A stretch of 64,000 nucleotides of DNA from contig CADABQ010000001.1 in the NCBI GenBank assembly GCA_902786205.1, positions 1 through 64,000 on the forward strand, written 5' to 3'. The DNA is from an uncultured Lachnospiraceae bacterium. Lineage in GTDB: Bacteria; Bacillota; Clostridia; Lachnospirales; Lachnospiraceae. Below the pieces are notes generated by a model. That model had not been told where the DNA came from, made no database searches, and saw only the letters and a program-made list of their open reading frames with translations. The position numbers and the translations under genes were made by a program. Positions 1 through 64,000 of the stretch are shown piece by piece. Numbering within the stretch: position 1 is the stretch's first letter; each line of letters opens with the position of its first letter.

Positions 1-117
1 GATAACTTCTCAAAAGAATAAAAAATTTGTGGAATGTTTTAAATAATACATGATATGCGTTGATTTAGTACAATTATATAAATTTATTCCTCAACGCTGA
101 AAATATTATATTTTTAC

Positions 118-145
118 TTGACAGATTATAAATTTCTGCTATAAT
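118..145 (+). promoter_or_regulatory. SigA-type promoter of rpsU
   Basis: TTGACA at 118-123 and TATAAT at 140-145 are separated by 16 bases, about 80 bases before the rpsU start. Both hexamers match the vegetative consensus exactly. Upstream of it, bases 1-117 hold no gene; a 7-base inverted repeat (GCGTTGA at 57-63, TCAACGC at 91-97) is the only structure I see there. Confidence 0.85.
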
Positions 146-224
146 CATAATAGTGCTATTCAAAAAATACCCAAACAGTTGTATAGGCACAATACACAAC
201 TGGAGGGAGGTTAGGTGTGAGGCT

Positions 225-398
225 ATGTCAAATGTAATCGTAAAAGACAACGAGACTTTAGATAGTGCTTTACGCAGATTCAAGAGAAACTGTGCAAAAG
301 CAGGAATTCAACAGGAAATCCGCAAGAGAGAGCATTACGAAAAACCAAGCGTTAGACGTAAAAAGAAATCTGAAGCTGCTCGTAAGCGTAAATTTTAA
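225..398 (+). CDS. rpsU: 30S ribosomal protein S21
   Basis: This is a component of the small ribosomal subunit that contributes to initiation. The 57-residue product starts [19 protein letters not shown], carries the conserved [10 protein letters not shown] segment and ends in a Lys/Arg-rich tail ([14 protein letters not shown]). The length equals the usual Firmicutes S21. An in-frame codon at 153 would add 24 residues foreign to the family, so ATG 225 is chosen. The strong GGAGGGAGG at 202-210 lies 14 bases away, farther than usual, and a weaker GTGAGG sits close to the ATG. The gene has its own promoter and terminator and is therefore probably monocistronic. Confidence 0.97.
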
Positions 399-413
399 TA
401 GTAATTAACAATG

Positions 414-448
414 AATGTCCTTAATATTTTATATTAAGGGCATTTTTC
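414..448 (+). terminator. Rho-independent terminator of rpsU
   Basis: A 12-bp stem (416-427 with 431-442, one G-U pair) is followed by a T run at 443-447. It ends the rpsU transcript. Bases 449-658 hold no gene; I see no clear promoter for yqfC there apart from AT-rich sequence. Confidence 0.85.
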
Positions 449-658
449 TTTATGTACAAAGAAAGTATTTTGGGGTAATGAGATGTTGCATAAGCTGATT
501 TGAAAAGAGGTATAGGGATTTGAAGGGAAGTTTTTTAGGTGTCTACATGGTAGATAGGTTGGTTTTATAAAAGGGAAGAATAAAATTTTTACAAAACAGA
601 ATCCTAATTCTTTTTTTTTTTGCATAAGATTATATAAATATACATTTGAGAGGGAAGC

Positions 659-976
659 ATGAAAAGAAAAAAAGTAAAAAAAGAGAAAATTTCTACGCAT
701 TCAGTAGAACGTGCAAATCGATTAGAGCATTTGGCTGGGGTTATTGCAGTTCCACAAGACATATTAGCGGATAGCATTTTGATTTCTGTTTACGGGAAAC
801 AATGTGTTCGATTGGAAAATTATAAAGGGATTTTGGATTATTCTGATACGCAGATTAAAATATGGTCAAAAGATGGAAAAGTTGTGATTACAGGGAAGAA
901 AATCCACATATCCTATTGCTCAGATGTTGAATTATGTATAATGGGGGAAATTAGCAGAATTCAATATATGGAATAG
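659..976 (+). CDS. yqfC: sporulation protein YqfC family
   Basis: This 105-residue product belongs to the YqfC family, small proteins made in the mother cell during sporulation; the biochemical role is not established. Recognisable segments are a very basic N terminus (KRKKVKKEK), then RLEHLAGVIAVPQDILADS and a C-terminal beta-rich part with the IHISYCSDVELCIMGEI signature. AGAGGG lies just before the ATG. The gene is followed after ten bases by yqfD, the same order as in Bacillus subtilis, where the pair is under SigE. I could not identify a convincing SigE promoter upstream. Confidence 0.85.
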   Translation: MKRKKVKKEKISTHSVERANRLEHLAGVIAVPQDILADSILISVYGKQCVRLENYKGILDYSDTQIKIWSKDGKVVITGKKIHISYCSDVELCIMGEISRIQYME

Positions 977-986
977 GAGGGGTAAT

Positions 987-2237
987 ATGTGGAAAAGGAT
1001 GATGCGCTGGTTTAAAGGATACATTTTGGTGGAATTAAAAGGAAATGCACAAGAACGGTTTTTTAATTTATGCCGAAAGCACAATATTTATCTGTGGAAT
1101 ATTTATACGGTAGATTGCAAATATTTTTGCTGCATGGATATTGCTGATTTTCGTGTAATAAGGAGAATTGTAAAAAAAACAAAAGTAAGGCCATGGATTG
1201 TAAAACGAATTGGATTACCGTTTTATATAAATCGTCTAGGTAGACAAAAAGGCATGATTTTAGGGTTTATTTCAGGAGTAGTGCTTTTGTATAGCCTTAG
1301 TTTGTTTTTATGGGATATTTCCTTTGAGGGACAATCTTATTATACAGAAGAACAGCTCTTGTCCTATTTAAAATCTATTCATGTTCGTACAGGAATGGCG
1401 ATACATCAAATTGATTGTCAGAAGATCGAAGAACAGATACGAATTAAGTATCCCAATATTGGATGGGTTTCGGCTGAATTAGAAGGAACAAAATTAACAA
1501 TTGCGCTTGTAGAAACAAGACTTCCTACCAAAAAAACATTAGATGATAAAGCCTGTCATATGTATACACCAGAAAAAGGAAAAATTGTTAAGATTGTAAC
1601 CAGAAAAGGTGTTCCACTTGTGAAAAAGGGTGATAAGGTAAAAAAAGGACAAATACTTATTTCTGGTATTTTAGAACTAAAGGATGATGCGGGAACAGTT
1701 GTGAAAAAGAATGCAGTACACGCAGATGGGGATGTTTTAATACAAAGTAAGGAAACGGTTAAATTTATATGTGCGCGAATGTATAAAATAAAAAAATATA
1801 CGGGATATGAGAAAAAAATTTCCGAAGTGGAATTCTTTGATAAGAAATTATATTTTCTAAATCCGTTGAAAAGTTTTGATAAAGCAAAAAAATATGATAT
1901 AATTGCAAACGTATGTGATGTTTCTGTTAGTAAATCTTTTGTATTACCGCTTCATTATGGACAGACTTGTTATCGGCAATATGAAGAAGTGGAAGCAAGA
2001 TATACAATGGATCAGGCGAAAAAGGATTTACAAAAACAAAGTTGTTTTTATATAAAAAAATTGCAGAAACAACGGCAGCGTATCGTAAGGAAAAAAGAAA
2101 AGTATAAAGTGGAAAAGGATGCTGTTTTGCTTTATACTGAGTTTGTGATAGAAAAACCAATAACGACGTATAAAGATGTTACAGAACAAGAATTGAGTCA
2201 GGAGGAAAGCAATGAATTTAGTGGAGAGAATGATTGA
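987..2237 (+). CDS. yqfD: sporulation protein YqfD
   Basis: The 416-residue product is a membrane-anchored protein of the YqfD family, linked to sporulation in Firmicutes; its molecular activity is unknown. The N-terminal 85 residues are cytoplasmic-looking, one hydrophobic segment lies at about residues 88-110 (MILGFISGVVLLYSLSLFLW), and the rest is a predicted extracellular beta-rich domain, starting with a POTRA-like part (residues 110-180) that ends in a Lys/Glu-rich tail. AGGAGGGGT precedes the ATG. The 3' end overlaps phoH by 26 bases, which suggests translational coupling. Confidence 0.85.
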   Translation: MWKRMMRWFKGYILVELKGNAQERFFNLCRKHNIYLWNIYTVDCKYFCCMDIADFRVIRRIVKKTKVRPWIVKRIGLPFYINRLGRQKGMILGFISGVVLLYSLSLFLWDISFEGQSYYTEEQLLSYLKSIHVRTGMAIHQIDCQKIEEQIRIKYPNIGWVSAELEGTKLTIALVETRLPTKKTLDDKACHMYTPEKGKIVKIVTRKGVPLVKKGDKVKKGQILISGILELKDDAGTVVKKNAVHADGDVLIQSKETVKFICARMYKIKKYTGYEKKISEVEFFDKKLYFLNPLKSFDKAKKYDIIANVCDVSVSKSFVLPLHYGQTCYRQYEEVEARYTMDQAKKDLQKQSCFYIKKLQKQRQRIVRKKEKYKVEKDAVLLYTEFVIEKPITTYKDVTEQELSQEESNEFSGEND

Positions 2238-3240
2238 AGTACCTGTTGAACATGAGCAAAATGTTTGCGGGCAATTAGATAAACATGTAAAGCAGATTGA
2301 ACGAACATTAAATGTGACTATTGTGGCCCGTAACGGACAAATAAAGCTAATTGGTGAGAAACAAAATGTTGATAAGGCAAAAAGTGTATTTTTAAATCTA
2401 ATTGAATTATCAAAACGCGATAATATTATAACAGAACAAAATGTGAATTATGCATTAGCGTTGAGTATGGAGGATAAAGAAAGCAGTATATTAGAAATTG
2501 ATGGCGATGTAATATGTCATACGATACAAGGAAAGCCGATAAAACCTAAAACAATTGGACAGAAAAATTATATTGACCAGATAAGAAAGAAAATGATCGT
2601 ATTTGGAGTAGGACCAGCGGGAACCGGAAAAACGTATTTAGCAATGGCAATGGCAATTACAGCATTTAAAAATGATGAAGTAGGAAAAATAATTATGACA
2701 AGACCTGCAATCGAGGCAGGAGAAAAACTTGGCTTTCTTCCAGGAGATTTGCAGAGTAAAGTAGATCCTTATTTAAGACCTTTATATGATGCTTTACATC
2801 AGATTATGGGTGCAGAAAGCTTTATGAAAAATATGGAAAAAGGTTTGATTGAGGTTGCACCGTTAGCATATATGCGAGGAAGAACATTAGATAATTCATT
2901 CATTATATTGGATGAGGCGCAAAATACAACCCCTGCGCAGATGAAAATGTTTTTAACCAGAATTGGTTTTGGTTCTAAAGTAATCGTGACGGGAGATTTA
3001 ACGCAGAAGGACTTACCAAGAGATACAAAATCTGGATTAGAGGAAGCCTTAAAAGTTCTTGGAAAAATTGACGATATTGGATTTTGTCAGTTATCAAGTA
3101 AGGATGTTGTGCGACATCCTTTGGTACAAAAGATTGTCAAAGCCTATGACGATTATGAGGAGAAGAAACTTCGTAATACAAAAAATAAAAAAGGAAAAGT
3201 GATGGTGAAAAAAACAGAAAATGGAACAAGACGTAAATAA
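2212..3240 (+). CDS. phoH: PhoH family ATPase
   Basis: This is a P-loop NTPase of the PhoH family, thought to act in RNA metabolism together with YbeY, which is encoded two genes downstream. The 342 residues contain a KH-like N-terminal part (about 12-70), the Walker A motif GPAGTGKT at 134-141 and Walker B IILDEAQ at 231-237. A conserved TRPAIEAGEKLGFLPGDL block lies between them. GGAGG at 2201-2205 lies six bases before the ATG, which itself is inside the end of yqfD. The last 20 bases overlap the next gene. The extreme C terminus is Lys-rich. Confidence 0.93.
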   Translation: MNLVERMIEVPVEHEQNVCGQLDKHVKQIERTLNVTIVARNGQIKLIGEKQNVDKAKSVFLNLIELSKRDNIITEQNVNYALALSMEDKESSILEIDGDVICHTIQGKPIKPKTIGQKNYIDQIRKKMIVFGVGPAGTGKTYLAMAMAITAFKNDEVGKIIMTRPAIEAGEKLGFLPGDLQSKVDPYLRPLYDALHQIMGAESFMKNMEKGLIEVAPLAYMRGRTLDNSFIILDEAQNTTPAQMKMFLTRIGFGSKVIVTGDLTQKDLPRDTKSGLEEALKVLGKIDDIGFCQLSSKDVVRHPLVQKIVKAYDDYEEKKLRNTKNKKGKVMVKKTENGTRRK

Positions 3241-4501
3241 TAAGAAAAAGGAAAAACGACTGGGAAAAGTAGGAAGAGAAAGCATTTTATTATTTGTTTA
3301 TACGGTGTTGGTCCTAGTAGAAATAGGAAGGATGCTAGGAGCGACAAATATAAAATTAGTATTTACGATTATGATGTTATTGGGCTTCTTTATTATTGGT
3401 CTGAATCATTTGGATCAATCAAGAAGAAGTTTGTTTTATTTTACCTTTTGCTATATTTTATCATTTGGTATAATCGTTTTAAGTTGTATTTGGAATGTAA
3501 ATGAACTATGGTTGGCCGCAGGCTGGAGTCTAAGTATATTGATAAATCCATATATTGGAATGCTTTATCAGATGTTATTTAGTCTGCTTTATGCTTATCT
3601 TCATGTATACTCCATTGAGCAATTTGGCTATTTGTTGATGCTAGGAGTAGGGGGTTGTTTTTTAGTACCTTTGTGGCGTAAAAAAAGTGATGTTTGCTAT
3701 AGTCTGTTACTTGGTGTCTGTTTGTATACCATTTATTTGATGTGTCAATATAATTTTGTGTGGGATTACTTTTTTGTGTGGAATACGCTGTTAAAAGAAG
3801 TCTTCTTTTTGGCTACAGTTCTGTTTGCCCTTTTGATGGTGTGGATGTTAAAAAATTTGTGTCAAAAGGAAAAAACTCCTTTTTCAAAAGAGAGTTTTGA
3901 AAATTTATTATCGAATGAAGAGACAAACAAAAAAATAAGTAATGTTGTATCCGATATAGACAAAAGTGGACAACAAAGACAGAAACTGTTACAATTAGAA
4001 AGATTAATGCAAGATGATTTTCCGGTGCAGGTCGCATTTAAGGAAAAATTACCAGAACGATTTGTGCATTGTAAATTGGTAGCGGAATTGGCTGGGGATG
4101 TGGCAGAAAAATTAGGTTTAGATGAAAAGACTGTCTATGCAGCCGCTTTGTATCATGAAATTGGAAAATTAAACGGAAAAGATTATATTAAAGAAAACAA
4201 GATAATAGCAAGAGAATATGGTTTCCCTGAGAATTTGATAACGATTATGAATGAACACAGTGCGGTAAAGGCTCGGGCAAAGTCCAAAGAAGGAAGTATT
4301 GTTATGTTGGCAGACAGTGTTGTGTCAGTATTGGATCAGTTAAAAAGTCAAAAAAAGGATATAGAAAAAACCACAGTGACGAAACAGGTAATTCGATTGC
4401 GTTTAGAAAAGGGTATCTTGGCAGAAAGTACACTTACGTTAAAAGAATATAATTGTATCTTGCGTGTATTTGTCGAAAAGATAGAAAAAATAAGCATATA
4501 G
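3221..4501 (+). CDS. PgpH/YqfF-like membrane protein with a degenerate HD domain
   Basis: The position between phoH and ybeY is that of yqfF/pgpH, the c-di-AMP phosphodiesterase. The 426-residue product has about eight hydrophobic segments (residues 21-210) followed by a cytoplasmic HD-type domain (about 275-420). It lacks the large extracellular 7TMR-HDED domain of full PgpH (over 700 residues). The motif is YHEIGK at 311-316, with Glu where the family has Asp; the first His is H283 and the last Asp D365 in LADSVVS. The middle SHV-type His and the HH pair are not evident, and only E345-H346 remain. Activity is therefore uncertain. It could be a regulatory remnant. Confidence 0.75.
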   Translation: MEQDVNNKKKEKRLGKVGRESILLFVYTVLVLVEIGRMLGATNIKLVFTIMMLLGFFIIGLNHLDQSRRSLFYFTFCYILSFGIIVLSCIWNVNELWLAAGWSLSILINPYIGMLYQMLFSLLYAYLHVYSIEQFGYLLMLGVGGCFLVPLWRKKSDVCYSLLLGVCLYTIYLMCQYNFVWDYFFVWNTLLKEVFFLATVLFALLMVWMLKNLCQKEKTPFSKESFENLLSNEETNKKISNVVSDIDKSGQQRQKLLQLERLMQDDFPVQVAFKEKLPERFVHCKLVAELAGDVAEKLGLDEKTVYAAALYHEIGKLNGKDYIKENKIIAREYGFPENLITIMNEHSAVKARAKSKEGSIVMLADSVVSVLDQLKSQKKDIEKTTVTKQVIRLRLEKGILAESTLTLKEYNCILRVFVEKIEKISI

Positions 4502-4516
4502 AAAGTGAGCAGAAAA

Positions 4517-5011
4517 ATGACTTTTCATTTTGAATATGAAGCAGAAAAAAAGTTTCCCTTTGATTATGAGAAATTAATGAAACGTGTGATTTTACAAGTG
4601 TTGGATTATGAAAAATGTCCTTATGAAGTCGAGGTTAATATTATAATAACTACAAATGAGGAAATACATAAAATCAATGCAGAGTACCGGCAAATAGACC
4701 GGGAAACGGATGTATTGTCCTTTCCTATGGTTTCCTATACAGTGCCTGGTGATTTTTCGCATGTAGAAGAGGATGAAATGCTATTTCACCCGGAAACAGG
4801 AGAATTGATGTTAGGAGACATCATAATTTCTATTGACCGGGTAATGGAACAGGCAAAAGAGTTCGGACATTCTGTGGAGCGTGAATTGGGGTTTCTTACA
4901 GCGCATAGTATGTTGCATTTATGCGGATATGATCATATGGAAGAACAGGAACGTATTGTTATGGAAAAAAAGCAAAGAGATATAATGGATGTACTTCAAC
5001 TGTATCGTTAA
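4517..5011 (+). CDS. ybeY: endoribonuclease YbeY (rRNA maturation factor)
   Basis: YbeY is a zinc-dependent endoribonuclease needed for 16S rRNA 3'-end maturation and ribosome quality control. The zinc motif H-x3-H-x5-H is seen in the segment AHSMLHLCGYDH, and the upstream INAEYRQIDRETDVLSFP block is diagnostic. A GTG at 4505 would add four residues; I prefer ATG 4517 because it begins with the family-like MTFHFEYE and GTGAG lies seven bases before it. Length is 164 residues, normal for the family. It lies 15 bases after the HD gene and is cotranscribed with phoH, its usual functional partner. Confidence 0.94.
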   Translation: MTFHFEYEAEKKFPFDYEKLMKRVILQVLDYEKCPYEVEVNIIITTNEEIHKINAEYRQIDRETDVLSFPMVSYTVPGDFSHVEEDEMLFHPETGELMLGDIIISIDRVMEQAKEFGHSVERELGFLTAHSMLHLCGYDHMEEQERIVMEKKQRDIMDVLQLYR

Positions 5012-5026
5012 AGGGAAAGGAAAAGG

Positions 5027-6679
5027 ATGAGTAGTAGTAAAAAGAAAACAAATGATATTTTGAAGCAGGGAACGATTTTAGCTGCTGCTTCCATATTTGT
5101 ACGAATGATTGGCGTCATGTACCGTATTCCATTAAACAATTTGTTGGGTGAAGATGGAAATGGAATTTATGGAGCTGCATATAAGGTATACAGTATTGCA
5201 CTAATTGTATCTTCTTATGGATTACCATTGGCAGTATCCCGAATGGTTGCAGCAAAAAATGTACAAGGACAGTATAAAAATTCGCATCGGATTTTTATCA
5301 ATGCATTAATATTTGCAACAGTGATTGGTGCTGTTGTAGGTGGACTGATTTATTTCGGAGCAGACTTTTTTGCAAGTTTTATTGGACTTTCCAGAGCAGC
5401 AATGCCACTGCGTGTATTAGCACCTACTATTTTTTGTGTGGCAGTGTTAGGAGTTTTGCGAGGCTTTTTTCAAGGGCATAATACCATGGTTCCAACAGCT
5501 ATTTCACAAGTGCTGGAACAGATTGTAAATGCTGTGATTAGTTGTGTGGCAGCATATGCGTTTATTTCCGTTTGTACTAATCCGGATAATAAAGCCGTAT
5601 TTGGTGCTACGGGTAGTACGGTAGGAACATTTTCTGGTGCATTGGTTGCATTACTATTTATGGTGGGTGTATATTGCCTAAATCGACCAGTGTTTAAAAG
5701 AAAAATGGATCATGATCGTCATCCGGTTGAGCGTAATAAGGTAATTTATTCTATGCTATTTATGACGGTTGTGCCAGTTATCCTTAGCCAAACAGTATAT
5801 CAGATTAGTGGACTTGTAGACACATCCATATTTGGAAATGTAATGAAAACAAATGGTATGTCTGAAAATATAGTAGAACGTTTGATGGGAGCATTTACTG
5901 GGCAGTATAACGTATTGATTAGTGTTCCGCTTGGAATTGCTACTGCTATGGGGACATCCATCAATCCAAGTATTGTGGCATCCTATACAAAAGGGAATAT
6001 GGTTGAGGTAAAACACAAAGTTAAGACAGTAATAAAATTTAATATGTTGTTAGCATTTCCGTGTGCTGTGGGACTTGCAGTATTGGCAACGCCAGTTAAT
6101 ATATTGTTGTTCCCACGTTTGATTACTTATCGTGCAGTTGCCAGTAATATGTTGTTATTTGGTTCTACATCATTGATTTTTTATGCACTGTCAACTGTTA
6201 CAAGTGGTGTGTTACAGGCATTGGATCACATGAGTTTACCGGTAATTCATTCGGCAATTTCCTTGATCGTGCATGTGATTTTGGTTTATTTGTTGCTACG
6301 ATTTACGAATTTAGGTGTTTATGCTTTGATTGTTGGTGATGTAACGTTTCCTCTTTTGGTTTGCATTTTAAATTGGCGTTCGGTAGGAAAGGCGTTAAAT
6401 TATAAACAGGAAGTGAGGACAACCTTTGGTTTGCCGGCAATTGCAGCCGTGATTATGGGTGTCTGCTGCTTGATTACGTATAAAATACTACATTTGATAT
6501 TAGGTATATTTGGCAGCTATGTACAAAATGCACTTTGTACAATATTGTCTATATGTGTGGCAGCAGTGGTATATTTTGTGGCATTATTAGCTTTAAAAAC
6601 GGTGACAGAGGAAGAATTGCTTGAAATGCCAATGGGGCGTACTTTATTTTCCATCGCTAGGAAAATGCATTTGATATAA
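5027..6679 (+). CDS. MOP-superfamily flippase (SpoVB/YtgP/MurJ-like)
   Basis: This is a 550-residue polytopic membrane protein of the polysaccharide-biosynthesis/MOP family, with about 14 hydrophobic segments. The N terminus (KKTNDILKQGTILAAASIF, then RMIGVMYRIPL) is typical of the SpoVB and YtgP branch. These proteins move lipid-linked cell-wall precursors across the membrane; the full length and the vegetative-gene context fit the YtgP (lipid II flippase) type better than SpoVB, but I cannot separate the two by eye. AGGAAAAGG precedes the ATG. It is the last gene of the operon. A second, shorter relative is encoded at 44332-45639. Confidence 0.85.
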   Translation: MSSSKKKTNDILKQGTILAAASIFVRMIGVMYRIPLNNLLGEDGNGIYGAAYKVYSIALIVSSYGLPLAVSRMVAAKNVQGQYKNSHRIFINALIFATVIGAVVGGLIYFGADFFASFIGLSRAAMPLRVLAPTIFCVAVLGVLRGFFQGHNTMVPTAISQVLEQIVNAVISCVAAYAFISVCTNPDNKAVFGATGSTVGTFSGALVALLFMVGVYCLNRPVFKRKMDHDRHPVERNKVIYSMLFMTVVPVILSQTVYQISGLVDTSIFGNVMKTNGMSENIVERLMGAFTGQYNVLISVPLGIATAMGTSINPSIVASYTKGNMVEVKHKVKTVIKFNMLLAFPCAVGLAVLATPVNILLFPRLITYRAVASNMLLFGSTSLIFYALSTVTSGVLQALDHMSLPVIHSAISLIVHVILVYLLLRFTNLGVYALIVGDVTFPLLVCILNWRSVGKALNYKQEVRTTFGLPAIAAVIMGVCCLITYKILHLILGIFGSYVQNALCTILSICVAAVVYFVALLALKTVTEEELLEMPMGRTLFSIARKMHLI

Positions 6680-6681
6680 AA

Positions 6682-6746
6682 AAGAAAGAGAAAAGCTTTA
6701 AAAGTATTCGTAAAAATGTTTACTTTTAAGGCTTTTTTTCTTTCTA
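6682..6746 (+). terminator. Rho-independent terminator after the flippase gene
   Basis: AGCTTTAAAAGTA at 6694-6706 pairs with TACTTTTAAGGCT at 6721-6733 (one G-U pair), followed by seven T residues. The flanking A/G-rich and T/C-rich tracts extend the stem. It closes the yqfC-to-flippase operon. Confidence 0.85.
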
Positions 6747-6819
6747 GAAAGTTCGTCTTATAAGAAAAAAATTCCGTGGGCATATGTTGTAGTAATTGCA
6801 ATAATTTACTTTTTCTTAT

Positions 6820-6869
6820 GTAATTATTTCCAAAATAGGTATAGGAAATAAAAAATAGGAAATAATTAC
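6820..6869. repeat. perfect 12-bp inverted repeat with internal direct repeats
   Basis: GTAATTATTTCC at 6820-6831 is the exact reverse complement of GGAAATAATTAC at 6858-6869. The 26-base spacer contains another ATAGGAAATAA copy (6841-6851), repeated at 6855-6865. It lies about 50 bases before the start of the BofC-like gene and could be an operator or a leader hairpin. There is no T run, so it is not an obvious terminator. Confidence 0.6.
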
Positions 6870-6922
6870 AAAGGGAAAACGGCTATATTTCTATATTTTA
6901 TTTGGATGAAAGGAGAGATAAG

Positions 6923-7537
6923 TTGAGAAAAAAAATATATTTGTATGTAGGGCTCATTAGTTTTTTTTGTATTATTTTTCAGATTATTTTCTATTTCGGT
7001 TATATAGGAAAGAAACAGAACAAGTTACAAGAAACAAGGATTGAGAGTAATGATCGTGAAGATAAAAAAGCTATGTCAGTAGATTCTAATTCGCAAGTTG
7101 TATTAAAACCAAATGCTAGATTTTTATGTGATTATTATGATCAAAGTACTAAAAAGAATTGGCAGGAGGAGGGAATGATTGCAGATGTATTTATTGGTTG
7201 GAGTAGAAAGGAAATACAAGATTATTTGAGAGATTATTTAAAAACACCTCCAAAAGAAGAAGAGGAAAAAGGACTAAAGGGGTATGAACTAGTATCTTTT
7301 TCATCGGACTCGATACAAATGCAAAAAATATATGAATCCAAAGCTAAGTATCAATTTTTGTTAGTTGTAGAAAATAATGAAGTCGTAATTTATGATGAAA
7401 AATGGGAAAATCAATATGAAAAAACGGGAATAACTACAGAAAGGTTAAGTGAGAAGGAAAAAAATAAATTAATGAAAGGAATCTATGTAAAGGATGAGAA
7501 AGAGTTGTATAGCATTTTGGAAGACTATTCCAGCTAA
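6923..7537 (+). CDS. membrane-anchored protein with a BofC-like C-terminal domain
   Basis: The 204-residue product has one N-terminal hydrophobic segment (about residues 4-25) and a soluble extracytoplasmic part. The C-terminal pattern, FLLVVENNEVVIYDEK followed by ITTERLSEKEKNKLMKGIYV and a final ELYSILEDYSS, resembles the C-terminal domain of BofC, the forespore regulator of SpoIVB signalling. The family assignment is from pattern memory and moderate. A TTG at 6902 could start the frame, but AAAGGAGAGA lies just before TTG 6923, so the latter is preferred. The gene stands alone between a terminator and the promoter at 7578. Confidence 0.55.
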   Translation: MRKKIYLYVGLISFFCIIFQIIFYFGYIGKKQNKLQETRIESNDREDKKAMSVDSNSQVVLKPNARFLCDYYDQSTKKNWQEEGMIADVFIGWSRKEIQDYLRDYLKTPPKEEEEKGLKGYELVSFSSDSIQMQKIYESKAKYQFLLVVENNEVVIYDEKWENQYEKTGITTERLSEKEKNKLMKGIYVKDEKELYSILEDYSS

Positions 7538-7577
7538 AAATAGAGAGGAAAGAACGGTTTAGAGGAAAAACTAGGAC

Positions 7578-7606
7578 TTGCATTCTGTGACGTATAACGA
7601 TACAAT
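7578..7606 (+). promoter_or_regulatory. SigA-type promoter for the flavoprotein-proB operon
   Basis: TTGCAT at 7578-7583 and TACAAT at 7601-7606 are 17 bases apart, about 50 bases before the start at 7658. Confidence 0.65.
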
Positions 7607-7657
7607 GTAAACTAGTCAGGAAAATTGTTCAATTCAAAGAAAGGCGGTATGTTGTCT

Positions 7658-8881
7658 ATGCAGGCAGATGTAATAATTGTTGGTGGTGGGGCTTCTGGCA
7701 TGGTTACAGCAGTCATGTGTGCAAGAGCGGGAAAGCGCGTTTTGTTATTTGAACAAAAAAAACAGGTTGGTAAGAAATTATTAGCTACGGGAAATGGAAA
7801 ATGCAATTATACAAATACAAAGCAATCAGAAGGCTGTTATAGAGGAGGACAAACAGATTTTCCCATGCATGGATTATCAGTTTTCGGCTGTGAAGAATCC
7901 ATTGCCTTTTTTGATGAAATGGGGATTACTCCCAAAGAAAAGCAAGGGTATGTTTATCCATACGCAGAGCAGGCGGTTGCTTTTGTAGAAGTGCTTGCAT
8001 TGGAATTAAAAAAATATAATGTACAGATTTTATACGATAAAGTGACGAAAATACAACCGCCTAAAAATGGTATTTTTTGTGTGTCTACAGAGCAGAATAT
8101 TTATCAAAGTAAGAAAGTGGTTCTTGCTACAGGTGGAAAAGCTTCTCCAAAACTTGGCTCGGATGGAAGCGGTTATGTATTGGCCAAGAAGTTGGGACAT
8201 AAGGTGATTACTCCGGTTCCAGCTTTGATTGGTTTAAAATGCAAAGAAGATTTTTATGAGGCAGTTGCTGGTGTAAGAGTACGAGCAAAGGTGGCATTAT
8301 ATATTGATACAATGGATAAAGTTGTAGCAGAAGATACAGGGGAATTGCAATTGACAAAGTATGGAATATCTGGAATTCCTGTATTTCAGGTGAGTCGTTA
8401 TGCTGCAAGAGCGATAGAGCAGCAGCAAGAAGTATATGCAAAGATTGACTTTATGCCTGCGTTTCCAAAAGCAGAGTTAAGCCAGATGCTTCGAAAAAGA
8501 TTTTCTCGAAGTGAAATTACAGCAGAACAGGCATTACTTGGATTGCTTAACGGAAAGTTGATTCAAGTATTGTTACATAAAAGTGGTATCCGTGCAACAC
8601 AGAAGGCAAACAAAGTCAATGAAATGCAGATAAAACAATTAGTTCATGTATTAAAAGAAATGAAAACACAGGTTGTAGAAACAAATGGGTTTGAACATGC
8701 ACAAGTTACAGCAGGAGGAATTGATACGAGAGAGATACAAAAAGAAACAATGGAATCCAAACGTATCAAGGGATTGTATTTTACTGGAGAAATAATGGAC
8801 GTGGATGGTATTTGTGGTGGTTATAACTTGCAATGGTGTTGGAGTTCTGCATATTTAGCCGCTAATTCGATTTGCAAATGA
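7658..8881 (+). CDS. NAD(P)/FAD-dependent oxidoreductase, HI0933/YhiN family
   Basis: This 407-residue flavoprotein belongs to the HI0933 family, whose substrate is unknown. The N terminus carries the dinucleotide-binding motif GGGASG (VIIVGGGASGMVTAV) followed by the family signature GKKLLATGNGKCNYTN, and the C terminus has GLYFTGEIMDVDGICGGYN, which places the FAD. ATGs exist at 7649 and 7658; the AGGCGG at 7642-7647 is adjacent to the first but ten bases from the second, so 7658 is chosen. Its stop overlaps the next start (ATGA), indicating a coupled flavoprotein pair. Confidence 0.88.
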   Translation: MQADVIIVGGGASGMVTAVMCARAGKRVLLFEQKKQVGKKLLATGNGKCNYTNTKQSEGCYRGGQTDFPMHGLSVFGCEESIAFFDEMGITPKEKQGYVYPYAEQAVAFVEVLALELKKYNVQILYDKVTKIQPPKNGIFCVSTEQNIYQSKKVVLATGGKASPKLGSDGSGYVLAKKLGHKVITPVPALIGLKCKEDFYEAVAGVRVRAKVALYIDTMDKVVAEDTGELQLTKYGISGIPVFQVSRYAARAIEQQQEVYAKIDFMPAFPKAELSQMLRKRFSRSEITAEQALLGLLNGKLIQVLLHKSGIRATQKANKVNEMQIKQLVHVLKEMKTQVVETNGFEHAQVTAGGIDTREIQKETMESKRIKGLYFTGEIMDVDGICGGYNLQWCWSSAYLAANSICK

Positions 8882-10560
8882 AAGTAGGAAAGATTGTGTT
8901 AAGAATATCTCAGATAAAAATAAATATAAGTGAATTTTATCATGCAAACAAGGAGCAGATTTCCAAGCATACTTGGAAGGAAATTTATGGAGAGCAAGAA
9001 AAAAGTCTTATTACTGCAAAAGTAAAAAAAATCTTTCGCTGTAGTGAGAGCGAGCTGGAAAAAATTTTAATCGTAAAACGTTCTATAGATGCAAGAAAAA
9101 AGCAGGAAATCTATTATAATTATTGTGTTGATGTGCAATTGAAAAGTGCATTGGAACGTAAATTGTTATTGAAAGAGAAAAAGAATCGATTTATAAAAGT
9201 GAAAGAAACATCGTATATAGCTCCTCCATTTGGTGAGAAAACGTTACAACATCGTCCAATTATTATTGGATTTGGTCCGGCTGGAATGTTTTGTGCATTA
9301 GAACTTGCAAAAGCAGGATATTGCCCCATTGTATTAGAACAGGGGAAAAATGTAGAGCAGAGAATAGAAGATGTACGTCAATTTTGGGAAACCGGTGTAT
9401 TAAAATCGGATAGCAATGTACAGTTTGGAGAAGGGGGAGCAGGTACCTTTTCGGATGGAAAGCTTAATACAACTGTTAAAGATCCAAGTGGACGAAATAG
9501 AAAAGTTTTGGAAGTTCTAGTGGAACATGGTGCAGAAGAAGAGATTTTGTATTTACAAAAACCACATATTGGAACAGATGCTCTCTGTAATATCGTAAAA
9601 AACATTCGCTTAGATATTGAAAAACATGGTGGCGAGGTTCATTTTGGAACAAAGGTGACAGGGTTTCAAACCGATGCAAAGAAGTCGTTGACTGCCATAG
9701 AAGTAAATGGTGAGAAGTGGTTAGATACAGAGGTTGCCGTATTAGCAATTGGGCATAGTGCAAGGGATACTTTTCAGATTTTGCATGACCAGGGTGTATA
9801 TATGGAGAAAAAACCATTTGCCATTGGAGTGCGTGTAGAACATAAGCAAGCTGTAATTGATGAAAATCAATTTGGAGAATTAGCAGGGATATTACCGGCA
9901 GCAGATTATAAGTTAACGTATCAGGCAGAAAATGGAAGAAGCATTTTTTCATTTTGTATGTGTCCAGGCGGTTTTGTTGTCAATGCGTCTTCGGAGGAAG
10001 AGGCTTTGGTTGTAAATGGGATGAGTAATCATGGTCGTGATGAGCAAAATGCCAATAGTGCATTGGTCGTAAACGTGGTGCCGGAAGATTTTGAAACGGA
10101 AGATGTATTAGCTGGAATGCTATTTCAAAGAAAATGGGAGCAATTAGCCTATAAGGAAGGAAATGGAAAAGTTCCAGTGCAGTTATATCGGGATTTTAAG
10201 GAAAACAAAAGAAGCAGGGCTTTTGAAAGTGTGGTTCCAGTTCATAAAGGGGCAGTTGCATTTGGAAATTTGAAAAATTGTTTGCCAGATTTTGTATGCG
10301 AAACATTAGAAGAGGGAATGGAGCAATTTGGAAAAAGAATAAAAGGATTTTCTGATGCAGATGTTATATTATCTGGAGTGGAAACACGGACCTCTTCACC
10401 GATTCGCATCACTCGAAATGAAGATTTGGAAGGTAGTATATCCGGTTTCTATCCATGTGGGGAAGGTGCTGGTTATGCAGGGGGGATCACATCGGCAGCA
10501 ATGGATGGATTGCGTGTTTATGAAGCTATACGAAAAAAATACTGTCCCTATGAAAAGTAG
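8878..10560 (+). CDS. FAD-dependent dehydrogenase-like protein
   Basis: The 560-residue product has an N-terminal domain of about 110 residues that is basic and without recognised motif, then a Rossmann fold PIIIGFGPAGMFCALELAKAG (near residue 120). SNVQFGEGGAGTFSDGKL and the C-terminal YPCGEGAGYAGGITSAAMDG are hallmarks of this conserved but uncharacterised flavoprotein family. A role is not established. The ATG at 8878 overlaps the upstream stop by four bases, so it is translationally coupled to the HI0933-type protein. proB follows after 20 bases. Confidence 0.85.
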   Translation: MKVGKIVLRISQIKINISEFYHANKEQISKHTWKEIYGEQEKSLITAKVKKIFRCSESELEKILIVKRSIDARKKQEIYYNYCVDVQLKSALERKLLLKEKKNRFIKVKETSYIAPPFGEKTLQHRPIIIGFGPAGMFCALELAKAGYCPIVLEQGKNVEQRIEDVRQFWETGVLKSDSNVQFGEGGAGTFSDGKLNTTVKDPSGRNRKVLEVLVEHGAEEEILYLQKPHIGTDALCNIVKNIRLDIEKHGGEVHFGTKVTGFQTDAKKSLTAIEVNGEKWLDTEVAVLAIGHSARDTFQILHDQGVYMEKKPFAIGVRVEHKQAVIDENQFGELAGILPAADYKLTYQAENGRSIFSFCMCPGGFVVNASSEEEALVVNGMSNHGRDEQNANSALVVNVVPEDFETEDVLAGMLFQRKWEQLAYKEGNGKVPVQLYRDFKENKRSRAFESVVPVHKGAVAFGNLKNCLPDFVCETLEEGMEQFGKRIKGFSDADVILSGVETRTSSPIRITRNEDLEGSISGFYPCGEGAGYAGGITSAAMDGLRVYEAIRKKYCPYEK

Positions 10561-10580
10561 TAGTTTGAGCGGAGGAAAAA

Positions 10581-11426
10581 ATGAACAGAGAATATATAAA
10601 AGAAAAAAAGAGAATAGTAGTAAAAATTGGTTCTTCAACAATCACACATGAAGAAACGGGAGCATTAGATCTGGTTAAATTGGAAAAAATGATTCGGTTG
10701 CTTACCGATTTGAAAAACCAGGGAAAAGAAGTTGTATTGGTGTCATCAGGAGCGATTGCAGTAGGAAGAAAAGCAATGGGGGTTAAGAAACGTCCGGATG
10801 ACATGGCAGTGAAACAGGCTTGTGCAGCAGTTGGTCAGGCTAGACTTATGATGGTCTATCAAAAATTGTTTGGAGAATATAATCAGGTAGCAGCACAAAT
10901 TCTTATGACAAAATATACGATGATCAATGATATTAGCCGTGAAAATGCGCAAAATACATTTCGGGAATTGCTAGGAATGGGAGTAATTCCTATTGTAAAT
11001 GAAAATGATACAGTTTCAACAGATGAAATGAAATTTGGAGACAATGATACATTGTCTGCTATTGTAGCTGCTTTGATTGGGGCAGATATACTTATTTTAT
11101 TATCGGATATTGATGGGCTTTATACCGATGATCCAAATGTCAATGCAGATGCTACCTTTATTTCTTGTGTAGAGAAAATTGATGGAAAATTAGAAAATAT
11201 GGGAAAAGGAGTAACAAGTGATGTAGGAACAGGCGGAATGGCAACCAAAATTTCTGCTGCAAAAATTGCTACAGCATCTGGTTGCGATATGGTAATTGCC
11301 AATGGAGAAAATATTGAGGTGCTTCGTCAAATCATGGATGGAGAACAAATTGGTACATTATTTAAAGAACATAAAACGGAAGGATTTCACTTAATTGATT
11401 ATATAAAAACACCACAATATAAGTAA
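10581..11426 (+). CDS. proB: glutamate 5-kinase without PUA domain
   Basis: ProB phosphorylates glutamate as the first step of proline synthesis. The 281 residues comprise the amino-acid-kinase domain: VVKIGSSTITHE at the N terminus, LVSSGAIAVGRKAMG, the NENDTVSTDEMKFGDNDTLSA substrate block and LLSDIDGLYTDDP. The C-terminal PUA domain of the longer (about 367-residue) enzymes is absent, as in a number of clostridial forms. GCGGAGG precedes the ATG. proA, usually the neighbour, is not in the window. Cotranscription with the flavoproteins upstream is likely. Confidence 0.94.
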   Translation: MNREYIKEKKRIVVKIGSSTITHEETGALDLVKLEKMIRLLTDLKNQGKEVVLVSSGAIAVGRKAMGVKKRPDDMAVKQACAAVGQARLMMVYQKLFGEYNQVAAQILMTKYTMINDISRENAQNTFRELLGMGVIPIVNENDTVSTDEMKFGDNDTLSAIVAALIGADILILLSDIDGLYTDDPNVNADATFISCVEKIDGKLENMGKGVTSDVGTGGMATKISAAKIATASGCDMVIANGENIEVLRQIMDGEQIGTLFKEHKTEGFHLIDYIKTPQYK

Positions 11427-11463
11427 TCAAAAGGAAAGAAGATTTATAAAAAGGAGTGCAAAC

Positions 11464-11682
11464 ATGAAAAAAGAAAAAATTGACAGAATCAATGAATTAT
11501 ATCATAAATCAAAAAGTGTAGGATTGACATTTGAAGAAAAGATGGAACAGACAGAACTTCGTGCAGAGTATTTAAAAGCGATTCGTGCTGATCTGCAGGG
11601 AACCTTAAATAATGTATCTGTTTTAAATCCAGATGGTACGATTACTGATTTAAAAGATGTAAGAAAGAAGAAAATGCGATGA
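11464..11682 (+). CDS. DUF896 (YnzC/UPF0291) family protein
   Basis: This is a 72-residue helical protein with the family features RINELYHKSKSVGLTFEEK, then ELRAEYLKAIRADLQGTL. Members are small cytoplasmic proteins; the B. subtilis relatives include one in the SOS-regulated yneA operon, but a biochemical function is not established. AAAAGGAGTG precedes the ATG. Its stop overlaps the next ATG (ATGA), so it is coupled to the cyclo-ligase gene. Confidence 0.88.
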   Translation: MKKEKIDRINELYHKSKSVGLTFEEKMEQTELRAEYLKAIRADLQGTLNNVSVLNPDGTITDLKDVRKKKMR

Positions 11683-12242
11683 CAAAAAAAGAATTGCGCA
11701 ATACAATTCGTCAAAAAAAGAAAGGTATGACCTCTAAGGAAATTAGAGAGAAAAGTGAAAAGATTTTTAAACAATTAGAAAAAATGAAACAGTGGAAAAA
11801 TGCAGATTGCATTTTTTCTTATGTATCGTATAATCAAGAAGTATATACGCGAGGACGTATGGCAGAATGGCTTGCGCAAGAAAAAAAAATAGCGGTTCCC
11901 TGTGTAATAAAAGAGGAGATAAAATTCTATTCTATTGATTCTATGGCTGACCTAAAAGAAGGTTATAAAGGAATTTTAGAACCAGAGAGAAAAAAATGTG
12001 CCGATGGAGAGACGGGGATTATGCTTATGCCGGGTCTTGCATTTGATGAATTGGGGCATCGATTGGGATATGGTGGAGGTTATTATGATCGTTATTTGAA
12101 ACGTTATCAGTCTAACTTTTTAAAGGTGGCTTTAGCATATGATTTTCAAATTGTAGAAGAAATACCATGTGAAATTCATGACCAGATGGTAGATTGGATT
12201 ATTACAGAAAACCGGGTAATAGAAATAGAACAGCATAAGTGA
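11679..12242 (+). CDS. 5-formyltetrahydrofolate cyclo-ligase
   Basis: This enzyme converts 5-formyl-THF to 5,10-methenyl-THF with ATP, recycling folate. The 187 residues include the basic N terminus TKKELRNTIRQKKKGMTSKE, the GIMLMPGLAFDELGHRLGYG segment and GGGYYDRYL, which form the ATP- and folate-binding site. The length is normal. It overlaps the DUF896 gene by four bases and precedes miaB. Confidence 0.92.
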   Translation: MTKKELRNTIRQKKKGMTSKEIREKSEKIFKQLEKMKQWKNADCIFSYVSYNQEVYTRGRMAEWLAQEKKIAVPCVIKEEIKFYSIDSMADLKEGYKGILEPERKKCADGETGIMLMPGLAFDELGHRLGYGGGYYDRYLKRYQSNFLKVALAYDFQIVEEIPCEIHDQMVDWIITENRVIEIEQHK

Positions 12243-12280
12243 TCAATAAGAGAGATTGCTACAAAAGAGAGGATGAAAAC

Positions 12281-13744
12281 ATGAGAGAGGATACCATTAC
12301 AAGATCCATTGAAGAAATTGATATTACAAAGCCGGCACCAACACAGGAGCCTATGCGTCAATATTATTATATAAGAAAATGTAGAGAAATCGTGCAGGAA
12401 GAAAGCAAAAAACTTGGACGTCCACTAACCGCGAGAACTGTAACTTTTGGTTGTCAGATGAATGCCAGAGATTCGGAAAAAATTGTTGGTATATTAGAGG
12501 AAATTGGTTATCAGATTGTCGAGGATGAGAAAGCTGATTTTATTATTTATAATACATGTACTGTTCGTGAAAATGCAAATTTAAAAGTATATGGACGTTT
12601 GGGTGCTCTGAAAAAGGAAAAGAAAAAAAATCCGCATATGAAACTGGCATTATGTGGTTGCATGATGCAGGAAGATGTAGTAGTTGAAAAAATTCAAAAG
12701 AGTTATTCTTTTGTGGATTTGATTTTTGGAACACATAATATTTTTAAGTTTGCTGAATTATTGTATACCAGAATGCAAGGTGACCGAATGGTTATTGATA
12801 TATGGAAGGATACAAATGAAATTGTTGAGGATCTTCCAAGTGAAAGAAAGTTTTCTTTTAAAGCAGGTGTAAATGTTATGTTTGGCTGCAATAACTTTTG
12901 TACTTATTGTATTGTACCGTACGTACGTGGTCGCGAACGAAGCAGAAATCCAAAAGATATTTTACAGGAAATTGAAAAACTTGTTTCGGATGGTGTAGTA
13001 GAAATCATGCTTTTGGGACAAAATGTTAATTCTTACGGAAAGGATTTTGAACAGCCTTTTTCTTTTGCGCAGCTTTTAGAAGAAGTAGAAAAGGTAGAGG
13101 GACTAAAGCGAATTCGTTTTATGACGTCACACCCAAAAGATTTATCGGATGAATTGATTCAGGTAATGAAACAGTCCAAAAAGATTTGTAAACATTTACA
13201 TTTGCCAGTGCAGGCAGGAAGTAGTCGATTATTGCGAATTATGAATCGAAGATATACAAAAGAGCAGTATCTTGATTTGGTTGCAAAAATAAAAAAAGAA
13301 ATTCCGGATATATCCTTAACAACGGATATTATGGTTGGTTTTCCGGGAGAGACAGAAGAAGATTTTATGGAAACTATGGATGTGGTTCGAAAGGTGCGTT
13401 ATGATGCAGCCTATACATTTATCTATTCAAAAAGAACCGGGACACCTGCAGCAACGATGCCAGATCAGGTTCCGGAAGAAGTTGTTAAGGACAGATTCCA
13501 GAGGCTCCTTGCGGAAATACAGTCCATTTCTGCAGAATTGACGAAGGAAGATGAGGGAACGGTACAGGAAGTGTTAGTGGAGGAAGTGAATGGACAGGAC
13601 GCAGGTCTTGTTACAGGAAGATTATCAAATAACTTATTGGTTCATTTTAAAGGAGATGATTCGTTAATCGGGGAATTAGTAAATGTTAAGTTGGTAGAGT
13701 GCAAAGGTTTTTATTATATGGGGGAAATCGTAGCAGAAGCATAA
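12281..13744 (+). CDS. miaB: tRNA-2-methylthio-N6-dimethylallyladenosine synthase MiaB
   Basis: MiaB is a radical SAM methylthiotransferase that modifies i6A37 of tRNA. The 487 residues show the N-terminal UPF0004 domain with its three cluster cysteines (FGCQMN, NTCTVRENA, LCGCMMQ), the radical SAM motif C-x3-C-x2-C in FGCNNFCTYCIVPYVRGRE, and a C-terminal TRAM domain. An in-frame GTG at 12239 overlaps the upstream stop but has no ribosome site; AGAGAGG at 12266-12272 fits ATG 12281. It is the last gene of the operon that begins near 7.6 kb. Confidence 0.95.
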   Translation: MREDTITRSIEEIDITKPAPTQEPMRQYYYIRKCREIVQEESKKLGRPLTARTVTFGCQMNARDSEKIVGILEEIGYQIVEDEKADFIIYNTCTVRENANLKVYGRLGALKKEKKKNPHMKLALCGCMMQEDVVVEKIQKSYSFVDLIFGTHNIFKFAELLYTRMQGDRMVIDIWKDTNEIVEDLPSERKFSFKAGVNVMFGCNNFCTYCIVPYVRGRERSRNPKDILQEIEKLVSDGVVEIMLLGQNVNSYGKDFEQPFSFAQLLEEVEKVEGLKRIRFMTSHPKDLSDELIQVMKQSKKICKHLHLPVQAGSSRLLRIMNRRYTKEQYLDLVAKIKKEIPDISLTTDIMVGFPGETEEDFMETMDVVRKVRYDAAYTFIYSKRTGTPAATMPDQVPEEVVKDRFQRLLAEIQSISAELTKEDEGTVQEVLVEEVNGQDAGLVTGRLSNNLLVHFKGDDSLIGELVNVKLVECKGFYYMGEIVAEA

Positions 13745-13762
13745 AAGTAAAAATAGAATAAG

Positions 13763-13820
13763 AAAAGGCGTATGACTTAGGAATGTATTGATATTAAATA
13801 GTCATGCGCCTTTTTGTTTT
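13763..13820 (+). terminator. Rho-independent terminator after miaB
   Basis: AAAAGGCGTATGACT at 13763-13777 pairs with AGTCATGCGCCTTTT starting at 13800 (one G-U), followed by a T-rich tail. It lies between convergent miaB and the TetR gene. Confidence 0.85.
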
Positions 13821-13848
13821 AAAAGTTTGTTGTAGTTTTATCATTGTA

Positions 13849-14445
13849 CTAAGATTCTGTTAAGAAAGAATTTAAAGAACTGATTAAAATGTCATAGGTA
13901 AGTCTTGCCATATGTTCAGCAGTATCTGTGTAAGAACCAAGAATCCATTTTTTTACCATTCCGACACAACCGGTAATACAATAAGAATGGATGTATTTTA
14001 AGTCGCTTTCTAAATCGGTAGGAAATAGATGTGCAGTATATTGTGCGGTGTGGTCAGCGATATATTCTTCGATTCGATTGATAAATGCCATATCGCCATG
14101 TGGACCACAAAGTGCTTTGCAAATATCCGCATTGTTGTTTAACATTGTGAATAATTTAGAGAGATAAGAATAGGCCTTGTCCATAGCGGAAGAGTTATCT
14201 TCTGTAAATGGTGTGATTGGTGTAATGATATCCATGATTTCATCCATTAATTCATCTTCAATTTTAGCCAGCATGTCAAAAATATCGGTATAATGCAAGT
14301 AAAAGGTAGAACGATTAATATCTACTTCATCTACCAATTCCTTTACTGTGATTTCATTGATGGATTTCTTCTCCATAAGTTTTGCAAGTCCTTGTCGCAG
14401 TTGTTTTTTTGTTTTACGAACTCTGCGGTCTGTTTTTTCTTCCAT
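13849..14445 (-). CDS. TetR/AcrR family transcriptional regulator
   Basis: This 198-residue regulator has an N-terminal helix-turn-helix: TKKQLRQGLAKLMEKKSINE, then ITVKELVDEVDINRSTFYLHY. The C-terminal ligand domain is the divergent type seen in many Firmicutes regulators of this kind. The start at 14445 (MEEKTDRR) is preferred over the ATG at 14472 because GGAGG (on the minus strand, 14456-14460) lies between them. It is transcribed divergently from the YhgE-like membrane protein, so it probably represses that gene and itself through the palindrome at 14596-14628. The ligand is unknown. Confidence 0.9.
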   Translation of the reverse strand: MEEKTDRRVRKTKKQLRQGLAKLMEKKSINEITVKELVDEVDINRSTFYLHYTDIFDMLAKIEDELMDEIMDIITPITPFTEDNSSAMDKAYSYLSKLFTMLNNNADICKALCGPHGDMAFINRIEEYIADHTAQYTAHLFPTDLESDLKYIHSYCITGCVGMVKKWILGSYTDTAEHMARLTYDILISSLNSFLTES

Positions 14446-14585
14446 AAATTTGTATCCTCCTTTAAAATGCATGATTAAAGATGCCTTACGGCCTCTTTTG
14501 TTTTATAAATGACCGCAATTCTACTGCTATTCAAATGGCATAAGGTATGTGGTACCTTCTTGCTAGCCTTGTATCAAGTGGCCCG

Positions 14586-14613
14586 TTTATAAGACATAAT
14601 AGACAATAATCAA
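14586..14613 (-). promoter_or_regulatory. candidate promoter of the TetR gene
   Basis: On the minus strand, TTGATT (14613-14608) and TATAAA (14591-14586) are 16 bases apart. The left arm of the palindrome at 14596-14605 lies between the two hexamers, which is the arrangement expected for repression. Confidence 0.5.
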
Positions 14614-14628
14614 CAAAATGTCTATTAT
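14596..14628. promoter_or_regulatory. inverted repeat, candidate TetR operator
   Basis: ATAATAGACA at 14596-14605 and TGTCTATTAT at 14619-14628 form a perfect 10-bp inverted repeat with a 13-base spacer. It lies between the divergent tetR and yhgE-like genes and overlaps the minus-strand promoter. The whole 14446-14866 gap holds only these regulatory signals, AT-rich sequence and smaller repeats such as TAAACA/TGTTTA near 14718-14738. Confidence 0.6.
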
Positions 14629-14654
14629 ACTACAAATGCTGTCTGTATTGACGG

Positions 14655-14683
14655 TTGTTTTTTTTCGGTAACCCTAGTATAAT
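14655..14683 (+). promoter_or_regulatory. candidate promoter of the YhgE-like gene
   Basis: TTGTTT at 14655-14660 and a perfect TATAAT at 14678-14683 are 17 bases apart. The palindrome at 14596-14628 lies just upstream. The leader to ATG 14867 would be about 175 bases. Confidence 0.55.
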
Positions 14684-14866
14684 ACAAAATGTAAAAAAAA
14701 TCAACACCGTATCTATTAAACAATACAAAAGTGTTTATGATATACAAAATCGTTTAAACAATTTTGTAACGTTTTTATTAAGGCTTTATGACATTTGGAT
14801 TGCAATGAAAAGAAGAGCTTTAACAAAATATAGAAACTGTGGTGGTCTGGAAAGGAGAAAAGAATT

Positions 14867-17800
14867 ATGATACTACAGGAATGGAAGCAGTTATTGAAAA
14901 ATAAGATGTTGTTAATTGTACTGATTGCCATAATTGCAATTCCAACAATATATACAACTTTATTTTTAGGCTCAATGTGGGATCCATATGGCAAAACAGA
15001 TCAGTTACCAGTAGCAATTGTTAACTTAGATAAGCCAGTTGAGTATGAAGGCAACACATTAAATGTTGGCGATAAACTGGTAGATAAGTTGAAGAAAAAC
15101 AAAGAATTAAAATTTTCTTTTGTTGACAGTAAGGAAGCTTCAAAGGGACTGGAAGATGGAAAGTATTACATGGTAATTACTATTCCGGAAAAGTTTTCTA
15201 AATGTGCATCGACACTGATGGATGAAAAGCCAGAGAAAATGCAATTGAATTATAGCACAAATCCGGCAAAGAATTACATCGCTTCTAAATTAAGTGAAAC
15301 TGCATTTGGAAAGATTAAAAATCAGGTTGCAAATGAAGTGACAAAGACGTATACGGAAACTGTATTTGACCAACTTACGACGATTGCAGATGGAATGCAA
15401 GATGGTGCGGATGGTGCTAAGAAAATTTCCGATGGAGTTAGCAAGCTAAAGGATGGAAATACCACTATAAAAGATAATTTAGAGTTGCTGGCAAAAAGTA
15501 CGTTGACATTTAAGGAAGGAAGCGACACGCTTACAGTTGGTCTGGAAAAGTATACCAATGGAGTTACTCAACTTGCAGATGGATCGAGTGCATTAAAAGC
15601 TGGTTCAACAAAATTAGTAGATGGAAGTGCAGCTTTAAAAAATGGTGCCTCATCGTTAAATTCCGGAATTGGAACTTTAGCAAAAGGTACCAATACATTA
15701 AGTAATAGTACGCCAACATTGAAAAAAGGCGTTGCCACATTATCCAAAGGAGCTTCTTCATTATCAGATGGGGCATCTGCATTGCAGATAGGTACCACAA
15801 GTTATGTTGCAGGAACAAAGTCCTTAGCAACAGGACTACAGTCTTATGTAGGTGGTGTAAACCAGTTGGCAGCAGGAGCAAATCAAATGAGTGGGTTGAC
15901 TGGACTTGGAACAGTAGGAGCAGGCATTTCACAGCTAAATGCAGCAGTAACGAGTGGAAGTGAAAATACACCTTCCTTAGTTGCAGCAACAACGCAATTA
16001 TCACAAGGTCTAGATACTATAAAAGCACAAGTGGATGAGGCATCAAAGAGCTTAGATGCACAGAATTTACAAAAATTGCAATCCGGATTATCACAATCTT
16101 CGACTGGAATTACAAATGCGGCTACAGGAATGAAAACTGCATCAGACACAATGACACAGGCTTCTACAGCAATTTCTGGAGCAAATCAGGCACTAGAACA
16201 AGGCGTTTCTGCAGTAAATCAGCAGGTTGCAGCAAATAATACACAGATTGATCGCACTGTTACTGATGTTAATCAGAAAATCGAAAAGGCAAATAGTGAA
16301 ATTAGTCAACAAGGAACACAGGCTAAGACAAAAATAAATGCACAAGTAGATAAAGCGATTGATGAGATTGATGCGGCAGTAAAGGCTGGCGCTATATCAG
16401 AAAGTACAGCAACAGAATTAAAGAAAAACTTACAAAGTGCAAAAGTAACAGATGCAGTAACTGGAGATGCACAAAAGATTAACAGCTCAGATTTGAAATT
16501 ACAAGAAGTGGCTGTTCCGACTAAAGTGACACAGACAGTTACACAGGTAACAAGTGGATTGTCAGAGGCATCCAAAGGTTTATCAGAAGGTGCTACAACC
16601 TTATCAGAAGGTGCTACGAACTTAAATACGTTGGTAAATGCAATACCAAAAGACATTTCGACAGATACATTTACACAGTTATCTACAGCATTAGGTACAG
16701 CGGCACAAGGTGCAAAACAGATTCAGACTGGTACAGAAAAAGTATCAACTGGTCTTACTACATTAGAAGAAGGCACAAAGAGCTTTTCGTCAGCTGCAAC
16801 AGGAATGCAATCATTATTAAATGGCTTCGATCAGTTGACAGCTAATAATACAGCACTAACAACGGGAGCACAGAAGTTGATTGATAATTCCGCTTCATTG
16901 ACCAGTGGTTCAAAACAGGTTGCGGATGGAGCTAAGAAATTAAACAATGGTGGAAAGACATTAGGAGCAGGTGCAACGAAGTTGGCAGCTGGAATTGATA
17001 AAGTGAATGCTGGTAGCAAGAAACTAAAGGCTGGTTCTTCTAGTTTATTAACAGGAACAACTACTTTATGTACTGGTATTGGCTCACTTGATACAGGTGT
17101 TAGTCAGTTGTTAACAGGTTCCAATACATTAGTTGCTAATAATGCTAGCTTATTAAGTGGATCGAACCAATTAGCAGATGGAGCTGGAAAAATTCAGTCA
17201 GGAGCAAGCAAATTAGCAAATGGATCTACAAAATTAGGAGACGGTTTAAATGATCTGCAAAAAGGTAGTGATAAATTGCAGAATGCATTAGCAGACGGAG
17301 CACAGGAAGTTAGAGATTCTAAAGCAAGTGATGACAGCATTGACATGTTTGCGCAGCCTGTAGAAGATACAGAAACAAAAATTACAAGTATGCCAAATAA
17401 TGGTCATGCAATGTCTGCTTATATGATGTCTGTTGCATTATGGGTTGGTTGTCTTGCACTTTGCTTGATGTATCCATTAACAGCATATAAAGGCGAGTTA
17501 AAGAGTGGACTTTCTTGGTGGGCTTCTAAAGCAACCATACTACTTGTTGTTGCAGTAGGCATGGCAGTAGCTATGATTGGAATGCTTCATCTTTGCAATA
17601 ATTTCCATCCGGAAAGTTATGGGGCGACCGTATTGGTAGCAGTAGCAGCATCAATTGCATTTATGAGTATAATGTACTTCTTTGATGTTTTATTAGGCAA
17701 AGTTGGAAGTTTCGTTATGCTAGTATTTATGGTGATCCAATTAGCTGGTTCGGCAGGAACCTATCCGATTGAATTGTCTGGTGATTTTGTATCAAAAATA

Positions 17801-18013
17801 CATGATTATCTACCATTCTCTTATACGGTAAATGCATTTAGAGAAACAATTTCTGGAAACAATGACATTGCACAAACATTGCTTGTTTTAGCAGGTATTA
17901 CAGTGGTATTTGTTTTAATGACAATTGCAATGTTCACAATAAAAGCAAAGAGAATAAAGAATAATAAGCCATTATTCTTAGACGATTTTTGGGAAAAACA
18001 TGGTTTATTATAA
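14867..18013 (+). CDS. YhgE/Pip domain membrane protein
   Basis: This 1048-residue membrane protein is of the YhgE/Pip type (relatives include the lactococcal phage infection protein and ESX/type VII-linked proteins). One N-terminal membrane segment (about residues 13-34) is followed by the conserved extracellular start GSMWDPYGKTDQLPVAIVNL. Residues 165-815 are a very long region built of short Gly/Leu/Ser-rich repeats of the type LADGSSALKAGSTKLVDG, likely an extended helical stalk. About five C-terminal segments (845-1035) resemble an ABC-2 permease. AAAGGAG precedes the ATG. The divergent TetR gene suggests inducible expression; the substrate or signal is unknown. Confidence 0.88.
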   Translation: MILQEWKQLLKNKMLLIVLIAIIAIPTIYTTLFLGSMWDPYGKTDQLPVAIVNLDKPVEYEGNTLNVGDKLVDKLKKNKELKFSFVDSKEASKGLEDGKYYMVITIPEKFSKCASTLMDEKPEKMQLNYSTNPAKNYIASKLSETAFGKIKNQVANEVTKTYTETVFDQLTTIADGMQDGADGAKKISDGVSKLKDGNTTIKDNLELLAKSTLTFKEGSDTLTVGLEKYTNGVTQLADGSSALKAGSTKLVDGSAALKNGASSLNSGIGTLAKGTNTLSNSTPTLKKGVATLSKGASSLSDGASALQIGTTSYVAGTKSLATGLQSYVGGVNQLAAGANQMSGLTGLGTVGAGISQLNAAVTSGSENTPSLVAATTQLSQGLDTIKAQVDEASKSLDAQNLQKLQSGLSQSSTGITNAATGMKTASDTMTQASTAISGANQALEQGVSAVNQQVAANNTQIDRTVTDVNQKIEKANSEISQQGTQAKTKINAQVDKAIDEIDAAVKAGAISESTATELKKNLQSAKVTDAVTGDAQKINSSDLKLQEVAVPTKVTQTVTQVTSGLSEASKGLSEGATTLSEGATNLNTLVNAIPKDISTDTFTQLSTALGTAAQGAKQIQTGTEKVSTGLTTLEEGTKSFSSAATGMQSLLNGFDQLTANNTALTTGAQKLIDNSASLTSGSKQVADGAKKLNNGGKTLGAGATKLAAGIDKVNAGSKKLKAGSSSLLTGTTTLCTGIGSLDTGVSQLLTGSNTLVANNASLLSGSNQLADGAGKIQSGASKLANGSTKLGDGLNDLQKGSDKLQNALADGAQEVRDSKASDDSIDMFAQPVEDTETKITSMPNNGHAMSAYMMSVALWVGCLALCLMYPLTAYKGELKSGLSWWASKATILLVVAVGMAVAMIGMLHLCNNFHPESYGATVLVAVAASIAFMSIMYFFDVLLGKVGSFVMLVFMVIQLAGSAGTYPIELSGDFVSKIHDYLPFSYTVNAFRETISGNNDIAQTLLVLAGITVVFVLMTIAMFTIKAKRIKNNKPLFLDDFWEKHGLL

Positions 18014-18018
18014 GTTTT

Positions 18019-18055
18019 AAAAAGTGTCACACGAAAGTGTGGCACTTTTTTCTTT
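18019..18055 (+). terminator. Rho-independent terminator after the YhgE-like gene
   Basis: The stem AAAGTGTCACAC/GTGTGGCACTTT with a GAAA tetraloop (18033-18036) is followed by a T run. The remaining bases up to 18324 hold no gene. Confidence 0.92.
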
Positions 18056-18190
18056 ATAGGGACGGGGCACGATTGTAATCACATGCTAAAAAAATGCATG
18101 TTTCAACAAATAAATTTTACATAATAGAAACTTGAAATTAGGATAATTGAAAAACGATTGTATAAATTGCAAAAAAAAGCGTGGAAATAA

Positions 18191-18218
18191 TTGAAAATAT
18201 GATTGATTTTGCTATAAA
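18191..18218 (+). promoter_or_regulatory. candidate promoter of the DUF5050 protein gene
   Basis: TTGAAA at 18191-18196 and TATAAA at 18213-18218 are 16 bases apart, giving a leader of about 100 bases before ATG 18325. I see no recognised riboswitch in that leader. Confidence 0.5.
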
Positions 18219-18324
18219 ATGATGTTACAATAATAAATGAATGATATGCTTATCAATAAAAATAGTGGATAGGCGATTCGAAAGGGATTAAATGTAAGTA
18301 ATTAGGAAAGGTAGGAATGCAGTT

Positions 18325-19599
18325 ATGCGTATATGTCAGAATTGTAAGACAAGAAATGTTGATGAAAGTGTTTTTTGTAGAAAGTGTGGTACAAAGATTG
18401 AGGAGAATCCATTTATTTGTACAGAGTGTCTTTTTGAAAATACAGAGGATAGTATGTTTTGTATCAAATGTGGTACCAAATTAGCAGTAGAAGGAAAGGC
18501 AGCACAGACAATTGCGCCAGCAGCAGGAAATAGAAATGCTGGATATAATAAGGAAACTGCAAAACAGGCAAATGCATCGACAGCTTTTGATTATAATGTA
18601 TATATGAATGGAAGTCCGGCTGCAACTGCTCAGGATACAAAGGTAAATAACGTAAATTTTAATAAAGCTACAACTCCTGCTCCGGCAAATACAACAGCAA
18701 CACAAGAGATGGTTACAGGTGATGCGAATACAGTTGGAAATACAGTTGGAAATACAGTTGGAAATACAGTGGGGAATATTGTAAATGAAGGTGTTGTAGC
18801 AGAACAGGGAGACTGGATTTATTATTCCAACAGTGGAGATAAAGGAACTTTATATAAGGAACGTACGAACGGCACAGACAAACAAAAAATCAGTGACGAA
18901 GTATGCTTCTGCATCAATGTAATAGGAGAATGGATTTATTATCGTAACAACTCGGATGGTGGTAAATTATACAAGATTCGCATTGATGGTACAGAACGAA
19001 CAAAGATGTTAGATGATAGTGTTGATTGTGTAAGTGTGGTAGAAAATTACATATACTTTGTAAACTATTCCGATGATAAAAAAATCTATAAAATTAAAAT
19101 AGACGGAAGTGAAAAACAAAAAATATCTGAACATAAATGTATGTATATCAACGTTGTAGATGGTTGGATTTATTACTGTAATATTTCTGATGGACAGAAG
19201 ATGTATAAGATGACAACAGATGGCAAAGAAGAAATGGAAATTTGCGAAGATGAGAGTATGCATATTAATGTAATAGGAGACTGGATTTATTATCGTAATC
19301 TTTCTGATGGTGGTAAGATTTATAAAATCAAGACAGATGGAAGTTGTAGAGCAAAGGTAAACGATGATATTAGTAGCTTTGTAAACGTAGTAGGTCGTTG
19401 GATCTATTATGGAAATATTACAGAAGGTGTAAAATTGTATAAAATCAAAACAGATGGAACAGATAAGAAAATGCTTAATAAAGATCAGAGTGTAAGCATC
19501 AATGTAGTTGGAAACTGGATTTATTATCGCAATGAATTTGAAGGTAGAAAGTTATACAAAATACAGACAGACGGAACCGAACGCCAAGAGGTATGCTAG
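18325..19599 (+). CDS. double zinc-ribbon protein with seven DUF5050-like repeats
   Basis: The 424-residue product begins with two four-cysteine zinc ribbons (C4/C7-C18/C21 and C32/C35-C46/C49). A low-complexity Ala/Thr/Asn linker (about 55-160) contains four TVGN repeats. Then come seven copies of a unit of about 39 residues with the core WIYYxN...G...LYKIKTDGT (WIYY at about 164, 203, 243, 281, 320, 359 and 398). This matches the DUF5050 type, likely a beta-propeller-like fold. No signal peptide or membrane segment is seen, which is odd for a repeat type often found outside the cell. Function is unknown. Confidence 0.75.
   Translation: MRICQNCKTRNVDESVFCRKCGTKIEENPFICTECLFENTEDSMFCIKCGTKLAVEGKAAQTIAPAAGNRNAGYNKETAKQANASTAFDYNVYMNGSPAATAQDTKVNNVNFNKATTPAPANTTATQEMVTGDANTVGNTVGNTVGNTVGNIVNEGVVAEQGDWIYYSNSGDKGTLYKERTNGTDKQKISDEVCFCINVIGEWIYYRNNSDGGKLYKIRIDGTERTKMLDDSVDCVSVVENYIYFVNYSDDKKIYKIKIDGSEKQKISEHKCMYINVVDGWIYYCNISDGQKMYKMTTDGKEEMEICEDESMHINVIGDWIYYRNLSDGGKIYKIKTDGSCRAKVNDDISSFVNVVGRWIYYGNITEGVKLYKIKTDGTDKKMLNKDQSVSINVVGNWIYYRNEFEGRKLYKIQTDGTERQEVC
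18727..18774 (+). repeat. 12-bp tandem repeat inside a coding region
   Basis: Four consecutive copies of AATACAGTTGGA (the fourth ends GTGGGG) encode the repeated tetrapeptide NTVG. The unit length is a multiple of three, so copy-number change would alter the linker length without a frameshift. Confidence 0.85.
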
Positions 19600-19680
19600 T
19601 ACATAATGGTTACAAAAGTGGCATAGTAAAGTAATATGTATTATGAAAAATACGAAGGTTTATTTGACCGAGTCAAAAGG

Positions 19681-19711
19681 AAAGAGATCAGAATGTATCT
19701 GGTCTTTTTCT
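19681..19711 (+). terminator. probable terminator after the DUF5050 protein gene
   Basis: AAAGAGATCAGA (19681-19692) can pair with TCTGGTCTTTTT (about 19698-19709) through two G-U pairs, with the T run as tail. The rest of 19600-19941 has no gene that I can support. Confidence 0.6.
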
Positions 19712-19941
19712 GATTTGTGCGAGTATTGAACCAAAATCCACATTGTGATGCGAAGTAAGTCCTTTCGGATGCGAAAATTTGGCGGTTATCGTTAAAAAAA
19801 CACAAGTTGTCTCTTCTGTAGTTGGGATTATAGATAAACAAATTGCAGTATGGAAAAGTATATTTTCAGTGGAGTGGGGATTATACATCATGTAAAAAGA
19901 TAAAGAATTGCAACAAGGAGCGTATAAAGGGAGGAGTGCAT

Positions 19942-20586
19942 ATGGCAAATTATATTCAATATATCAATATGGGGTTTGTTGTCATAGAGGACATTCAAGA
20001 AGTAACCGAATGGGATGTAGATTATGCAGTATGTGAGGCCTTAGAAAAAAATAAATCTCAAAAAGATTGTTTTATTATAGGTTTTCGTTTTTTAGAAAAA
20101 GAAAAAGAAACATTAAAACATCAAAGTGGTGTGTATTATTTAGATGGAAAAGTATCCTTGAATCCTCTCGAAGATATGGAAGTGTTTCGATATTGCGAAG
20201 AAAAAAAAATAACAGTTCCAATGTTCCCTGTTATAAAAATTAAACAACCATTTTTAATGGTTTTTCCTTTTGAAGAAAAAGATCAAGTCATACAAGTGTC
20301 TAATTATAGAGAAAAAGGCAGTGAGGAAGCAAAAAGAGCTAGAATTTCGGTTTTAAGAAAAGAAATAGCAGAATATAAAGGAAATGTTTTAAAAGAAATG
20401 GAAGAAGTAGCTAAGGCGTTGGAAGCAGAAGAATTTTCTTTGATTTCACTCACAAGAGATGAAAAAGAAAATGGAAAGCGATTTTTGAATATATACGGAG
20501 ACGCGGGGGATTTTGGAGAACATTTACGTTTTCTACATGTGCGAATTGAAGAATTGCATCAATTACAAAAGGAAATAATGGAATAG
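19942..20586 (+). CDS. hypothetical protein, 214 residues
   Basis: I do not recognise this family. The product is soluble-looking, without signal peptide or membrane segment, with a compact N-terminal half (MANYIQYINMGFVVIEDIQE) and a Lys/Glu-rich helical C-terminal half (about residues 115-160) that probably forms a coiled coil. AAGGGAGGAG lies five bases before ATG 19942; the longer reading frame from 19843 lacks a ribosome site. It is flanked by unknown genes and separated from the minus-strand neighbour by the hairpin at 20612-20640. Confidence 0.75.
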   Translation: MANYIQYINMGFVVIEDIQEVTEWDVDYAVCEALEKNKSQKDCFIIGFRFLEKEKETLKHQSGVYYLDGKVSLNPLEDMEVFRYCEEKKITVPMFPVIKIKQPFLMVFPFEEKDQVIQVSNYREKGSEEAKRARISVLRKEIAEYKGNVLKEMEEVAKALEAEEFSLISLTRDEKENGKRFLNIYGDAGDFGEHLRFLHVRIEELHQLQKEIME

Positions 20587-20611
20587 TGATTTAATAATAG
20601 TACTATGCAAA

Positions 20612-20640
20612 ATGGCCGTCACGTATTAGGTGACGACCAT
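20612..20640. terminator. hairpin between convergent genes
   Basis: ATGGCCGTCAC at 20612-20622 and GTGACGACCAT at 20630-20640 pair at 10 of 11 positions with a 7-base loop. The tails are only moderately T-rich on either strand (GTTTATG forward, TTTTGCAT reverse), so it may serve both genes but weakly. Confidence 0.6.
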
Positions 20641-20658
20641 GTTTATGTTGTTTCAATA

Positions 20659-21213
20659 TTATGCTTGGGAATCAAGCATATTTGTAAGATATGTGTCTGC
20701 TAATGCATCTAGATAATCTATATCGGCATCTGGAAACTGTTGTTGTAAATTCTCTTTTAAATAATTTAATTTATTCAAATAGTCTATTTCTTCTGGAACA
20801 GATGTATCTGAAATAGTGTCTAGTGTTGTTTTTGTCATGTTTTCCTCTAACCAGGCGTTGATTTGTTTTGTAGTATCTTCTTCTTCACCTATTTGTGATT
20901 TTAAGATAATTGCTTTTTTCCAAGAACTGATGCCGATCATTAAGAAAACGGTAAATAACAATAGCATAATGATTTGATTGAAACGAGTGCTTGCAATAGG
21001 AAGAGATAAAATTCCTAACATGGAAAGTACAATTATTATATCACCGATGCATCCGAAAAGTACAAAAATGTAAGCAGTAGAGGAAGCATCTTCCCAACGA
21101 TTCTTTTTTGAAACATATAGTGTACTTTTAGCTGTGCGAAGTTTTTTTGTCTCTTCTAACAATTGATAGTCTTGTTCGTTAGACGAAGTAGTGCCTGTTT
21201 GTTTTTTATTCAT
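20659..21213 (-). CDS. hypothetical two-segment membrane protein
   Basis: The 184-residue product has a polar N terminus (about 45 residues), two adjacent hydrophobic segments (about residues 46-70 and 80-95) and an acidic helical C-terminal domain ending YLDALADTYLTNMLDSQA. I do not recognise the family. AAAGGA lies ten bases before the ATG on the minus strand. It is a single-gene unit convergent with the upstream hypothetical gene. The roughly 290 bases to 21502 contain no other gene. Confidence 0.7.
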   Translation of the reverse strand: MNKKQTGTTSSNEQDYQLLEETKKLRTAKSTLYVSKKNRWEDASSTAYIFVLFGCIGDIIIVLSMLGILSLPIASTRFNQIIMLLLFTVFLMIGISSWKKAIILKSQIGEEEDTTKQINAWLEENMTKTTLDTISDTSVPEEIDYLNKLNYLKENLQQQFPDADIDYLDALADTYLTNMLDSQA

Positions 21214-21501
21214 AAAATATAATCCTTTCTGTGTATGAAATTTTGTTATTCATTGTTTTGAAATACCACAAACGTATTGGAGTTTTGTGAAAAAAACGTT
21301 GTATTCTCCAAATGTTTCATATCACAAAAATAGTAGCATAGAAAGAAATTGAATGCAAGCAAAAAAGTTGTAGAACAATTGTAAATGAATAACGAGAACG
21401 GTGTGCTTGCATAAAAAAAAGCAGTATGTTACCATAGTATATTGTGGTTATAATACGCTAGTATGAGACATATAGTAGTAAAAAAAGAAAAAGGACAAAG
21501 T

Positions 21502-21825
21502 ATGGAGCGACAAGAAAAAATAGCATTGGCGAGACAGGAATGTTTGCAAAAATTGCAAGTGAGTAGAGTGTATCATAAAGCGGTGCAAGATAACAATGAT
21601 GCAAAAGAATGGGAAAATATGGAAGAAAATTCTATAATTGGTGGAAAAACTTTACTGTTACGTTGCGTTTTTTCGTTACTGTTATTTTGCGGCTTTCTAG
21701 GAATGCGATTTGGAAATTATCAATTTTGTGGCATTGATTATAATGAAATACATAATAAGATACGTGAAAATAAACTTGCGGTTATGATAGAAAGACAAGT
21801 GGAAATAATACAATTAGAAAAATAA
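21502..21825 (+). CDS. small membrane protein of unknown function
   Basis: The 107-residue product has a charged N-terminal helix (MERQEKIALARQECLQKLQ), one hydrophobic segment at about residues 51-66 (CVFSLLLFCGFLGMRFG) and a charged tail. I do not recognise the family. ATG 21502 is preferred to ATG 21463 because AAAGGA lies seven bases upstream. It ends 14 bases before the radical SAM gene and is probably cotranscribed with it. Confidence 0.6.
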   Translation: MERQEKIALARQECLQKLQVSRVYHKAVQDNNDAKEWENMEENSIIGGKTLLLRCVFSLLLFCGFLGMRFGNYQFCGIDYNEIHNKIRENKLAVMIERQVEIIQLEK

Positions 21826-21839
21826 GATGAGGTGTTTAT

Positions 21840-23708
21840 ATGAGAAAACTCGCGTTATCGGATGAAATTTTGTTGACGGTGGAAAAACCGGCAAGATATA
21901 TTGGAAATGAAATAAATATGGTGAAAAAGGATTTGAGGGAGGTTGCCATTCGTTTTTGTATGTGTTTCCCAGATGTGTATGAAATTGGAATGTCCCATTT
22001 AGGAATTCAGATTTTGTATGATATGCTTAATCAGCGAGACGACACATATTGTGAGAGGGTATATTCTCCCTGGCCGGATTTAGATAAGATTATGAGGGAG
22101 AAAGATATCCCTCTTTTTGCATTAGAAACGCAGGATTCTATAAAGGATTTTGATTTTTTGGGTATCACATTACAGTATGAAATGTGTTATACAAATATTT
22201 TGCAGATTTTGGATTTGTCAAAAATACCGATTTGGGCAAAAGAACGGGGAGAAGAGGATCCAATTGTGATTGGTGGAGGTCCCTGTTCTTATAATCCAGA
22301 ACCTATTGCAGATTTTTTTGACATATTTTATATAGGTGAGGGAGAAACCGTATATTTCCAAATGTTAGATTTGTATAAGGAGGTAAAAGCGTCTGGAGGA
22401 ACGAGAGAACGATTTTTGGAACGTGCAGCGGCAGAAATAGAAGGACTGTATATTCCTAAATATTATGAGGCCGATTATAACGAGGATGGAACCTTGAAAC
22501 GGTTTTATCCGATCAATTCTTATGCAAAAGAAAAGATAAAAAAACAAGTACAAATGGACATGGCGAATACATTTTATCCAGAAAAGCCGTTAGTACCATA
22601 TATTAAAGCAACACAAGATCGTGTTGTTTTAGAGATACAAAGAGGGTGTATTCGAGGTTGTCGTTTTTGTCAGGCGGGAATGCTGTATCGTCCGATTCGT
22701 CCGCGTGACATTAACTTTTTGAAAGAAACTGCAAGAAAAATGCTTAAAAATACCGGTCATGAAGAAATATCGCTTAGTTCTTTGAGCTCCAGTGATTATA
22801 ATGATTTGCAGGAATTAGTTTATTTCCTGATAGACGAATTTCGTTCCCAAGGAGTAAATATATCGCTCCCATCTCTTAGAATTGATGCATTTGCTTTGGA
22901 TGTAATGAGCAAAGTACAAGATGTAAAAAAGAGTAGTTTGACGTTTGCACCAGAAGCAGGTTCTCAGAGATTGCGTAATGTAATAAATAAAGGTTTAACA
23001 GAGGAGGTTATTTTGAAGGGAGCAATGGATGCCTTTCAAAGTGGCTGGAATCGTGTGAAATTATATTTTATGCTTGGTTTGCCAACCGAGACAGAAGAAG
23101 ATATTGAAGGAATTGCTATTCTTTCTGATAAGATTGCCAGGGAGTATTATACGATTCCAAAAGATCAGAGAAATGGAAAAGTGAATATTGTTTCCAGTAC
23201 ATCGTTTTTTGTACCAAAACCGTTTACACCATTTCAGTGGACAAGGATGTGTACAAGTGAAGAATTTTTGGAAAAGCAAAGATTTTTAAATGGAAAAATG
23301 AAAGAACAATTAAATCAAAAAAGTATAAAGTACAATTGGCATGAGGCAGAATTAACATTGTTAGAAGGTGTTCTGGCTAGAGGAGACCGTAAACTCTGTA
23401 AGACAATTTATGATGTATACAAGGCAGGGTGCATGTTTGATTCTTGGTCAGAGTATTTCCATTATGATATTTGGATGGAAACATTTGAAAAGAATGGAAT
23501 CAATCCATTATTTTATACTGCAAGAGAAAGGAAAGAAGATGAACTGTTTCCATGGGATTTCATTGATATTGGTGTATCAAAAAAGTTTTTATGGCGTGAA
23601 TATGAAAATGCAAAACAAGAAAAAGTAACACCAAACTGTAGACAAAAGTGTGCCGGTTGTGGTGCTATGATTTTTGGAGGGGGTGTATGTTTTGAAGGTA
23701 AGAATTAA
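21840..23708 (+). CDS. B12-binding radical SAM protein, TIGR03960-type
   Basis: The 622-residue protein is a conserved radical SAM protein with a cobalamin-binding-like N-terminal domain (about residues 30-200, including VIGGGPCSYNPEPIADFFDI) and a radical SAM core with C-x3-C-x2-C in RGCIRGCRFCQAGMLYRP. A cysteine cluster lies at the C terminus (CRQKCAGCGAMIFGGGVC). In Clostridia this gene is nearly always followed by a DUF2344 gene, as here; the two are fused in some bacteria. The substrate is not known; the RNase G neighbour suggests RNA or ribosome-related modification, which is inference. Confidence 0.9.
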   Translation: MRKLALSDEILLTVEKPARYIGNEINMVKKDLREVAIRFCMCFPDVYEIGMSHLGIQILYDMLNQRDDTYCERVYSPWPDLDKIMREKDIPLFALETQDSIKDFDFLGITLQYEMCYTNILQILDLSKIPIWAKERGEEDPIVIGGGPCSYNPEPIADFFDIFYIGEGETVYFQMLDLYKEVKASGGTRERFLERAAAEIEGLYIPKYYEADYNEDGTLKRFYPINSYAKEKIKKQVQMDMANTFYPEKPLVPYIKATQDRVVLEIQRGCIRGCRFCQAGMLYRPIRPRDINFLKETARKMLKNTGHEEISLSSLSSSDYNDLQELVYFLIDEFRSQGVNISLPSLRIDAFALDVMSKVQDVKKSSLTFAPEAGSQRLRNVINKGLTEEVILKGAMDAFQSGWNRVKLYFMLGLPTETEEDIEGIAILSDKIAREYYTIPKDQRNGKVNIVSSTSFFVPKPFTPFQWTRMCTSEEFLEKQRFLNGKMKEQLNQKSIKYNWHEAELTLLEGVLARGDRKLCKTIYDVYKAGCMFDSWSEYFHYDIWMETFEKNGINPLFYTARERKEDELFPWDFIDIGVSKKFLWREYENAKQEKVTPNCRQKCAGCGAMIFGGGVCFEGKN

Positions 23709-24492
23709 GTTTAATAAAACAGGTTCTATGAAATTCATTGGACATTTAGATGTTATGCGTTATTTTCAAAAAGCAATTCGAAGAAGTGGGTTGGATATCG
23801 CATATTCACAAGGATTTAATCCGCACCAATTGATTTCTTTTGCTGCACCACTTGGGGTTGGTCTTACTAGTGATGGAGAATATATGGACATGCAGTTGAA
23901 TTCCTTCTTTTCAACAAAAGAAGCAATGCAAAAATTGAATCAGGAAATGAATGATGAAATTCGGGTGACAAATTATGTTGCATTGGAGGAAGGCAGCAAG
24001 AATGCCATGTCGATTGTTGCGGCAGCAGATTATTTGGTATCAGTAAAAGATGGATATGTATTTCCAGAGAATTATCAACAACTTTTTGAAGATTTTTTGA
24101 CACAGAAACAGATTATAATGCGGAAGAAAACAAAGAAAAGTGAGAGAGAGGTGGATATAAAACCGTATATTTATCACGTAGCATTTCATGAAGAGGATTT
24201 TTCGAAAAAAACGGGACAGCCGATAAAGGGTAGTGTTGCACAACAGTATGAAAATGGGAAAAAAATATATCTTCAAATTACTACGGGGAGTGTAATCAAT
24301 ATTAAACCAGAGTTGGTGATAGAAGCTTTTTGTAAGTTTGCGGGAATAGAGTATGAGCCATTTGCATATCAACTTCACAGACTAGAGCTGTATGGAGACC
24401 TTCATGCAAATCCAAAGGCAGATAAAGAAGAATATATAAAAAATAGAGAATTGGTGACGCTGGATAGTTATGGCCATTTGATAGAGGAGTAA
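23692..24492 (+). CDS. DUF2344 (TIGR03936) protein
   Basis: This is the partner of the radical SAM gene. The 266-residue product begins KVRIKFNKTGSMKFIGHLD and continues with ALQ-like RRSGLDIAYSQGFNPHQLISFA and PLGVGLTSDGEYMD, all family hallmarks. A TTG at 23692 is the likely start, because GGAGGGGG lies eight to nine bases before it inside the end of the upstream gene; the product then begins like other members. The 17-base overlap indicates coupling. Function is unknown. Confidence 0.85.
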   Translation: MKVRIKFNKTGSMKFIGHLDVMRYFQKAIRRSGLDIAYSQGFNPHQLISFAAPLGVGLTSDGEYMDMQLNSFFSTKEAMQKLNQEMNDEIRVTNYVALEEGSKNAMSIVAAADYLVSVKDGYVFPENYQQLFEDFLTQKQIIMRKKTKKSEREVDIKPYIYHVAFHEEDFSKKTGQPIKGSVAQQYENGKKIYLQITTGSVINIKPELVIEAFCKFAGIEYEPFAYQLHRLELYGDLHANPKADKEEYIKNRELVTLDSYGHLIEE

Positions 24493-24495
24493 AAA

Positions 24496-25704
24496 ATGCA
24501 ACAATTAGTAATAACCAGATTAAGTGGAAGGATTGTTTCCGCTCTTTTTTGTGGAAATGATTTATTGCAGATCAATGTAGAACCACAAAATGTATCCTTG
24601 CTTGGTAGTATTTATGTTGGAAAGGTTAAGAATATTGTAAAAAACATAAATGCGGCATTTGTTGAAATCGCAGAAAATCAAATGTGTTATTTGGCTCTAA
24701 ATGAGAAGGCATCGCCCGTATTTGTAAAGTCAAAACCAAATGAAAAAATATGCATTGGTGATGAAATACTTGTTCAGATTTCAAAAGATGCGATAAAGAC
24801 AAAAAATCCATCGGTTACTACAAAGTTACAATTAGCTGGAAAATATATGGTATTAACGCATGGAGATAAGCGTATTAGTGTTTCTGGAAAAATAACAGAG
24901 GAATCCGTTCGGAATCGTTTAACGACAATTATAAAAGGTGAAGTTAGTAAAGACAGAACCTTTGGTATTATTGTTAGAACAAATGCGCAAGATGCAGAGG
25001 ATGCACTTTTAAAAGTAGAATTGAAGACATTGATAGAAGAGTATGATACAATTGTACAGCAGGGAATTTATAGAAGTTGTTTTTCAAAAATCTATGAAGC
25101 TCCTACTGGATATTTATGCGATATTCGAGATGGTTATGACATAAATATTGAAAATATCCTTACAGATGAAAAAGATATTTATGATAGTATCAAACAATAT
25201 TTAGTAAAGCATCAGCCATTAGATGAAGCCAAATTGCAATTTCATAAGAAAGAGAATTGCTCTTTAAATATGCTGTATGGGATAGAAACCAAATTGAAAA
25301 AGGCTTTGCAGGAACGTGTCTGGTTAAAATCAGGTGGATATTTGGTGATACAACCTACAGAAGCACTTACTGTTATTGATGTAAATACAGGTAAGGCTAT
25401 TTCGGGGAAAAAAGATGTGGAAAAACATTTTTTGAAGATAAATTGTGAGGCTGCAAAGGAAATTGCAAAGCAGCTGCGCTTACGAAATTTATCTGGGATT
25501 ATAGTAGTGGATTTTATAGATATGAAAGAAAAGGGGGCAAAAAAAGAATTAATTTCCGTTTTGTGTACAGAGTTAAAAAAAGATTCTATAAAAACTACGT
25601 TTGTAGATATGACAAAATTGAATTTAGTAGAAATTACTAGAAAAAAGGTGAGAAAACCATTGCATGAACAATGGAAAATGGATAAAAACGAAGTGCAAGG
25701 ATAG
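24496..25704 (+). CDS. rng: ribonuclease E/G family protein
   Basis: This is an endoribonuclease of the RNase G type, acting on 5'-monophosphorylated RNA and rRNA precursors. The 402 residues contain an S1-like domain (about 34-115, with GSIYVGKVKNIVKNINAAFV), the 5' sensor region and the catalytic DNase I-like part with metal-binding D295 (VIDVNTGK) and D339/D342 (VVDFIDMK). The zinc-link Cys pair and the long C-terminal scaffold of E. coli RNase E are absent. GAGGAG precedes the ATG, three bases after the DUF2344 gene. The usual followers rplU and rpmA are not here. Confidence 0.9.
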   Translation: MQQLVITRLSGRIVSALFCGNDLLQINVEPQNVSLLGSIYVGKVKNIVKNINAAFVEIAENQMCYLALNEKASPVFVKSKPNEKICIGDEILVQISKDAIKTKNPSVTTKLQLAGKYMVLTHGDKRISVSGKITEESVRNRLTTIIKGEVSKDRTFGIIVRTNAQDAEDALLKVELKTLIEEYDTIVQQGIYRSCFSKIYEAPTGYLCDIRDGYDINIENILTDEKDIYDSIKQYLVKHQPLDEAKLQFHKKENCSLNMLYGIETKLKKALQERVWLKSGGYLVIQPTEALTVIDVNTGKAISGKKDVEKHFLKINCEAAKEIAKQLRLRNLSGIIVVDFIDMKEKGAKKELISVLCTELKKDSIKTTFVDMTKLNLVEITRKKVRKPLHEQWKMDKNEVQG

Positions 25705-25754
25705 TTGCTGCTTCGGAATAAAGTTTTTACAAATAGTAAGAAAAGGGGTATAGC

Positions 25755-27632
25755 ATGAGATACAAAAAGATAATAGGCGCTGCGATGGCTGCTCTAATGG
25801 TGATAGCTCCCGTTGTGTCAGAACAGGATGTTTTAGCAAAAACATTATATGTTAAAGAAAACGAAGAAATAACACAGGTTGAGGCAACTACAGTTTCAGT
25901 AAAAGTGGACGGCGTATCACAAAAGGATGAGACGATGCAGGGAATAATGTATGAAAATAGCTGCATGCTTCCATGTTCATTGTTACAAACAGTATTAAAT
26001 ATCAATGTAAAGGTAGAGGATGCCACAATACAATTACAGAAGTATGACCAGACAATACAATTACAGATTGGTTCTAAAACAGCAGTTGTAAATGGAAAAG
26101 AAATTACAATGAGCAAGGAGCCATTAATAAATAAAACAGATGAAAAAGAGGAAGTATATGTGCCAATGGAGTTTATTCTGGGAGAGTTCCATTATAATAC
26201 AGAATTGATAAAAGAAAGTGAAGAAACGTACCATGTAGACATACAGTCTCCTTTAGTTTATTCGGAAGAAAAGGGAGAATGTTATTATAATGGCGATTGT
26301 ATCTGGGATTTGAGTATAGATGGAAAAGCGGTATCTTTAATAGATGCAATGCCTGGAATAGAACAAAATGGTGTTATGGTGTTACCGTTAAAAGAGTCAT
26401 TTGCAAATAAAACGGTGGGTGCATCTGTTGTTACATCGGGAAGTAGTATTGTTGTAAAACGTGGAAGTCATACTGTTGAAATAGCAACAAATAGTAGTAT
26501 TGCTATCGTAAATGGTACAGAAAAACAGATGGATACAGCAGTAAAAGCTGTGAAATATAAAGAAAAAGAGTATTTATTGGTACCAGCAGAATTTTTGTTT
26601 TTAAATTTAGGAGCAAAGAGTGTTGAAACAGATCGTTCCGCAAAGAAAATGACAGTTAGTGGATTGACAACAAATAATACAGTGGATAAGTCTAAAAATT
26701 ATGTGAAAAAAGTAAAAATCAGTAAATTGTCTAAAGTTGATTCTATTATACTTACTTGTAAAAAGACACCGAAATTTCAAGTAAAGTCGTCTTCTACACA
26801 AATAAAAATAACATTAAAAAATGTAGCCGTTGAAAAAAATGAAACACGAAAATTGAAAACAAATCGAAATACAAGTTCTTTTAGCATCAAGCAATCAGGA
26901 AAAAATGTGGTTGTAGTTTTGAAAAAGAAAAAAGGAGTAAGTTACATAACACAATACGGAAGTGGAAAGGTTTGTATTTATGTAGGTATCAAACCGGTGC
27001 GAATTACAGTGGATTGTGGACATGGAGCAAATACACCGGGAAAGAGAACACCTAAAATGCCATGTAACATTGACTTTGATGGTAATGGAAAAATTGATGT
27101 AAAAAAGGGACGTTCTATTAAAGAACACCAGGCCAATGTTGGTGTTGGAAGAGAATTGGCTAATGAATTGGAACGTTTAGGCTTCAAAGTAAATCGCTAT
27201 GCATTTGGTTCATCAGATCCATCTTTAAGCTCAAGACAACGCTCTATCCGAAGTTTTCATTCTAAATATTCGATTAGTGTACATTTTAACGCAGCGGGAA
27301 GTGGCAGAACGTTTAATCGTGCAAATGGTGTGGAAGTGTATTATCACAGTAAGTATCCTGGAAAGGCATCAAAGGGATTGGCTAAATCAGTGTTAAGTCA
27401 AATGGCGAAGGGGACTAAGCAGACAAATAGAGGGGTACGTTCTCAAATTCTTGCTTTGTGTAATACAAAAAGTACACGTGCAGATGCCAGTATATTAGTG
27501 GAATGTGCTTTTATGACAAATTTAAGAGAAGCAAAGACAATGGTTGGCAGTAAAAAGTTTTGGAAAGAAACGGGAGCTGAAATTGCAAAAGGCGTTTGCA
27601 ACTATGCGGGGCTTCCATATGTTGCAAAATAA
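25755..27632 (+). CDS. secreted N-acetylmuramoyl-L-alanine amidase
   Basis: This 625-residue exported amidase cleaves the bond between MurNAc and L-Ala of peptidoglycan. A signal peptide spans about residues 1-29. Residues 45-300 hold two copper-amine-oxidase-N-like repeats, 315-410 an AMIN-like beta domain, and 416-620 the Amidase_3 domain. Zinc ligands and catalytic residues are visible: H423 (DCGHGAN), E457 (KEHQ), H510 (SVHFNA) and E583 (LVECAFMTN). A stretch DFDGNGKID at 440-448, inserted between the first two ligands, resembles an EF-hand/dockerin calcium loop. AAAAGG precedes the ATG. Confidence 0.88.
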   Translation: MRYKKIIGAAMAALMVIAPVVSEQDVLAKTLYVKENEEITQVEATTVSVKVDGVSQKDETMQGIMYENSCMLPCSLLQTVLNINVKVEDATIQLQKYDQTIQLQIGSKTAVVNGKEITMSKEPLINKTDEKEEVYVPMEFILGEFHYNTELIKESEETYHVDIQSPLVYSEEKGECYYNGDCIWDLSIDGKAVSLIDAMPGIEQNGVMVLPLKESFANKTVGASVVTSGSSIVVKRGSHTVEIATNSSIAIVNGTEKQMDTAVKAVKYKEKEYLLVPAEFLFLNLGAKSVETDRSAKKMTVSGLTTNNTVDKSKNYVKKVKISKLSKVDSIILTCKKTPKFQVKSSSTQIKITLKNVAVEKNETRKLKTNRNTSSFSIKQSGKNVVVVLKKKKGVSYITQYGSGKVCIYVGIKPVRITVDCGHGANTPGKRTPKMPCNIDFDGNGKIDVKKGRSIKEHQANVGVGRELANELERLGFKVNRYAFGSSDPSLSSRQRSIRSFHSKYSISVHFNAAGSGRTFNRANGVEVYYHSKYPGKASKGLAKSVLSQMAKGTKQTNRGVRSQILALCNTKSTRADASILVECAFMTNLREAKTMVGSKKFWKETGAEIAKGVCNYAGLPYVAK

Positions 27633-27671
27633 TCGTAATAAATATTCAAATTAAAGTTATAGTTTAGGGGA

Positions 27672-27730
27672 ACATTCGAAAAATGTCAGATAGGCAAACT
27701 AAAAGATAGAGTGACGGATCAGACATTTTC
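27672..27730. other. overlapping hairpins downstream of the amidase gene
   Basis: ACATT at 27672-27676 can pair with AATGT at 27682-27686 (loop CGAAA), while AATGTC at 27682-27687 can instead pair with GACATT at 27722-27727, followed by TTTC. The alternatives are mutually exclusive. It may be the amidase terminator. It lies upstream of the cheV promoter, so it is not in the leader that promoter makes. Confidence 0.4.
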
Positions 27731-27783
27731 TTATGATGTTGTTATCCTCTAGGTCTATATATACAAAAAATGGATTAATATGT

Positions 27784-27812
27784 TTGATGTTTTGTTTAAA
27801 ATGATGTATAAT
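27784..27812 (+). promoter_or_regulatory. SigA-type promoter of cheV
   Basis: TTGATG at 27784-27789 and TATAAT at 27807-27812 are 17 bases apart, about 40 bases before ATG 27855. Confidence 0.75.
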
Positions 27813-27854
27813 AAATATACGTTATAGGATATATGAGGATAGGAGGAACGGGTT

Positions 27855-28760
27855 ATGGAAACGAACATTCTATTAGAGAGTGGAACGAATGAGTTGGAGA
27901 TACTTGAGTTCCGCATAGGGGATAATTATTATGGGATGAATGTTGCTAAGATTAAAGAGATTCTTACTTATAAAAAACCAACACCGGTACCAAATGGACA
28001 TCCATCCATTGAGGGAATCTTTATGCCAAGAGATACGATTATTTCAATTATTGATTTGGCAAAATGTTTACATTTACCACCATCAAAAGATTCAACCAAA
28101 GATATGTTTATAGTTACCAACTTCAATCAGTTACATACGGCATTTCATGTACATGAGGTGGTAGGAATTCATCGCGTATCTTGGGCGGATATTGTTAAAC
28201 CAGATGCAACAATCAATACAGCGGGGGCAGGAGTGGCAACTGGTATTATTAAGTTAAAAGAAAAGTTGATTATTATTCTTGATTTTGAGAAGATTGTCAA
28301 TGATATTAGTCCTGAGACCAGCTTGCGTGTTTCTGATATTGCAAGATTGGGAGATCGTCCACGTGATGAACATCCGATTTTGATTGCAGAAGATTCTGCG
28401 TTGTTAAGTAAACTTATTACCGATTGTTTACATAAGGCAGGATATAGCAATGTAACTGTTGCCAACAATGGTAAAGAAGCATGGGATAAGTTAAATGAAT
28501 ATCGAAGTGCAGGAGATTTAAGAGATAAAGTAAGTTGTGTTATTACAGATATTGAGATGCCACAGATGGATGGACATCGATTGACAAAGTTGATTAAAGA
28601 GGATAATGACTTTAAGGATATTCCGGTTGTTATTTTCTCATCTCTGGTAAATGAAGAGATGAAAAGAAAAGGAGAGTTACTTGGTGCAAATGCACAACTT
28701 TCAAAACCAGAAATTGGTTCCTTGGTTGCGTGTATCGACCAGTTAGTTTCTCAAAGATAA
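27855..28760 (+). CDS. cheV: chemotaxis protein CheV
   Basis: CheV couples receptors to the CheA kinase and takes part in adaptation. The 301 residues contain a CheW-like domain (about 12-155; EILEFRIGDNYYGMNVAKI) and a response-regulator receiver domain (about 172-298; ILIAEDSALLSKLI with acidic E-D, the phospho-acceptor Asp in CVITDIEMPQMDGH, and the conserved Lys in LSKPE). GGAGGAACGG precedes the ATG. It is a single gene with its own promoter and terminator. It implies flagellar motility or chemotaxis, although no other such gene is in the window. Confidence 0.94.
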   Translation: METNILLESGTNELEILEFRIGDNYYGMNVAKIKEILTYKKPTPVPNGHPSIEGIFMPRDTIISIIDLAKCLHLPPSKDSTKDMFIVTNFNQLHTAFHVHEVVGIHRVSWADIVKPDATINTAGAGVATGIIKLKEKLIIILDFEKIVNDISPETSLRVSDIARLGDRPRDEHPILIAEDSALLSKLITDCLHKAGYSNVTVANNGKEAWDKLNEYRSAGDLRDKVSCVITDIEMPQMDGHRLTKLIKEDNDFKDIPVVIFSSLVNEEMKRKGELLGANAQLSKPEIGSLVACIDQLVSQR

Positions 28761-28770
28761 ACAATGTTGT

Positions 28771-28812
28771 AAAATAGAACAAGATGCCTTGGTCATTTTG
28801 TTCTATTTTTTG
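28771..28812 (+). terminator. Rho-independent terminator of cheV
   Basis: AAAATAGAACAA (28771-28782) pairs with TTGTTCTATTTT, ending near 28809, followed by further T residues. Confidence 0.85.
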
Positions 28813-28896
28813 TTTTATAGATTAAAATGTGAACAGCCGTTTGATTTTGTGGGATTAAGGTATTTAGTACTCTAATCTCTTATATGGGAAAGCTTC

Positions 28897-28925
28897 TTGT
28901 TTAAAAAAGAGGATTATGCTATACT
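28897..28925 (+). promoter_or_regulatory. candidate promoter of the zinc-ribbon membrane protein gene
   Basis: TTGTTT at 28897-28902 and TATACT at 28920-28925 are 17 bases apart. The resulting leader of about 165 bases contains the folded region 28942-29023. Confidence 0.6.
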
Positions 28926-28941
28926 AATAAATATAGTTAGG

Positions 28942-29023
28942 GGCAGAGGCTTGAACGAAGGTAGTGAAGTGAATTGTAAATATCTGATTTATACAAAGAA
29001 CAATTCGCAGGGGACCTTTTGCC
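28942..29023 (+). promoter_or_regulatory. structured leader, three-way-junction-like
   Basis: GGCAGAGG (28942-28949) can pair with CCTTTTGCC (29015-29023, one bulged T). Inside it lie a small CTT/AAG hairpin (28950-28960) and a nine-base-pair stem GTGAATTGT/ACAATTCGC (28969-28977 with 29000-29008), itself capped by an inner TAAAT/ATTTA stem. I cannot match it to a known riboswitch class. It lies about 70 bases before the start of the zinc-ribbon membrane protein gene. Confidence 0.45.
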
Positions 29024-29095
29024 TAAACATCATATTAGAGAAGTGGTATATAAGAGGGAAAAATGAAAATATAAGAATATAGAGGGGGAACGGTT

Positions 29096-30736
29096 ATGGG
29101 GCAATGTAAGATTTGCGGAAAAGAAATTGAGGATGGGCAGGAGCTTTGTGAACAATGTCAAGAGGATATGGAACAGGTTGATATATCTGGTTTAGATGAG
29201 TTAAATTTAGATGACCTGAATTTAGATAATATAAATATAGATGAAATTGATTTGCCAGAGTTATCAGAAGATACAAGAGAAACAAATCTTGAATTTAATT
29301 TAGAAGATGCAGATAATGATCTGGAAAATCCATCTATTGTAGTTAGAGATAAGGATGCAAAAGAAAACACCACAGAAAAACAAGAAGAGCTTCCTATTGT
29401 AGATACCATGGAAACAGTAGAAGAAAATGAAAATACAGATAGTATTCTTGATATTCCGGATGTTCCAGATCCTTTAGAGGCAGAAGTCTCTGAAGCGGCA
29501 GATGCTGGTGTAGAAACAGATCCGATAATGGATGTGCCTGAAATGGCAGAAGATGTGATGCCAGATTTGGATAGTTTACTTGATTTATCAGAGGAAACAA
29601 CAATGGATTCGTCTGAGGAACAAGCGGCAACAAATACAGCAGTTATGGAAGAGGCACTGCCTGAAAGTAATGAAGAAGGGTTAGATTTAACAGATTTATT
29701 AGGGGAAGAGACTACGACAGAAGGGATAGCGGATTCCAATACACAGGAAACAGAAGAGACAACGGATGCATTAGGGTTAGGTGATTTAGGACTTGATCTT
29801 GGAATTGGAGATGTTGCGGATCTTTCATTAGATTTGGGAGATGATTCGGAATCGTTACCGTTAAATGATACAAATGCTGATATAGCTATGATGGAAGGCT
29901 TGCCTGATGCAGAGGTTATGGCGGAAGTGGCAGAACCCAAAAAGAAAGTTAGCATTTGGAAAAGATTGTTTGGTAATGTGAAAGACGAAAAGTGGGAAAA
30001 GAAAAAAGAGGAGGAAGCGAAAAAAGAAGAGTTACGTTTAGCGCAGGAAGAAGAAAAGAAAAAAGCTGCGGAAATGGAGAAAACAGAAGAAGGAGAAGAA
30101 ACGGAAAAAATAGATCCAAAGGAAGCAAAAAAGGCAGCAAAACTAGCGAAAAAGGAAGAAAAAGCAAAACGAAAGGCCGAAAAGAAAGCACAAAGAGAAC
30201 AACAAAAAGAACTGATTGATGAGGATGAAGAGGAAGGGCGTATCAATCGTGTAGGTGCAGTGCTTGTTTTTGCAGTACTCGGTATTGCAGCAGTTTTTGT
30301 GATTGCAGGTACAAATGTATTTAGCTACAAGAGTAGTATTAAACGCGCATCTGGTTTCTTTAAAGAGGATCAATATGCCAAAGCTTATGATGAATTAAAT
30401 GGATTAACAATAAAAAAGAAAGATGAAAATTTATATAAACAGGTGCGGACGGTGATGTATGTAAATAAAGAACTAGACTCGTATCATAATTATACAAAGC
30501 TTCGTATGTATCCGGAAGCATTGGATTCTCTATTGAAGGGGCTTGAAAAATATGATTATTATTTGGAAAGTGCAAGGGAAGTAGATGTGACGGAAGACTA
30601 TGATAAAGTAAAAAATCAAATACTTTTAACCCTAAAAAAAGAATACAACATGACAGAAAAAAAGGCGTATGCTTTATTGGATAATAAGGATCAGGGGGAC
30701 TATAGTAAGAAAGTGATTAAAATAGCAAATGAATAA
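29096..30736 (+). CDS. zinc-ribbon membrane protein with acidic and basic blocks
   Basis: The 546-residue product is modular. A zinc ribbon occupies the N terminus (C4/C7 and C18/C21). A long acidic Asp/Glu/Leu-rich region follows (about 25-280), starting with short LDDLNLDNINIDEI repeats. Next come a KKKVSIWKRLFGN motif, a Lys/Glu coiled coil (about 295-380), one membrane segment (VGAVLVFAVLGIAAVFVIAG, about 385-405) and a helical C-terminal domain resembling TPR repeats. I do not recognise the family. GGGGGAACGG precedes the ATG. The charge layout suggests a scaffold at the membrane, which is inference. Confidence 0.7.
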   Translation: MGQCKICGKEIEDGQELCEQCQEDMEQVDISGLDELNLDDLNLDNINIDEIDLPELSEDTRETNLEFNLEDADNDLENPSIVVRDKDAKENTTEKQEELPIVDTMETVEENENTDSILDIPDVPDPLEAEVSEAADAGVETDPIMDVPEMAEDVMPDLDSLLDLSEETTMDSSEEQAATNTAVMEEALPESNEEGLDLTDLLGEETTTEGIADSNTQETEETTDALGLGDLGLDLGIGDVADLSLDLGDDSESLPLNDTNADIAMMEGLPDAEVMAEVAEPKKKVSIWKRLFGNVKDEKWEKKKEEEAKKEELRLAQEEEKKKAAEMEKTEEGEETEKIDPKEAKKAAKLAKKEEKAKRKAEKKAQREQQKELIDEDEEEGRINRVGAVLVFAVLGIAAVFVIAGTNVFSYKSSIKRASGFFKEDQYAKAYDELNGLTIKKKDENLYKQVRTVMYVNKELDSYHNYTKLRMYPEALDSLLKGLEKYDYYLESAREVDVTEDYDKVKNQILLTLKKEYNMTEKKAYALLDNKDQGDYSKKVIKIANE

Positions 30737-30820
30737 TTAGTATGAAAACTAATATAGAATTAACTTGAGAAACAAAGACAGCGAAAGTATTGTAGAGGAG
30801 ATTCGATAGCAAATTTCAGA

Positions 30821-30879
30821 AAGAGGTATTGTAAATATACACGAAAGTGTTGTATGATATATTTACAGTATCTCTTTTT
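30821..30879 (+). terminator. long Rho-independent terminator
   Basis: AAGAGGTATTGTAAATATA at 30821-30839 pairs over 19 bases with the segment 30858-30876 (two G-U pairs), followed by T residues. The loop contains its own CAC-GAAA-GTG hairpin. It ends the zinc-ribbon protein transcript. Confidence 0.85.
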
Positions 30880-30916
30880 GTGAAATATAGCAAAGATTTT
30901 GCTTAAATGGGACTGC

Positions 30917-30969
30917 TACGAAAGGTAACACAGATAAGTACGCAGGAAGGAAAATGCCTTGCTTTCGTA
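30917..30969 (+). promoter_or_regulatory. leader hairpin before hisH
   Basis: TACGAAAG at 30917-30924 is the exact reverse complement of CTTTCGTA at 30962-30969. Inside is an AAGG/CCTT hairpin (30947-30960). It ends about 38 bases before hisH. There is no T-box core sequence, so a tRNA-His-sensing element is not supported. No clear promoter is seen nearby. Confidence 0.4.
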
Positions 30970-31007
30970 TTTGTTAAAACAAAGGACAAGAGAAAGGAGT
31001 TTAAAGT

Positions 31008-31631
31008 ATGATTGCTATTATAGATTACGACGCTGGAAATTTGAAGAGTGTAGAAAAAGCATTGCTTCATTTAGGAGAAAAAACCATTGTTACGAGAGAC
31101 AAAGAGGTTCTTTTGAAGGCGGACAAAGTTATTCTACCAGGAGTAGGTGCTTTTGAAGATGCGATGAACAAATTACATAAATATAATCTGGTAGATACCA
31201 TAAAGGAAATTGTGAAAAAAGATACTCCTTTTTTGGGAATTTGTTTAGGGTTGCAATTAATGTTTGAACGTAGTGATGAGTCAGAAAATGATGTGCCGGG
31301 ATTAGGATTACTACCTGGTGAAATTGTAAAAATTCCGCCATGTGGAGATTTAAAAATTCCGCATATGGGATGGAACTCTATAAAAATGAAACCGAATGCA
31401 AGGCTGTTTAAGGGTATTGAGGAAGATTCTTATGTGTATTTTGTGCATTCTTATTACTTAAAGGCGAAAAATGAAGAGGATGTTGCTGCAACTACAGAGT
31501 ATGGCACATTGATTCATGCATCGGTAGAGCATGGAAATATATTTGCTTGTCAATTTCATCCAGAAAAAAGTGGTGAAATCGGATTAAAGATATTAAAGAA
31601 TTTTGCTGAAATCGGAAAGGAGGATGCCTAA
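31008..31631 (+). CDS. hisH: imidazole glycerol phosphate synthase subunit HisH
   Basis: HisH is the glutamine amidotransferase subunit that supplies ammonia to HisF in histidine synthesis. The 207 residues include the nucleophile Cys in [12 protein letters not shown] and the His/Glu of the triad in CQFHPEKSG. The N terminus [19 protein letters not shown] is characteristic. GAAAGGAG precedes the ATG. Its stop overlaps the first base of hisF, so the two subunits are coupled. Confidence 0.96.
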
Positions 31632-32392
31632 TGTTTACAAAAAGAATTATTCCTTGTTTGGACGTTCACAATGGTAGAGTAGTAAAGGGCGTAAATTTTG
31701 TTAATTTAGTAGATGCCGGAGATCCGGTGGCAGTAGGTGCAGCCTATGACAAGGCAGGTGCGGATGAGTTGGTTTTTTTGGATATCACAGCGTCTTCGGA
31801 TTCTCGTGCAACGAAAGTAGATATGGTAAGAAGAGTTGCAGAAACTGTATTTATTCCATTTACGGTTGGTGGTGGCATCCGAACAGTGGATGATTTTAAG
31901 GCTATTTTGCGTGAAGGAGCAGACAAAGTATCTGTTAATAGTGCTGCTATCATGAATCCTACATTGATTTCAGAAGCGGCAGATAAGTTTGGAAGCCAAT
32001 GTGTTGTAGTTGCCATTGATGCGAAAAAACGTGAGGATGGAAGTGGCTGGAATGTTTATAAAAACGGTGGTCGAGTAGATATGGGAATTGATGCAGTAGA
32101 ATGGGCAATAGAGGCTGCCAGACTTGGTGCAGGTGAAATTCTTTTGACAAGTATGGACGGAGATGGAACGAAGGATGGATATGATATTTCACTGACAAGA
32201 ACAATCTCTGAAAATGTTCCTATTCCTGTTATTGCTTCAGGGGGAGCAGGAAAAGTGGAAGATTTTAAAGAGGCACTTACAGATGGAAAGGCGGATGCCG
32301 CACTGGCTGCATCATTATTTCATTTTAAGGAATTGGAAATAAAGCAAGTAAAGCAATATCTAAGAGAAGAAGGTATTAGTGTAAGACTTTAA
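31631..32392 (+). CDS. hisF: imidazole glycerol phosphate synthase subunit HisF
   Basis: HisF is the cyclase barrel that forms imidazole glycerol phosphate and AICAR from PRFAR and ammonia. The 253-residue TIM barrel shows the catalytic Asp residues in [15 protein letters not shown] and [14 protein letters not shown], and phosphate-binding loops [14 protein letters not shown] and [21 protein letters not shown] lies just before the ATG. It is cotranscribed with hisH and probably ung. Confidence 0.97.
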
Positions 32393-32406
32393 AGGAGAAG
32401 TAGTAA

Positions 32407-33081
32407 ATGGCAGCAATTACAAATGATTGGCTAGATGCTATCAATGGGGAATTTAAGAAAGATTACTATAGAGATTTATACTTATTTATAAAAAAAGAAT
32501 ATAGCACGCAGGTTGTATATCCGGCAGCGGAGGATATTTTTAATGCATTTCACTTAACACCTTTAAGCAAGGTAAAAGTAGTAATTATTGGACAAGATCC
32601 TTATCATAATGTAAATCAGGCGCATGGTCTTTGTTTTTCTGTAAAGCCAGAAGTCGAGATACCACCCTCATTGGTAAATATCTATAAAGAATTACAAAGT
32701 GATTTAGGATGTTATATTCCGAACAATGGTTACCTTGTAAAATGGGCAGAACAAGGTGTACTTTTGTTAAATACTGTTCTTACGGTGCGTGCGCATCAGG
32801 CAGCTTCCCATCAAGGAAAAGGTTGGGAGATGTTTACGGATGCAATTATAAAGGCTGTAAATGAACAGGACCGTCCTATTGTATTTATTTTGTGGGGGAA
32901 ACCGGCACAAACGAAAAAGAAAATGCTTACAAATCCAAAACATTTGATTTTGGAAGCGCCTCATCCAAGCCCACTATCAGCATATCGTGGTTTTTTTGGA
33001 AGTAAACCATTTAGCAAGACAAATGACTTTTTAATAGCGCATGGTATTGAGCCGATTGACTGGCAAATTGAAAATATATAG
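32407..33081 (+). CDS. ung: uracil-DNA glycosylase, family 1
   Basis: Ung removes uracil from DNA in base-excision repair. The 224 residues contain the water-activating loop [18 protein letters not shown], with catalytic Asp and the uracil-pocket Tyr, and the DNA-intercalation loop [17 protein letters not shown]. The length is normal. AAAGGAG precedes the ATG. It lies 14 bases after hisF, inside the histidine region, and before the promoter at 33108, so it is probably expressed with hisHF. Confidence 0.97.
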
Positions 33082-33107
33082 CAATATGTACTGGTGTGAA
33101 ACAAAAC

Positions 33108-33136
33108 TTGACAGTGTAAAAAAAAGGACTTATAAT
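33108..33136 (+). promoter_or_regulatory. strong SigA-type promoter of hisZGD
   Basis: A perfect TTGACA (33108-33113) and a perfect TATAAT (33131-33136) are separated by 17 bases. The transcript would have a leader of about 100 bases before hisZ. I see no T-box or attenuator in it. Confidence 0.88.
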
Positions 33137-33240
33137 GAGACTGTTTGTGTGCTTTTGAAAGAAAGATACTTTAATGCGGTAAAGCGATAAAGCAACAAAA
33201 AGAAAATAATATGTATGCCGTTGGCAAGAAGGAGGAAAAC

Positions 33241-34542
33241 ATGAGTAAAGCAGATTATAAATTTTCGAATCGTGTAGAAGGGCGTGATTTATTACATACA
33301 CCAGAAGGGGTTCGTGATATTTATGGAGAAGAATGTGCACGAAAGGCTCGGGTACAGGAGAACATGCATCATGTTTTGAGACTATACGGCTTTCATGATA
33401 TACAGACGCCGACCTTTGAATTTTTTGATATTTTTAGTGAACAAAGAGGAACAGTTGCAGCAAAAAATATGTATCGTTTTTTTGACAGAGAAGGAAATAT
33501 GTTGGCGCTTAGACCAGATATCACACCTTCGATTGCAAGATGTGTATCTAAATATTTTAAAGAGGAAGAATTGCCAATTCGTTTCTGTTATGTAGGAAAT
33601 ACATATATCAATAATAGCAGTTATCAGGGAAAATTAAAGGAAACAACACAGGTCGGTGCAGAGTTGATCAATGATGATACTTCAGATGCAGATGCGGAAA
33701 TGCTTGCAATGACAATTGAATGTTTGTTGAAAGTTGGGATTAAAGAATTGCAAATAGAAGTAGGTCATGCAGATTTCTTTAATGGTCTTGCAGAAGAAGG
33801 AAACTTTACAGACATTGAAAAAGAAGAATTGCGTAAATTAATTATACAAAAAAATATGTTTGGTGTAGAGCAGATGATAGATGAAAAGCAGATTACAGGT
33901 GATTTGCGAGAATTATTCTTAAAGTTACCTAAAATGTTTGGAAACCTAGAAAATTTATCTTATGCAAAAACACTTACCAATAATGATAAAGCTTTACATG
34001 CAATCAATCGATTAGAGAAGTTATATAAAATATTAAAAACATATGAATTAAATAGTTATGTTACCTTTGATTTAGGAATGCTTAGTGAATACAATTATTA
34101 TACAGGAATTATATATAAAGCATATACATATGGAACAGGTGAGCCTATTGCAAAAGGTGGACGATACGGTACTTTGACAGAGCAGTTTGGTAAAAAGGCG
34201 CCTGCTATTGGTTTGGCAATTGAAATTGATCAGGTTATGTTGGCACTTTCCAGACAAAATATTGATGCATTGAAAGAAGAACCACTCAAGATTATTTTAT
34301 ACAAGAGTGACTATCGCAAGATTGCGATTGATCTTGCAAAGTATTATAGAGCAAATCAGATTAAAGTTGAAATGATACGTAAATCCTCCAGAAGAAAACT
34401 TCAGGAATATAAGGATTATGCAAAGAAAAATGGCGTTTTAAATGTAATGTACATTGAAGATGAGAATAATGTGATCTCTATTAATTTAGAAAATGATGCA
34501 GAGGAGATTGTTAAGACGCAAACTATTTTAAGCAAGTACTAA
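33241..34542 (+). CDS. hisZ: ATP phosphoribosyltransferase regulatory subunit HisZ
   Basis: HisZ is a histidyl-tRNA-synthetase paralogue that lacks aminoacylation activity and is needed by the short form of HisG. The 433 residues show class II synthetase motifs: [35 protein letters not shown] and [21 protein letters not shown] lies eight bases before ATG 33241; the in-frame start at 33211 is rejected for lack of a ribosome site. Immediately followed by hisG, which confirms the HisZ assignment rather than HisS. Confidence 0.93.
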
Positions 34543-34558
34543 AAGGATGGAGGTTCTT

Positions 34559-35221
34559 ATGAGATATATTACATTTGCCCTGGCAAAGGGAAGATTAGCA
34601 AAAAAAACACTTGGAATATTGGAAAAGATTGGTATTACCTGTGAAGAAATGAAGGATCCGGATACAAGAAAATTAATATTCGTAAATGAAGAGTTAAAGT
34701 TAAAATTTTTCTTGGCAAAAGCATCGGATGTTCCTACTTATGTTGAATATGGTGCAGCAGATTTTGGAGTGGTAGGAAAAGATACAATATTGGAAGAGGG
34801 TAGAAAATTATATGAAGTTTTGGATCTCGGAATGGCAAAATGTCGTATGTGCGTAGCCGGTCCAGCTAAAGCTAAAGCATTATTAAGTAGTGGTGAATTG
34901 ATTCGCGTGGCTACCAAATACCCAAATATTGCAAAAGACTATTTTTATAATAAAAAACATCAGACTGTAGAAATTGTGAAATTAAATGGCTCTATTGAAC
35001 TAGCTCCAATCGTAGGTTTGTCCGAAGTAATTGTTGATATTGTTGAGACTGGTTCAACATTAAAAGAAAATGGATTAGTTGTTTTAGAGGAAATTTGTCC
35101 ATTATCTGCACGCATGGTTGTAAATGAAGTAAGTATGAAGATGGAACAGGAAAGAATTACAAAAATCATCAATGATTTAAAAACTGAGTTAGATAAGATG
35201 GACGAATCGGAAAAGAATTAG
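34559..35221 (+). CDS. hisG: ATP phosphoribosyltransferase, short form
   Basis: HisG catalyses the first step of histidine synthesis, joining ATP and PRPP. The 220-residue length is that of the short form, which works as a hetero-octamer with HisZ. Seen: [18 protein letters not shown] at the N terminus, the [15 protein letters not shown] block and the PRPP loop segment [21 protein letters not shown] at 34549-34553 fits ATG 34559 rather than ATG 34547. The gene follows hisZ after 16 bases. Confidence 0.95.
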
Positions 35222-35260
35222 AGACCTAAAAAATATATATTTAGAAAGGTTGTGCAAAAA

Positions 35261-36556
35261 GTGAGAAAAATTAAATTAACAGAGAATGCAAAAAAGAATA
35301 TTTTAGAGGATTTATTAAAGAGAAGCCCTAATAATTATGGACAGTTTGAAGATACTGTAAATGAAATTTTGGAAAATGTGCGTAAGAATAAGGATGAGGC
35401 AGTATTTTCTTATACCAAACAGTTTGACAAAGCAGAAATTAATGCGGACACTATTTTAGTGACCGAAAAAGAGATAGAGGAGGCATATACACTTGTAGAT
35501 GCATCTTTAGTAGAAGTAATTCGCAAAGCAATTGTAAATATCAAAGAGTACCATGAAAAGCAAAAGCAATACAGTTGGTTTGACAGCAAACCAGATGGCA
35601 CGATTTTAGGGCAGAAAATTACTGCATTGCAGACAGTTGGTCTTTATGTTCCAGGTGGAAAGGCAGCATATCCTTCCAGCGTGTTAATGAATGTTATTCC
35701 TGCAAAGGTTGCCGGAGTGGAACGTATTATTATGTGTACACCTCCAAATGCGGAAGGAAAAGTGACGCCAACTACTTTAGTGGCAGCAAAAGAAGCCGGT
35801 GTTACAGATATCTACAAAGTAGGAGGAGCACAGGCTATTGCAGCTATGGCATATGGTACAGAAAGTATTCCTAAAGTAGATAAGATAACAGGACCAGGAA
35901 ATATTTTTGTTGCATTGGCAAAGAAGGCAGTATATGGACATGTTAGTATTGATTCCATTGCTGGACCAAGTGAAATTTTAGTTTTGGCAGACGAAACAGC
36001 GACACCACGTTATGTAGCAGCTGATTTATTATCACAGGCGGAACATGATGAGATGGCATCTGCAATATTAGTAACAACAAGTGAAGAATTAGCAGATGCA
36101 GTATCCAAGGAAATTGATGGATTTTTGAAAACCTTATCCAGAGCAGAGATTATTCAAAAATCACTGGATAATTATGGATATATTTTATTGGTAGATGATT
36201 TGCAGGAAGGAATTGATGTAGTGAATGAAATTGCATCCGAACATCTAGAGATTGTTACAAAGGACCCATTCCAAGTAATGACAAAAGTAAAAAATGCTGG
36301 TGCAATCTTCCTTGGAGAATATGCCAGCGAGCCTTTGGGCGATTATTTTGCTGGTCCAAATCATGTATTGCCAACAAATGGAACTGCAAAATTCTTCTCC
36401 CCACTTAGTGTGGATGATTTTATTAAGAAATCAAGTATTATCTCATACTCTAGAGAAGCATTAGAGCCAATTCATAAAGACATTATTCAATTCGCAACAG
36501 CAGAACGATTAACTGCTCATGCAAATTCAATTGCGGTACGTTTTGAAGAAAAATAG
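35261..36556 (+). CDS. hisD: histidinol dehydrogenase
   Basis: HisD oxidises histidinol to histidine in two NAD-dependent steps. The 431 residues contain YVPGGKAAYPSSVLMN, GGAQAIAAMAYGTESIPKVD, KITGPGN, SIDSIAGPSE and the zinc-site segment LLSQAEHDEMA; the C-terminal SVDDFIKKSS is typical. GTG codons at 35252 and 35261 are both possible; AGAAAGG at 35243-35249 is too close to the first, so 35261 is preferred with modest certainty. hisB, hisA, hisI and hisC do not follow. Confidence 0.94.
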   Translation: MRKIKLTENAKKNILEDLLKRSPNNYGQFEDTVNEILENVRKNKDEAVFSYTKQFDKAEINADTILVTEKEIEEAYTLVDASLVEVIRKAIVNIKEYHEKQKQYSWFDSKPDGTILGQKITALQTVGLYVPGGKAAYPSSVLMNVIPAKVAGVERIIMCTPPNAEGKVTPTTLVAAKEAGVTDIYKVGGAQAIAAMAYGTESIPKVDKITGPGNIFVALAKKAVYGHVSIDSIAGPSEILVLADETATPRYVAADLLSQAEHDEMASAILVTTSEELADAVSKEIDGFLKTLSRAEIIQKSLDNYGYILLVDDLQEGIDVVNEIASEHLEIVTKDPFQVMTKVKNAGAIFLGEYASEPLGDYFAGPNHVLPTNGTAKFFSPLSVDDFIKKSSIISYSREALEPIHKDIIQFATAERLTAHANSIAVRFEEK

Positions 36557-36572
36557 AAGAAAGACAAGCTAG

Positions 36573-36615
36573 AAAAGAGGGCTACACAACAAATTGCGTG
36601 GTCCTTTCTTTGTTA
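36573..36615 (+). terminator. probable terminator after hisD
   Basis: AAAGAGGGCTAC (about 36574-36585) can pair with GTGGTCCTTTCTTT (36598-36611) with two G-U pairs and a bulge. The tail TTTGTT is short. A perfect 8-bp inverted repeat (TTTTACAA 36652-36659, TTGTAAAA 36672-36679) follows in the gap before the next gene. Confidence 0.55.
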
Positions 36616-36754
36616 AAAGGGGAAAAAGGAATAAAGAAGTATGATAGATTATTTTACAAGTATTGATTGTTTTGTAAAAGATAGACCTGTCATAGTTTTG
36701 GCATAGTTAAGTGATACCATGTAAAAACAGATAAAAGGAAAGGGGTACAGGTAA

Positions 36755-38362
36755 ATGGGGAAAACACAGAAAAGTATTGCAGGAATATTGAGCATTGTGG
36801 TTTTGGTTATGATGTTTCAAGTCTGTCCATCCTATGCAGCTACAGCTACCTATAGCATCAGTAAATCGAAATTGAATATGACGGTAGGGGATACGAGTGT
36901 ATTAAGAGTTTCGGGGACAAGGGAAAAGATTAGCTGGAGTTCTTCTAAAAAGAGCGTTGCAACTGTTGATCAGAATGGAAAGGTTAAAGCAAAAAGTGCA
37001 GGAAGTACAGTTGTTACTGCAACTGTAGCAGGCAAGAAGCTTACTTGTAATGTTACGGTAGGAAATGAAATGATAAGAGTATTATTAAAGACAACCAATT
37101 TTTCCAATATATATCATTCTTCTGTGGTTGTTACATCTACAAATAAATTTACGATTAAGAATGGAAAAACTACAAAAAAATATGCAGCAGGGAAGAAAGT
37201 GAGCATTAATAGTAGTTATGTGTTATTAAAATCAGGAAATGCAATTACAATTACAGCAGAAAACAATGGAAAAATAAGCATTACTTCTATTAAAAGAAGT
37301 CAGGGTACACCTTCCTATCGAGGAAAATTGACCATAAAAAGTGTATCTGGAAAAGGATTGACGGTAGTGAATAAATTGCCAATTGAACAGTATTTATATA
37401 GTGTTGTTAGTAGTGAGGTTTCCAGTTACTATGCAACAGAAGCAATAAAGGCCCAGGCTGTTACAGCAAGAAGTTATGCATATGCGCGTTTAAACAGTGC
37501 AACCTACAAAGGTTTAGGAGCAGATGTGGATGATAGTACCACCTATCAAGTATACAATAATATTGCGGAAAATGCAACAATAAAAGAAGCAGTAGATGCA
37601 ACCAAAAATATAGTAATAAAAGATGGAAATAAAATTATAGCAACCTTCTTTTTTTCCACGTCCTTTGGACAGACAGCAGAGCCATCAGAAGTTTGGGGGG
37701 GAAGTGCGGAAGACAAATACTATAATAGTGTACAGCAAGTAAAGTCTGGAAAAGCAAAGAAACTATCTACAAATGCACGATTCAAAACTTTTTTAAAGGA
37801 CGGATCTTTGAAAACTTTTGACAGCAATGCGGACTGGTATCGTTGGAATACGCAGATAAGTAAAGCTGTTTTACAAAAACAGATTAACAATAAGCTTTCT
37901 AGTTGTTATCGTTCTTATTCTTTTGCTGTTACTACGTTACAGCCAGATGGTACTTATAAAAGTAAATCCATCTCAACAATTGGAACTTTAAAAAATGTTA
38001 CAGTGGCGAAGCGAACACAAAGTGGTATGGTGAATACAATAAAAATAACTGGAAGTAAGGCAATTGTTCAGGTTTCTAATGCTTCGGCAATACGAATGTT
38101 ATTAGCACCGTCCAGCAGTAATTTAATAAAAAAGAATGGAAGCAAAGTGTATGGTATGTCTATGTTGCCAAGTGCCTTTTTCTATACCGAGAAAAGTACG
38201 ACAAAAGGTGTGACCTATATAAATATCTATGGCGGAGGATATGGTCATGGTGTAGGTATGAGTCAGAATGGAGCAAATCAGATGGGAAAAGAGGGATATA
38301 CCTATTCGCAAATATTAAAACACTACTTTAAAAATATTAAGGTTGTACATGTGGCATTATAA
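36755..38362 (+). CDS. exported SpoIID-domain protein with a BIG2 domain
   Basis: The 535-residue product has a signal peptide (about 1-29, ending SYA-AT), a BIG2 immunoglobulin-like domain (about 33-103; ISWSSSKKSVATVDQNGKVKA) and a SpoIID/LytB domain. The SpoIID part holds the conserved Glu of the lytic transglycosylase (E221, in VVSSEVSSYY), followed by AIKAQAVTARSYAYARL, and ends GGGYGHGVGMSQNGANQMG. True SpoIID acts in engulfment during sporulation; the extra BIG2 domain and lack of a neighbouring spoIIQ suggest a wall-modifying relative rather than spoIID itself. GGAAAGGGG precedes the ATG. Confidence 0.85.
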   Translation: MGKTQKSIAGILSIVVLVMMFQVCPSYAATATYSISKSKLNMTVGDTSVLRVSGTREKISWSSSKKSVATVDQNGKVKAKSAGSTVVTATVAGKKLTCNVTVGNEMIRVLLKTTNFSNIYHSSVVVTSTNKFTIKNGKTTKKYAAGKKVSINSSYVLLKSGNAITITAENNGKISITSIKRSQGTPSYRGKLTIKSVSGKGLTVVNKLPIEQYLYSVVSSEVSSYYATEAIKAQAVTARSYAYARLNSATYKGLGADVDDSTTYQVYNNIAENATIKEAVDATKNIVIKDGNKIIATFFFSTSFGQTAEPSEVWGGSAEDKYYNSVQQVKSGKAKKLSTNARFKTFLKDGSLKTFDSNADWYRWNTQISKAVLQKQINNKLSSCYRSYSFAVTTLQPDGTYKSKSISTIGTLKNVTVAKRTQSGMVNTIKITGSKAIVQVSNASAIRMLLAPSSSNLIKKNGSKVYGMSMLPSAFFYTEKSTTKGVTYINIYGGGYGHGVGMSQNGANQMGKEGYTYSQILKHYFKNIKVVHVAL

Positions 38363-38407
38363 AAGAGTTGTGAAAATGGTTGTTATAGTGTAGGTACAAT
38401 TCCGCTC

Positions 38408-38436
38408 TTTACAAATACAATGCAAATTGCTATAAT
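38408..38436 (+). promoter_or_regulatory. promoter of the tRNA-Arg gene
   Basis: TTTACA at 38408-38413 and TATAAT at 38431-38436 are 17 bases apart, 40 bases before the tRNA. Confidence 0.8.
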
Positions 38437-38475
38437 ATATAGGCCGACTTTTAATAATGAGGTAGAAAGTAATTT

Positions 38476-38548
38476 GCACTTGTAGCTCAGTGGATAGAGC
38501 AGTGGCTTCCGAAGCCATGTGTCGGGGGTTCGAGTCCCTTCAGGTGCG
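38476..38548 (+). tRNA. tRNA-Arg (anticodon CCG)
   Basis: The acceptor stem GCACTTG (38476-38482) pairs with CAGGTGC (38541-38547, one G-U), with discriminator G38548. The D arm AGCTCAGTGGATAGAGC, the anticodon loop TTCCGAA with CCG at its centre, and the T arm GGGGGTTCGAGTCCC are complete. CCA is not encoded. It reads CGG codons, rare in this AT-rich genome. Confidence 0.96.
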
Positions 38549-38552
38549 TATG

Positions 38553-38586
38553 AGGCAGACTGTCTTGGATGGTCTGCCTTTTTTCT
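38553..38586 (+). terminator. terminator of the tRNA-Arg gene
   Basis: AGGCAGACT (38553-38561) pairs with GGTCTGCCT (38571-38579, one G-U), followed by a T run to 38584. It makes the tRNA a single-gene unit. Confidence 0.88.
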
Positions 38587-38704
38587 TAGGTATGTATTGC
38601 ATTCTAGGGGGGGATTTGATAAAATAAAAAAGGCTAAACTTTGATTGCAACGCGAAAATTTGAAAGGAAAAATGATAGGAAAGAAATACAAGGTGAAGAA
38701 ATAA

Positions 38705-39469
38705 ATGAAATTCAAGTACAAAAAAATAATACTGATTATCACCATGTGTACAATGTGCATTGGTATGGTTACTATATCACTCGGTACAACAAAAAGAGAG
38801 GGAAAGCAACAAAACTATTTAAAGAATGTTAAAAATCCATTTGTAAAAATGAGTAAGGATTCTAAATTGAAAGAAGAATCGGGAGTAGAGGATAATAGTG
38901 ATTTACAGAGTAATAAAGAGCAGGAAATAGACCATTTGATTGCTACCTATTTAAATTGTATGTTGACTTGCGATTTAAAGACATTGGCAAAAGTAGTTAC
39001 AAATGTAGAAAATGTTGATGTAGAAAAAATGCAGGCAAAACAAAAATTGATTGAGGAATATCAAAATATTGAATGCTATACGGTAGATGGAATGAAGAAG
39101 GGTGAGTACCTTGTATATGTATATAGTGAATCTAAATTTACAGGAATTGATACAGCGGCACCTGGATTAGAACGTTATTATATCATCACAGATGCAGCAG
39201 GCCATATGAAGATCGAATTTGGTCTTATTAAACAGGAAGTACAAGATTTTATCAATGAAACAGACAAAAGTGAAGATGTACAAAAAATAATTAGTCGTGT
39301 AAATACAAAATTGGAGGAGTCTATTGCAAAGGATTCGAAATTAAAAGAGTTTTATAAAAACTTAAATGGAGGAACAGATGAGGTTGAGACACAGCCAACA
39401 GCGACACCAACCGCAGAGGTTACTGCAACAGATGAACCAATTGATCAGACAGAAACTATGAATGAATAG
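38705..39469 (+). CDS. exported or membrane-anchored hypothetical protein
   Basis: The 254-residue product has an N-terminal signal-like segment (MKFKYKKIILIITMCTMCIG, then VTISLG). No cleavage or lipobox is certain, though a Cys lies within it. The soluble part has an alpha/beta domain of about 100 residues (HLIATYLNCMLTCDLKTLAK to RYYIITDAAGHMKIEFGL), reminiscent of NTF2-like or nuclear-transport-type folds by pattern only. The C terminus is a Thr/Pro/Glu-rich low-complexity tail. AAGGTGAAG precedes the ATG. I do not recognise the family. Confidence 0.7.
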   Translation: MKFKYKKIILIITMCTMCIGMVTISLGTTKREGKQQNYLKNVKNPFVKMSKDSKLKEESGVEDNSDLQSNKEQEIDHLIATYLNCMLTCDLKTLAKVVTNVENVDVEKMQAKQKLIEEYQNIECYTVDGMKKGEYLVYVYSESKFTGIDTAAPGLERYYIITDAAGHMKIEFGLIKQEVQDFINETDKSEDVQKIISRVNTKLEESIAKDSKLKEFYKNLNGGTDEVETQPTATPTAEVTATDEPIDQTETMNE

Positions 39470-39481
39470 AGCAAATGAGGA

Positions 39482-39504
39482 AGCAGGGAAAATTTTTCCC
39501 TGCT
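39482..39504 (+). terminator. hairpin between the hypothetical gene and rluF
   Basis: AGCAGGGAA and TTCCCTGCT form a perfect 9-bp stem around a 5-base AT loop, followed by GTTTGTT. It lies immediately before the rluF ribosome site, so it may end the upstream transcript or influence rluF translation. Confidence 0.65.
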
Positions 39505-39528
39505 GTTTGTTACATGGAGGAAATAAAA

Positions 39529-40233
39529 ATGGAGCAGGAAGTACGTTTAAATAAATTTTTAAGTGAAGCAGGAGTTTGTTCAAGACGAGAGGCCGATCGT
39601 ATGGTAGAGAGAGGGAGAATTCTTGTAGATGGGATTCCAGCAAAAATGGGACAAAAGGTACGACCCTCTCAAAAAATAGAGGTAGATCACAAGGTCATAC
39701 AAAAAGAGGAAGAAAAGATATTATTGGCATTTAACAAGCCAAGAGGTGTTGTATGTACAACAAGTAAAAAGGACAAAGACAATATAGTGGACTACATTGA
39801 CTATGGAAAGAGAATCTATCCGATTGGCAGACTGGACAAGGATTCAGAGGGATTGATTTTATTAACAAATCAAGGGGAATTAGTGGATAAAATTTTACGT
39901 GGCAGTAACTATCATGAAAAAGAATACATTGTTACGGTAAATAAAAAAATTACGCCAGAGTTTTTGCGTGCTATGGGTTCTGGTGTGCCAATCCTGGATA
40001 CTGTGACACGAGCATGTGAGTTAGAGCAGATTGGACCAAGAACATTTCGAATTATATTAACACAGGGATTGAACCGGCAGATACGACGGATGTGTGAATA
40101 TTTTTCGTACCGTGTAATAGAGTTGACGCGTGTAAGGGTAATGAATATAAGGCTTGGAAGGTTGAAAAAGGGGACGTATCGTAAGATTGTAGGAAAAGAA
40201 TTGGAAGAATTGGTAAAATTATTAGAAGAATAG
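39529..40233 (+). CDS. rluF: 23S rRNA pseudouridine synthase RluF-like
   Basis: This enzyme isomerises a uridine in 23S rRNA; the RluF branch acts at U2604. The 234 residues have an N-terminal S4 domain (VRLNKFLSEAGVCSRREADR), the catalytic Asp in IGRLDKDSEGLILLTNQGEL, and the branch-specific segments HEKEYIVTVNKKITPEFLRAMGSG and ILTQGLNRQIRRMCEYF. GGAGG at 39516-39520 lies eight bases before ATG 39529; the in-frame start at 39475 would cross the hairpin. ligA follows after 30 bases. Confidence 0.88.
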   Translation: MEQEVRLNKFLSEAGVCSRREADRMVERGRILVDGIPAKMGQKVRPSQKIEVDHKVIQKEEEKILLAFNKPRGVVCTTSKKDKDNIVDYIDYGKRIYPIGRLDKDSEGLILLTNQGELVDKILRGSNYHEKEYIVTVNKKITPEFLRAMGSGVPILDTVTRACELEQIGPRTFRIILTQGLNRQIRRMCEYFSYRVIELTRVRVMNIRLGRLKKGTYRKIVGKELEELVKLLEE

Positions 40234-40263
40234 TAGTAAATGAAAAGCGGAAGGGTGAGTAAG

Positions 40264-42240
40264 ATGGAAAAAAAACGCAGAATGCAGGAATTAGTTGCAT
40301 TATTAAATAAAGCATCAAAAGCATATTATCAAGATGCGCAAGAAATTATGAGTAATTATGAATATGACAGCCTGTATGATGAATTAGAACAGTTGGAACA
40401 GGAATTAGGCATGCATTTATCCAATAGTCCAACCAGAACAGTTGGTTATGAAGTGTTAAGCGAATTGCCCAAAGAGCAACACCCTACAAGAATGTTATCG
40501 TTGGACAAGACGAAATCCGTAGAAACCTTAGAGTCATGGATCGACATCCACGATGGACTACTATCCTGGAAAATGGATGGGCTTACGATTGTTCTGACCT
40601 ATGAGCAAGGACGTTTGGTAAAGGCAGTTACTAGAGGAAATGGAGAGGTTGGAGAGGTCGTAACTAATAATGTTAAAGTGTTTAAAAATATTCCGTTACG
40701 TATTCCGTTTCAGGGACATCTGGTACTGCGTGGAGAGGCAGTTATAAAGTATTCAGATTTTGAAAAAATGAACGAAGCAATTGCAGACAGTAATGCAAAG
40801 TATAAAAATCCAAGGAATTTATGTAGTGGTTCAGTACGACAGCTAAATAATAAAATTACAGCGGAACGAAATGTGTATTTCTTTGCCTTTGCACTGGTAG
40901 AGTGCAGCAGTGCAGAACAAAATGAAAATCCAGATTTTCATAATACAAGAGAAGAGCAGTTTAATTGGTTAGAAGAACAAGGATTTGAAGTTGTAGAAAG
41001 AAAAGCTGTAACAAGAAGAAACATGGCAGAAACTGTGACCTGGTTTGCACAACAGATTGAAAAAAATGATTTTCCGTCGGATGGGCTTGTGCTAATATTA
41101 AATGATATTGCATATGGAAAAAGTCTTGGTACAACAGCAAAGTATCCAAGAGATGCTATTGCGTATAAATGGAAAGATGAAACAGCACAGACAAAATTAT
41201 TGGAAGTAGAATGGAGTGCATCCAGAACCGGTCTGATAAACCCAGTTGCTGTATTTGAGCCGGTAGATTTAGAGGGAACAAAGGTAAGTCGTGCCAGTTT
41301 GCATAATATTAGTATTATGGAAGAACTAGAGCTTGGAATTGGTGATGAAATAACCGTATATAAGGCAAATATGATTATTCCCCAAATTGCAGAAAACAAA
41401 ACACGGAGTGGAATGCTTGCTATTCCTGAAAAATGTCCAGTATGTTTGGAAAAAACTACAATATCAGAAGAAAATAATGTAAAAGTGTTGCTTTGTTCGA
41501 ATCCAGATTGTTTGGCAAAAAAGGTAAAATCTCTTGTACATTTTATGAGCCGTAATGCTATGAATGTAGAAGGTTTGTCAGAAGCTACAGTGGAAAAAAT
41601 GATAGACAGAGGTTTTATACATGAACTGGCTGATCTATTCCATTTGGAACGATATAAAGAAGAGATTATAGAAATGGAGGGTTTTGGAGAAAAATCCTAT
41701 TCCAATATGCAACATTCCATTGAAAAGGCAAGAAATGTTACATTGGCAAAGTTTATATATAGTTTAGGGATTGCTAATGTAGGGCTATCCACAGCAAAGT
41801 TGATTTGTACAACGATGCATAATGAAGTAAATAAAGTGCTTTCAGCTACAAAGGAGCAATTGGTTGCAATAGATGGAATCGGAGAGGTAATTGCGGATAC
41901 CTATATTGCATTTATGAAGAAGAAGGAAAACCAGAGGCTGATACAAGATTTGTTAGAAGAAATTACAATCACGGATGATGGAATGGGAAAGACGGAAACC
42001 AATCATAATATGGATGGATTGACATTTGTTATAACAGGCTCCTTAAATGAATTTACAAACAGAAAAGCAATGCAGGAGTATATTGAACAGCGTGGAGGAA
42101 AGGTAACAGGAAGTGTTAGTTCCAAAACAAATTATCTAATTAATAATGATAATATGTCGGCGTCAACCAAGAATAAAAAAGCAAAAGAATTGGAGATTCC
42201 TATCCTTACGGAGGCTGAATTTTTAGAGCGGTTTAGTTGA
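40264..42240 (+). CDS. ligA: NAD-dependent DNA ligase
   Basis: LigA seals nicks during replication and repair using NAD. The 658 residues comprise the adenylation domain with nucleophile K103 in SWKMDGLTIV, the OB fold, a four-Cys zinc finger (CPVCLEK and LLCSNPDCLAKK), helix-hairpin-helix repeats and a C-terminal BRCT domain (GLTFVITGSLNEFTNRKAM). The length is close to E. coli LigA (671). AAGGGTGAG supports ATG 40264; an ATG at 40240 is also possible. It is probably cotranscribed with rluF. Confidence 0.96.
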   Translation: MEKKRRMQELVALLNKASKAYYQDAQEIMSNYEYDSLYDELEQLEQELGMHLSNSPTRTVGYEVLSELPKEQHPTRMLSLDKTKSVETLESWIDIHDGLLSWKMDGLTIVLTYEQGRLVKAVTRGNGEVGEVVTNNVKVFKNIPLRIPFQGHLVLRGEAVIKYSDFEKMNEAIADSNAKYKNPRNLCSGSVRQLNNKITAERNVYFFAFALVECSSAEQNENPDFHNTREEQFNWLEEQGFEVVERKAVTRRNMAETVTWFAQQIEKNDFPSDGLVLILNDIAYGKSLGTTAKYPRDAIAYKWKDETAQTKLLEVEWSASRTGLINPVAVFEPVDLEGTKVSRASLHNISIMEELELGIGDEITVYKANMIIPQIAENKTRSGMLAIPEKCPVCLEKTTISEENNVKVLLCSNPDCLAKKVKSLVHFMSRNAMNVEGLSEATVEKMIDRGFIHELADLFHLERYKEEIIEMEGFGEKSYSNMQHSIEKARNVTLAKFIYSLGIANVGLSTAKLICTTMHNEVNKVLSATKEQLVAIDGIGEVIADTYIAFMKKKENQRLIQDLLEEITITDDGMGKTETNHNMDGLTFVITGSLNEFTNRKAMQEYIEQRGGKVTGSVSSKTNYLINNDNMSASTKNKKAKELEIPILTEAEFLERFS

Positions 42241-42265
42241 TTTTTTTATAGTATCATGGTATGAT
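42237..42265 (+). promoter_or_regulatory. candidate promoter of metA
   Basis: TTGATT (42237-42242, overlapping the ligA stop) and TATGAT (42260-42265) are 17 bases apart. The leader to ATG 42299 is short, so there is no room for a SAM riboswitch. Confidence 0.55.
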
Positions 42266-42298
42266 TAACAATATATCAAAAAAAGACGGTGAGTAGTT

Positions 42299-43207
42299 AT
42301 GCCTATTAAAGTGCAAAATAATCTTCCTGCAAAAAAAGTATTGGAAGATGAAAATATTTTTATTATGGATGAAAATCGAGCAATCAGTCAGGAGATACGT
42401 CCTTTACAAATTGCTATATTAAATCTAATGCCTTTAAAAGAAGCGACAGAGGTACAGTTGATGCGAAGTCTGTCGAATACACCTTTACAGATTGATATTA
42501 CATTCTTAACGACTGCAACTTATGTAGGAACCAATACCGCTACAAGTCATTTAGACAAGTTTTATCAAACTTTTGAGGATGTAAAAGACAGGCGATTTGA
42601 TGGATTGGTTATTACTGGCGCGCCGGTTGAACGGATGGAATTTGAAGAAGTAGATTATTGGGATGAACTCAAGCAAATTATGGAATGGTCAAAAGAGGCG
42701 GTTACATCGACCTTACATATTTGCTGGGGAGCCCAGGCAGGCTTATATTACCATTATGGTTTGCCAAAAAGGTTATTAGATACAAAATTGACGGGAATAT
42801 TTAAACATGTCGTGCAACATAGAAAAAATCCATTAGTACGAGGTTTTGATGATGTATTTCTGGCACCACATTCCAGATATACGGAGGTTTCTTTGGAAGA
42901 TATAGAAAAGAATAAAAGTCTTACTGTTCTGGCAAAATCAGAAGAGGCAGGTGCTTTTTTGGTTATGGCTCAGGGCGGAAAACAAATCTTTGTATTGGGG
43001 CATCCTGAGTATGATAGACTTACACTGGATGAAGAATATAAAAGAGATTTGGCAAAAGGCAAAGATGCAGTCATGCCAAAAAATTATTATCCAAATGATG
43101 ATCCGACAAAAAGACCATTGCTTACATGGAGAGCGCATGCAAATGCCATATATACGAATTGGCTAAATTACTTTGTTTATCAGGTGACACCATATGATTT
43201 AATATAG
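42299..43207 (+). CDS. metA: homoserine O-acetyltransferase (MetA family)
   Basis: This acyltransferase activates homoserine for methionine synthesis. The 302 residues contain the catalytic C142 ([10 protein letters not shown]), H235-E237 region (FVLGHPEYD) and [16 protein letters not shown]. In this family residue 111 sets the acyl donor: Gly gives succinyl-CoA and Glu acetyl-CoA. Here the sequence is GAPVERMEF with Glu at exactly 111, so acetyl-CoA is predicted although the gene is often labelled succinyltransferase. GGTGAG precedes the ATG. Confidence 0.94.
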
Positions 43208-43262
43208 GGCTGTATGTTTCCAGTGGACAAGAGAGGAAAGTGAATGAGGAGGAGGGATGATA

Positions 43263-44318
43263 ATGTTAAATATTGCATGGGGGCATTTAGAAGATTTTTT
43301 ATCTGAATATCAGGAAATATGTATTATGATCGCAAGCATTATAGTCATTATTATATTGATTAGTATATTCATATCATTTCGAATGAAGATGCGTAATCAA
43401 GAACGCATTCTTCAAAAAGCACGGATACAGGAGGAAAGGTATCGAATTTTAGCAGAAATATCCAATGATATTTTGTTTGAATATGATATATTTTCTGATC
43501 AAATGGTATATTCAGATAAATATACGGAAAATTTTGGTAGAAGTGCTACGATAGAACGATTTGCAGAACTAAAAGAAGAATTACAATATGTATACAAAGA
43601 AGATGCATTTGCTTTTGAAAATTTTTGTAAATTGTTAGGTGGCGAAAAACAGAAATTAGAAGCAGAGTATCGAATGAAACGATTATCTGGGGATTATGTA
43701 TGGTGTTATGTGTGTGGCCAGACTATTTATGATTCGATGAACAATCCGGTTAAAGTAGTAGGAAAGCTTTCGAATATAGATATTCAGAAACGTGAAGTGG
43801 AGAAATTACAATTTAAAGCTGAAATGGATGCCATGACACGTATTTACAATAAAATGGCTACAAAGGATCGTATCAATAATTTCATTAAGAATAGCCGCAA
43901 TCAGGATAAACATGCATTATTGATTGTGGATATGGATAATTTTAAGAAAATTAATGATACATTTGGACATTTAAAGGGTGATGAAGTCTTAAAGGAAGGT
44001 GTAGGTCATCTGAAAAGTATGTTTCGTGGCGATGATGTGATTGGTAGAATTGGTGGAGATGAGTTTGTTGTTTTCATGAGTAATGTCACATCAAGAGAGG
44101 ATATTGTAAACAAGGCAAAAAGCATAGGAAGATCCTTCCAAAAGACATATAGTGAAGATGGTGAGGAAGTGACAGTATCAGCCAGTATTGGTATTTCTAT
44201 TTTTCCGCTGGATGGTTCAGATTATGAAGAGTTATTGGATAAATCAGATAAGGCTTTATACGAAGTTAAGAAAAATGGAAAAAATGGTTTTTGCTTTTAT
44301 CATGAAGATAAAGAGTAA
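43263..44318 (+). CDS. membrane diguanylate cyclase with PAS domain
   Basis: This protein should make c-di-GMP from two GTP. The 351 residues have one membrane segment (about 19-39), a PAS-like domain (about 60-180; YRILAEISNDILFEYDIFSD) and a GGDEF domain (about 192-345). The catalytic motif is intact (RIGGDEFVVF) and is preceded five residues earlier by RGDD, a canonical RxxD product-inhibition site. GAGGAGGAGGG precedes two in-frame ATGs (43257 and 43263); the second has better spacing. No phosphodiesterase gene is nearby. Confidence 0.92.
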   Translation: MLNIAWGHLEDFLSEYQEICIMIASIIVIIILISIFISFRMKMRNQERILQKARIQEERYRILAEISNDILFEYDIFSDQMVYSDKYTENFGRSATIERFAELKEELQYVYKEDAFAFENFCKLLGGEKQKLEAEYRMKRLSGDYVWCYVCGQTIYDSMNNPVKVVGKLSNIDIQKREVEKLQFKAEMDAMTRIYNKMATKDRINNFIKNSRNQDKHALLIVDMDNFKKINDTFGHLKGDEVLKEGVGHLKSMFRGDDVIGRIGGDEFVVFMSNVTSREDIVNKAKSIGRSFQKTYSEDGEEVTVSASIGISIFPLDGSDYEELLDKSDKALYEVKKNGKNGFCFYHEDKE

Positions 44319-44355
44319 AAAAAGCGGGGATTCAATTAAGAGTTCCCGCTTTTTT
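44317..44355. terminator. bidirectional terminator between convergent genes
   Basis: AAAAAGCGGG (ending 44327 or 44328) pairs with CCCGCTTTTT (44345-44354), with T or A runs on both sides so that it works in both directions. The stop codon of the minus-strand SpoVB-like gene lies in the loop. Confidence 0.88.
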
Positions 44356-45639
44356 GAAAATAAGTACATCCATAGTGGTTGCAACTAGCTGGCTAATTAA
44401 GAGAGAATAAAAATAACCTGAGATACCATAATAAGGGATAAATAGTAGTAAAAGTACAATTCGTAGAAGAAGTCCTATCGATGTGTTTCGAAAGGTTAAT
44501 TTCATTTTGCCAAGTCCATTCAATATACTAGAAAGCGTTGCGCTTAGATAAAGCATTGGGCATAATAGGGATAAGTTTTGCAAAAATATTCCAGACAAAC
44601 GGTTATGAAATAGAATTTCACCAAGTTGTGGACCAAATATAAAAAAACAAAATCCTATAAAACCTCCAATGAGCAGACTATATTGGAAAGAATAGCGGAT
44701 TGCTTTCGTTATGTAGGTTTTATTTTGTTTGGAGGCTGCTTCAGAAATGGATGGAAGCAGTAACACACAAAGCGAGTTTGTAATGGTAGAAGGAAAAAGT
44801 AATAGTGACATGGTCATACCAGTTAAAATACCATAAATACTTAAAGCTTCGCTTAAGGACATACCAGATTTTTGAAGAAGATTTGGTATTAAAATGGCTT
44901 CAATGCTATGTAATAAACTAATGACCAAATGTGTTGTAGTTAAGGGGATGGAAAAAAAGCAAAGTTGATTCAATATTTTGTGAGAAGATATTGTTTTTTC
45001 TTGTACGTGTGTTGTATTGGAGTTTAATACAACAAAAAGATTATAAATCGCAGCAGTTAATTCACCTACAAATATTGCAATAACGGCTGTTTCACAAGAA
45101 AAAGGAGCGGATTTTGTAGACATGTAAAAGATGTATAAAACACTAAATCCAATCCTACTGATCTGTTCAATCAATTGAGCGATTGCAGGGTGCACAGTTT
45201 GCTTATTTCCATAATAAAATCCATTGATACAGGCAGATAGCGAACAAGCTGGAAATACGCCACAGAGTAGTCTTAGAGATTGACTGCATCGTGGCTCCTT
45301 AATAATTGCTACGGCAATAAAATCTGCGCTTAGATAGAGAAAAATGGAACAAAAAATTGCGATGAACAAGGAAAGTACGCTTCCGATAAAAAGTATTTTT
45401 TTAGAAGTGGATTGTGTTGCTTTAAGATTTTCTGCTACCATTTTCGAAATGGCAGTTTGTATACCGCTGGCATATAAAGTGAAACAAAGAGCGTAGATTG
45501 GGAAAATTAATTGATAGATTCCTAAAAGTTCTGTTCCCAAAATATTCGAAAGTAGTAGTTTGTAAAAAAAGCCAAGAATTCGTGTTAAGAAGCCAGCTAA
45601 AGTTAAAATGAGTGTTCCAGTGATTAATTTTGATTTCAT
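44332..45639 (-). CDS. SpoVB-like MOP flippase
   Basis: The 435-residue polytopic protein belongs to the same MOP superfamily as the protein at 5027-6679. The N terminus KSKLITGTLILTLAGFLTRI, then LGFFYKLLLSNILGTELLGIYQ, is of the SpoVB type, needed in B. subtilis for spore cortex synthesis. It is shorter than SpoVB (about 518 residues), with roughly 11-12 hydrophobic segments, so two C-terminal segments may be missing or the family member is a compact form. I see no good ribosome site before the ATG. It is convergent with the diguanylate cyclase gene. Confidence 0.8.
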   Translation of the reverse strand: MKSKLITGTLILTLAGFLTRILGFFYKLLLSNILGTELLGIYQLIFPIYALCFTLYASGIQTAISKMVAENLKATQSTSKKILFIGSVLSLFIAIFCSIFLYLSADFIAVAIIKEPRCSQSLRLLCGVFPACSLSACINGFYYGNKQTVHPAIAQLIEQISRIGFSVLYIFYMSTKSAPFSCETAVIAIFVGELTAAIYNLFVVLNSNTTHVQEKTISSHKILNQLCFFSIPLTTTHLVISLLHSIEAILIPNLLQKSGMSLSEALSIYGILTGMTMSLLLFPSTITNSLCVLLLPSISEAASKQNKTYITKAIRYSFQYSLLIGGFIGFCFFIFGPQLGEILFHNRLSGIFLQNLSLLCPMLYLSATLSSILNGLGKMKLTFRNTSIGLLLRIVLLLLFIPYYGISGYFYSLLISQLVATTMDVLIFKKAGTLN

Positions 45640-45779
45640 ATCTTATAATGCGGCAAACAATGAGTATCGATTTGTCTAAAACTAGAGATAGTATTCTCAG
45701 TTGTTGCAGCTTCTCCTTTGGGAATCCTTTCTTATTAGATATTGTATGGAATATTGAAAAAGATTATGAATAAATTTTC

Positions 45780-45808
45780 TTGACAGAGGGGAAGGAAAGT
45801 GCTAGTAT
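45780..45808 (+). promoter_or_regulatory. promoter of the nifS-nifU-mnmA operon
   Basis: TTGACA at 45780-45785 and TAGTAT at 45803-45808 are 17 bases apart. The leader to nifS would be about 280 bases. In the remainder of the 45640-46095 gap I see no gene, only the two hairpins listed next. Confidence 0.7.
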
Positions 45809-45840
45809 ATAGAAAAATATATCCGAGCGGAATACTAGGA

Positions 45841-45868
45841 AATGTTGTTTGGAACATTATTTTTTTTA
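45841..45868 (+). terminator. attenuator-like terminator in the nifS leader
   Basis: AATGTT (45841-45846) pairs with AACATT (45853-45858) around a 6-base loop, and is followed by ATTTTTTTTA. It begins only about 30 bases after the predicted transcription start, so most transcripts could end here unless antiterminated. Confidence 0.6.
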
Positions 45869-45973
45869 TGGCGTATGTTGATTATAGAAGAAAGTATAGT
45901 TTTTTAGAAAGCTAGATGATATATCTTTTACTAGTGTTATAAAAATGATTTACACCAGATGAAAAATACCTCT

Positions 45974-45996
45974 CATCTCTAAATAAAGCAGAGATG
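45974..45996 (+). promoter_or_regulatory. second hairpin in the nifS leader
   Basis: CATCTCT (45974-45980) and AGAGATG (45990-45996) form a perfect 7-bp stem with a 9-base loop, followed by GTGGGGAG. The T-box core is absent, so this is not a tRNA-sensing leader. Its role is unknown. Confidence 0.45.
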
Positions 45997-46095
45997 GTGG
46001 GGAGTACATTCGTATCGGATGGGAAATGCTATAGGTGTTTCCGTTAAATCTTGTATATGAAAAAAGTTAATATATAAATGTAGGAGATGAATAGA

Positions 46096-47283
46096 ATGAG
46101 TCAATTAATTTATTTAGATTATGCAGCAACAACACCAACAAAACCAGAAGTAGTGGATGCCATGCTTCCATATTTTACAGAAAACTTTGGAAATCCTTCT
46201 GCAGTATATGGATTTGCCTCAAAAAATAAGGGTGTGATTACACAGGTGCGAGAAAATATTGGTAAAACACTTGGAACAAAGGGCGAAAATATTTACTTTA
46301 CAGCAGGTGGTTCAGAATCAGATAACTGGGCTTTAAAAGCAACAGCAGAGGCTTATAAGGCAAAAGGAAATCATATTATAACTACAAAAATTGAACATCA
46401 TGCTATTTTGCATACTTGCGAATATTTGGAACAGCAAGGATATGAGATCAGTTATATTGATGTGGATGAAAATGGTATCATTAAATTGGATGAATTAAAA
46501 AAGGCGATTCGTCCAACAACTATTTTGATTTCCGTGATGTTTGCTAATAATGAAATTGGTACGATTCAACCAATAAAGGAAATTGGTGAAATAGCAAAAG
46601 AGCATGGAATATTATTCCATACAGATGCAGTACAGGCATATGCACATGTTCCTATTGATGTAGAAGAATATCATATTGACATGCTCAGTGCTAGTGGACA
46701 TAAGTTAAATGGACCAAAGGGAATTGGTTTCTTATACATTCGAAAGGGAGTAAAAATACGTTCCTTTATTCATGGTGGCGCCCAGGAGAGAAAAAGACGT
46801 GCCGGAACAGAAAATGTACCAGGTATAGTTGGACTCGGAAAGGCAGTGGAATTGGCATTTGCAAACTTTGAAGAAAGAACAGAAAAAGAAACACGGCTCA
46901 GAGATAAACTGATTGATAGAATTTTAAAAGAGATTCCATATGTTCGTTTAAATGGAGATCGAAAAAGGAGATTACCAAACAATGTGAATTGCAGTTTCCA
47001 ATTTGTTGAGGGAGAATCGTTGCTAATTATGCTTGATATGAAAGGAATTTGTGCATCGAGTGGTTCTGCTTGTACATCAGGCTCTTTGGATCCTTCTCAT
47101 GTATTATTAGCAATTGGATTGCCACACGAAATTGCACATGGTTCTCTAAGAATGACACTAGGTGATGAGACAACAGAGGAGCAGATTGATTATGTTGTAG
47201 ATCAATTAAAAGAAATTGTAAATAAATTGAGAGCAATGTCGCCATTATATGAGGATTTTATAAAAAAACAGGAAAATAAATAG
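46096..47283 (+). CDS. nifS: cysteine desulfurase NifS/IscS
   Basis: This PLP enzyme takes sulfur from cysteine as a persulfide for Fe-S clusters and tRNA thiolation. The 395 residues show YLDYAATTPTKPEVVDAM, the PLP lysine in SASGHKLNGPKGIGFLY and the persulfide Cys in SSGSACTSGSLDPSHVL. The Cys lies on the long IscS-type loop. ATG 46087 touches the GGAG site, so ATG 46096, nine bases away, is preferred. nifU and mnmA follow; iscR, often upstream in Clostridia, is absent. Confidence 0.95.
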   Translation: MSQLIYLDYAATTPTKPEVVDAMLPYFTENFGNPSAVYGFASKNKGVITQVRENIGKTLGTKGENIYFTAGGSESDNWALKATAEAYKAKGNHIITTKIEHHAILHTCEYLEQQGYEISYIDVDENGIIKLDELKKAIRPTTILISVMFANNEIGTIQPIKEIGEIAKEHGILFHTDAVQAYAHVPIDVEEYHIDMLSASGHKLNGPKGIGFLYIRKGVKIRSFIHGGAQERKRRAGTENVPGIVGLGKAVELAFANFEERTEKETRLRDKLIDRILKEIPYVRLNGDRKRRLPNNVNCSFQFVEGESLLIMLDMKGICASSGSACTSGSLDPSHVLLAIGLPHEIAHGSLRMTLGDETTEEQIDYVVDQLKEIVNKLRAMSPLYEDFIKKQENK

Positions 47284-47352
47284 GAAGGCAATGAAAGAAC
47301 TTGAGGCTTTTTGAAAAATATGATAAAATAGGAAAAGCAAGGAGGAAGATAC

Positions 47353-47793
47353 ATGTATAGTGAAAAAGTGATGGATCATTTTAATAATCCAAGAAATGTT
47401 GGAGAAATTGAAAATGCTAGTGGTGTTGGCACCGTAGGAAATGCTAAGTGTGGAGACATCATGCGTATTTATTTAGATATTGATCAATCAGGAATTATAA
47501 AAGATTGCAAATTTAAGACATTTGGTTGTGGTGCTGCGGTAGCTACAAGTAGTATGGCAACAGAGTTAGTAAAAGGAAAAACAGTACAACAAGCTTTAGA
47601 GGTAACAAACAAAGCTGTAATGGAGGCATTAGATGGATTGCCACCAGTAAAGGTACACTGTTCCCTTCTTGCGGAAGAAGCAATCCATGCAGCATTATGG
47701 GATTATGCTGAAAAGAATGGAATTGTTATTGAAGGATTGAAAAAGCCGAAAAAAGATATACATGAAGGCGAAGAGGATGGAGAAGAATATTAA
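47353..47793 (+). CDS. nifU: Fe-S cluster scaffold NifU/IscU
   Basis: This scaffold assembles Fe-S clusters with NifS sulfur. The 146 residues have the three ligand cysteines in [27 protein letters not shown] and [12 protein letters not shown], and the Asp in GDIM. It is the short form, with an acidic C-terminal extension ([14 protein letters not shown]). GCAAGGAGG precedes the ATG. Its stop shares a base with the mnmA start. Confidence 0.95.
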
Positions 47794-48896
47794 TGATGAG
47801 TAAAACAAAGAAAACAGTTGTTGTTGGAATGTCTGGAGGCGTAGATTCTTCTGTGACGGCATATTTGTTAAAAGAGGCAGGTTACAATGTAATTGGTGTT
47901 ACCATGCAGATATGGCAGGAAGAATCAGAGCTGGACATGGAAGAAAATGGTGGCTGTTGTGGACTCAGTGCAGTAGAGGATGCCAGGCGTGTAGCAAATA
48001 CACTTGGCATCCCTTATTATGTTATGAATTTCCGAAAAGAATTTAAACAGTATGTAATGGATTATTTTTTGGATGAATATCTATGTGGTAGAACTCCCAA
48101 TCCGTGTATCGCATGTAACCGTTATGTGAAATGGGAGGCATTATTACACCGTGCTATGGAGATTGGAGCGGATTATATTGCTACGGGACATTATGCACAG
48201 ATCCAGAGGTTGTCAAATGGTAGATATACGATTAAACAGTCTGTGTCAACAAAGAAAGATCAAACATATGCCTTGTATAATTTGACACAAGAGCAACTTT
48301 CGCATACTTTAATGCCTGTTGGTGCTTATAGCAAGGATCAAATTCGAAGCATTGCAAAGGATATTAACTTGCTAGTGGCCAATAAGCCAGATAGTCAGGA
48401 TATTTGTTTTATTCCGGATAATGATTATGCTAAATTTATTCATGAAAATTCCAATCAGGTGATACAGGAAGGCAATTTTGTGGATTTGGAAGGTAATGTG
48501 CTTGGGAAACATCGTGGAATTACGAATTATACAGTTGGGCAACGCAAGGGATTAAATTTGTCTATGGGAAGACCAGTATTTGTTGTAGAAATTCGTCCAG
48601 AAACAAATGAGGTTGTTATCGGTGATAATGCAGATGTTTTTCAAGCAAAGCTTTATGCAAATCGATTAAATTTTATGTCAATAGAAAAATTGACAGAAGA
48701 GATGGAAGTGATTGCAAAAATACGCTATAGTCATCAGGGGGCAAAAGCAAAAATACGCATGGTTACGGATGATGTTGTAGAGTGTGTATTTGAAGAACCG
48801 CAGAGAGCAATTACACCTGGTCAGGCGGTTGTATTTTATGAAGATGATTATGTTGTGGGAGGCGGAAGTATCATTGGCACAACATTAAAAGAGTAA
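47793..48896 (+). CDS. mnmA: tRNA 2-thiouridylase MnmA
   Basis: MnmA adds sulfur to U34 of tRNA Lys, Glu and Gln. The 367 residues contain the PP-loop [15 protein letters not shown], the first catalytic Cys in [12 protein letters not shown] and the second in SQDICFIPD, plus the HYAQI and QRKGL segments. ATG at 47793 overlaps the nifU stop and ATG 47796 is the alternative. Placement after nifS and nifU supplies sulfur directly. The hairpin TAATGAAG/CTTCATTA at 48894-48913 follows. Confidence 0.96.
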
Positions 48897-48989
48897 TGAA
48901 GAATGCTTCATTAGATTAGATTTAATACGAGCAAGAAAGTCCCATACTTCTAATGCGAATATCTGCTTGATTAAAGAAAAGAGGAAAAT

Positions 48990-49751
48990 ATGAAAAACAA
49001 AAAAAATCTTTTAATTATTATAGGAGCCTGTCTTGTTATTGGTATTATTTTTGCAGTTACTAATATGTTACCGGCTTCGCGGGCAAAAGTTGTTTTGGTT
49101 GGAATTGCTGCAACGCTTCTTATTATATGGATGGTTTTCAAAATGTTTCAAATGTCAAAGTTAAGCAAAATTGTTTCAGGACCTACACATTTGTTGTATG
49201 AAGAAAAGAATCCGGCACAGTATGTAACAGAGATGCAGCAGATTTTGGCGGATATATCCGGAAAGCAACAAAAAGATTTGGTTCGAATTAATATTGCAGC
49301 AGGACAGGTTTATGCGGGTGAATGTGATGAGGCAATACAAACAATAGAGAAAATCTCTATTCCTGGTCAACCAGAGGTAAATAGGGTTTTATGTTATGCT
49401 TATGCGGTTACTGCACATTTCTTTCTTGGGCAATATGCAGATGTGAAGAAAATAATGGATGAACAAAGAAAGTTATTGAAAAAGTACGATTCTACAACTT
49501 CCGGTTTAACCAATAATATTTTAATGTTATATGTGTTTGAAGACATTACAAAGAAAGAATATACACATGCGTTAGAAACATTGGATACTCTCAAAGATCA
49601 CAAGATTTCTACGGTTTTACAAGACTTGGTTGATTTTTCTTGTTTAAAATGCTATTGCAAATTGAAACAGGAAGAGAAGTATAGGTGTTTGCTGGAAGAG
49701 ATGAAAAATAGAGCAGTAGTACCGATTATAAAAATGCAAATAGAAAAGTAA
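48990..49751 (+). CDS. membrane protein with TPR-like cytoplasmic domain
   Basis: The 253-residue product has two N-terminal membrane segments (about residues 7-27 and 33-52) and a helical C-terminal domain (70-250) with helix pairs like IAAGQVYAGECDEAIQTIEKI and AVTAHFFLGQYADVKKIMDE, which resemble TPR repeats. I do not recognise a named family. AAGAGG precedes the ATG. It is probably a single gene, convergent with the activase gene, from which the terminator at 49752 separates it. Confidence 0.72.
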   Translation: MKNKKNLLIIIGACLVIGIIFAVTNMLPASRAKVVLVGIAATLLIIWMVFKMFQMSKLSKIVSGPTHLLYEEKNPAQYVTEMQQILADISGKQQKDLVRINIAAGQVYAGECDEAIQTIEKISIPGQPEVNRVLCYAYAVTAHFFLGQYADVKKIMDEQRKLLKKYDSTTSGLTNNILMLYVFEDITKKEYTHALETLDTLKDHKISTVLQDLVDFSCLKCYCKLKQEEKYRCLLEEMKNRAVVPIIKMQIEK

Positions 49752-49800
49752 GAAATGCTATTTATGGTAAACATTTACCATAAATAGCATTTCTTTTTTA
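49752..49800. terminator. bidirectional terminator with a 20-bp perfect stem
   Basis: Bases 49752-49771 and 49774-49793 are exact reverse complements with only two bases between them. The forward tail is TTTTTTA. It separates two convergent genes. Confidence 0.92.
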
Positions 49801-52800
49801 CTTTGTTTTTAAATTTGTGTTTGCTGTAGAAAGCATTAGTTTGATACGATTTAACTGGTTTACTTCACTTGCACCAGGATCATAATCAACGGCTACGATG
49901 TTTGCACCAGGGAAGGCTTGGCGCAGCTCTTTTATTACACCTTTACCTACTACATGGTTTGGAAGACAACCAAATGGCTGTGCACAAACAATATTAGAAA
50001 CGCCGGAATGTATCAGTTCTACCATTTCGCCAGTTAGGAACCAGCCTTCACCTGTCATATTACCAATAGAGACGAATGGTTCTGCGTATTCTGCTAATGT
50101 TTGAATGTGTTGCATAGGTTCAAAACGAGTGCTTTGTTCTAGTGCTTTTCTGGCATGTCTACGATAGAATTCAAGTAAACGAATTAGCATATTATTAATG
50201 GAAGCGGATGTTTTGCTTTTTCCGAAGTATTTTACTTTATAATTGTTGTTGTAACAACTGTACAAGAAAAAGTCTAACAAATCAGGGCAAACAGCCTCAG
50301 CACCCTCGGCTTCTAAAAGCTCAACTAGATGATTGTTTGCAGTAGGTAAGAATTTTACTAATATTTCTCCAACAATACCTACTTTTGGTTTTTCTATATC
50401 CAACAGTGGAAGTGTATCAAAATCATGAATAATGTCATATACATTTTGTTTAAAGTGTTTTCCTTTTTTTACATCAGCGATACATTTTGTTTCCCATTTT
50501 TTAAATAGTTCGTTGGCAGAGCCAGCTGTTACCTCATAAGGACGTGTTTTATATAAAACACGCATAAAGATATCTCCGTAAACCAGTGCCTGAATAGCAC
50601 GATTTACTAAAGCTGGTGTGATTTTAAAACCAGGATTTTTTTCAATGCCTGCGCTTAAGGAAATTACTGGAATTTGTCCATAACCAGCTTTTTCTAGGGC
50701 ACGTCGAATAAATCCAATATAATTTGTTGCACGGCATCCGCCACCCGTTTGAGTGATTACTAATGCAACGCGGTCCAAATCATACTTTCCGGAATCTAAT
50801 GCTTCCATAAATTGTCCAACAACTAAAAGCGAAGGATAACATGCATCATTATTTACATATTTTAATCCGTAATCCAAACAAGACTTGTTACTTGGAAGCA
50901 ATTCTACATTATAACCACAGGATTCAAATGCAGCCATAACTAAATTAAAGTGAATTGGCGACATTTGTGGAACAAGGATAGTATATTTTTTCTTCATTTC
51001 TTTTGTAAAAAGAACTCTGTGGTATGCAGTATCTGTAACGGAAGCTTCAATGTGTTTTCGATCTCTGTCTTTAATCGCAGATAAAAGAGAACGTATGCGA
51101 ATTCTAGCAGCACCAAGGTTGTTTACTTCATCAATCTTTAATACAGTATAAATTTTTCCTGATTTAGTTAAAATATCATTAACTTGATCAGTTGTAACGG
51201 CATCCAGTCCACATCCAAAGGAATTTAGTTGAATTAAGTTTAAATTTGGATTTGTTCGTACATAAGAAGCGGCGGCATAAAGACGGGAATGATACACCCA
51301 TTGGTCCATTACAATAGTAGGACGGTCTACTTTCCCTAAATGCGCAACGCTATCTTCCGTTAATACTGCAATATCGTAGGATGCAATCAATTCTGGAATT
51401 CCATGATTGATTTCTGGATCACAATGATAAGGACGTCCAGCTAAAACAATTCCTTTTTTTCCTGTTTTTTCCAAATATGCAACAACTTCTTCACCCTTTG
51501 CTTCCATATCCTTATGAGTGTGCTGCAGTTCTTTCCAGGCGCTATGTACAGCCTTTTGTATTTCCGCAGTTGGAATATCGTTTTCCTTTGAAAAATACTC
51601 TGCTAATCTTTTGGAAAGGATTTCTTCGCTTTCAAAAGATAAGAAAGGATTTTGGAATGTAATGTCTCCATTTTTTAGTTCTTCTACATTGTTTTTGATA
51701 TTTTCACCATAAGAAGTAACAATTGGACAGTTAAAGTGATTTCCAGCATCTGCTTGTTCTTTTCGCTCATAAAAAACACAAGGATAGAAGATATAGTCGA
51801 TGCCTTGTCGGATCAACCATGTTACGTGTCCATGTGCCAATTTGGCAGGATAGCATTCAGATTCACTTGGAATCGATTCGATACCTAATTCATAGATCTT
51901 TCTTGTAGATTCAGGTGATAATACTACCTGATAACCAAGTTCCGTAAAGAATGTATGCCAAAATGGATAATTTTCATACATATTTAAAACACGCGGAATA
52001 CCAACTTTTCCTCGAACAGCATGTTCCTCATCTAATGCTTCGTATTGGAAGAGGCGTTTTAACTTGTATGCAAATAAGTTAGGAACACTATCTGATTTTT
52101 TCGCTTTTCCTAATCCACGTTCGCAACGATTACCAGTAATAAATTGTCTTCCACCGGAAAATTTATTGATTGTTAAAAGACAATTATTTGTACAACCCTT
52201 ACAACGGGCTAACGTTGTTTCAAACTGCAAAGAATTGATTTTTTCAATGGATAGCATTGTAGTATTCGTTTTTCCGTCGTAATGTTCTCTTGCAATCAAA
52301 GCAGCACCAAATGCCCCCATGATACCTGCAATGTCTGGTCGAACAGCTTCACATCCAGAGATGATTTCAAAACTACGTAAAACAGCATCATTGTAAAAAG
52401 TACCACCTTGCACTACAATCTTTTTACCCAAATCTTTTGGATCTGTTATTTTAATAACTTTTAGTAAAGCATTTTTGATAACAGAGTAGGCAAGACCGGC
52501 AGAAATATCATCAACACCAGCACCTTCTTTTTGTGCCTGTTTTACTTTTGAATTCATAAATACGGTACATCTGGAACCTAGATCAATTGGGTTTTTGGCA
52601 AATAAAGCAACTTTCGCAAAATCAGCAACTTCATATTGTAAAGATTTTGCAAAGGTTTCAATAAAAGAACCACAACCAGAAGAACAGGCTTCGTTAAGCT
52701 GAACACTATCAATGGTTCCGTTTTTTATTTTCATGCATTTCATATCCTGTCCGCCGATGTCCAAAATACAATCCACATCAGGTTCAAAGAAAGATGCTGC

Positions 52801-54018
52801 ATAATAATGTGCAATAGTTTCCACTTCTCCTTCATCAAGCATAAAGGCTTCTTTGATCAAAGCTTCTCCGTAACCGGTTGAACATGCACGTACAATGCGG
52901 GCACTGTCTGGTAAAATAGAATAAATCTCTTTTAAGGATTTTGTAGTTGTTTTAAGTGGGCTACCATTATTACTACTATAAAAAGAGTAAAGAAGGGAGC
53001 CGTCTTCCGCAACTAAAGCAACTTTTGTTGTTGTTGAACCGGCATCGATTCCTAAGAAACAATCTCCTTCGTATGTAGAAAGTTCTTTTTCGATTACTTT
53101 ATGTTGTGCATGTCGCTTAGAAAAAGCATCATATTCTTCTTTTGTTTTAAATAAGGGTTCCATACGTGTAACTTCAAATTCCATTTTAATACCATGATTT
53201 AGGCGCTCGCTTAATTGGTCTAAAGAAGTTACTATATTTAAATCTGCATTCATGGCAGAACCAACTGCTGCAAATAAATGTGAATGTTTTGGAGCAATGA
53301 TTTCATCTGGGGTAAGTTTTAATGTCCGGATAAAAGCTTGCTTTAATTCGGTCAGGAAGTGTAGTGGACCACCTAAGAATGCTACATTTCCTCGAATTGG
53401 TTTTCCACATGCTAAACCACTGATTGTCTGATTTACAACAGCTTGAAAGATAGAAGCCGATAAGTCTTCTTTTGTAGCACCTTCGTTGATAAGTGGTTGG
53501 ATATCTGTTTTCGCAAATACACCACAACGAGCTGCAATCGGATATATGGCTTTGTAATTTTTGGCGTATTCATTTAGACCAGTAGCATCTGTTTTTAATA
53601 AAGTAGCCATTTGGTCAATAAAAGAACCGGTTCCACCAGCACAGATACCATTCATACGCTGATCAATACCACCGGTAAAATAAATGATTTTAGCGTCTTC
53701 TCCACCCAGTTCAATAGCAACGTCCGTTTGAGGCGCATAGTCTTTTAATGCAGTAGCTACTGCCACAACCTCTTGGACAAAAGGAACATTTAAGTGTTTT
53801 GAAAGAGTCAAACCGCCTGAACCGGTAATGACGGGGGAAATTTCCAGATTTCCTAATTTTTTATAAGCATCATTAATAATGCTGGCCAATGTTTCTTGTA
53901 TATTAGCAAAATGGCGTTGGTAATCTGAAAATAAAATTGTGTTATTTGAATCGAGTACAGCAACCTTAACTGTGGTTGAGCCGATATCAATTCCTAAAGT
54001 ATATTTCATATTGCTCAT
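49798..54018 (-). CDS. fused acyl-CoA dehydratase activase (BcrAD/BadFG, DUF2229, HgdB-like)
   Basis: The 1406-residue product joins two ASKHA activase domains and two more regions. Domain 1 (about 4-265) has [16 protein letters not shown] with cysteines in [10 protein letters not shown] and AARCGVF. Domain 2 (about 320-575) has [26 protein letters not shown] and GSRCTVF. Next come a Cys cluster (CKGC, about 606), a DUF2229-like region (about 650-860) and an HgdB-like C-terminal part. Such fused proteins are common in Clostridia; they resemble the ATP-driven electron donors of 2-hydroxyacyl-CoA dehydratases, but the partner is unknown. ATG 54018 has no near ribosome site; it is reached through an upstream ORF. 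Confidence 0.9.
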
Positions 54019-54038
54019 AGTTTTCCGGCAAAAGCCAT
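54015..54038 (-). CDS. seven-codon upstream ORF of the activase gene
   Basis: On the minus strand, AAAGGAGG (CCTCC at 54042-54046 on the plus strand) is followed after three bases by ATG and six codons encoding MAFAGKL. Its TGA overlaps the ATG 54018 of the large gene (ATGA). The only strong ribosome site thus belongs to this mini-ORF, which suggests termination-reinitiation coupling. The short spacing makes it tentative. Confidence 0.45.
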
Positions 54039-54087
54039 AATCCTCCTTTAAAAAGTCTAATCGTATGGATAAAAGCATACCCTACCT

Positions 54088-54116
54088 ATTATACGACAGC
54101 TTTTTTTTGAAAGCAA
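54088..54116 (-). promoter_or_regulatory. promoter of the activase gene
   Basis: On the minus strand, TTGCTT (54116-54111) and TATAAT (54093-54088) are separated by 17 bases, giving a leader of about 60 bases. Confidence 0.7.
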
Positions 54117-54287
54117 TAAGGGATTTTTCTTCCTAATAAAATGGAAATTGTGCAAAATGTGCATATCTTTTTGGAAAACAGAAAAAAACTATACGTTTTA
54201 TATAAAAATCAATTTTCAGAGTGAAAGTAGGAACATTTGGAAAAGAAAAAGAATATAGTATCCTATCGAGTATTAGGAGTGAAAAAA

Positions 54288-54704
54288 ATGGAAGAGAGAT
54301 TTTGTGATGGAGAAGCATATCAGATAAAAGAAGGAGATACACTGTACCGAATAAGTAGGAAATATAGAATTTCGTTGGATCGTATTATGGAGGCAAATCC
54401 TTATGTGGATGTTTATAATTTACAGCCTGGTGAATGGATTTGCGTACCTATAGAGAGGCAAAGACCGCTTCCAATTCGTCAAGAGCCAAGTGGAAATGTA
54501 GAAAACAAAGTCCCAAACAATCAAAATAATATGGAAGAAAATGGGATTATTTTGGAATATGTTATTACGGGAGAAGACACATTAAAGCAGGTATTAGATA
54601 AATTTGACGTTAGTTTGGAGGAACTGTTAAAATATAATGGAATGAATGCAATTGGATTAAAACGTGGTACTGTTTTAAAGATACCAGGAAGAACGAATGA
54701 CTAA
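54288..54704 (+). CDS. double LysM domain protein
   Basis: The 138-residue product contains two LysM motifs (about residues 10-58, YQIKEGDTLYRISRKYRISLD; and about 90-133, YVITGEDTLKQVLDKFDVS) joined by a Pro/Asn-rich linker. LysM binds peptidoglycan or chitin-like glycans. No signal peptide is seen, as in some spore-coat and cortex-linked LysM proteins, so it may act inside the mother cell; that is inference. GGAG lies seven to eight bases before ATG 54288, while the longer frame from 54237 lacks a ribosome site. It is next to the AAA gene. Confidence 0.82.
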   Translation: MEERFCDGEAYQIKEGDTLYRISRKYRISLDRIMEANPYVDVYNLQPGEWICVPIERQRPLPIRQEPSGNVENKVPNNQNNMEENGIILEYVITGEDTLKQVLDKFDVSLEELLKYNGMNAIGLKRGTVLKIPGRTND

Positions 54705-54710
54705 ATTACA

Positions 54711-54739
54711 TTGCCATTTTTTGCAAAAAAGTATATAAT
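54711..54739 (+). promoter_or_regulatory. promoter of the AAA protein gene
   Basis: TTGCCA at 54711-54716 and TATAAT at 54734-54739 are 17 bases apart, about 100 bases before ATG 54841. Confidence 0.7.
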
Positions 54740-54840
54740 TAAGAAGAATTGTATAGAGAACGGAATTTAAGTGAAAAAGAAATGAACATGGAGATAATTT
54801 TTCTTAACAAAGGTTGGATAAGGGGCAGGAGGGCGATTGG

Positions 54841-56625
54841 ATGATACAACCGGAATTTTCAAATGAACAATTGTTGGAAATTGCAAAAGAGAGTTATGAG
54901 AATATGTTGTTGTTTTGTCAGACATTGGATGCAGAAAATTATTGGAAAGAACCGGGATATTTTTTGCATCAGAATATTTATGAATTATTAGATATGTATT
55001 TGCAGGCATTATTATTAAACCAGATGGTTTATTGTGGAGAAAATGGCATAGAACAGAGAAAATTTATGCTAGGATTGGTTTCAAAAAATCCATTAGGATG
55101 TCCGGAGGAGGGGGAACTGCCGGACGAGGTAATTGTGATGGCGAATAAGTTATTACGAACACCTCCTATTATTCTACAGTTATGTGGAGTACGTGACGGA
55201 AAAGAAAATTCTTTTTTTTCCAGCTATTTTTTTGATTCGCTATTAAATATTTTATTGGCGATTTCATTGCTTGACCATAAGCAGAGTGTGTATGCGGACA
55301 AGTTTATTACAGAATTTTACGAAAAAAATATATATTTTGTAAATGAAGATCAAAGAATGAAAGTAGTAAATTCCCGTTACTTATTTTTGAAACTTAGTTC
55401 AGAAAAATTTTATTTGGAAAAGGCACCAGTACAAAGGTTACAGGAATACAGAGAACAAAAAAAGGAACAGGAAAAAGCGGAAAGAAAGAAAATAGAAGAG
55501 AGCGCAAAAGAAAAAAATAGCAAAAAAAGAGAAGAAGTAAAAGAAAAAAATGAAAAAGAACAAATACAGGAAAAAGAACAAATCAAAGAGAAGAGTATAG
55601 AAAAGGAAGCGGAAAAGTCTAAAAAGCGCAGCATCTTTGAATATACGGATGAGGAATTGAAAAAATTACAACAGATGGGGGAGTTAAAGATTGCAACACC
55701 TGCAATTGACAGAATAAAAAGAGAACGGCAGGAAGCAGAAAAAAGGCTGCAAGAGGAAAGATTGGAACAGATAAAAAAAGAAATCAATAAAATCAATCAT
55801 GCACAAAAGTTGCAAGAGTTGTTAGATGAATTAAATGAATTAGTCGGATTACAGGATGTAAAAAGCGAGATACAGTCCTTAATTAATTTGATAAAAGTAA
55901 AGAAAATGCGGGAAAGTTATGATATGCCTTCTATGGATGTAAGTTATCATATGGTTTTTACTGGTAATCCGGGTACAGGAAAGACGACGGTGGCACGACT
56001 GGTTGCGAAAATATATAAGGAATTAGGGATACTTTCGAAAGGACAATTAGTTGAGGTGGATCGTTCGGGCTTGGTGGCAGGATATGTAGGACAAACTGCA
56101 ATAAAAGTGCAGGAGGTAGCAGAAAAAGCAATGGGTGGAATTTTGTTTATTGATGAAGCCTATGCATTGTCAAACAGAAAAGATGCGAATGATTTTGGCG
56201 GAGAAGCCATTGATACACTTGTAAAGATTATGGAAGATCATAGAGAAGATTTTGTTGTGATTGTAGCAGGATATAAAAAAGAAATGGATGGATTTTTAAA
56301 AGCTAATACGGGACTTATTTCCAGATTTAATAAATTTATAAATTTTAAAGATTATACAACAGAAGAATTAATGCTTATTTTAGATTGTTTATTGGCAAAA
56401 TCAAATTTATGCATGACAAGGGAAGCGAGAGAAAAGGTAAAAGAAGAAATTGAAAAAATGGATGTGGAACAGAAGTTTTTATTTGGAAATGGTCGGGGGA
56501 TGCGAAACTTGTTTGAGAGTATACTTAGAGAGCAGGCAAATCGAATTGTAAATTTAGACTTTCCAACACAGGAACAATTGATGCAGATTGAATTACAAGA
56601 TGTAGTGGAGGTAACTATTTTTTAG
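54841..56625 (+). CDS. AAA ATPase of the SpoVK/CbxX type
   Basis: The 594-residue protein has three parts. Residues 1-200 form a helical domain I do not recognise. Residues 200-330 are a highly charged Lys/Glu coiled coil. Residues 330-590 are an AAA domain of the CbxX/CfqX/SpoVK family, with Walker A GNPGTGKT at 375-382, YVGQTAIKV, Walker B GILFIDEA at 433-440 and the arginine-finger SRFN motif. SpoVK acts in spore maturation, and EccA-type relatives serve type VII secretion; neither role is proven here. CAGGAGGGCG supports ATG 54841 over the start at 54814. Confidence 0.85.
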   Translation: MIQPEFSNEQLLEIAKESYENMLLFCQTLDAENYWKEPGYFLHQNIYELLDMYLQALLLNQMVYCGENGIEQRKFMLGLVSKNPLGCPEEGELPDEVIVMANKLLRTPPIILQLCGVRDGKENSFFSSYFFDSLLNILLAISLLDHKQSVYADKFITEFYEKNIYFVNEDQRMKVVNSRYLFLKLSSEKFYLEKAPVQRLQEYREQKKEQEKAERKKIEESAKEKNSKKREEVKEKNEKEQIQEKEQIKEKSIEKEAEKSKKRSIFEYTDEELKKLQQMGELKIATPAIDRIKRERQEAEKRLQEERLEQIKKEINKINHAQKLQELLDELNELVGLQDVKSEIQSLINLIKVKKMRESYDMPSMDVSYHMVFTGNPGTGKTTVARLVAKIYKELGILSKGQLVEVDRSGLVAGYVGQTAIKVQEVAEKAMGGILFIDEAYALSNRKDANDFGGEAIDTLVKIMEDHREDFVVIVAGYKKEMDGFLKANTGLISRFNKFINFKDYTTEELMLILDCLLAKSNLCMTREAREKVKEEIEKMDVEQKFLFGNGRGMRNLFESILREQANRIVNLDFPTQEQLMQIELQDVVEVTIF

Positions 56626-56682
56626 TATTTCAATTACCCTTAACCTACAAGTAGCCATGTGCAAATTGAACAATTCTTTCTG

Positions 56683-56746
56683 TCTGGCTGAAAGGAAAAT
56701 ATGGAATAGTTCAACCGGCATTCATAAAGTAATCCATCTGGCTGAA
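56683..56746. repeat. direct repeat TCTGGCTGAA, two copies
   Basis: TCTGGCTGAA occurs at 56683-56692 and 56737-56746, 54 bases apart, in the gap between the AAA gene and rsmD. Between them lies TAGTTCAACCGGCA (56707-56720), which recurs with one change at 59899-59912. The meaning is unknown. Confidence 0.5.
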
Positions 56747-56773
56747 TGGTTATAAACAAATTTATGTAGTTAC

Positions 56774-56802
56774 TTGAATTTTTACTGCGTATGCGATATA
56801 GT
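56774..56802 (+). promoter_or_regulatory. promoter of the rsmD-coaD operon
   Basis: TTGAAT at 56774-56779 and TATAGT at 56797-56802 are 17 bases apart, about 75 bases before rsmD. Confidence 0.65.
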
Positions 56803-56877
56803 ATATATCATGGCTATTTTTTACACAAAAGAGGATAGAGTTTTCTTTAATACATGAATTGTGAAAGGGATGATAAG

Positions 56878-57435
56878 ATGCGAGTGATAGCAGGAACAGC
56901 GAGAAGAATACAGTTAAAAACACCAGCTGGCATGGAGACCAGACCTACGACAGATCGAATTAAGGAAACATTATTCAATATGATACAATCGCAGTTATAT
57001 GATTGCAGTTTTTTAGATTTGTTTAGCGGAAGTGGAGCAATTGGAATTGAAGCCTTAAGTCGTGGAGCAGAAAAAACAGTATTTATAGATTCTGGAATAG
57101 AAGCGATTCGATGTGTAAAGGATAACTTAAAAAAAACGCATTTAGAAGAGAAAGCAGAAGTTATAAAAGGTGATGTGTTAACAACTTTGCAGCAATTAAA
57201 TTTGAAAAAAGAGCATTTTGATATTATTTTTATGGATCCACCTTATCGGTGTCAATGGGAACAAAGAGTATTAGAGGTATTGAAATGTACACAGTTGTTA
57301 AAAAAAGATACTATGATTATTGTAGAGGCATCGCTTGATACTGATTTTTCTTATGTGGAACAGTTGGGTTATGAAATCCGTAAAGAAAAAAAGTATAAAA
57401 CAAACAAGCATATTTTTCTTTATAAAACAGAGTAG
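56878..57435 (+). CDS. rsmD: 16S rRNA (guanine-966 N2) methyltransferase
   Basis: RsmD methylates G966 of 16S rRNA. The 185 residues contain MRVIAGTARRIQLKTP, RPTTDRIKETLFNMI, the SAM-binding FLDLFSGSGAIGIEALSRGA and the catalytic motif FMDPPYRC. The start at 56878 is chosen since the product then begins like other members and AAAGGG lies eight to ten bases upstream; the in-frame codon at 56854 would add eight residues. It is followed by coaD, a conserved pair in Firmicutes. Confidence 0.95.
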   Translation: MRVIAGTARRIQLKTPAGMETRPTTDRIKETLFNMIQSQLYDCSFLDLFSGSGAIGIEALSRGAEKTVFIDSGIEAIRCVKDNLKKTHLEEKAEVIKGDVLTTLQQLNLKKEHFDIIFMDPPYRCQWEQRVLEVLKCTQLLKKDTMIIVEASLDTDFSYVEQLGYEIRKEKKYKTNKHIFLYKTE

Positions 57436-57478
57436 GTGTAGATAAAAGTACGCAATATAAAATTGGAGGTATCCAATC

Positions 57479-57976
57479 ATGAGAATTGGAATCTATCCGG
57501 GAAGTTTTGATCCGGTTACAATAGGACATTTAGATATTATTAAAAGGTCAGCTTTATTAGTAGACCGATTAATAATTGGAGTGCTAAATAACAGTAAAAA
57601 AAGCCCTGTATTTACTGCGGAAGAAAGAAAAGGGATGATAGAATCTGTAGTAAAAAATATACCGAATGTTCAGGTAGAAGTATTTGATGGTTTACTTGTG
57701 GACTTTGCAAAGTTAAAGCAGGCAGAAGTGGTTTTTCGAGGATTGCGAGCAGTGACAGATTTCGAATATGAATTACAATTGGCACAGTTGAACCGTAGCC
57801 TATATCCTAAATTGGATACTATGTTTTTGGCTGCAAGTGTTGAATATTCATATTTAAGTTCTAGTGCAGTTCGGGAAATTGCATCTTATCAGGGAGATAT
57901 TTCTATGATGGTGCCAAAAGAGTTGGTTTCTGTTGTAGAGGATAAATTTAGAAGTTTGAAAATGGATAAAAAGTAA
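57479..57976 (+). CDS. coaD: phosphopantetheine adenylyltransferase
   Basis: CoaD carries out the penultimate step of coenzyme A synthesis, adenylating 4'-phosphopantetheine. The 165 residues have the nucleotidyltransferase signature YPGSFDPVTIGHLDIIKRS (with the GH of the HxGH-type site) and the C-terminal EYSYLSSSAVREIASYQGDI. GGAGG precedes the ATG. It lies 43 bases after rsmD. Confidence 0.97.
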   Translation: MRIGIYPGSFDPVTIGHLDIIKRSALLVDRLIIGVLNNSKKSPVFTAEERKGMIESVVKNIPNVQVEVFDGLLVDFAKLKQAEVVFRGLRAVTDFEYELQLAQLNRSLYPKLDTMFLAASVEYSYLSSSAVREIASYQGDISMMVPKELVSVVEDKFRSLKMDKK

Positions 57977-58051
57977 TGCGTTAGAGTAGAGGTTTATTAC
58001 AAGATAGAAGACAGACAAGGTAGCTAGATCATAGAAAGAGGAGTGTATAAA

Positions 58052-58708
58052 ATGGCAGTAAGTAGGATTGAAGAATTAATAGAAGATATATATGATTTTG
58101 TGGAAGAATGTAAGATGCAACCATTATCATCAACAAAGGTTATTGTGCCAAAAGATGAATTATATGATTTATTGGATGAATTGCGTTTACGCACACCAGA
58201 CGAAATAAAAAGATACAAGAAAATGTTAGAAAACAAGGATGCTATTTTACAGGATGCAGAGGCAAAAGCGAACGCTATGCTTGCGGAAGCACAGGATAAG
58301 ATGGATGCATTGGTGGACGAGCATCAGATTATGCAGCAGGCGTATGCACAAGCAGATCAGATTATTCAACAAGCACAGATGCAGGCAGAGCAGATGTTAT
58401 CATCCGCAGAAAATGATGCAAATCAGATTAGAACTGGTGCAATCAGCTATACATCAGATATGTTGATCGGATTGGAAAATATTATGGACAAATCGTATAA
58501 TGAATGCAGAATGCATTATGAGAGTCTTTTACATAATATGCAAGAAAATATGGAAATTGTACGTGCAAATCATCGTGAATTAACAGGAATGCCAGAATCG
58601 CCAGCTTCAGAAGAGACACCAATACCTGAGACTGAAGAAACTACAGATCAGGATGTTGTAAAACATGAAGGTGTAATTGATGATTATTCATATCCGGAAG
58701 AATATTAA
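58052..58708 (+). CDS. coiled-coil protein related to ATPase b/H-type subunits
   Basis: The 218-residue product begins with a conserved helical part (ISRIEELIEDIYDFVEECK-like, then VIVPKDELYDLLDELRLRTP). It continues as a long Ala/Gln-rich coiled coil (about 60-140; ILQDAEAKANAMLAEAQDKM) and ends in an acidic low-complexity tail. Similar proteins in this position are labelled ATPase because of likeness to F-type subunit b or V-type subunit H; no ATPase motif is seen. A DivIVA-like scaffold is another possibility. AGAGGAG precedes the ATG. Confidence 0.72.
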   Translation: MAVSRIEELIEDIYDFVEECKMQPLSSTKVIVPKDELYDLLDELRLRTPDEIKRYKKMLENKDAILQDAEAKANAMLAEAQDKMDALVDEHQIMQQAYAQADQIIQQAQMQAEQMLSSAENDANQIRTGAISYTSDMLIGLENIMDKSYNECRMHYESLLHNMQENMEIVRANHRELTGMPESPASEETPIPETEETTDQDVVKHEGVIDDYSYPEEY

Positions 58709-59632
58709 AAGCACTGTAATGGATAGGAATACAAATATACATTGCGTGATTTTGCATTGAATATATGTTTTTAAAGATAATCCTGACCCGGCAATGACGC
58801 TTTGTGTTTGGAATAGACTGGATAGTCCGCCAAATGCAGTACTTGTCAGGGTTAGGATTATTTTTATTTTAGTTGAAAAAGTGGAAATGCCCAGTTCGTA
58901 ACAAGCAGTAGTGATTTCTGTAAGAGAAAGGAGTCCATAGGTAAGAGGCTTTAAGGTAAGTGGAAGATTTAGTAAAAACATTGCAAGGATAGAGAAAAGT
59001 AATACATAACCACCGATTTTGATAATAGTGATAAATCCATCCAGTATTGCTTGATCGATTGCGTGTGCAAAAGATCGGGAGGCATTGTCTTTTGAAGTTT
59101 CTTTTAAAGAATGATTAAATGTTTTGCGCTTGAGAAATAGAATGCGGTAGAGAAAACTATTAAAAAAAGAGGAAGCGAGCAAAACGCAATATAATAAGTA
59201 TTTTATACGTGCATTTTGTAGACACTGAATGGAGAGGTAAGTTGTTAAAAACATAGGGCTTGGATTATTTACGAATGAGAGAAGATATTGTCCTTCAAGA
59301 GAAGATATTTTTCCCTCTTTTACTAAATCTGCACAGGCTTTTGCCCCCATAGGATAACCAGACATCATACCTATAAGGATAGGAAAGCAGCCATATTTGC
59401 TAACTTTAAATAAGGGATGTAAAATAGGGTAAAGCCAGTCTGTTAGGGAAAGAAGTAAATTTAAATTTAGGAAAAGATTCGAAACAATAATGAAGGGAAG
59501 TAAAGAAGGTATGATAGTGTAAATCCATAGGGTGATTCCCTTTTTTGCTCCTGCAAAACAGACTTCTGGTGAAAAAAATAAAATAAAAAGACAAAGCAAT
59601 GAGAAAAAGGATAGTATTTGTTTTTTTTTCAT
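58688..59632 (-). CDS. ylbJ: YlbJ-like sporulation integral membrane protein
   Basis: The 314-residue polytopic protein has about eight hydrophobic segments and the nucleoside-recognition (GATE) features of YlbJ: SLLPFIIVSNLF, ILIGMMSGYPMGAKACADLV and LLSFVNNPSPMFL. YlbJ is needed for sporulation in B. subtilis (about 408 residues), so this is a shorter member. GGGAGG lies seven bases before the ATG on the minus strand. Its 3' end overlaps the convergent coiled-coil gene by 21 bases. In Lachnospiraceae it commonly follows rsmD and coaD. Confidence 0.85.
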   Translation of the reverse strand: MKKKQILSFFSLLCLFILFFSPEVCFAGAKKGITLWIYTIIPSLLPFIIVSNLFLNLNLLLSLTDWLYPILHPLFKVSKYGCFPILIGMMSGYPMGAKACADLVKEGKISSLEGQYLLSFVNNPSPMFLTTYLSIQCLQNARIKYLLYCVLLASSFFNSFLYRILFLKRKTFNHSLKETSKDNASRSFAHAIDQAILDGFITIIKIGGYVLLFSILAMFLLNLPLTLKPLTYGLLSLTEITTACYELGISTFSTKIKIILTLTSTAFGGLSSLFQTQSVIAGSGLSLKTYIQCKITQCIFVFLSITVLLIFFRI

Positions 59633-59654
59633 TGAAAACCTCCCTTATGTTTTA

Positions 59655-59817
59655 ATGTATTCTCGGAATCTCCCTTGCACCCACTTTTGCGACTGTTTTT
59701 CCGCCAGCTATACACAAATTTAATCAACGTACGCTCCACGTACGCCTCATAAATTTTTGCATATCTGACAAAAAAACATTTTGCAAAATCAGGCACAAAG
59801 AGACTCCGAGAGTACAT
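59655..59817. mobile_element. MITE-like palindromic element without transposase
   Basis: Terminal inverted repeats of 18 bases (59655-59672 and 59800-59817) agree at 16 positions, and both differences are transitions that keep G-U pairing. Similarity continues inward for about ten more bases with one gap. The 127-base interior has the palindrome ATTTTGCAAAAT and a double ACGTACG. There is no transposase. A 62-codon frame on the minus strand runs through it but has no ribosome site. A structured RNA is the alternative. Confidence 0.5.
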
Positions 59818-60048
59818 ATTACTGTTCAGCTGATTAGATTTTTTTATAGTTTGCTCTTATTTAAAACTATGTAGAAAAGTATTGTAATATACTTATAATA
59901 GTTCAACTGGCAGGAATGCTTTTTGCAAGCAAAACTCTTTGCTTTGACAAAGAAATTGAATTATGCATTTAAGGAAGTTCCTGTAGAATTATAATATTTG
60001 TTTTAAATATTGCAACAGTTTCGTGGGTAAATAGAAAGAGGTGATAAA
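59818..60048. other. gene-free gap before mgtC
   Basis: This stretch holds no gene. It contains a TATAAT at 59894-59899 without a good -35 box, overlapping alternative hairpins around TTTTGCAAGCAAAA (about 59923-59937), a TTGACA at 59944-59949 without a matching -10, and the repeat TAGTTCAACTGGCA. It is probably the mgtC leader. Confidence 0.4.
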
Positions 60049-60747
60049 ATGCATGAATTATGGTTTCCAGACTATTTAAGAGGATTGAATATGGCATCTA
60101 TTGTACTTCGCATTGCTTTTTGTATTGTATGTGGAGGAGCTGTAGGTTTGGAACGGGAATGGAAACATCGAACTGCCGGATTTAAGACGCATATTTTAGT
60201 TTGTCTTGGTTCTGCTATTTGTATGTTAACCGGACAATATGCTGTTTTAGCATTTCAAATCGATACAATAGATCCAACACGTATTGGCGCACAGGTAGTA
60301 AGTGGTATTGGTTTCCTTGGAGTTGGTACGATTATCGTAAGGGACAATGCAAAAGTGAAGGGACTTACTACAGCGGCTGGATTATGGGTTTCGGCATGTG
60401 TAGGGCTGGCAATTGGAATTGGATTTTACGAAATGGCAATTTTAGGTACAATATGTGTAGTTGGACTTTTTTTAGTTGGAATTAAATTGTTTGCTGAAAA
60501 TGATGTTACGAAACTTGTCGTTTATATTGAAGTGAAAAATCAAACATATGTCAGAAAATTGTTAGCAAAGTTGCAGGAACAGGATTGTAATATATATCGC
60601 ATGGAAATGCAAAGAGCAAAAAATGGTCTTAATAGTGAGGTTGGATTGATTTTGGGGATACAAAGTGAAACAAAAGAGAATAAAGAAATCCTTTCTATAT
60701 TGACGGAGGTGGAAGCTGTAGTTGGCTTTGAAGAAATTGGAGTTTAG
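60049..60747 (+). CDS. mgtC: MgtC/SapB family membrane protein
   Basis: The 232-residue product has about five membrane segments and the MgtC core GGAVGLEREWKHRTAGFKTHILVCLGSA (shown in two parts: GGAVGLEREW and RTAGFKTHILV), then RIGAQVVSGIGFLGVGTII and GLTTAAGLWVSACVGLAIG. A cytoplasmic ACT-like C-terminal domain follows (about 155-232). In enterobacteria MgtC tunes F1Fo ATP synthase and magnesium homeostasis; in Firmicutes the role is unclear. AGAGGTGAT precedes the ATG. hydF follows after 20 bases and could be cotranscribed. Confidence 0.9.
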   Translation: MHELWFPDYLRGLNMASIVLRIAFCIVCGGAVGLEREWKHRTAGFKTHILVCLGSAICMLTGQYAVLAFQIDTIDPTRIGAQVVSGIGFLGVGTIIVRDNAKVKGLTTAAGLWVSACVGLAIGIGFYEMAILGTICVVGLFLVGIKLFAENDVTKLVVYIEVKNQTYVRKLLAKLQEQDCNIYRMEMQRAKNGLNSEVGLILGIQSETKENKEILSILTEVEAVVGFEEIGV

Positions 60748-60767
60748 TTTAGAAAGAAGGCAATAAT

Positions 60768-61961
60768 ATGGGAATGAATACAACACCAAAAGGAGAACGG
60801 GTGCATATTGCATTGTTTGGTAAAAGAAACGCCGGAAAATCCAGTCTGATCAATAAAATTACGGGACAGGAATTAGCTATCGTATCAGAAATCAAAGGAA
60901 CCACAACAGATCCGGTGTATAAGGCAATGGAGTTGTTGCCGCTTGGACCAGTTATGTTTGTGGATACCCCAGGTTTGGACGATGAGGGCGAACTTGGTGA
61001 AATGCGTATAGAGAAGACCAAGAAGGTTCTTAGGAAAACGGACATTGCAATCCTTGTAGTAGATGCAACAGACCAGGGAGATTTTAAATTAGAGGAGCAG
61101 CTGGAAAAAGAATTAAAGAAAAGACAAATAGCATGTTTATGGGTTTATAATAAAGCGGAATTGTTACAACAAAGAGATTCAAAGAAGCAAGGCATTTACT
61201 GTAGTACAAAGACGGAAGAAGGAATCGAAAAAATAAAAGAATGGATTGCTGCGCAAGTAGTAGATGCCGAGAAACAACCACTTGTGCAGGACCTGGTTGA
61301 AAAAGGTGATATGGTTATTTTAGTAGTACCAATTGATTCGGCTGCACCGAAAGGCAGATTGATATTACCACAGCAGCAGGTAATCCGTGATTTATTAGAA
61401 AAGGGCGCGATACCTATTGTCGTGAGAGATACAGAATTAGGTATTGTTTTGAAAAAACTTGGGAAAATGCCTAAGATGGTTATTACGGATTCGCAAGCAT
61501 TTGAACAGGTGGCAAAACAAGTACCAAAGGAGATACCATTGACCTCTTTTTCTATATTAATGGCTAGGTATAAGGGAAATTTAGCGCTTCTAGCGAAAAA
61601 TGCCGGAAAACTCGATACATTAAAGGATGGAGATGTGATACTGATGGCAGAAGGATGTACGCATCATAGACAATGTGATGATATTGGCACAGTCAAAATT
61701 CCAAAATGGATGCAGGCATATACAGGAAAAAAATTAATCTTTGAAACGGCAAGTGGTGGTGGATATCCGGATGATTTATCAAAATATGCTATGGTTGTAC
61801 ATTGTGGAGGCTGTATGTTGCCGGCACGCGAAATGCAATTTCGAATGAAGCATACATTGGAACAAAACACTGCGATCGTAAATTATGGAGTTTTGATTGC
61901 ATACATGAAAGGAATTGTGCAACGTAGTCTGCAACTTTTTCCAGAGTGTGGGAATGAGTAG
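60768..61961 (+). CDS. hydF: [FeFe] hydrogenase H-cluster maturation GTPase HydF
   Basis: HydF is the scaffold that carries the H-cluster precursor made by HydE and HydG and hands it to HydA. The 397 residues have a GTPase domain (G1 FGKRNAGKSSLIN, G2 KGTTTDPV, G3 DTPGLDDEGE) and a C-terminal Fe-S domain with C-x-H in GCTHHRQCDDIG (about residue 297) and HCGGC (about 345). hydE, hydG and hydA are not in the window. GAAGG precedes the ATG. Confidence 0.95.
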   Translation: MGMNTTPKGERVHIALFGKRNAGKSSLINKITGQELAIVSEIKGTTTDPVYKAMELLPLGPVMFVDTPGLDDEGELGEMRIEKTKKVLRKTDIAILVVDATDQGDFKLEEQLEKELKKRQIACLWVYNKAELLQQRDSKKQGIYCSTKTEEGIEKIKEWIAAQVVDAEKQPLVQDLVEKGDMVILVVPIDSAAPKGRLILPQQQVIRDLLEKGAIPIVVRDTELGIVLKKLGKMPKMVITDSQAFEQVAKQVPKEIPLTSFSILMARYKGNLALLAKNAGKLDTLKDGDVILMAEGCTHHRQCDDIGTVKIPKWMQAYTGKKLIFETASGGGYPDDLSKYAMVVHCGGCMLPAREMQFRMKHTLEQNTAIVNYGVLIAYMKGIVQRSLQLFPECGNE

Positions 61962-62087
61962 TGCTTTGGATAGGATAATGCAGAATACTTGAAAAGCGAG
62001 AAATATCTGATATGTTAATTTTTACATGAAGTTAGGAAAAAATAATAGTTTGTGAATACAAAAGGTTTGAAATGGGAAGGAGACAGT

Positions 62088-62597
62088 ATGTTTAAGCGGT
62101 TCTATCCTGATACAATTCAGGAGTCTACGTATGATATAGATTTTAAAGCGTTACAACAACAAGGAATTAAAGGTGTTCTATTTGATATTGATAATACTTT
62201 GGTAGAGCATGGAGCAGATGCAACACCACGAGCCATTGCATTATTTGATGAACTCAAAAAAATGGGAATGAAAAGTTGTTTGATTTCTAATAACAAAGAG
62301 GAGCGGGTGCTTCGGTTTAACAAGGAAATCGGCACAAAGTATATTTATGATGCACATAAACCGTCTGGAAAAAATTATAAAAAGGCAATGGAGCTTATGG
62401 GAACCGATTTGTCAAATACAATTTTTGTAGGAGATCAATTGTTTACAGATGTTTTTGGTGCAAAACGAATAGGGATGCGAAATATATTGGTACGGCCTAT
62501 TGATCCGAAGGAAGAGATTCAAATTGTTCTAAAACGCTATTTGGAAAATGTAGTTTTATATTTTTATAGAAGGAAAGGTAAAAGAAGTGAAAAATAA
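62088..62597 (+). CDS. yqeG: YqeG family HAD phosphatase
   Basis: This is a HAD-superfamily IIIA-type phosphatase of the YqeG branch; the substrate is unknown. The 169 residues contain the catalytic GVLFDIDNTLVEHGA, the SCLISNNKEERV motif and VGDQLFTDVFGAKRIGM. GAAGGAG lies six bases before ATG 62088; a GTG at 62052 would add 12 residues. A weak promoter (TTGAAA 61989-61994, TATGTT 62011-62016, 16 bases apart) lies upstream. The last 11 bases overlap aroK. Confidence 0.9.
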   Translation: MFKRFYPDTIQESTYDIDFKALQQQGIKGVLFDIDNTLVEHGADATPRAIALFDELKKMGMKSCLISNNKEERVLRFNKEIGTKYIYDAHKPSGKNYKKAMELMGTDLSNTIFVGDQLFTDVFGAKRIGMRNILVRPIDPKEEIQIVLKRYLENVVLYFYRRKGKRSEK

Positions 62598-63114
62598 TAT
62601 TGTACTGATTGGTTTTATGGGATGTGGGAAAACAACTGTAGGCGAAAAGCTGGCTAAAGAATTAACCTATGCCTTTTTGGACACAGATGCATATATTGAA
62701 AATAGAGAGCAAAAATCCATTCGTGAAATTTTTGAGCAGGACGGTGAAAATTATTTTAGAAATGTGGAAACAAAAAGTTTGCAGGAATTGATAGAAAATA
62801 CGCAAAAAACGATTGTTTCTAGTGGTGGCGGATTGCCATTAAGACCAGAAAATGCAAAACTTTTACAAAAACTTGGTTTTGTTATCTATTTAAAAGTGGA
62901 CAAGGAAACGGTTTTGCGGCGATTAGAAGGGGATACGACAAGACCCTTATTGCAGTGTGATGATCCAGCAAAAAGAATAGAAGAATTGTTAGAATATCGA
63001 GATCCCATTTATGAAGTGGGAGCACATATGGTCATTCAGGTAGATCATAAGACGGTGGAAGAAATTGTGCAGGAAATTATTAGAAATTATTACTTATTTT
63101 TTGAATGTAAGTAG
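62587..63114 (+). CDS. aroK: shikimate kinase
   Basis: AroK phosphorylates shikimate in aromatic amino-acid synthesis. The 175 residues show Walker A GFMGCGKTTVGEKLA, the shikimate-binding Asp in LDTDAYIE, the Arg in YFRNVETKSL, SSGGGLPLRP and the lid Arg in TTRPLL. The start is GTG at 62587, with AAAGG eight bases upstream and inside yqeG. The other shikimate-pathway genes are elsewhere. Confidence 0.95.
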   Translation: MKNNIVLIGFMGCGKTTVGEKLAKELTYAFLDTDAYIENREQKSIREIFEQDGENYFRNVETKSLQELIENTQKTIVSSGGGLPLRPENAKLLQKLGFVIYLKVDKETVLRRLEGDTTRPLLQCDDPAKRIEELLEYRDPIYEVGAHMVIQVDHKTVEEIVQEIIRNYYLFFECK

Positions 63115-63168
63115 CAAAGAGAATTAGGAATGTTTGCTTTATAAGGATAATAGAAAGAAGGAATCAAT

Positions 63169-64000
63169 ATGAAGTTAGGACGTATGGAAGGTGTATATTC
63201 TATCTTAGATGAAAAAAAATTAGATGCTATTCTCGTATCAAACGGATACAATATGCGGTATTTAAGTGGATTTTCTGGTGCAACTGGATATTTATATCTT
63301 TCAAGGAATCGAAAAATTGTTATGACAGATTCAAGATATACGATTCAGGCAAAGGAAGAAGCAAAGGGATATGAAGTTTGGCAGGTTTCAGGAAAATATA
63401 CAGATTTAGTTGCGCAAATCATTGCGGAAGAGGATTCTATTCACATCGGAATAGAAGGAAATGACTTTTTGTGTTTAGATTTTCAAAAATGGGAGAAGAC
63501 ACTTCCAAATGTGAAATGGACAATGCTGGATCAGGAATTATCTAATTTAAGAAGAATAAAAACACCAGAAGAAATTGAGAAGATTGCTCATGCAGAAGAA
63601 ATTGGTGATAAAGCTTTTTCAAAAATCTTAGATATTATTAAACCGGGTATCACTGAAATAGAAGTCGCTTCTTATTTGGAATTTTATATGAAACAGTTTG
63701 GTGCGGAAGGATTGAGTTTTGATACAATTGTAGCATCCGGCATTAACTCATCAAAACCACATGCAGTACCTGGAAGAAAAAAGATGGAAAACGGTGATTT
63801 TATTACAATGGATTTTGGTTGTATTTATGATGGGTATTGCTCAGACATGACCCGTACCATTGTGCTTGGTAAGGCAAGTGAAGAACAGAAGAAGGTATAT
63901 GAGATTGTATTGCGTGCACAGAAAGAGGCTTTGGACTTTATCAAAGCAGGTTATTCTGGTGCAGAAATTGATAAAGTAGCAAGAAAAATTATTAGCGATG
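63169..64000 (+). CDS. pepP: Xaa-Pro aminopeptidase (M24B), 3' end beyond the window
   Basis: This metallopeptidase removes N-terminal residues before proline. The visible 277 residues include the creatinase-like N-terminal domain (about 1-125; NMRYLSGFSGATGYLYLS) and the first half of the M24 pita-bread domain, with two metal-binding Asp residues in MDFGCIYDGYCSDMTRT and an upstream His in SSKPHAVPG. AAAGAAGGA precedes ATG 63169. The gene runs off the window edge, so the last metal ligands are not seen. In Firmicutes it is usually followed by efp. Confidence 0.93.
   Translation, partial: MKLGRMEGVYSILDEKKLDAILVSNGYNMRYLSGFSGATGYLYLSRNRKIVMTDSRYTIQAKEEAKGYEVWQVSGKYTDLVAQIIAEEDSIHIGIEGNDFLCLDFQKWEKTLPNVKWTMLDQELSNLRRIKTPEEIEKIAHAEEIGDKAFSKILDIIKPGITEIEVASYLEFYMKQFGAEGLSFDTIVASGINSSKPHAVPGRKKMENGDFITMDFGCIYDGYCSDMTRTIVLGKASEEQKKVYEIVLRAQKEALDFIKAGYSGAEIDKVARKIISD

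Follow-up and report, generated by a model that had tools for sequence, protein, structure and literature searches.

A Hairpin-Forming MITE Family of Lachnospiraceae, Probably Mobilised in Trans, with Insertion at a Fixed Distance from AGGAGG

What kind of element is the 163-bp palindrome that occupies the 5' leader of ylbJ in a 64,000-nucleotide stretch of DNA from an uncultured Lachnospiraceae bacterium (this whole stretch is called the window hereafter), and what placed it there? A sequence-only reading had proposed either a mobile MITE or a structured RNA, located between ylbJ and mgtC. Profile matches agree with these neighbours: ylbJ was assigned by TIGR02871 (E 1e-52, which is under that model's curated cut-off), and the gene on the other side, on the plus strand, belongs to the MgtC family (PF02308). 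The gene after mgtC is hydF, for the [FeFe] hydrogenase maturation GTPase (window 60768-61961). The features of the locus are as follows.

59655..59817, minus strand: palindromic element, 163 bp, in the orientation of the best RNA fold; the family boundaries found by BLASTN fall exactly here
59800..59817, minus strand: terminal inverted repeat ATGTACTCTCGGAGTCTC, the 5' end in the RNA-like orientation
59655..59672, plus strand: the other terminal inverted repeat, ATGTATTCTCGGAATCTC
59726..59746, minus strand: conserved apical stem-loop GGCGTACGTGGAGCGTACGTT
59818..59821: 4-bp flank, TAAT when read on the minus strand, one side of a decayed target duplication
59651..59654: 4-bp flank, TAAA when read on the minus strand, the opposite side of the target duplication, adjoining the Shine-Dalgarno sequence
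59639..59644, minus strand: target hexamer GGGAGG, the Shine-Dalgarno sequence of ylbJ, at an offset of 10 nt from the element edge
58688..59632, minus strand: ylbJ (sporulation integral membrane protein YlbJ), with its start codon 22 nt from the element

The palindrome itself is as it had been described. Comparison of the two ends, ATGTATTCTCGGAATCTC and ATGTACTCTCGGAGTCTC (the reverse complement of 59800-59817), gave identity at 16 of 18 positions, both mismatches being transitions, and the doubled ACGTACG is present. The similarity noticed further inward turned out to be self-pairing through all 163 bp. Folded as RNA, the minus strand reaches -83.9 kcal/mol (z -11.2) and the plus strand -54.6 kcal/mol (z -8.3), and none of 200 shuffled sequences folds as well. 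In an Rfam search of the element no model scored above its gathering score, the best being microRNA precursor models far under their cut-off. A coding gene was also considered and rejected: the minus-strand frame beginning MYSRSLFVPD does exist, but of 75 full-length copies, 51 have a stop in the same frame after 13 codons, and the 62-aa frame of the element has no match in Pfam.

The element is not single-copy, and the condition named in the sequence-only reading as its refutation, one copy with nothing similar in relatives, does not hold. BLASTN against the same genome gave 73 matches at about 40 places, many of them bounded exactly as 59655-59817, and a search with the 18-base end added further copies, so that the source genome (G000) holds at least 43 dispersed copies. 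With up to 3 mismatches allowed, the 18-mer end matches 70 times, versus once for a reversed control. The conserved ends of the family are ATGTWCTCTCGGARTC, and the common ends ATGTACTCTCGGAGTCTC...GAGATTCCGAGAGTACAT are found in all copies, barring scattered substitutions and some truncated copies. The 4-mers flanking the copies (CTTA, CTTT, GATA, GCTA, TCAC, CAAT and others) vary between copies, but the two sides of one copy agree over exactly 4 bp. Such identical flanks are seen in 77 of 117 copies (own and relatives' copies pooled) against 1/256 by chance, and in 19 of the 26 own copies with good ends; in the window copy, TAAT and TAAA share three of four bases. The mobile half of the earlier proposal is borne out by these many copies with intact common ends and duplications. 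In kind, the element is short and multi-copy, has terminal inverted repeats and a target duplication, and carries no transposase gene, as is characteristic of a MITE.

Full length is 163 bp in the source genome, and shortened copies are numerous. Many have internal deletions by which one arm beside the apical CGTACG stem-loop is gone. At eight loci (L019, L020, L022, L023, L025, L027, L028 and L029) the deletions begin just 3' of this stem-loop, with endpoints that vary within the 3' arm. Long palindromes often shrink by internal deletion, and we infer that the arm-deleted copies arose by such shrinkage. Some copies shortened to 43-150 bp keep intact ends and target duplications, and two minimal copies of about 30 bp (L099:6923-6951 and L073:516-547) are barely more than both ends. 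There are also variants of about 217-233 bp (L131:3640-3863, L143:1016-1232 and L165:3572-3804), with intact ends and an extra palindrome-like stretch, GCATACCCAAGGGCATACC. At L255:1454-1660 and L126:7157-7324, an element lies directly beside or inside another copy.

Two points were missed in the sequence-only reading, namely the spread of the family across Lachnospiraceae and its precise insertion beside AGGAGG. As to the first, the end was found in 18 of 299 genomes of the family Lachnospiraceae, several of which have multiple paired ends 160-163 bp apart; related copies of this size are present in many genera. In a scan of public genomes, at least 111 stretches carried the end, and Lachnospiraceae accounted for most of them; carriers among the matches listed are Anaerobutyricum hallii, Clostridium citroniae, Clostridium fessum, Butyribacter, Falcatimonas and Hungatella. 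A variant end, ATGTTCTCTCGGA, has about 98 and about 67 matches in two congeners and few or none in four others. In a sample of 391 genomes of the class the source genome was the only match, a result that bounds the frequency of the element rather than its absence, since this sample held few family members and the pattern was exact. Length is 160-164 bp in 44 of 70 copies from other genera, despite a diverged interior. At least two interior sub-types can be distinguished, A (including the source genome) and B (G077, G001, G005, Butyribacter and others), and both keep the length, the apical stem and short motifs. At L134:9-2396, two type-B elements surround an ATP-grasp-like gene, a small gene and a possible C39-type peptidase gene (named from a look at the sequence only); the outer flanks are both TAAA, and neither element's own flanks match each other. 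The arrangement, about 2.4 kb long, may represent a composite transposon or may be due to chance. Searches of phage and plasmid collections matched three faecal contigs that lack annotation, and no plasmid. One IMG/VR viral contig has a single copy (L198:8610-8772) that is flanked by duplicated TAAA and has AGGAGG at offset 10, which may mean that phages carry the element, or that the contig is of host origin.

As to the second point, one flank of nearly every copy, in either orientation, reads as the 4-bp target duplication, six further bases and AGGAGG, with a start codon usually 4-9 bases beyond. When the best AGGAGG match was chosen within 30 bases on either side, with no offset preferred, it fell at offset 9-11 in 95 of 117 copies and at exactly 10 in 70. 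At least five of the six AGGAGG bases are matched at offset 9-11 in 97 of the 117 copies, versus 3.7% of positions drawn at random from the same DNA, and a perfect hexamer is there in 54 copies, versus 0.2%. Variant-end copies in congeners have it at offset 10 in 12 of 18 cases, and copies from other genera repeat the pattern. The hexamer is usually the Shine-Dalgarno sequence of a gene, so that the element stands about 21-26 nt before the start codon; the ribosome site and the gene are left intact, and about 10 bases separate hairpin from hexamer. With the elements set to their best-folding strand, the hexamer lies to the left or to the right about equally, and copies in the RNA-like sense and its opposite number 13 versus 10 in the source genome and 30 versus 32 in relatives. 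Since the hexamer is found on either side equally often, it is part of the target rather than of the element. In three cases (L012, L048 and L065) the copy is within an intrinsic terminator, away from any gene start, beside GGGAGG, AAGAGG or TGGAGA. These cases indicate that the hexamer sequence itself, not translation, is recognised, and the data thus point to a recognition step that reads the purine hexamer and does not require a gene.

The same placement might be expected if insertion were untargeted and only copies just upstream of a Shine-Dalgarno sequence survived, because selection would remove insertions within genes. We consider this extremely unlikely: selection would hardly yield an offset precise to 1 nt in most copies, many other neutral sites exist in intergenic DNA, and the same offset is kept beside GGAGG-like hexamers in terminators.

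Comparison with relatives gives some view of individual sites. In the congener G005, the same two genes, ylbJ and mgtC, are 81 bp apart, with AGGAGG intact and the element absent. Another congener, G001, has a 43-bp remnant (L244:1474-1516) with ends ATGTTATCTC.../...GAGAGAACAT directly upstream of the orthologous ylbJ, which may have arisen by a separate insertion at the target used by the window copy. Searches for empty sites by joining the two flanks found none among the loci examined, with one genome per species.

The structural half of the earlier proposal holds as well, in the sense of a structured nucleic acid. In an alignment of 30 sequences from both sub-types, 52 pairs are predicted, and 25 of them have changed on both sides and yet still pair, a finding that likewise goes beyond the sequence-only reading. 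Paired cells make up 95.7%, versus 85.1% when partners are shuffled and 41-57% when the structure is slid along the alignment, and the covariation score is 0.391 versus 0.194. The aligned sequences are related, so the shuffles overstate significance, whereas the slid controls carry the same relatedness and score far lower; a structure drawn from the same alignment is expected to beat its slid versions to some extent. The full-length hairpin has been maintained by compensatory substitution across genera, and it is likely that a folded single strand, RNA or DNA, matters. A second support is a bias of wobble pairs to one strand in sub-type A: its consensus has on one strand 12 G-U and 0 A-C pairs (p = 0.0005), and on its tree 62 versus 37 inferred Watson-Crick-to-wobble events favour one strand (p = 0.015). 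Recent changes in sub-type B have no strand bias (7 versus 12). A U-G wobble at column pair 48-117 is kept in 29 of the 30 sequences.

Such conservation raises the question of whether the element moves as a folded single-stranded copy, either ssDNA or RNA made from a host promoter, whose hairpin is recognised by a mobility protein; insertion into leaders would then guarantee transcription. The compensatory change along the whole stem, the type A wobble bias, the preserved U-G pair, the dominance of one length in other genera and the unbiased orientation relative to genes are all in keeping with this idea. It is nonetheless unlikely in our judgement, since a 4-bp duplication together with paired terminal repeats usually marks DDE transposition of double-stranded DNA, type B lacks the strand bias, and the 43-150-bp copies indicate that the full hairpin is dispensable, unless they shrank after insertion. 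Quite unlikely, too, is the specific form of it in which folded RNA or ssDNA is the substrate of a putative recombinase that reads AGGAGG, the element thus entering leaders without harm to genes. If true, this form would be a new mobility mechanism, not that of an ordinary IS-derived MITE.

Alternatively, the hairpin could have been domesticated to act in cis as a leader RNA, controlling or stabilising the mRNA downstream of it, for instance by serving as an RNase III site. Its location just upstream of the Shine-Dalgarno sequence, the strong hairpin on both strands and the structural covariation would suit such a role, and transcripts of Correia elements are cut by RNase III (PMC10969869). 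However, half of the copies run opposite to their gene, many have internal deletions, at least three are in terminators, and the orthologous ylbJ of G005 does without the element, so that this function is very unlikely. Since copies run with or against the gene in a proportion of about 50:50, the structure seems to be kept for mobility or a role in trans rather than for downstream regulation.

The probable explanation, in which we have good confidence, is a non-autonomous transposon of Lachnospiraceae, a MITE, that makes 4-bp duplications, inserts at a set offset from AGGAGG, depends on a transposase supplied in trans and keeps its hairpin for mobility. The mover is most likely a putative trans-acting transposase that recognises AGGAGG in DNA. 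In the simplest account, a DDE-type enzyme supplied in trans would bind the element ends, read the purine hexamer AGGAGG and make a 4-bp staggered cut at a fixed distance from it. Hairpins would thereby be placed in 5' leaders with the ribosome site intact, and targeting a sequence that precedes most genes may serve as a safe-harbour strategy. Retention of the hairpin would reflect a need for it in the mobility machinery or in an intermediate that is RNA or single-stranded.

Searches for an autonomous relative with the same ends were not exhaustive. No pair of ends was found around a transposase at spacings of 0.6-6 kb, and open reading frames near lone ends in about 140 loci revealed neither an autonomous copy nor a transposase with these ends. 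A scan for the insertion signature (4-bp duplication plus AGGAGG at offset 9-11) recovered only this MITE family and a few chance-like long pairs. Such ends were not adjacent to DDE_Tnp_1, rve, DDE_Tnp_1_6 or Y1_Tnp genes in up to eight carrier genomes, nor within 1.5 kb of Y1 transposase genes in six genomes, and none were found on the readable short contigs of the source genome, many of which are masked.

Transposons that spare their host usually aim at few sites, for example tRNA genes or attTn7. Targeting of the Shine-Dalgarno sequence offers hundreds to thousands of sites per genome, leaves genes intact and provides leaders with a strong hairpin. A literature search of partial coverage found no paper that ties a MITE or IS to a Shine-Dalgarno target. 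The element is a MITE in kind, and AGGAGG-anchored insertion is provisionally taken to be undescribed for any MITE or IS. Identification of the enzyme would provide a recombinase for insertion of DNA immediately before ribosome-binding sites, with which genes could be tagged or their expression tuned genome-wide in gut Lachnospiraceae, a group with a small genetic toolkit. In addition, individual copies serve as natural experiments on the effect that a long hairpin in the leader, about 10 nt 5' of the Shine-Dalgarno sequence, has on expression.

Several known systems resemble this family in part. The Correia elements (NEMIS/CREE) of Neisseria are, like the present family, short repeats in many copies that have terminal inverted repeats and fold into hairpins; they are transcribed together with genes, and RNase III can cleave them (PMC10969869). 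Sequence and host group are different, and the 4-bp duplications here are of varied sequence. Correia elements duplicate TA at the target, and we know of no tie between them and a Shine-Dalgarno sequence at a fixed distance. ERIC (RU-1) of enterobacteria are imperfect palindromes of about 127 bp between genes, mobile and non-autonomous (PMC2759123). They differ from the Lachnospiraceae element in sequence and size. To our knowledge, no AGGAGG-anchored target has been reported for ERIC. Identity with Correia, ERIC or RUP elements was rejected on the ends ATGTWCTCTCGGA, judged against the ends generally described for those elements, and on the varied 4-bp duplications. REP/REPIN sequences moved by RAYT (Y1), for which the marks applied were an adjacent Y1 transposase gene and no target duplication, were rejected since 4-bp duplications are made here and no element ends lie within 1.5 kb of the Y1 genes found in six genomes. 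RUP, BOX and SPRITE of Streptococcus pneumoniae are likewise small interspersed base-paired repeats, RUP being MITE-like. They are enriched in the gaps between convergent genes, away from upstream sequence (PMC3049150), which is the opposite of the placement of the Lachnospiraceae family. Site-specific DNA transposons such as Tn7, which is named with attTn7 in PMC10969869, are similar in a target choice that spares genes. Tn7, however, goes to a single chromosomal site with the help of a protein dedicated to target selection, whereas the Lachnospiraceae element uses a hexamer that precedes most genes.
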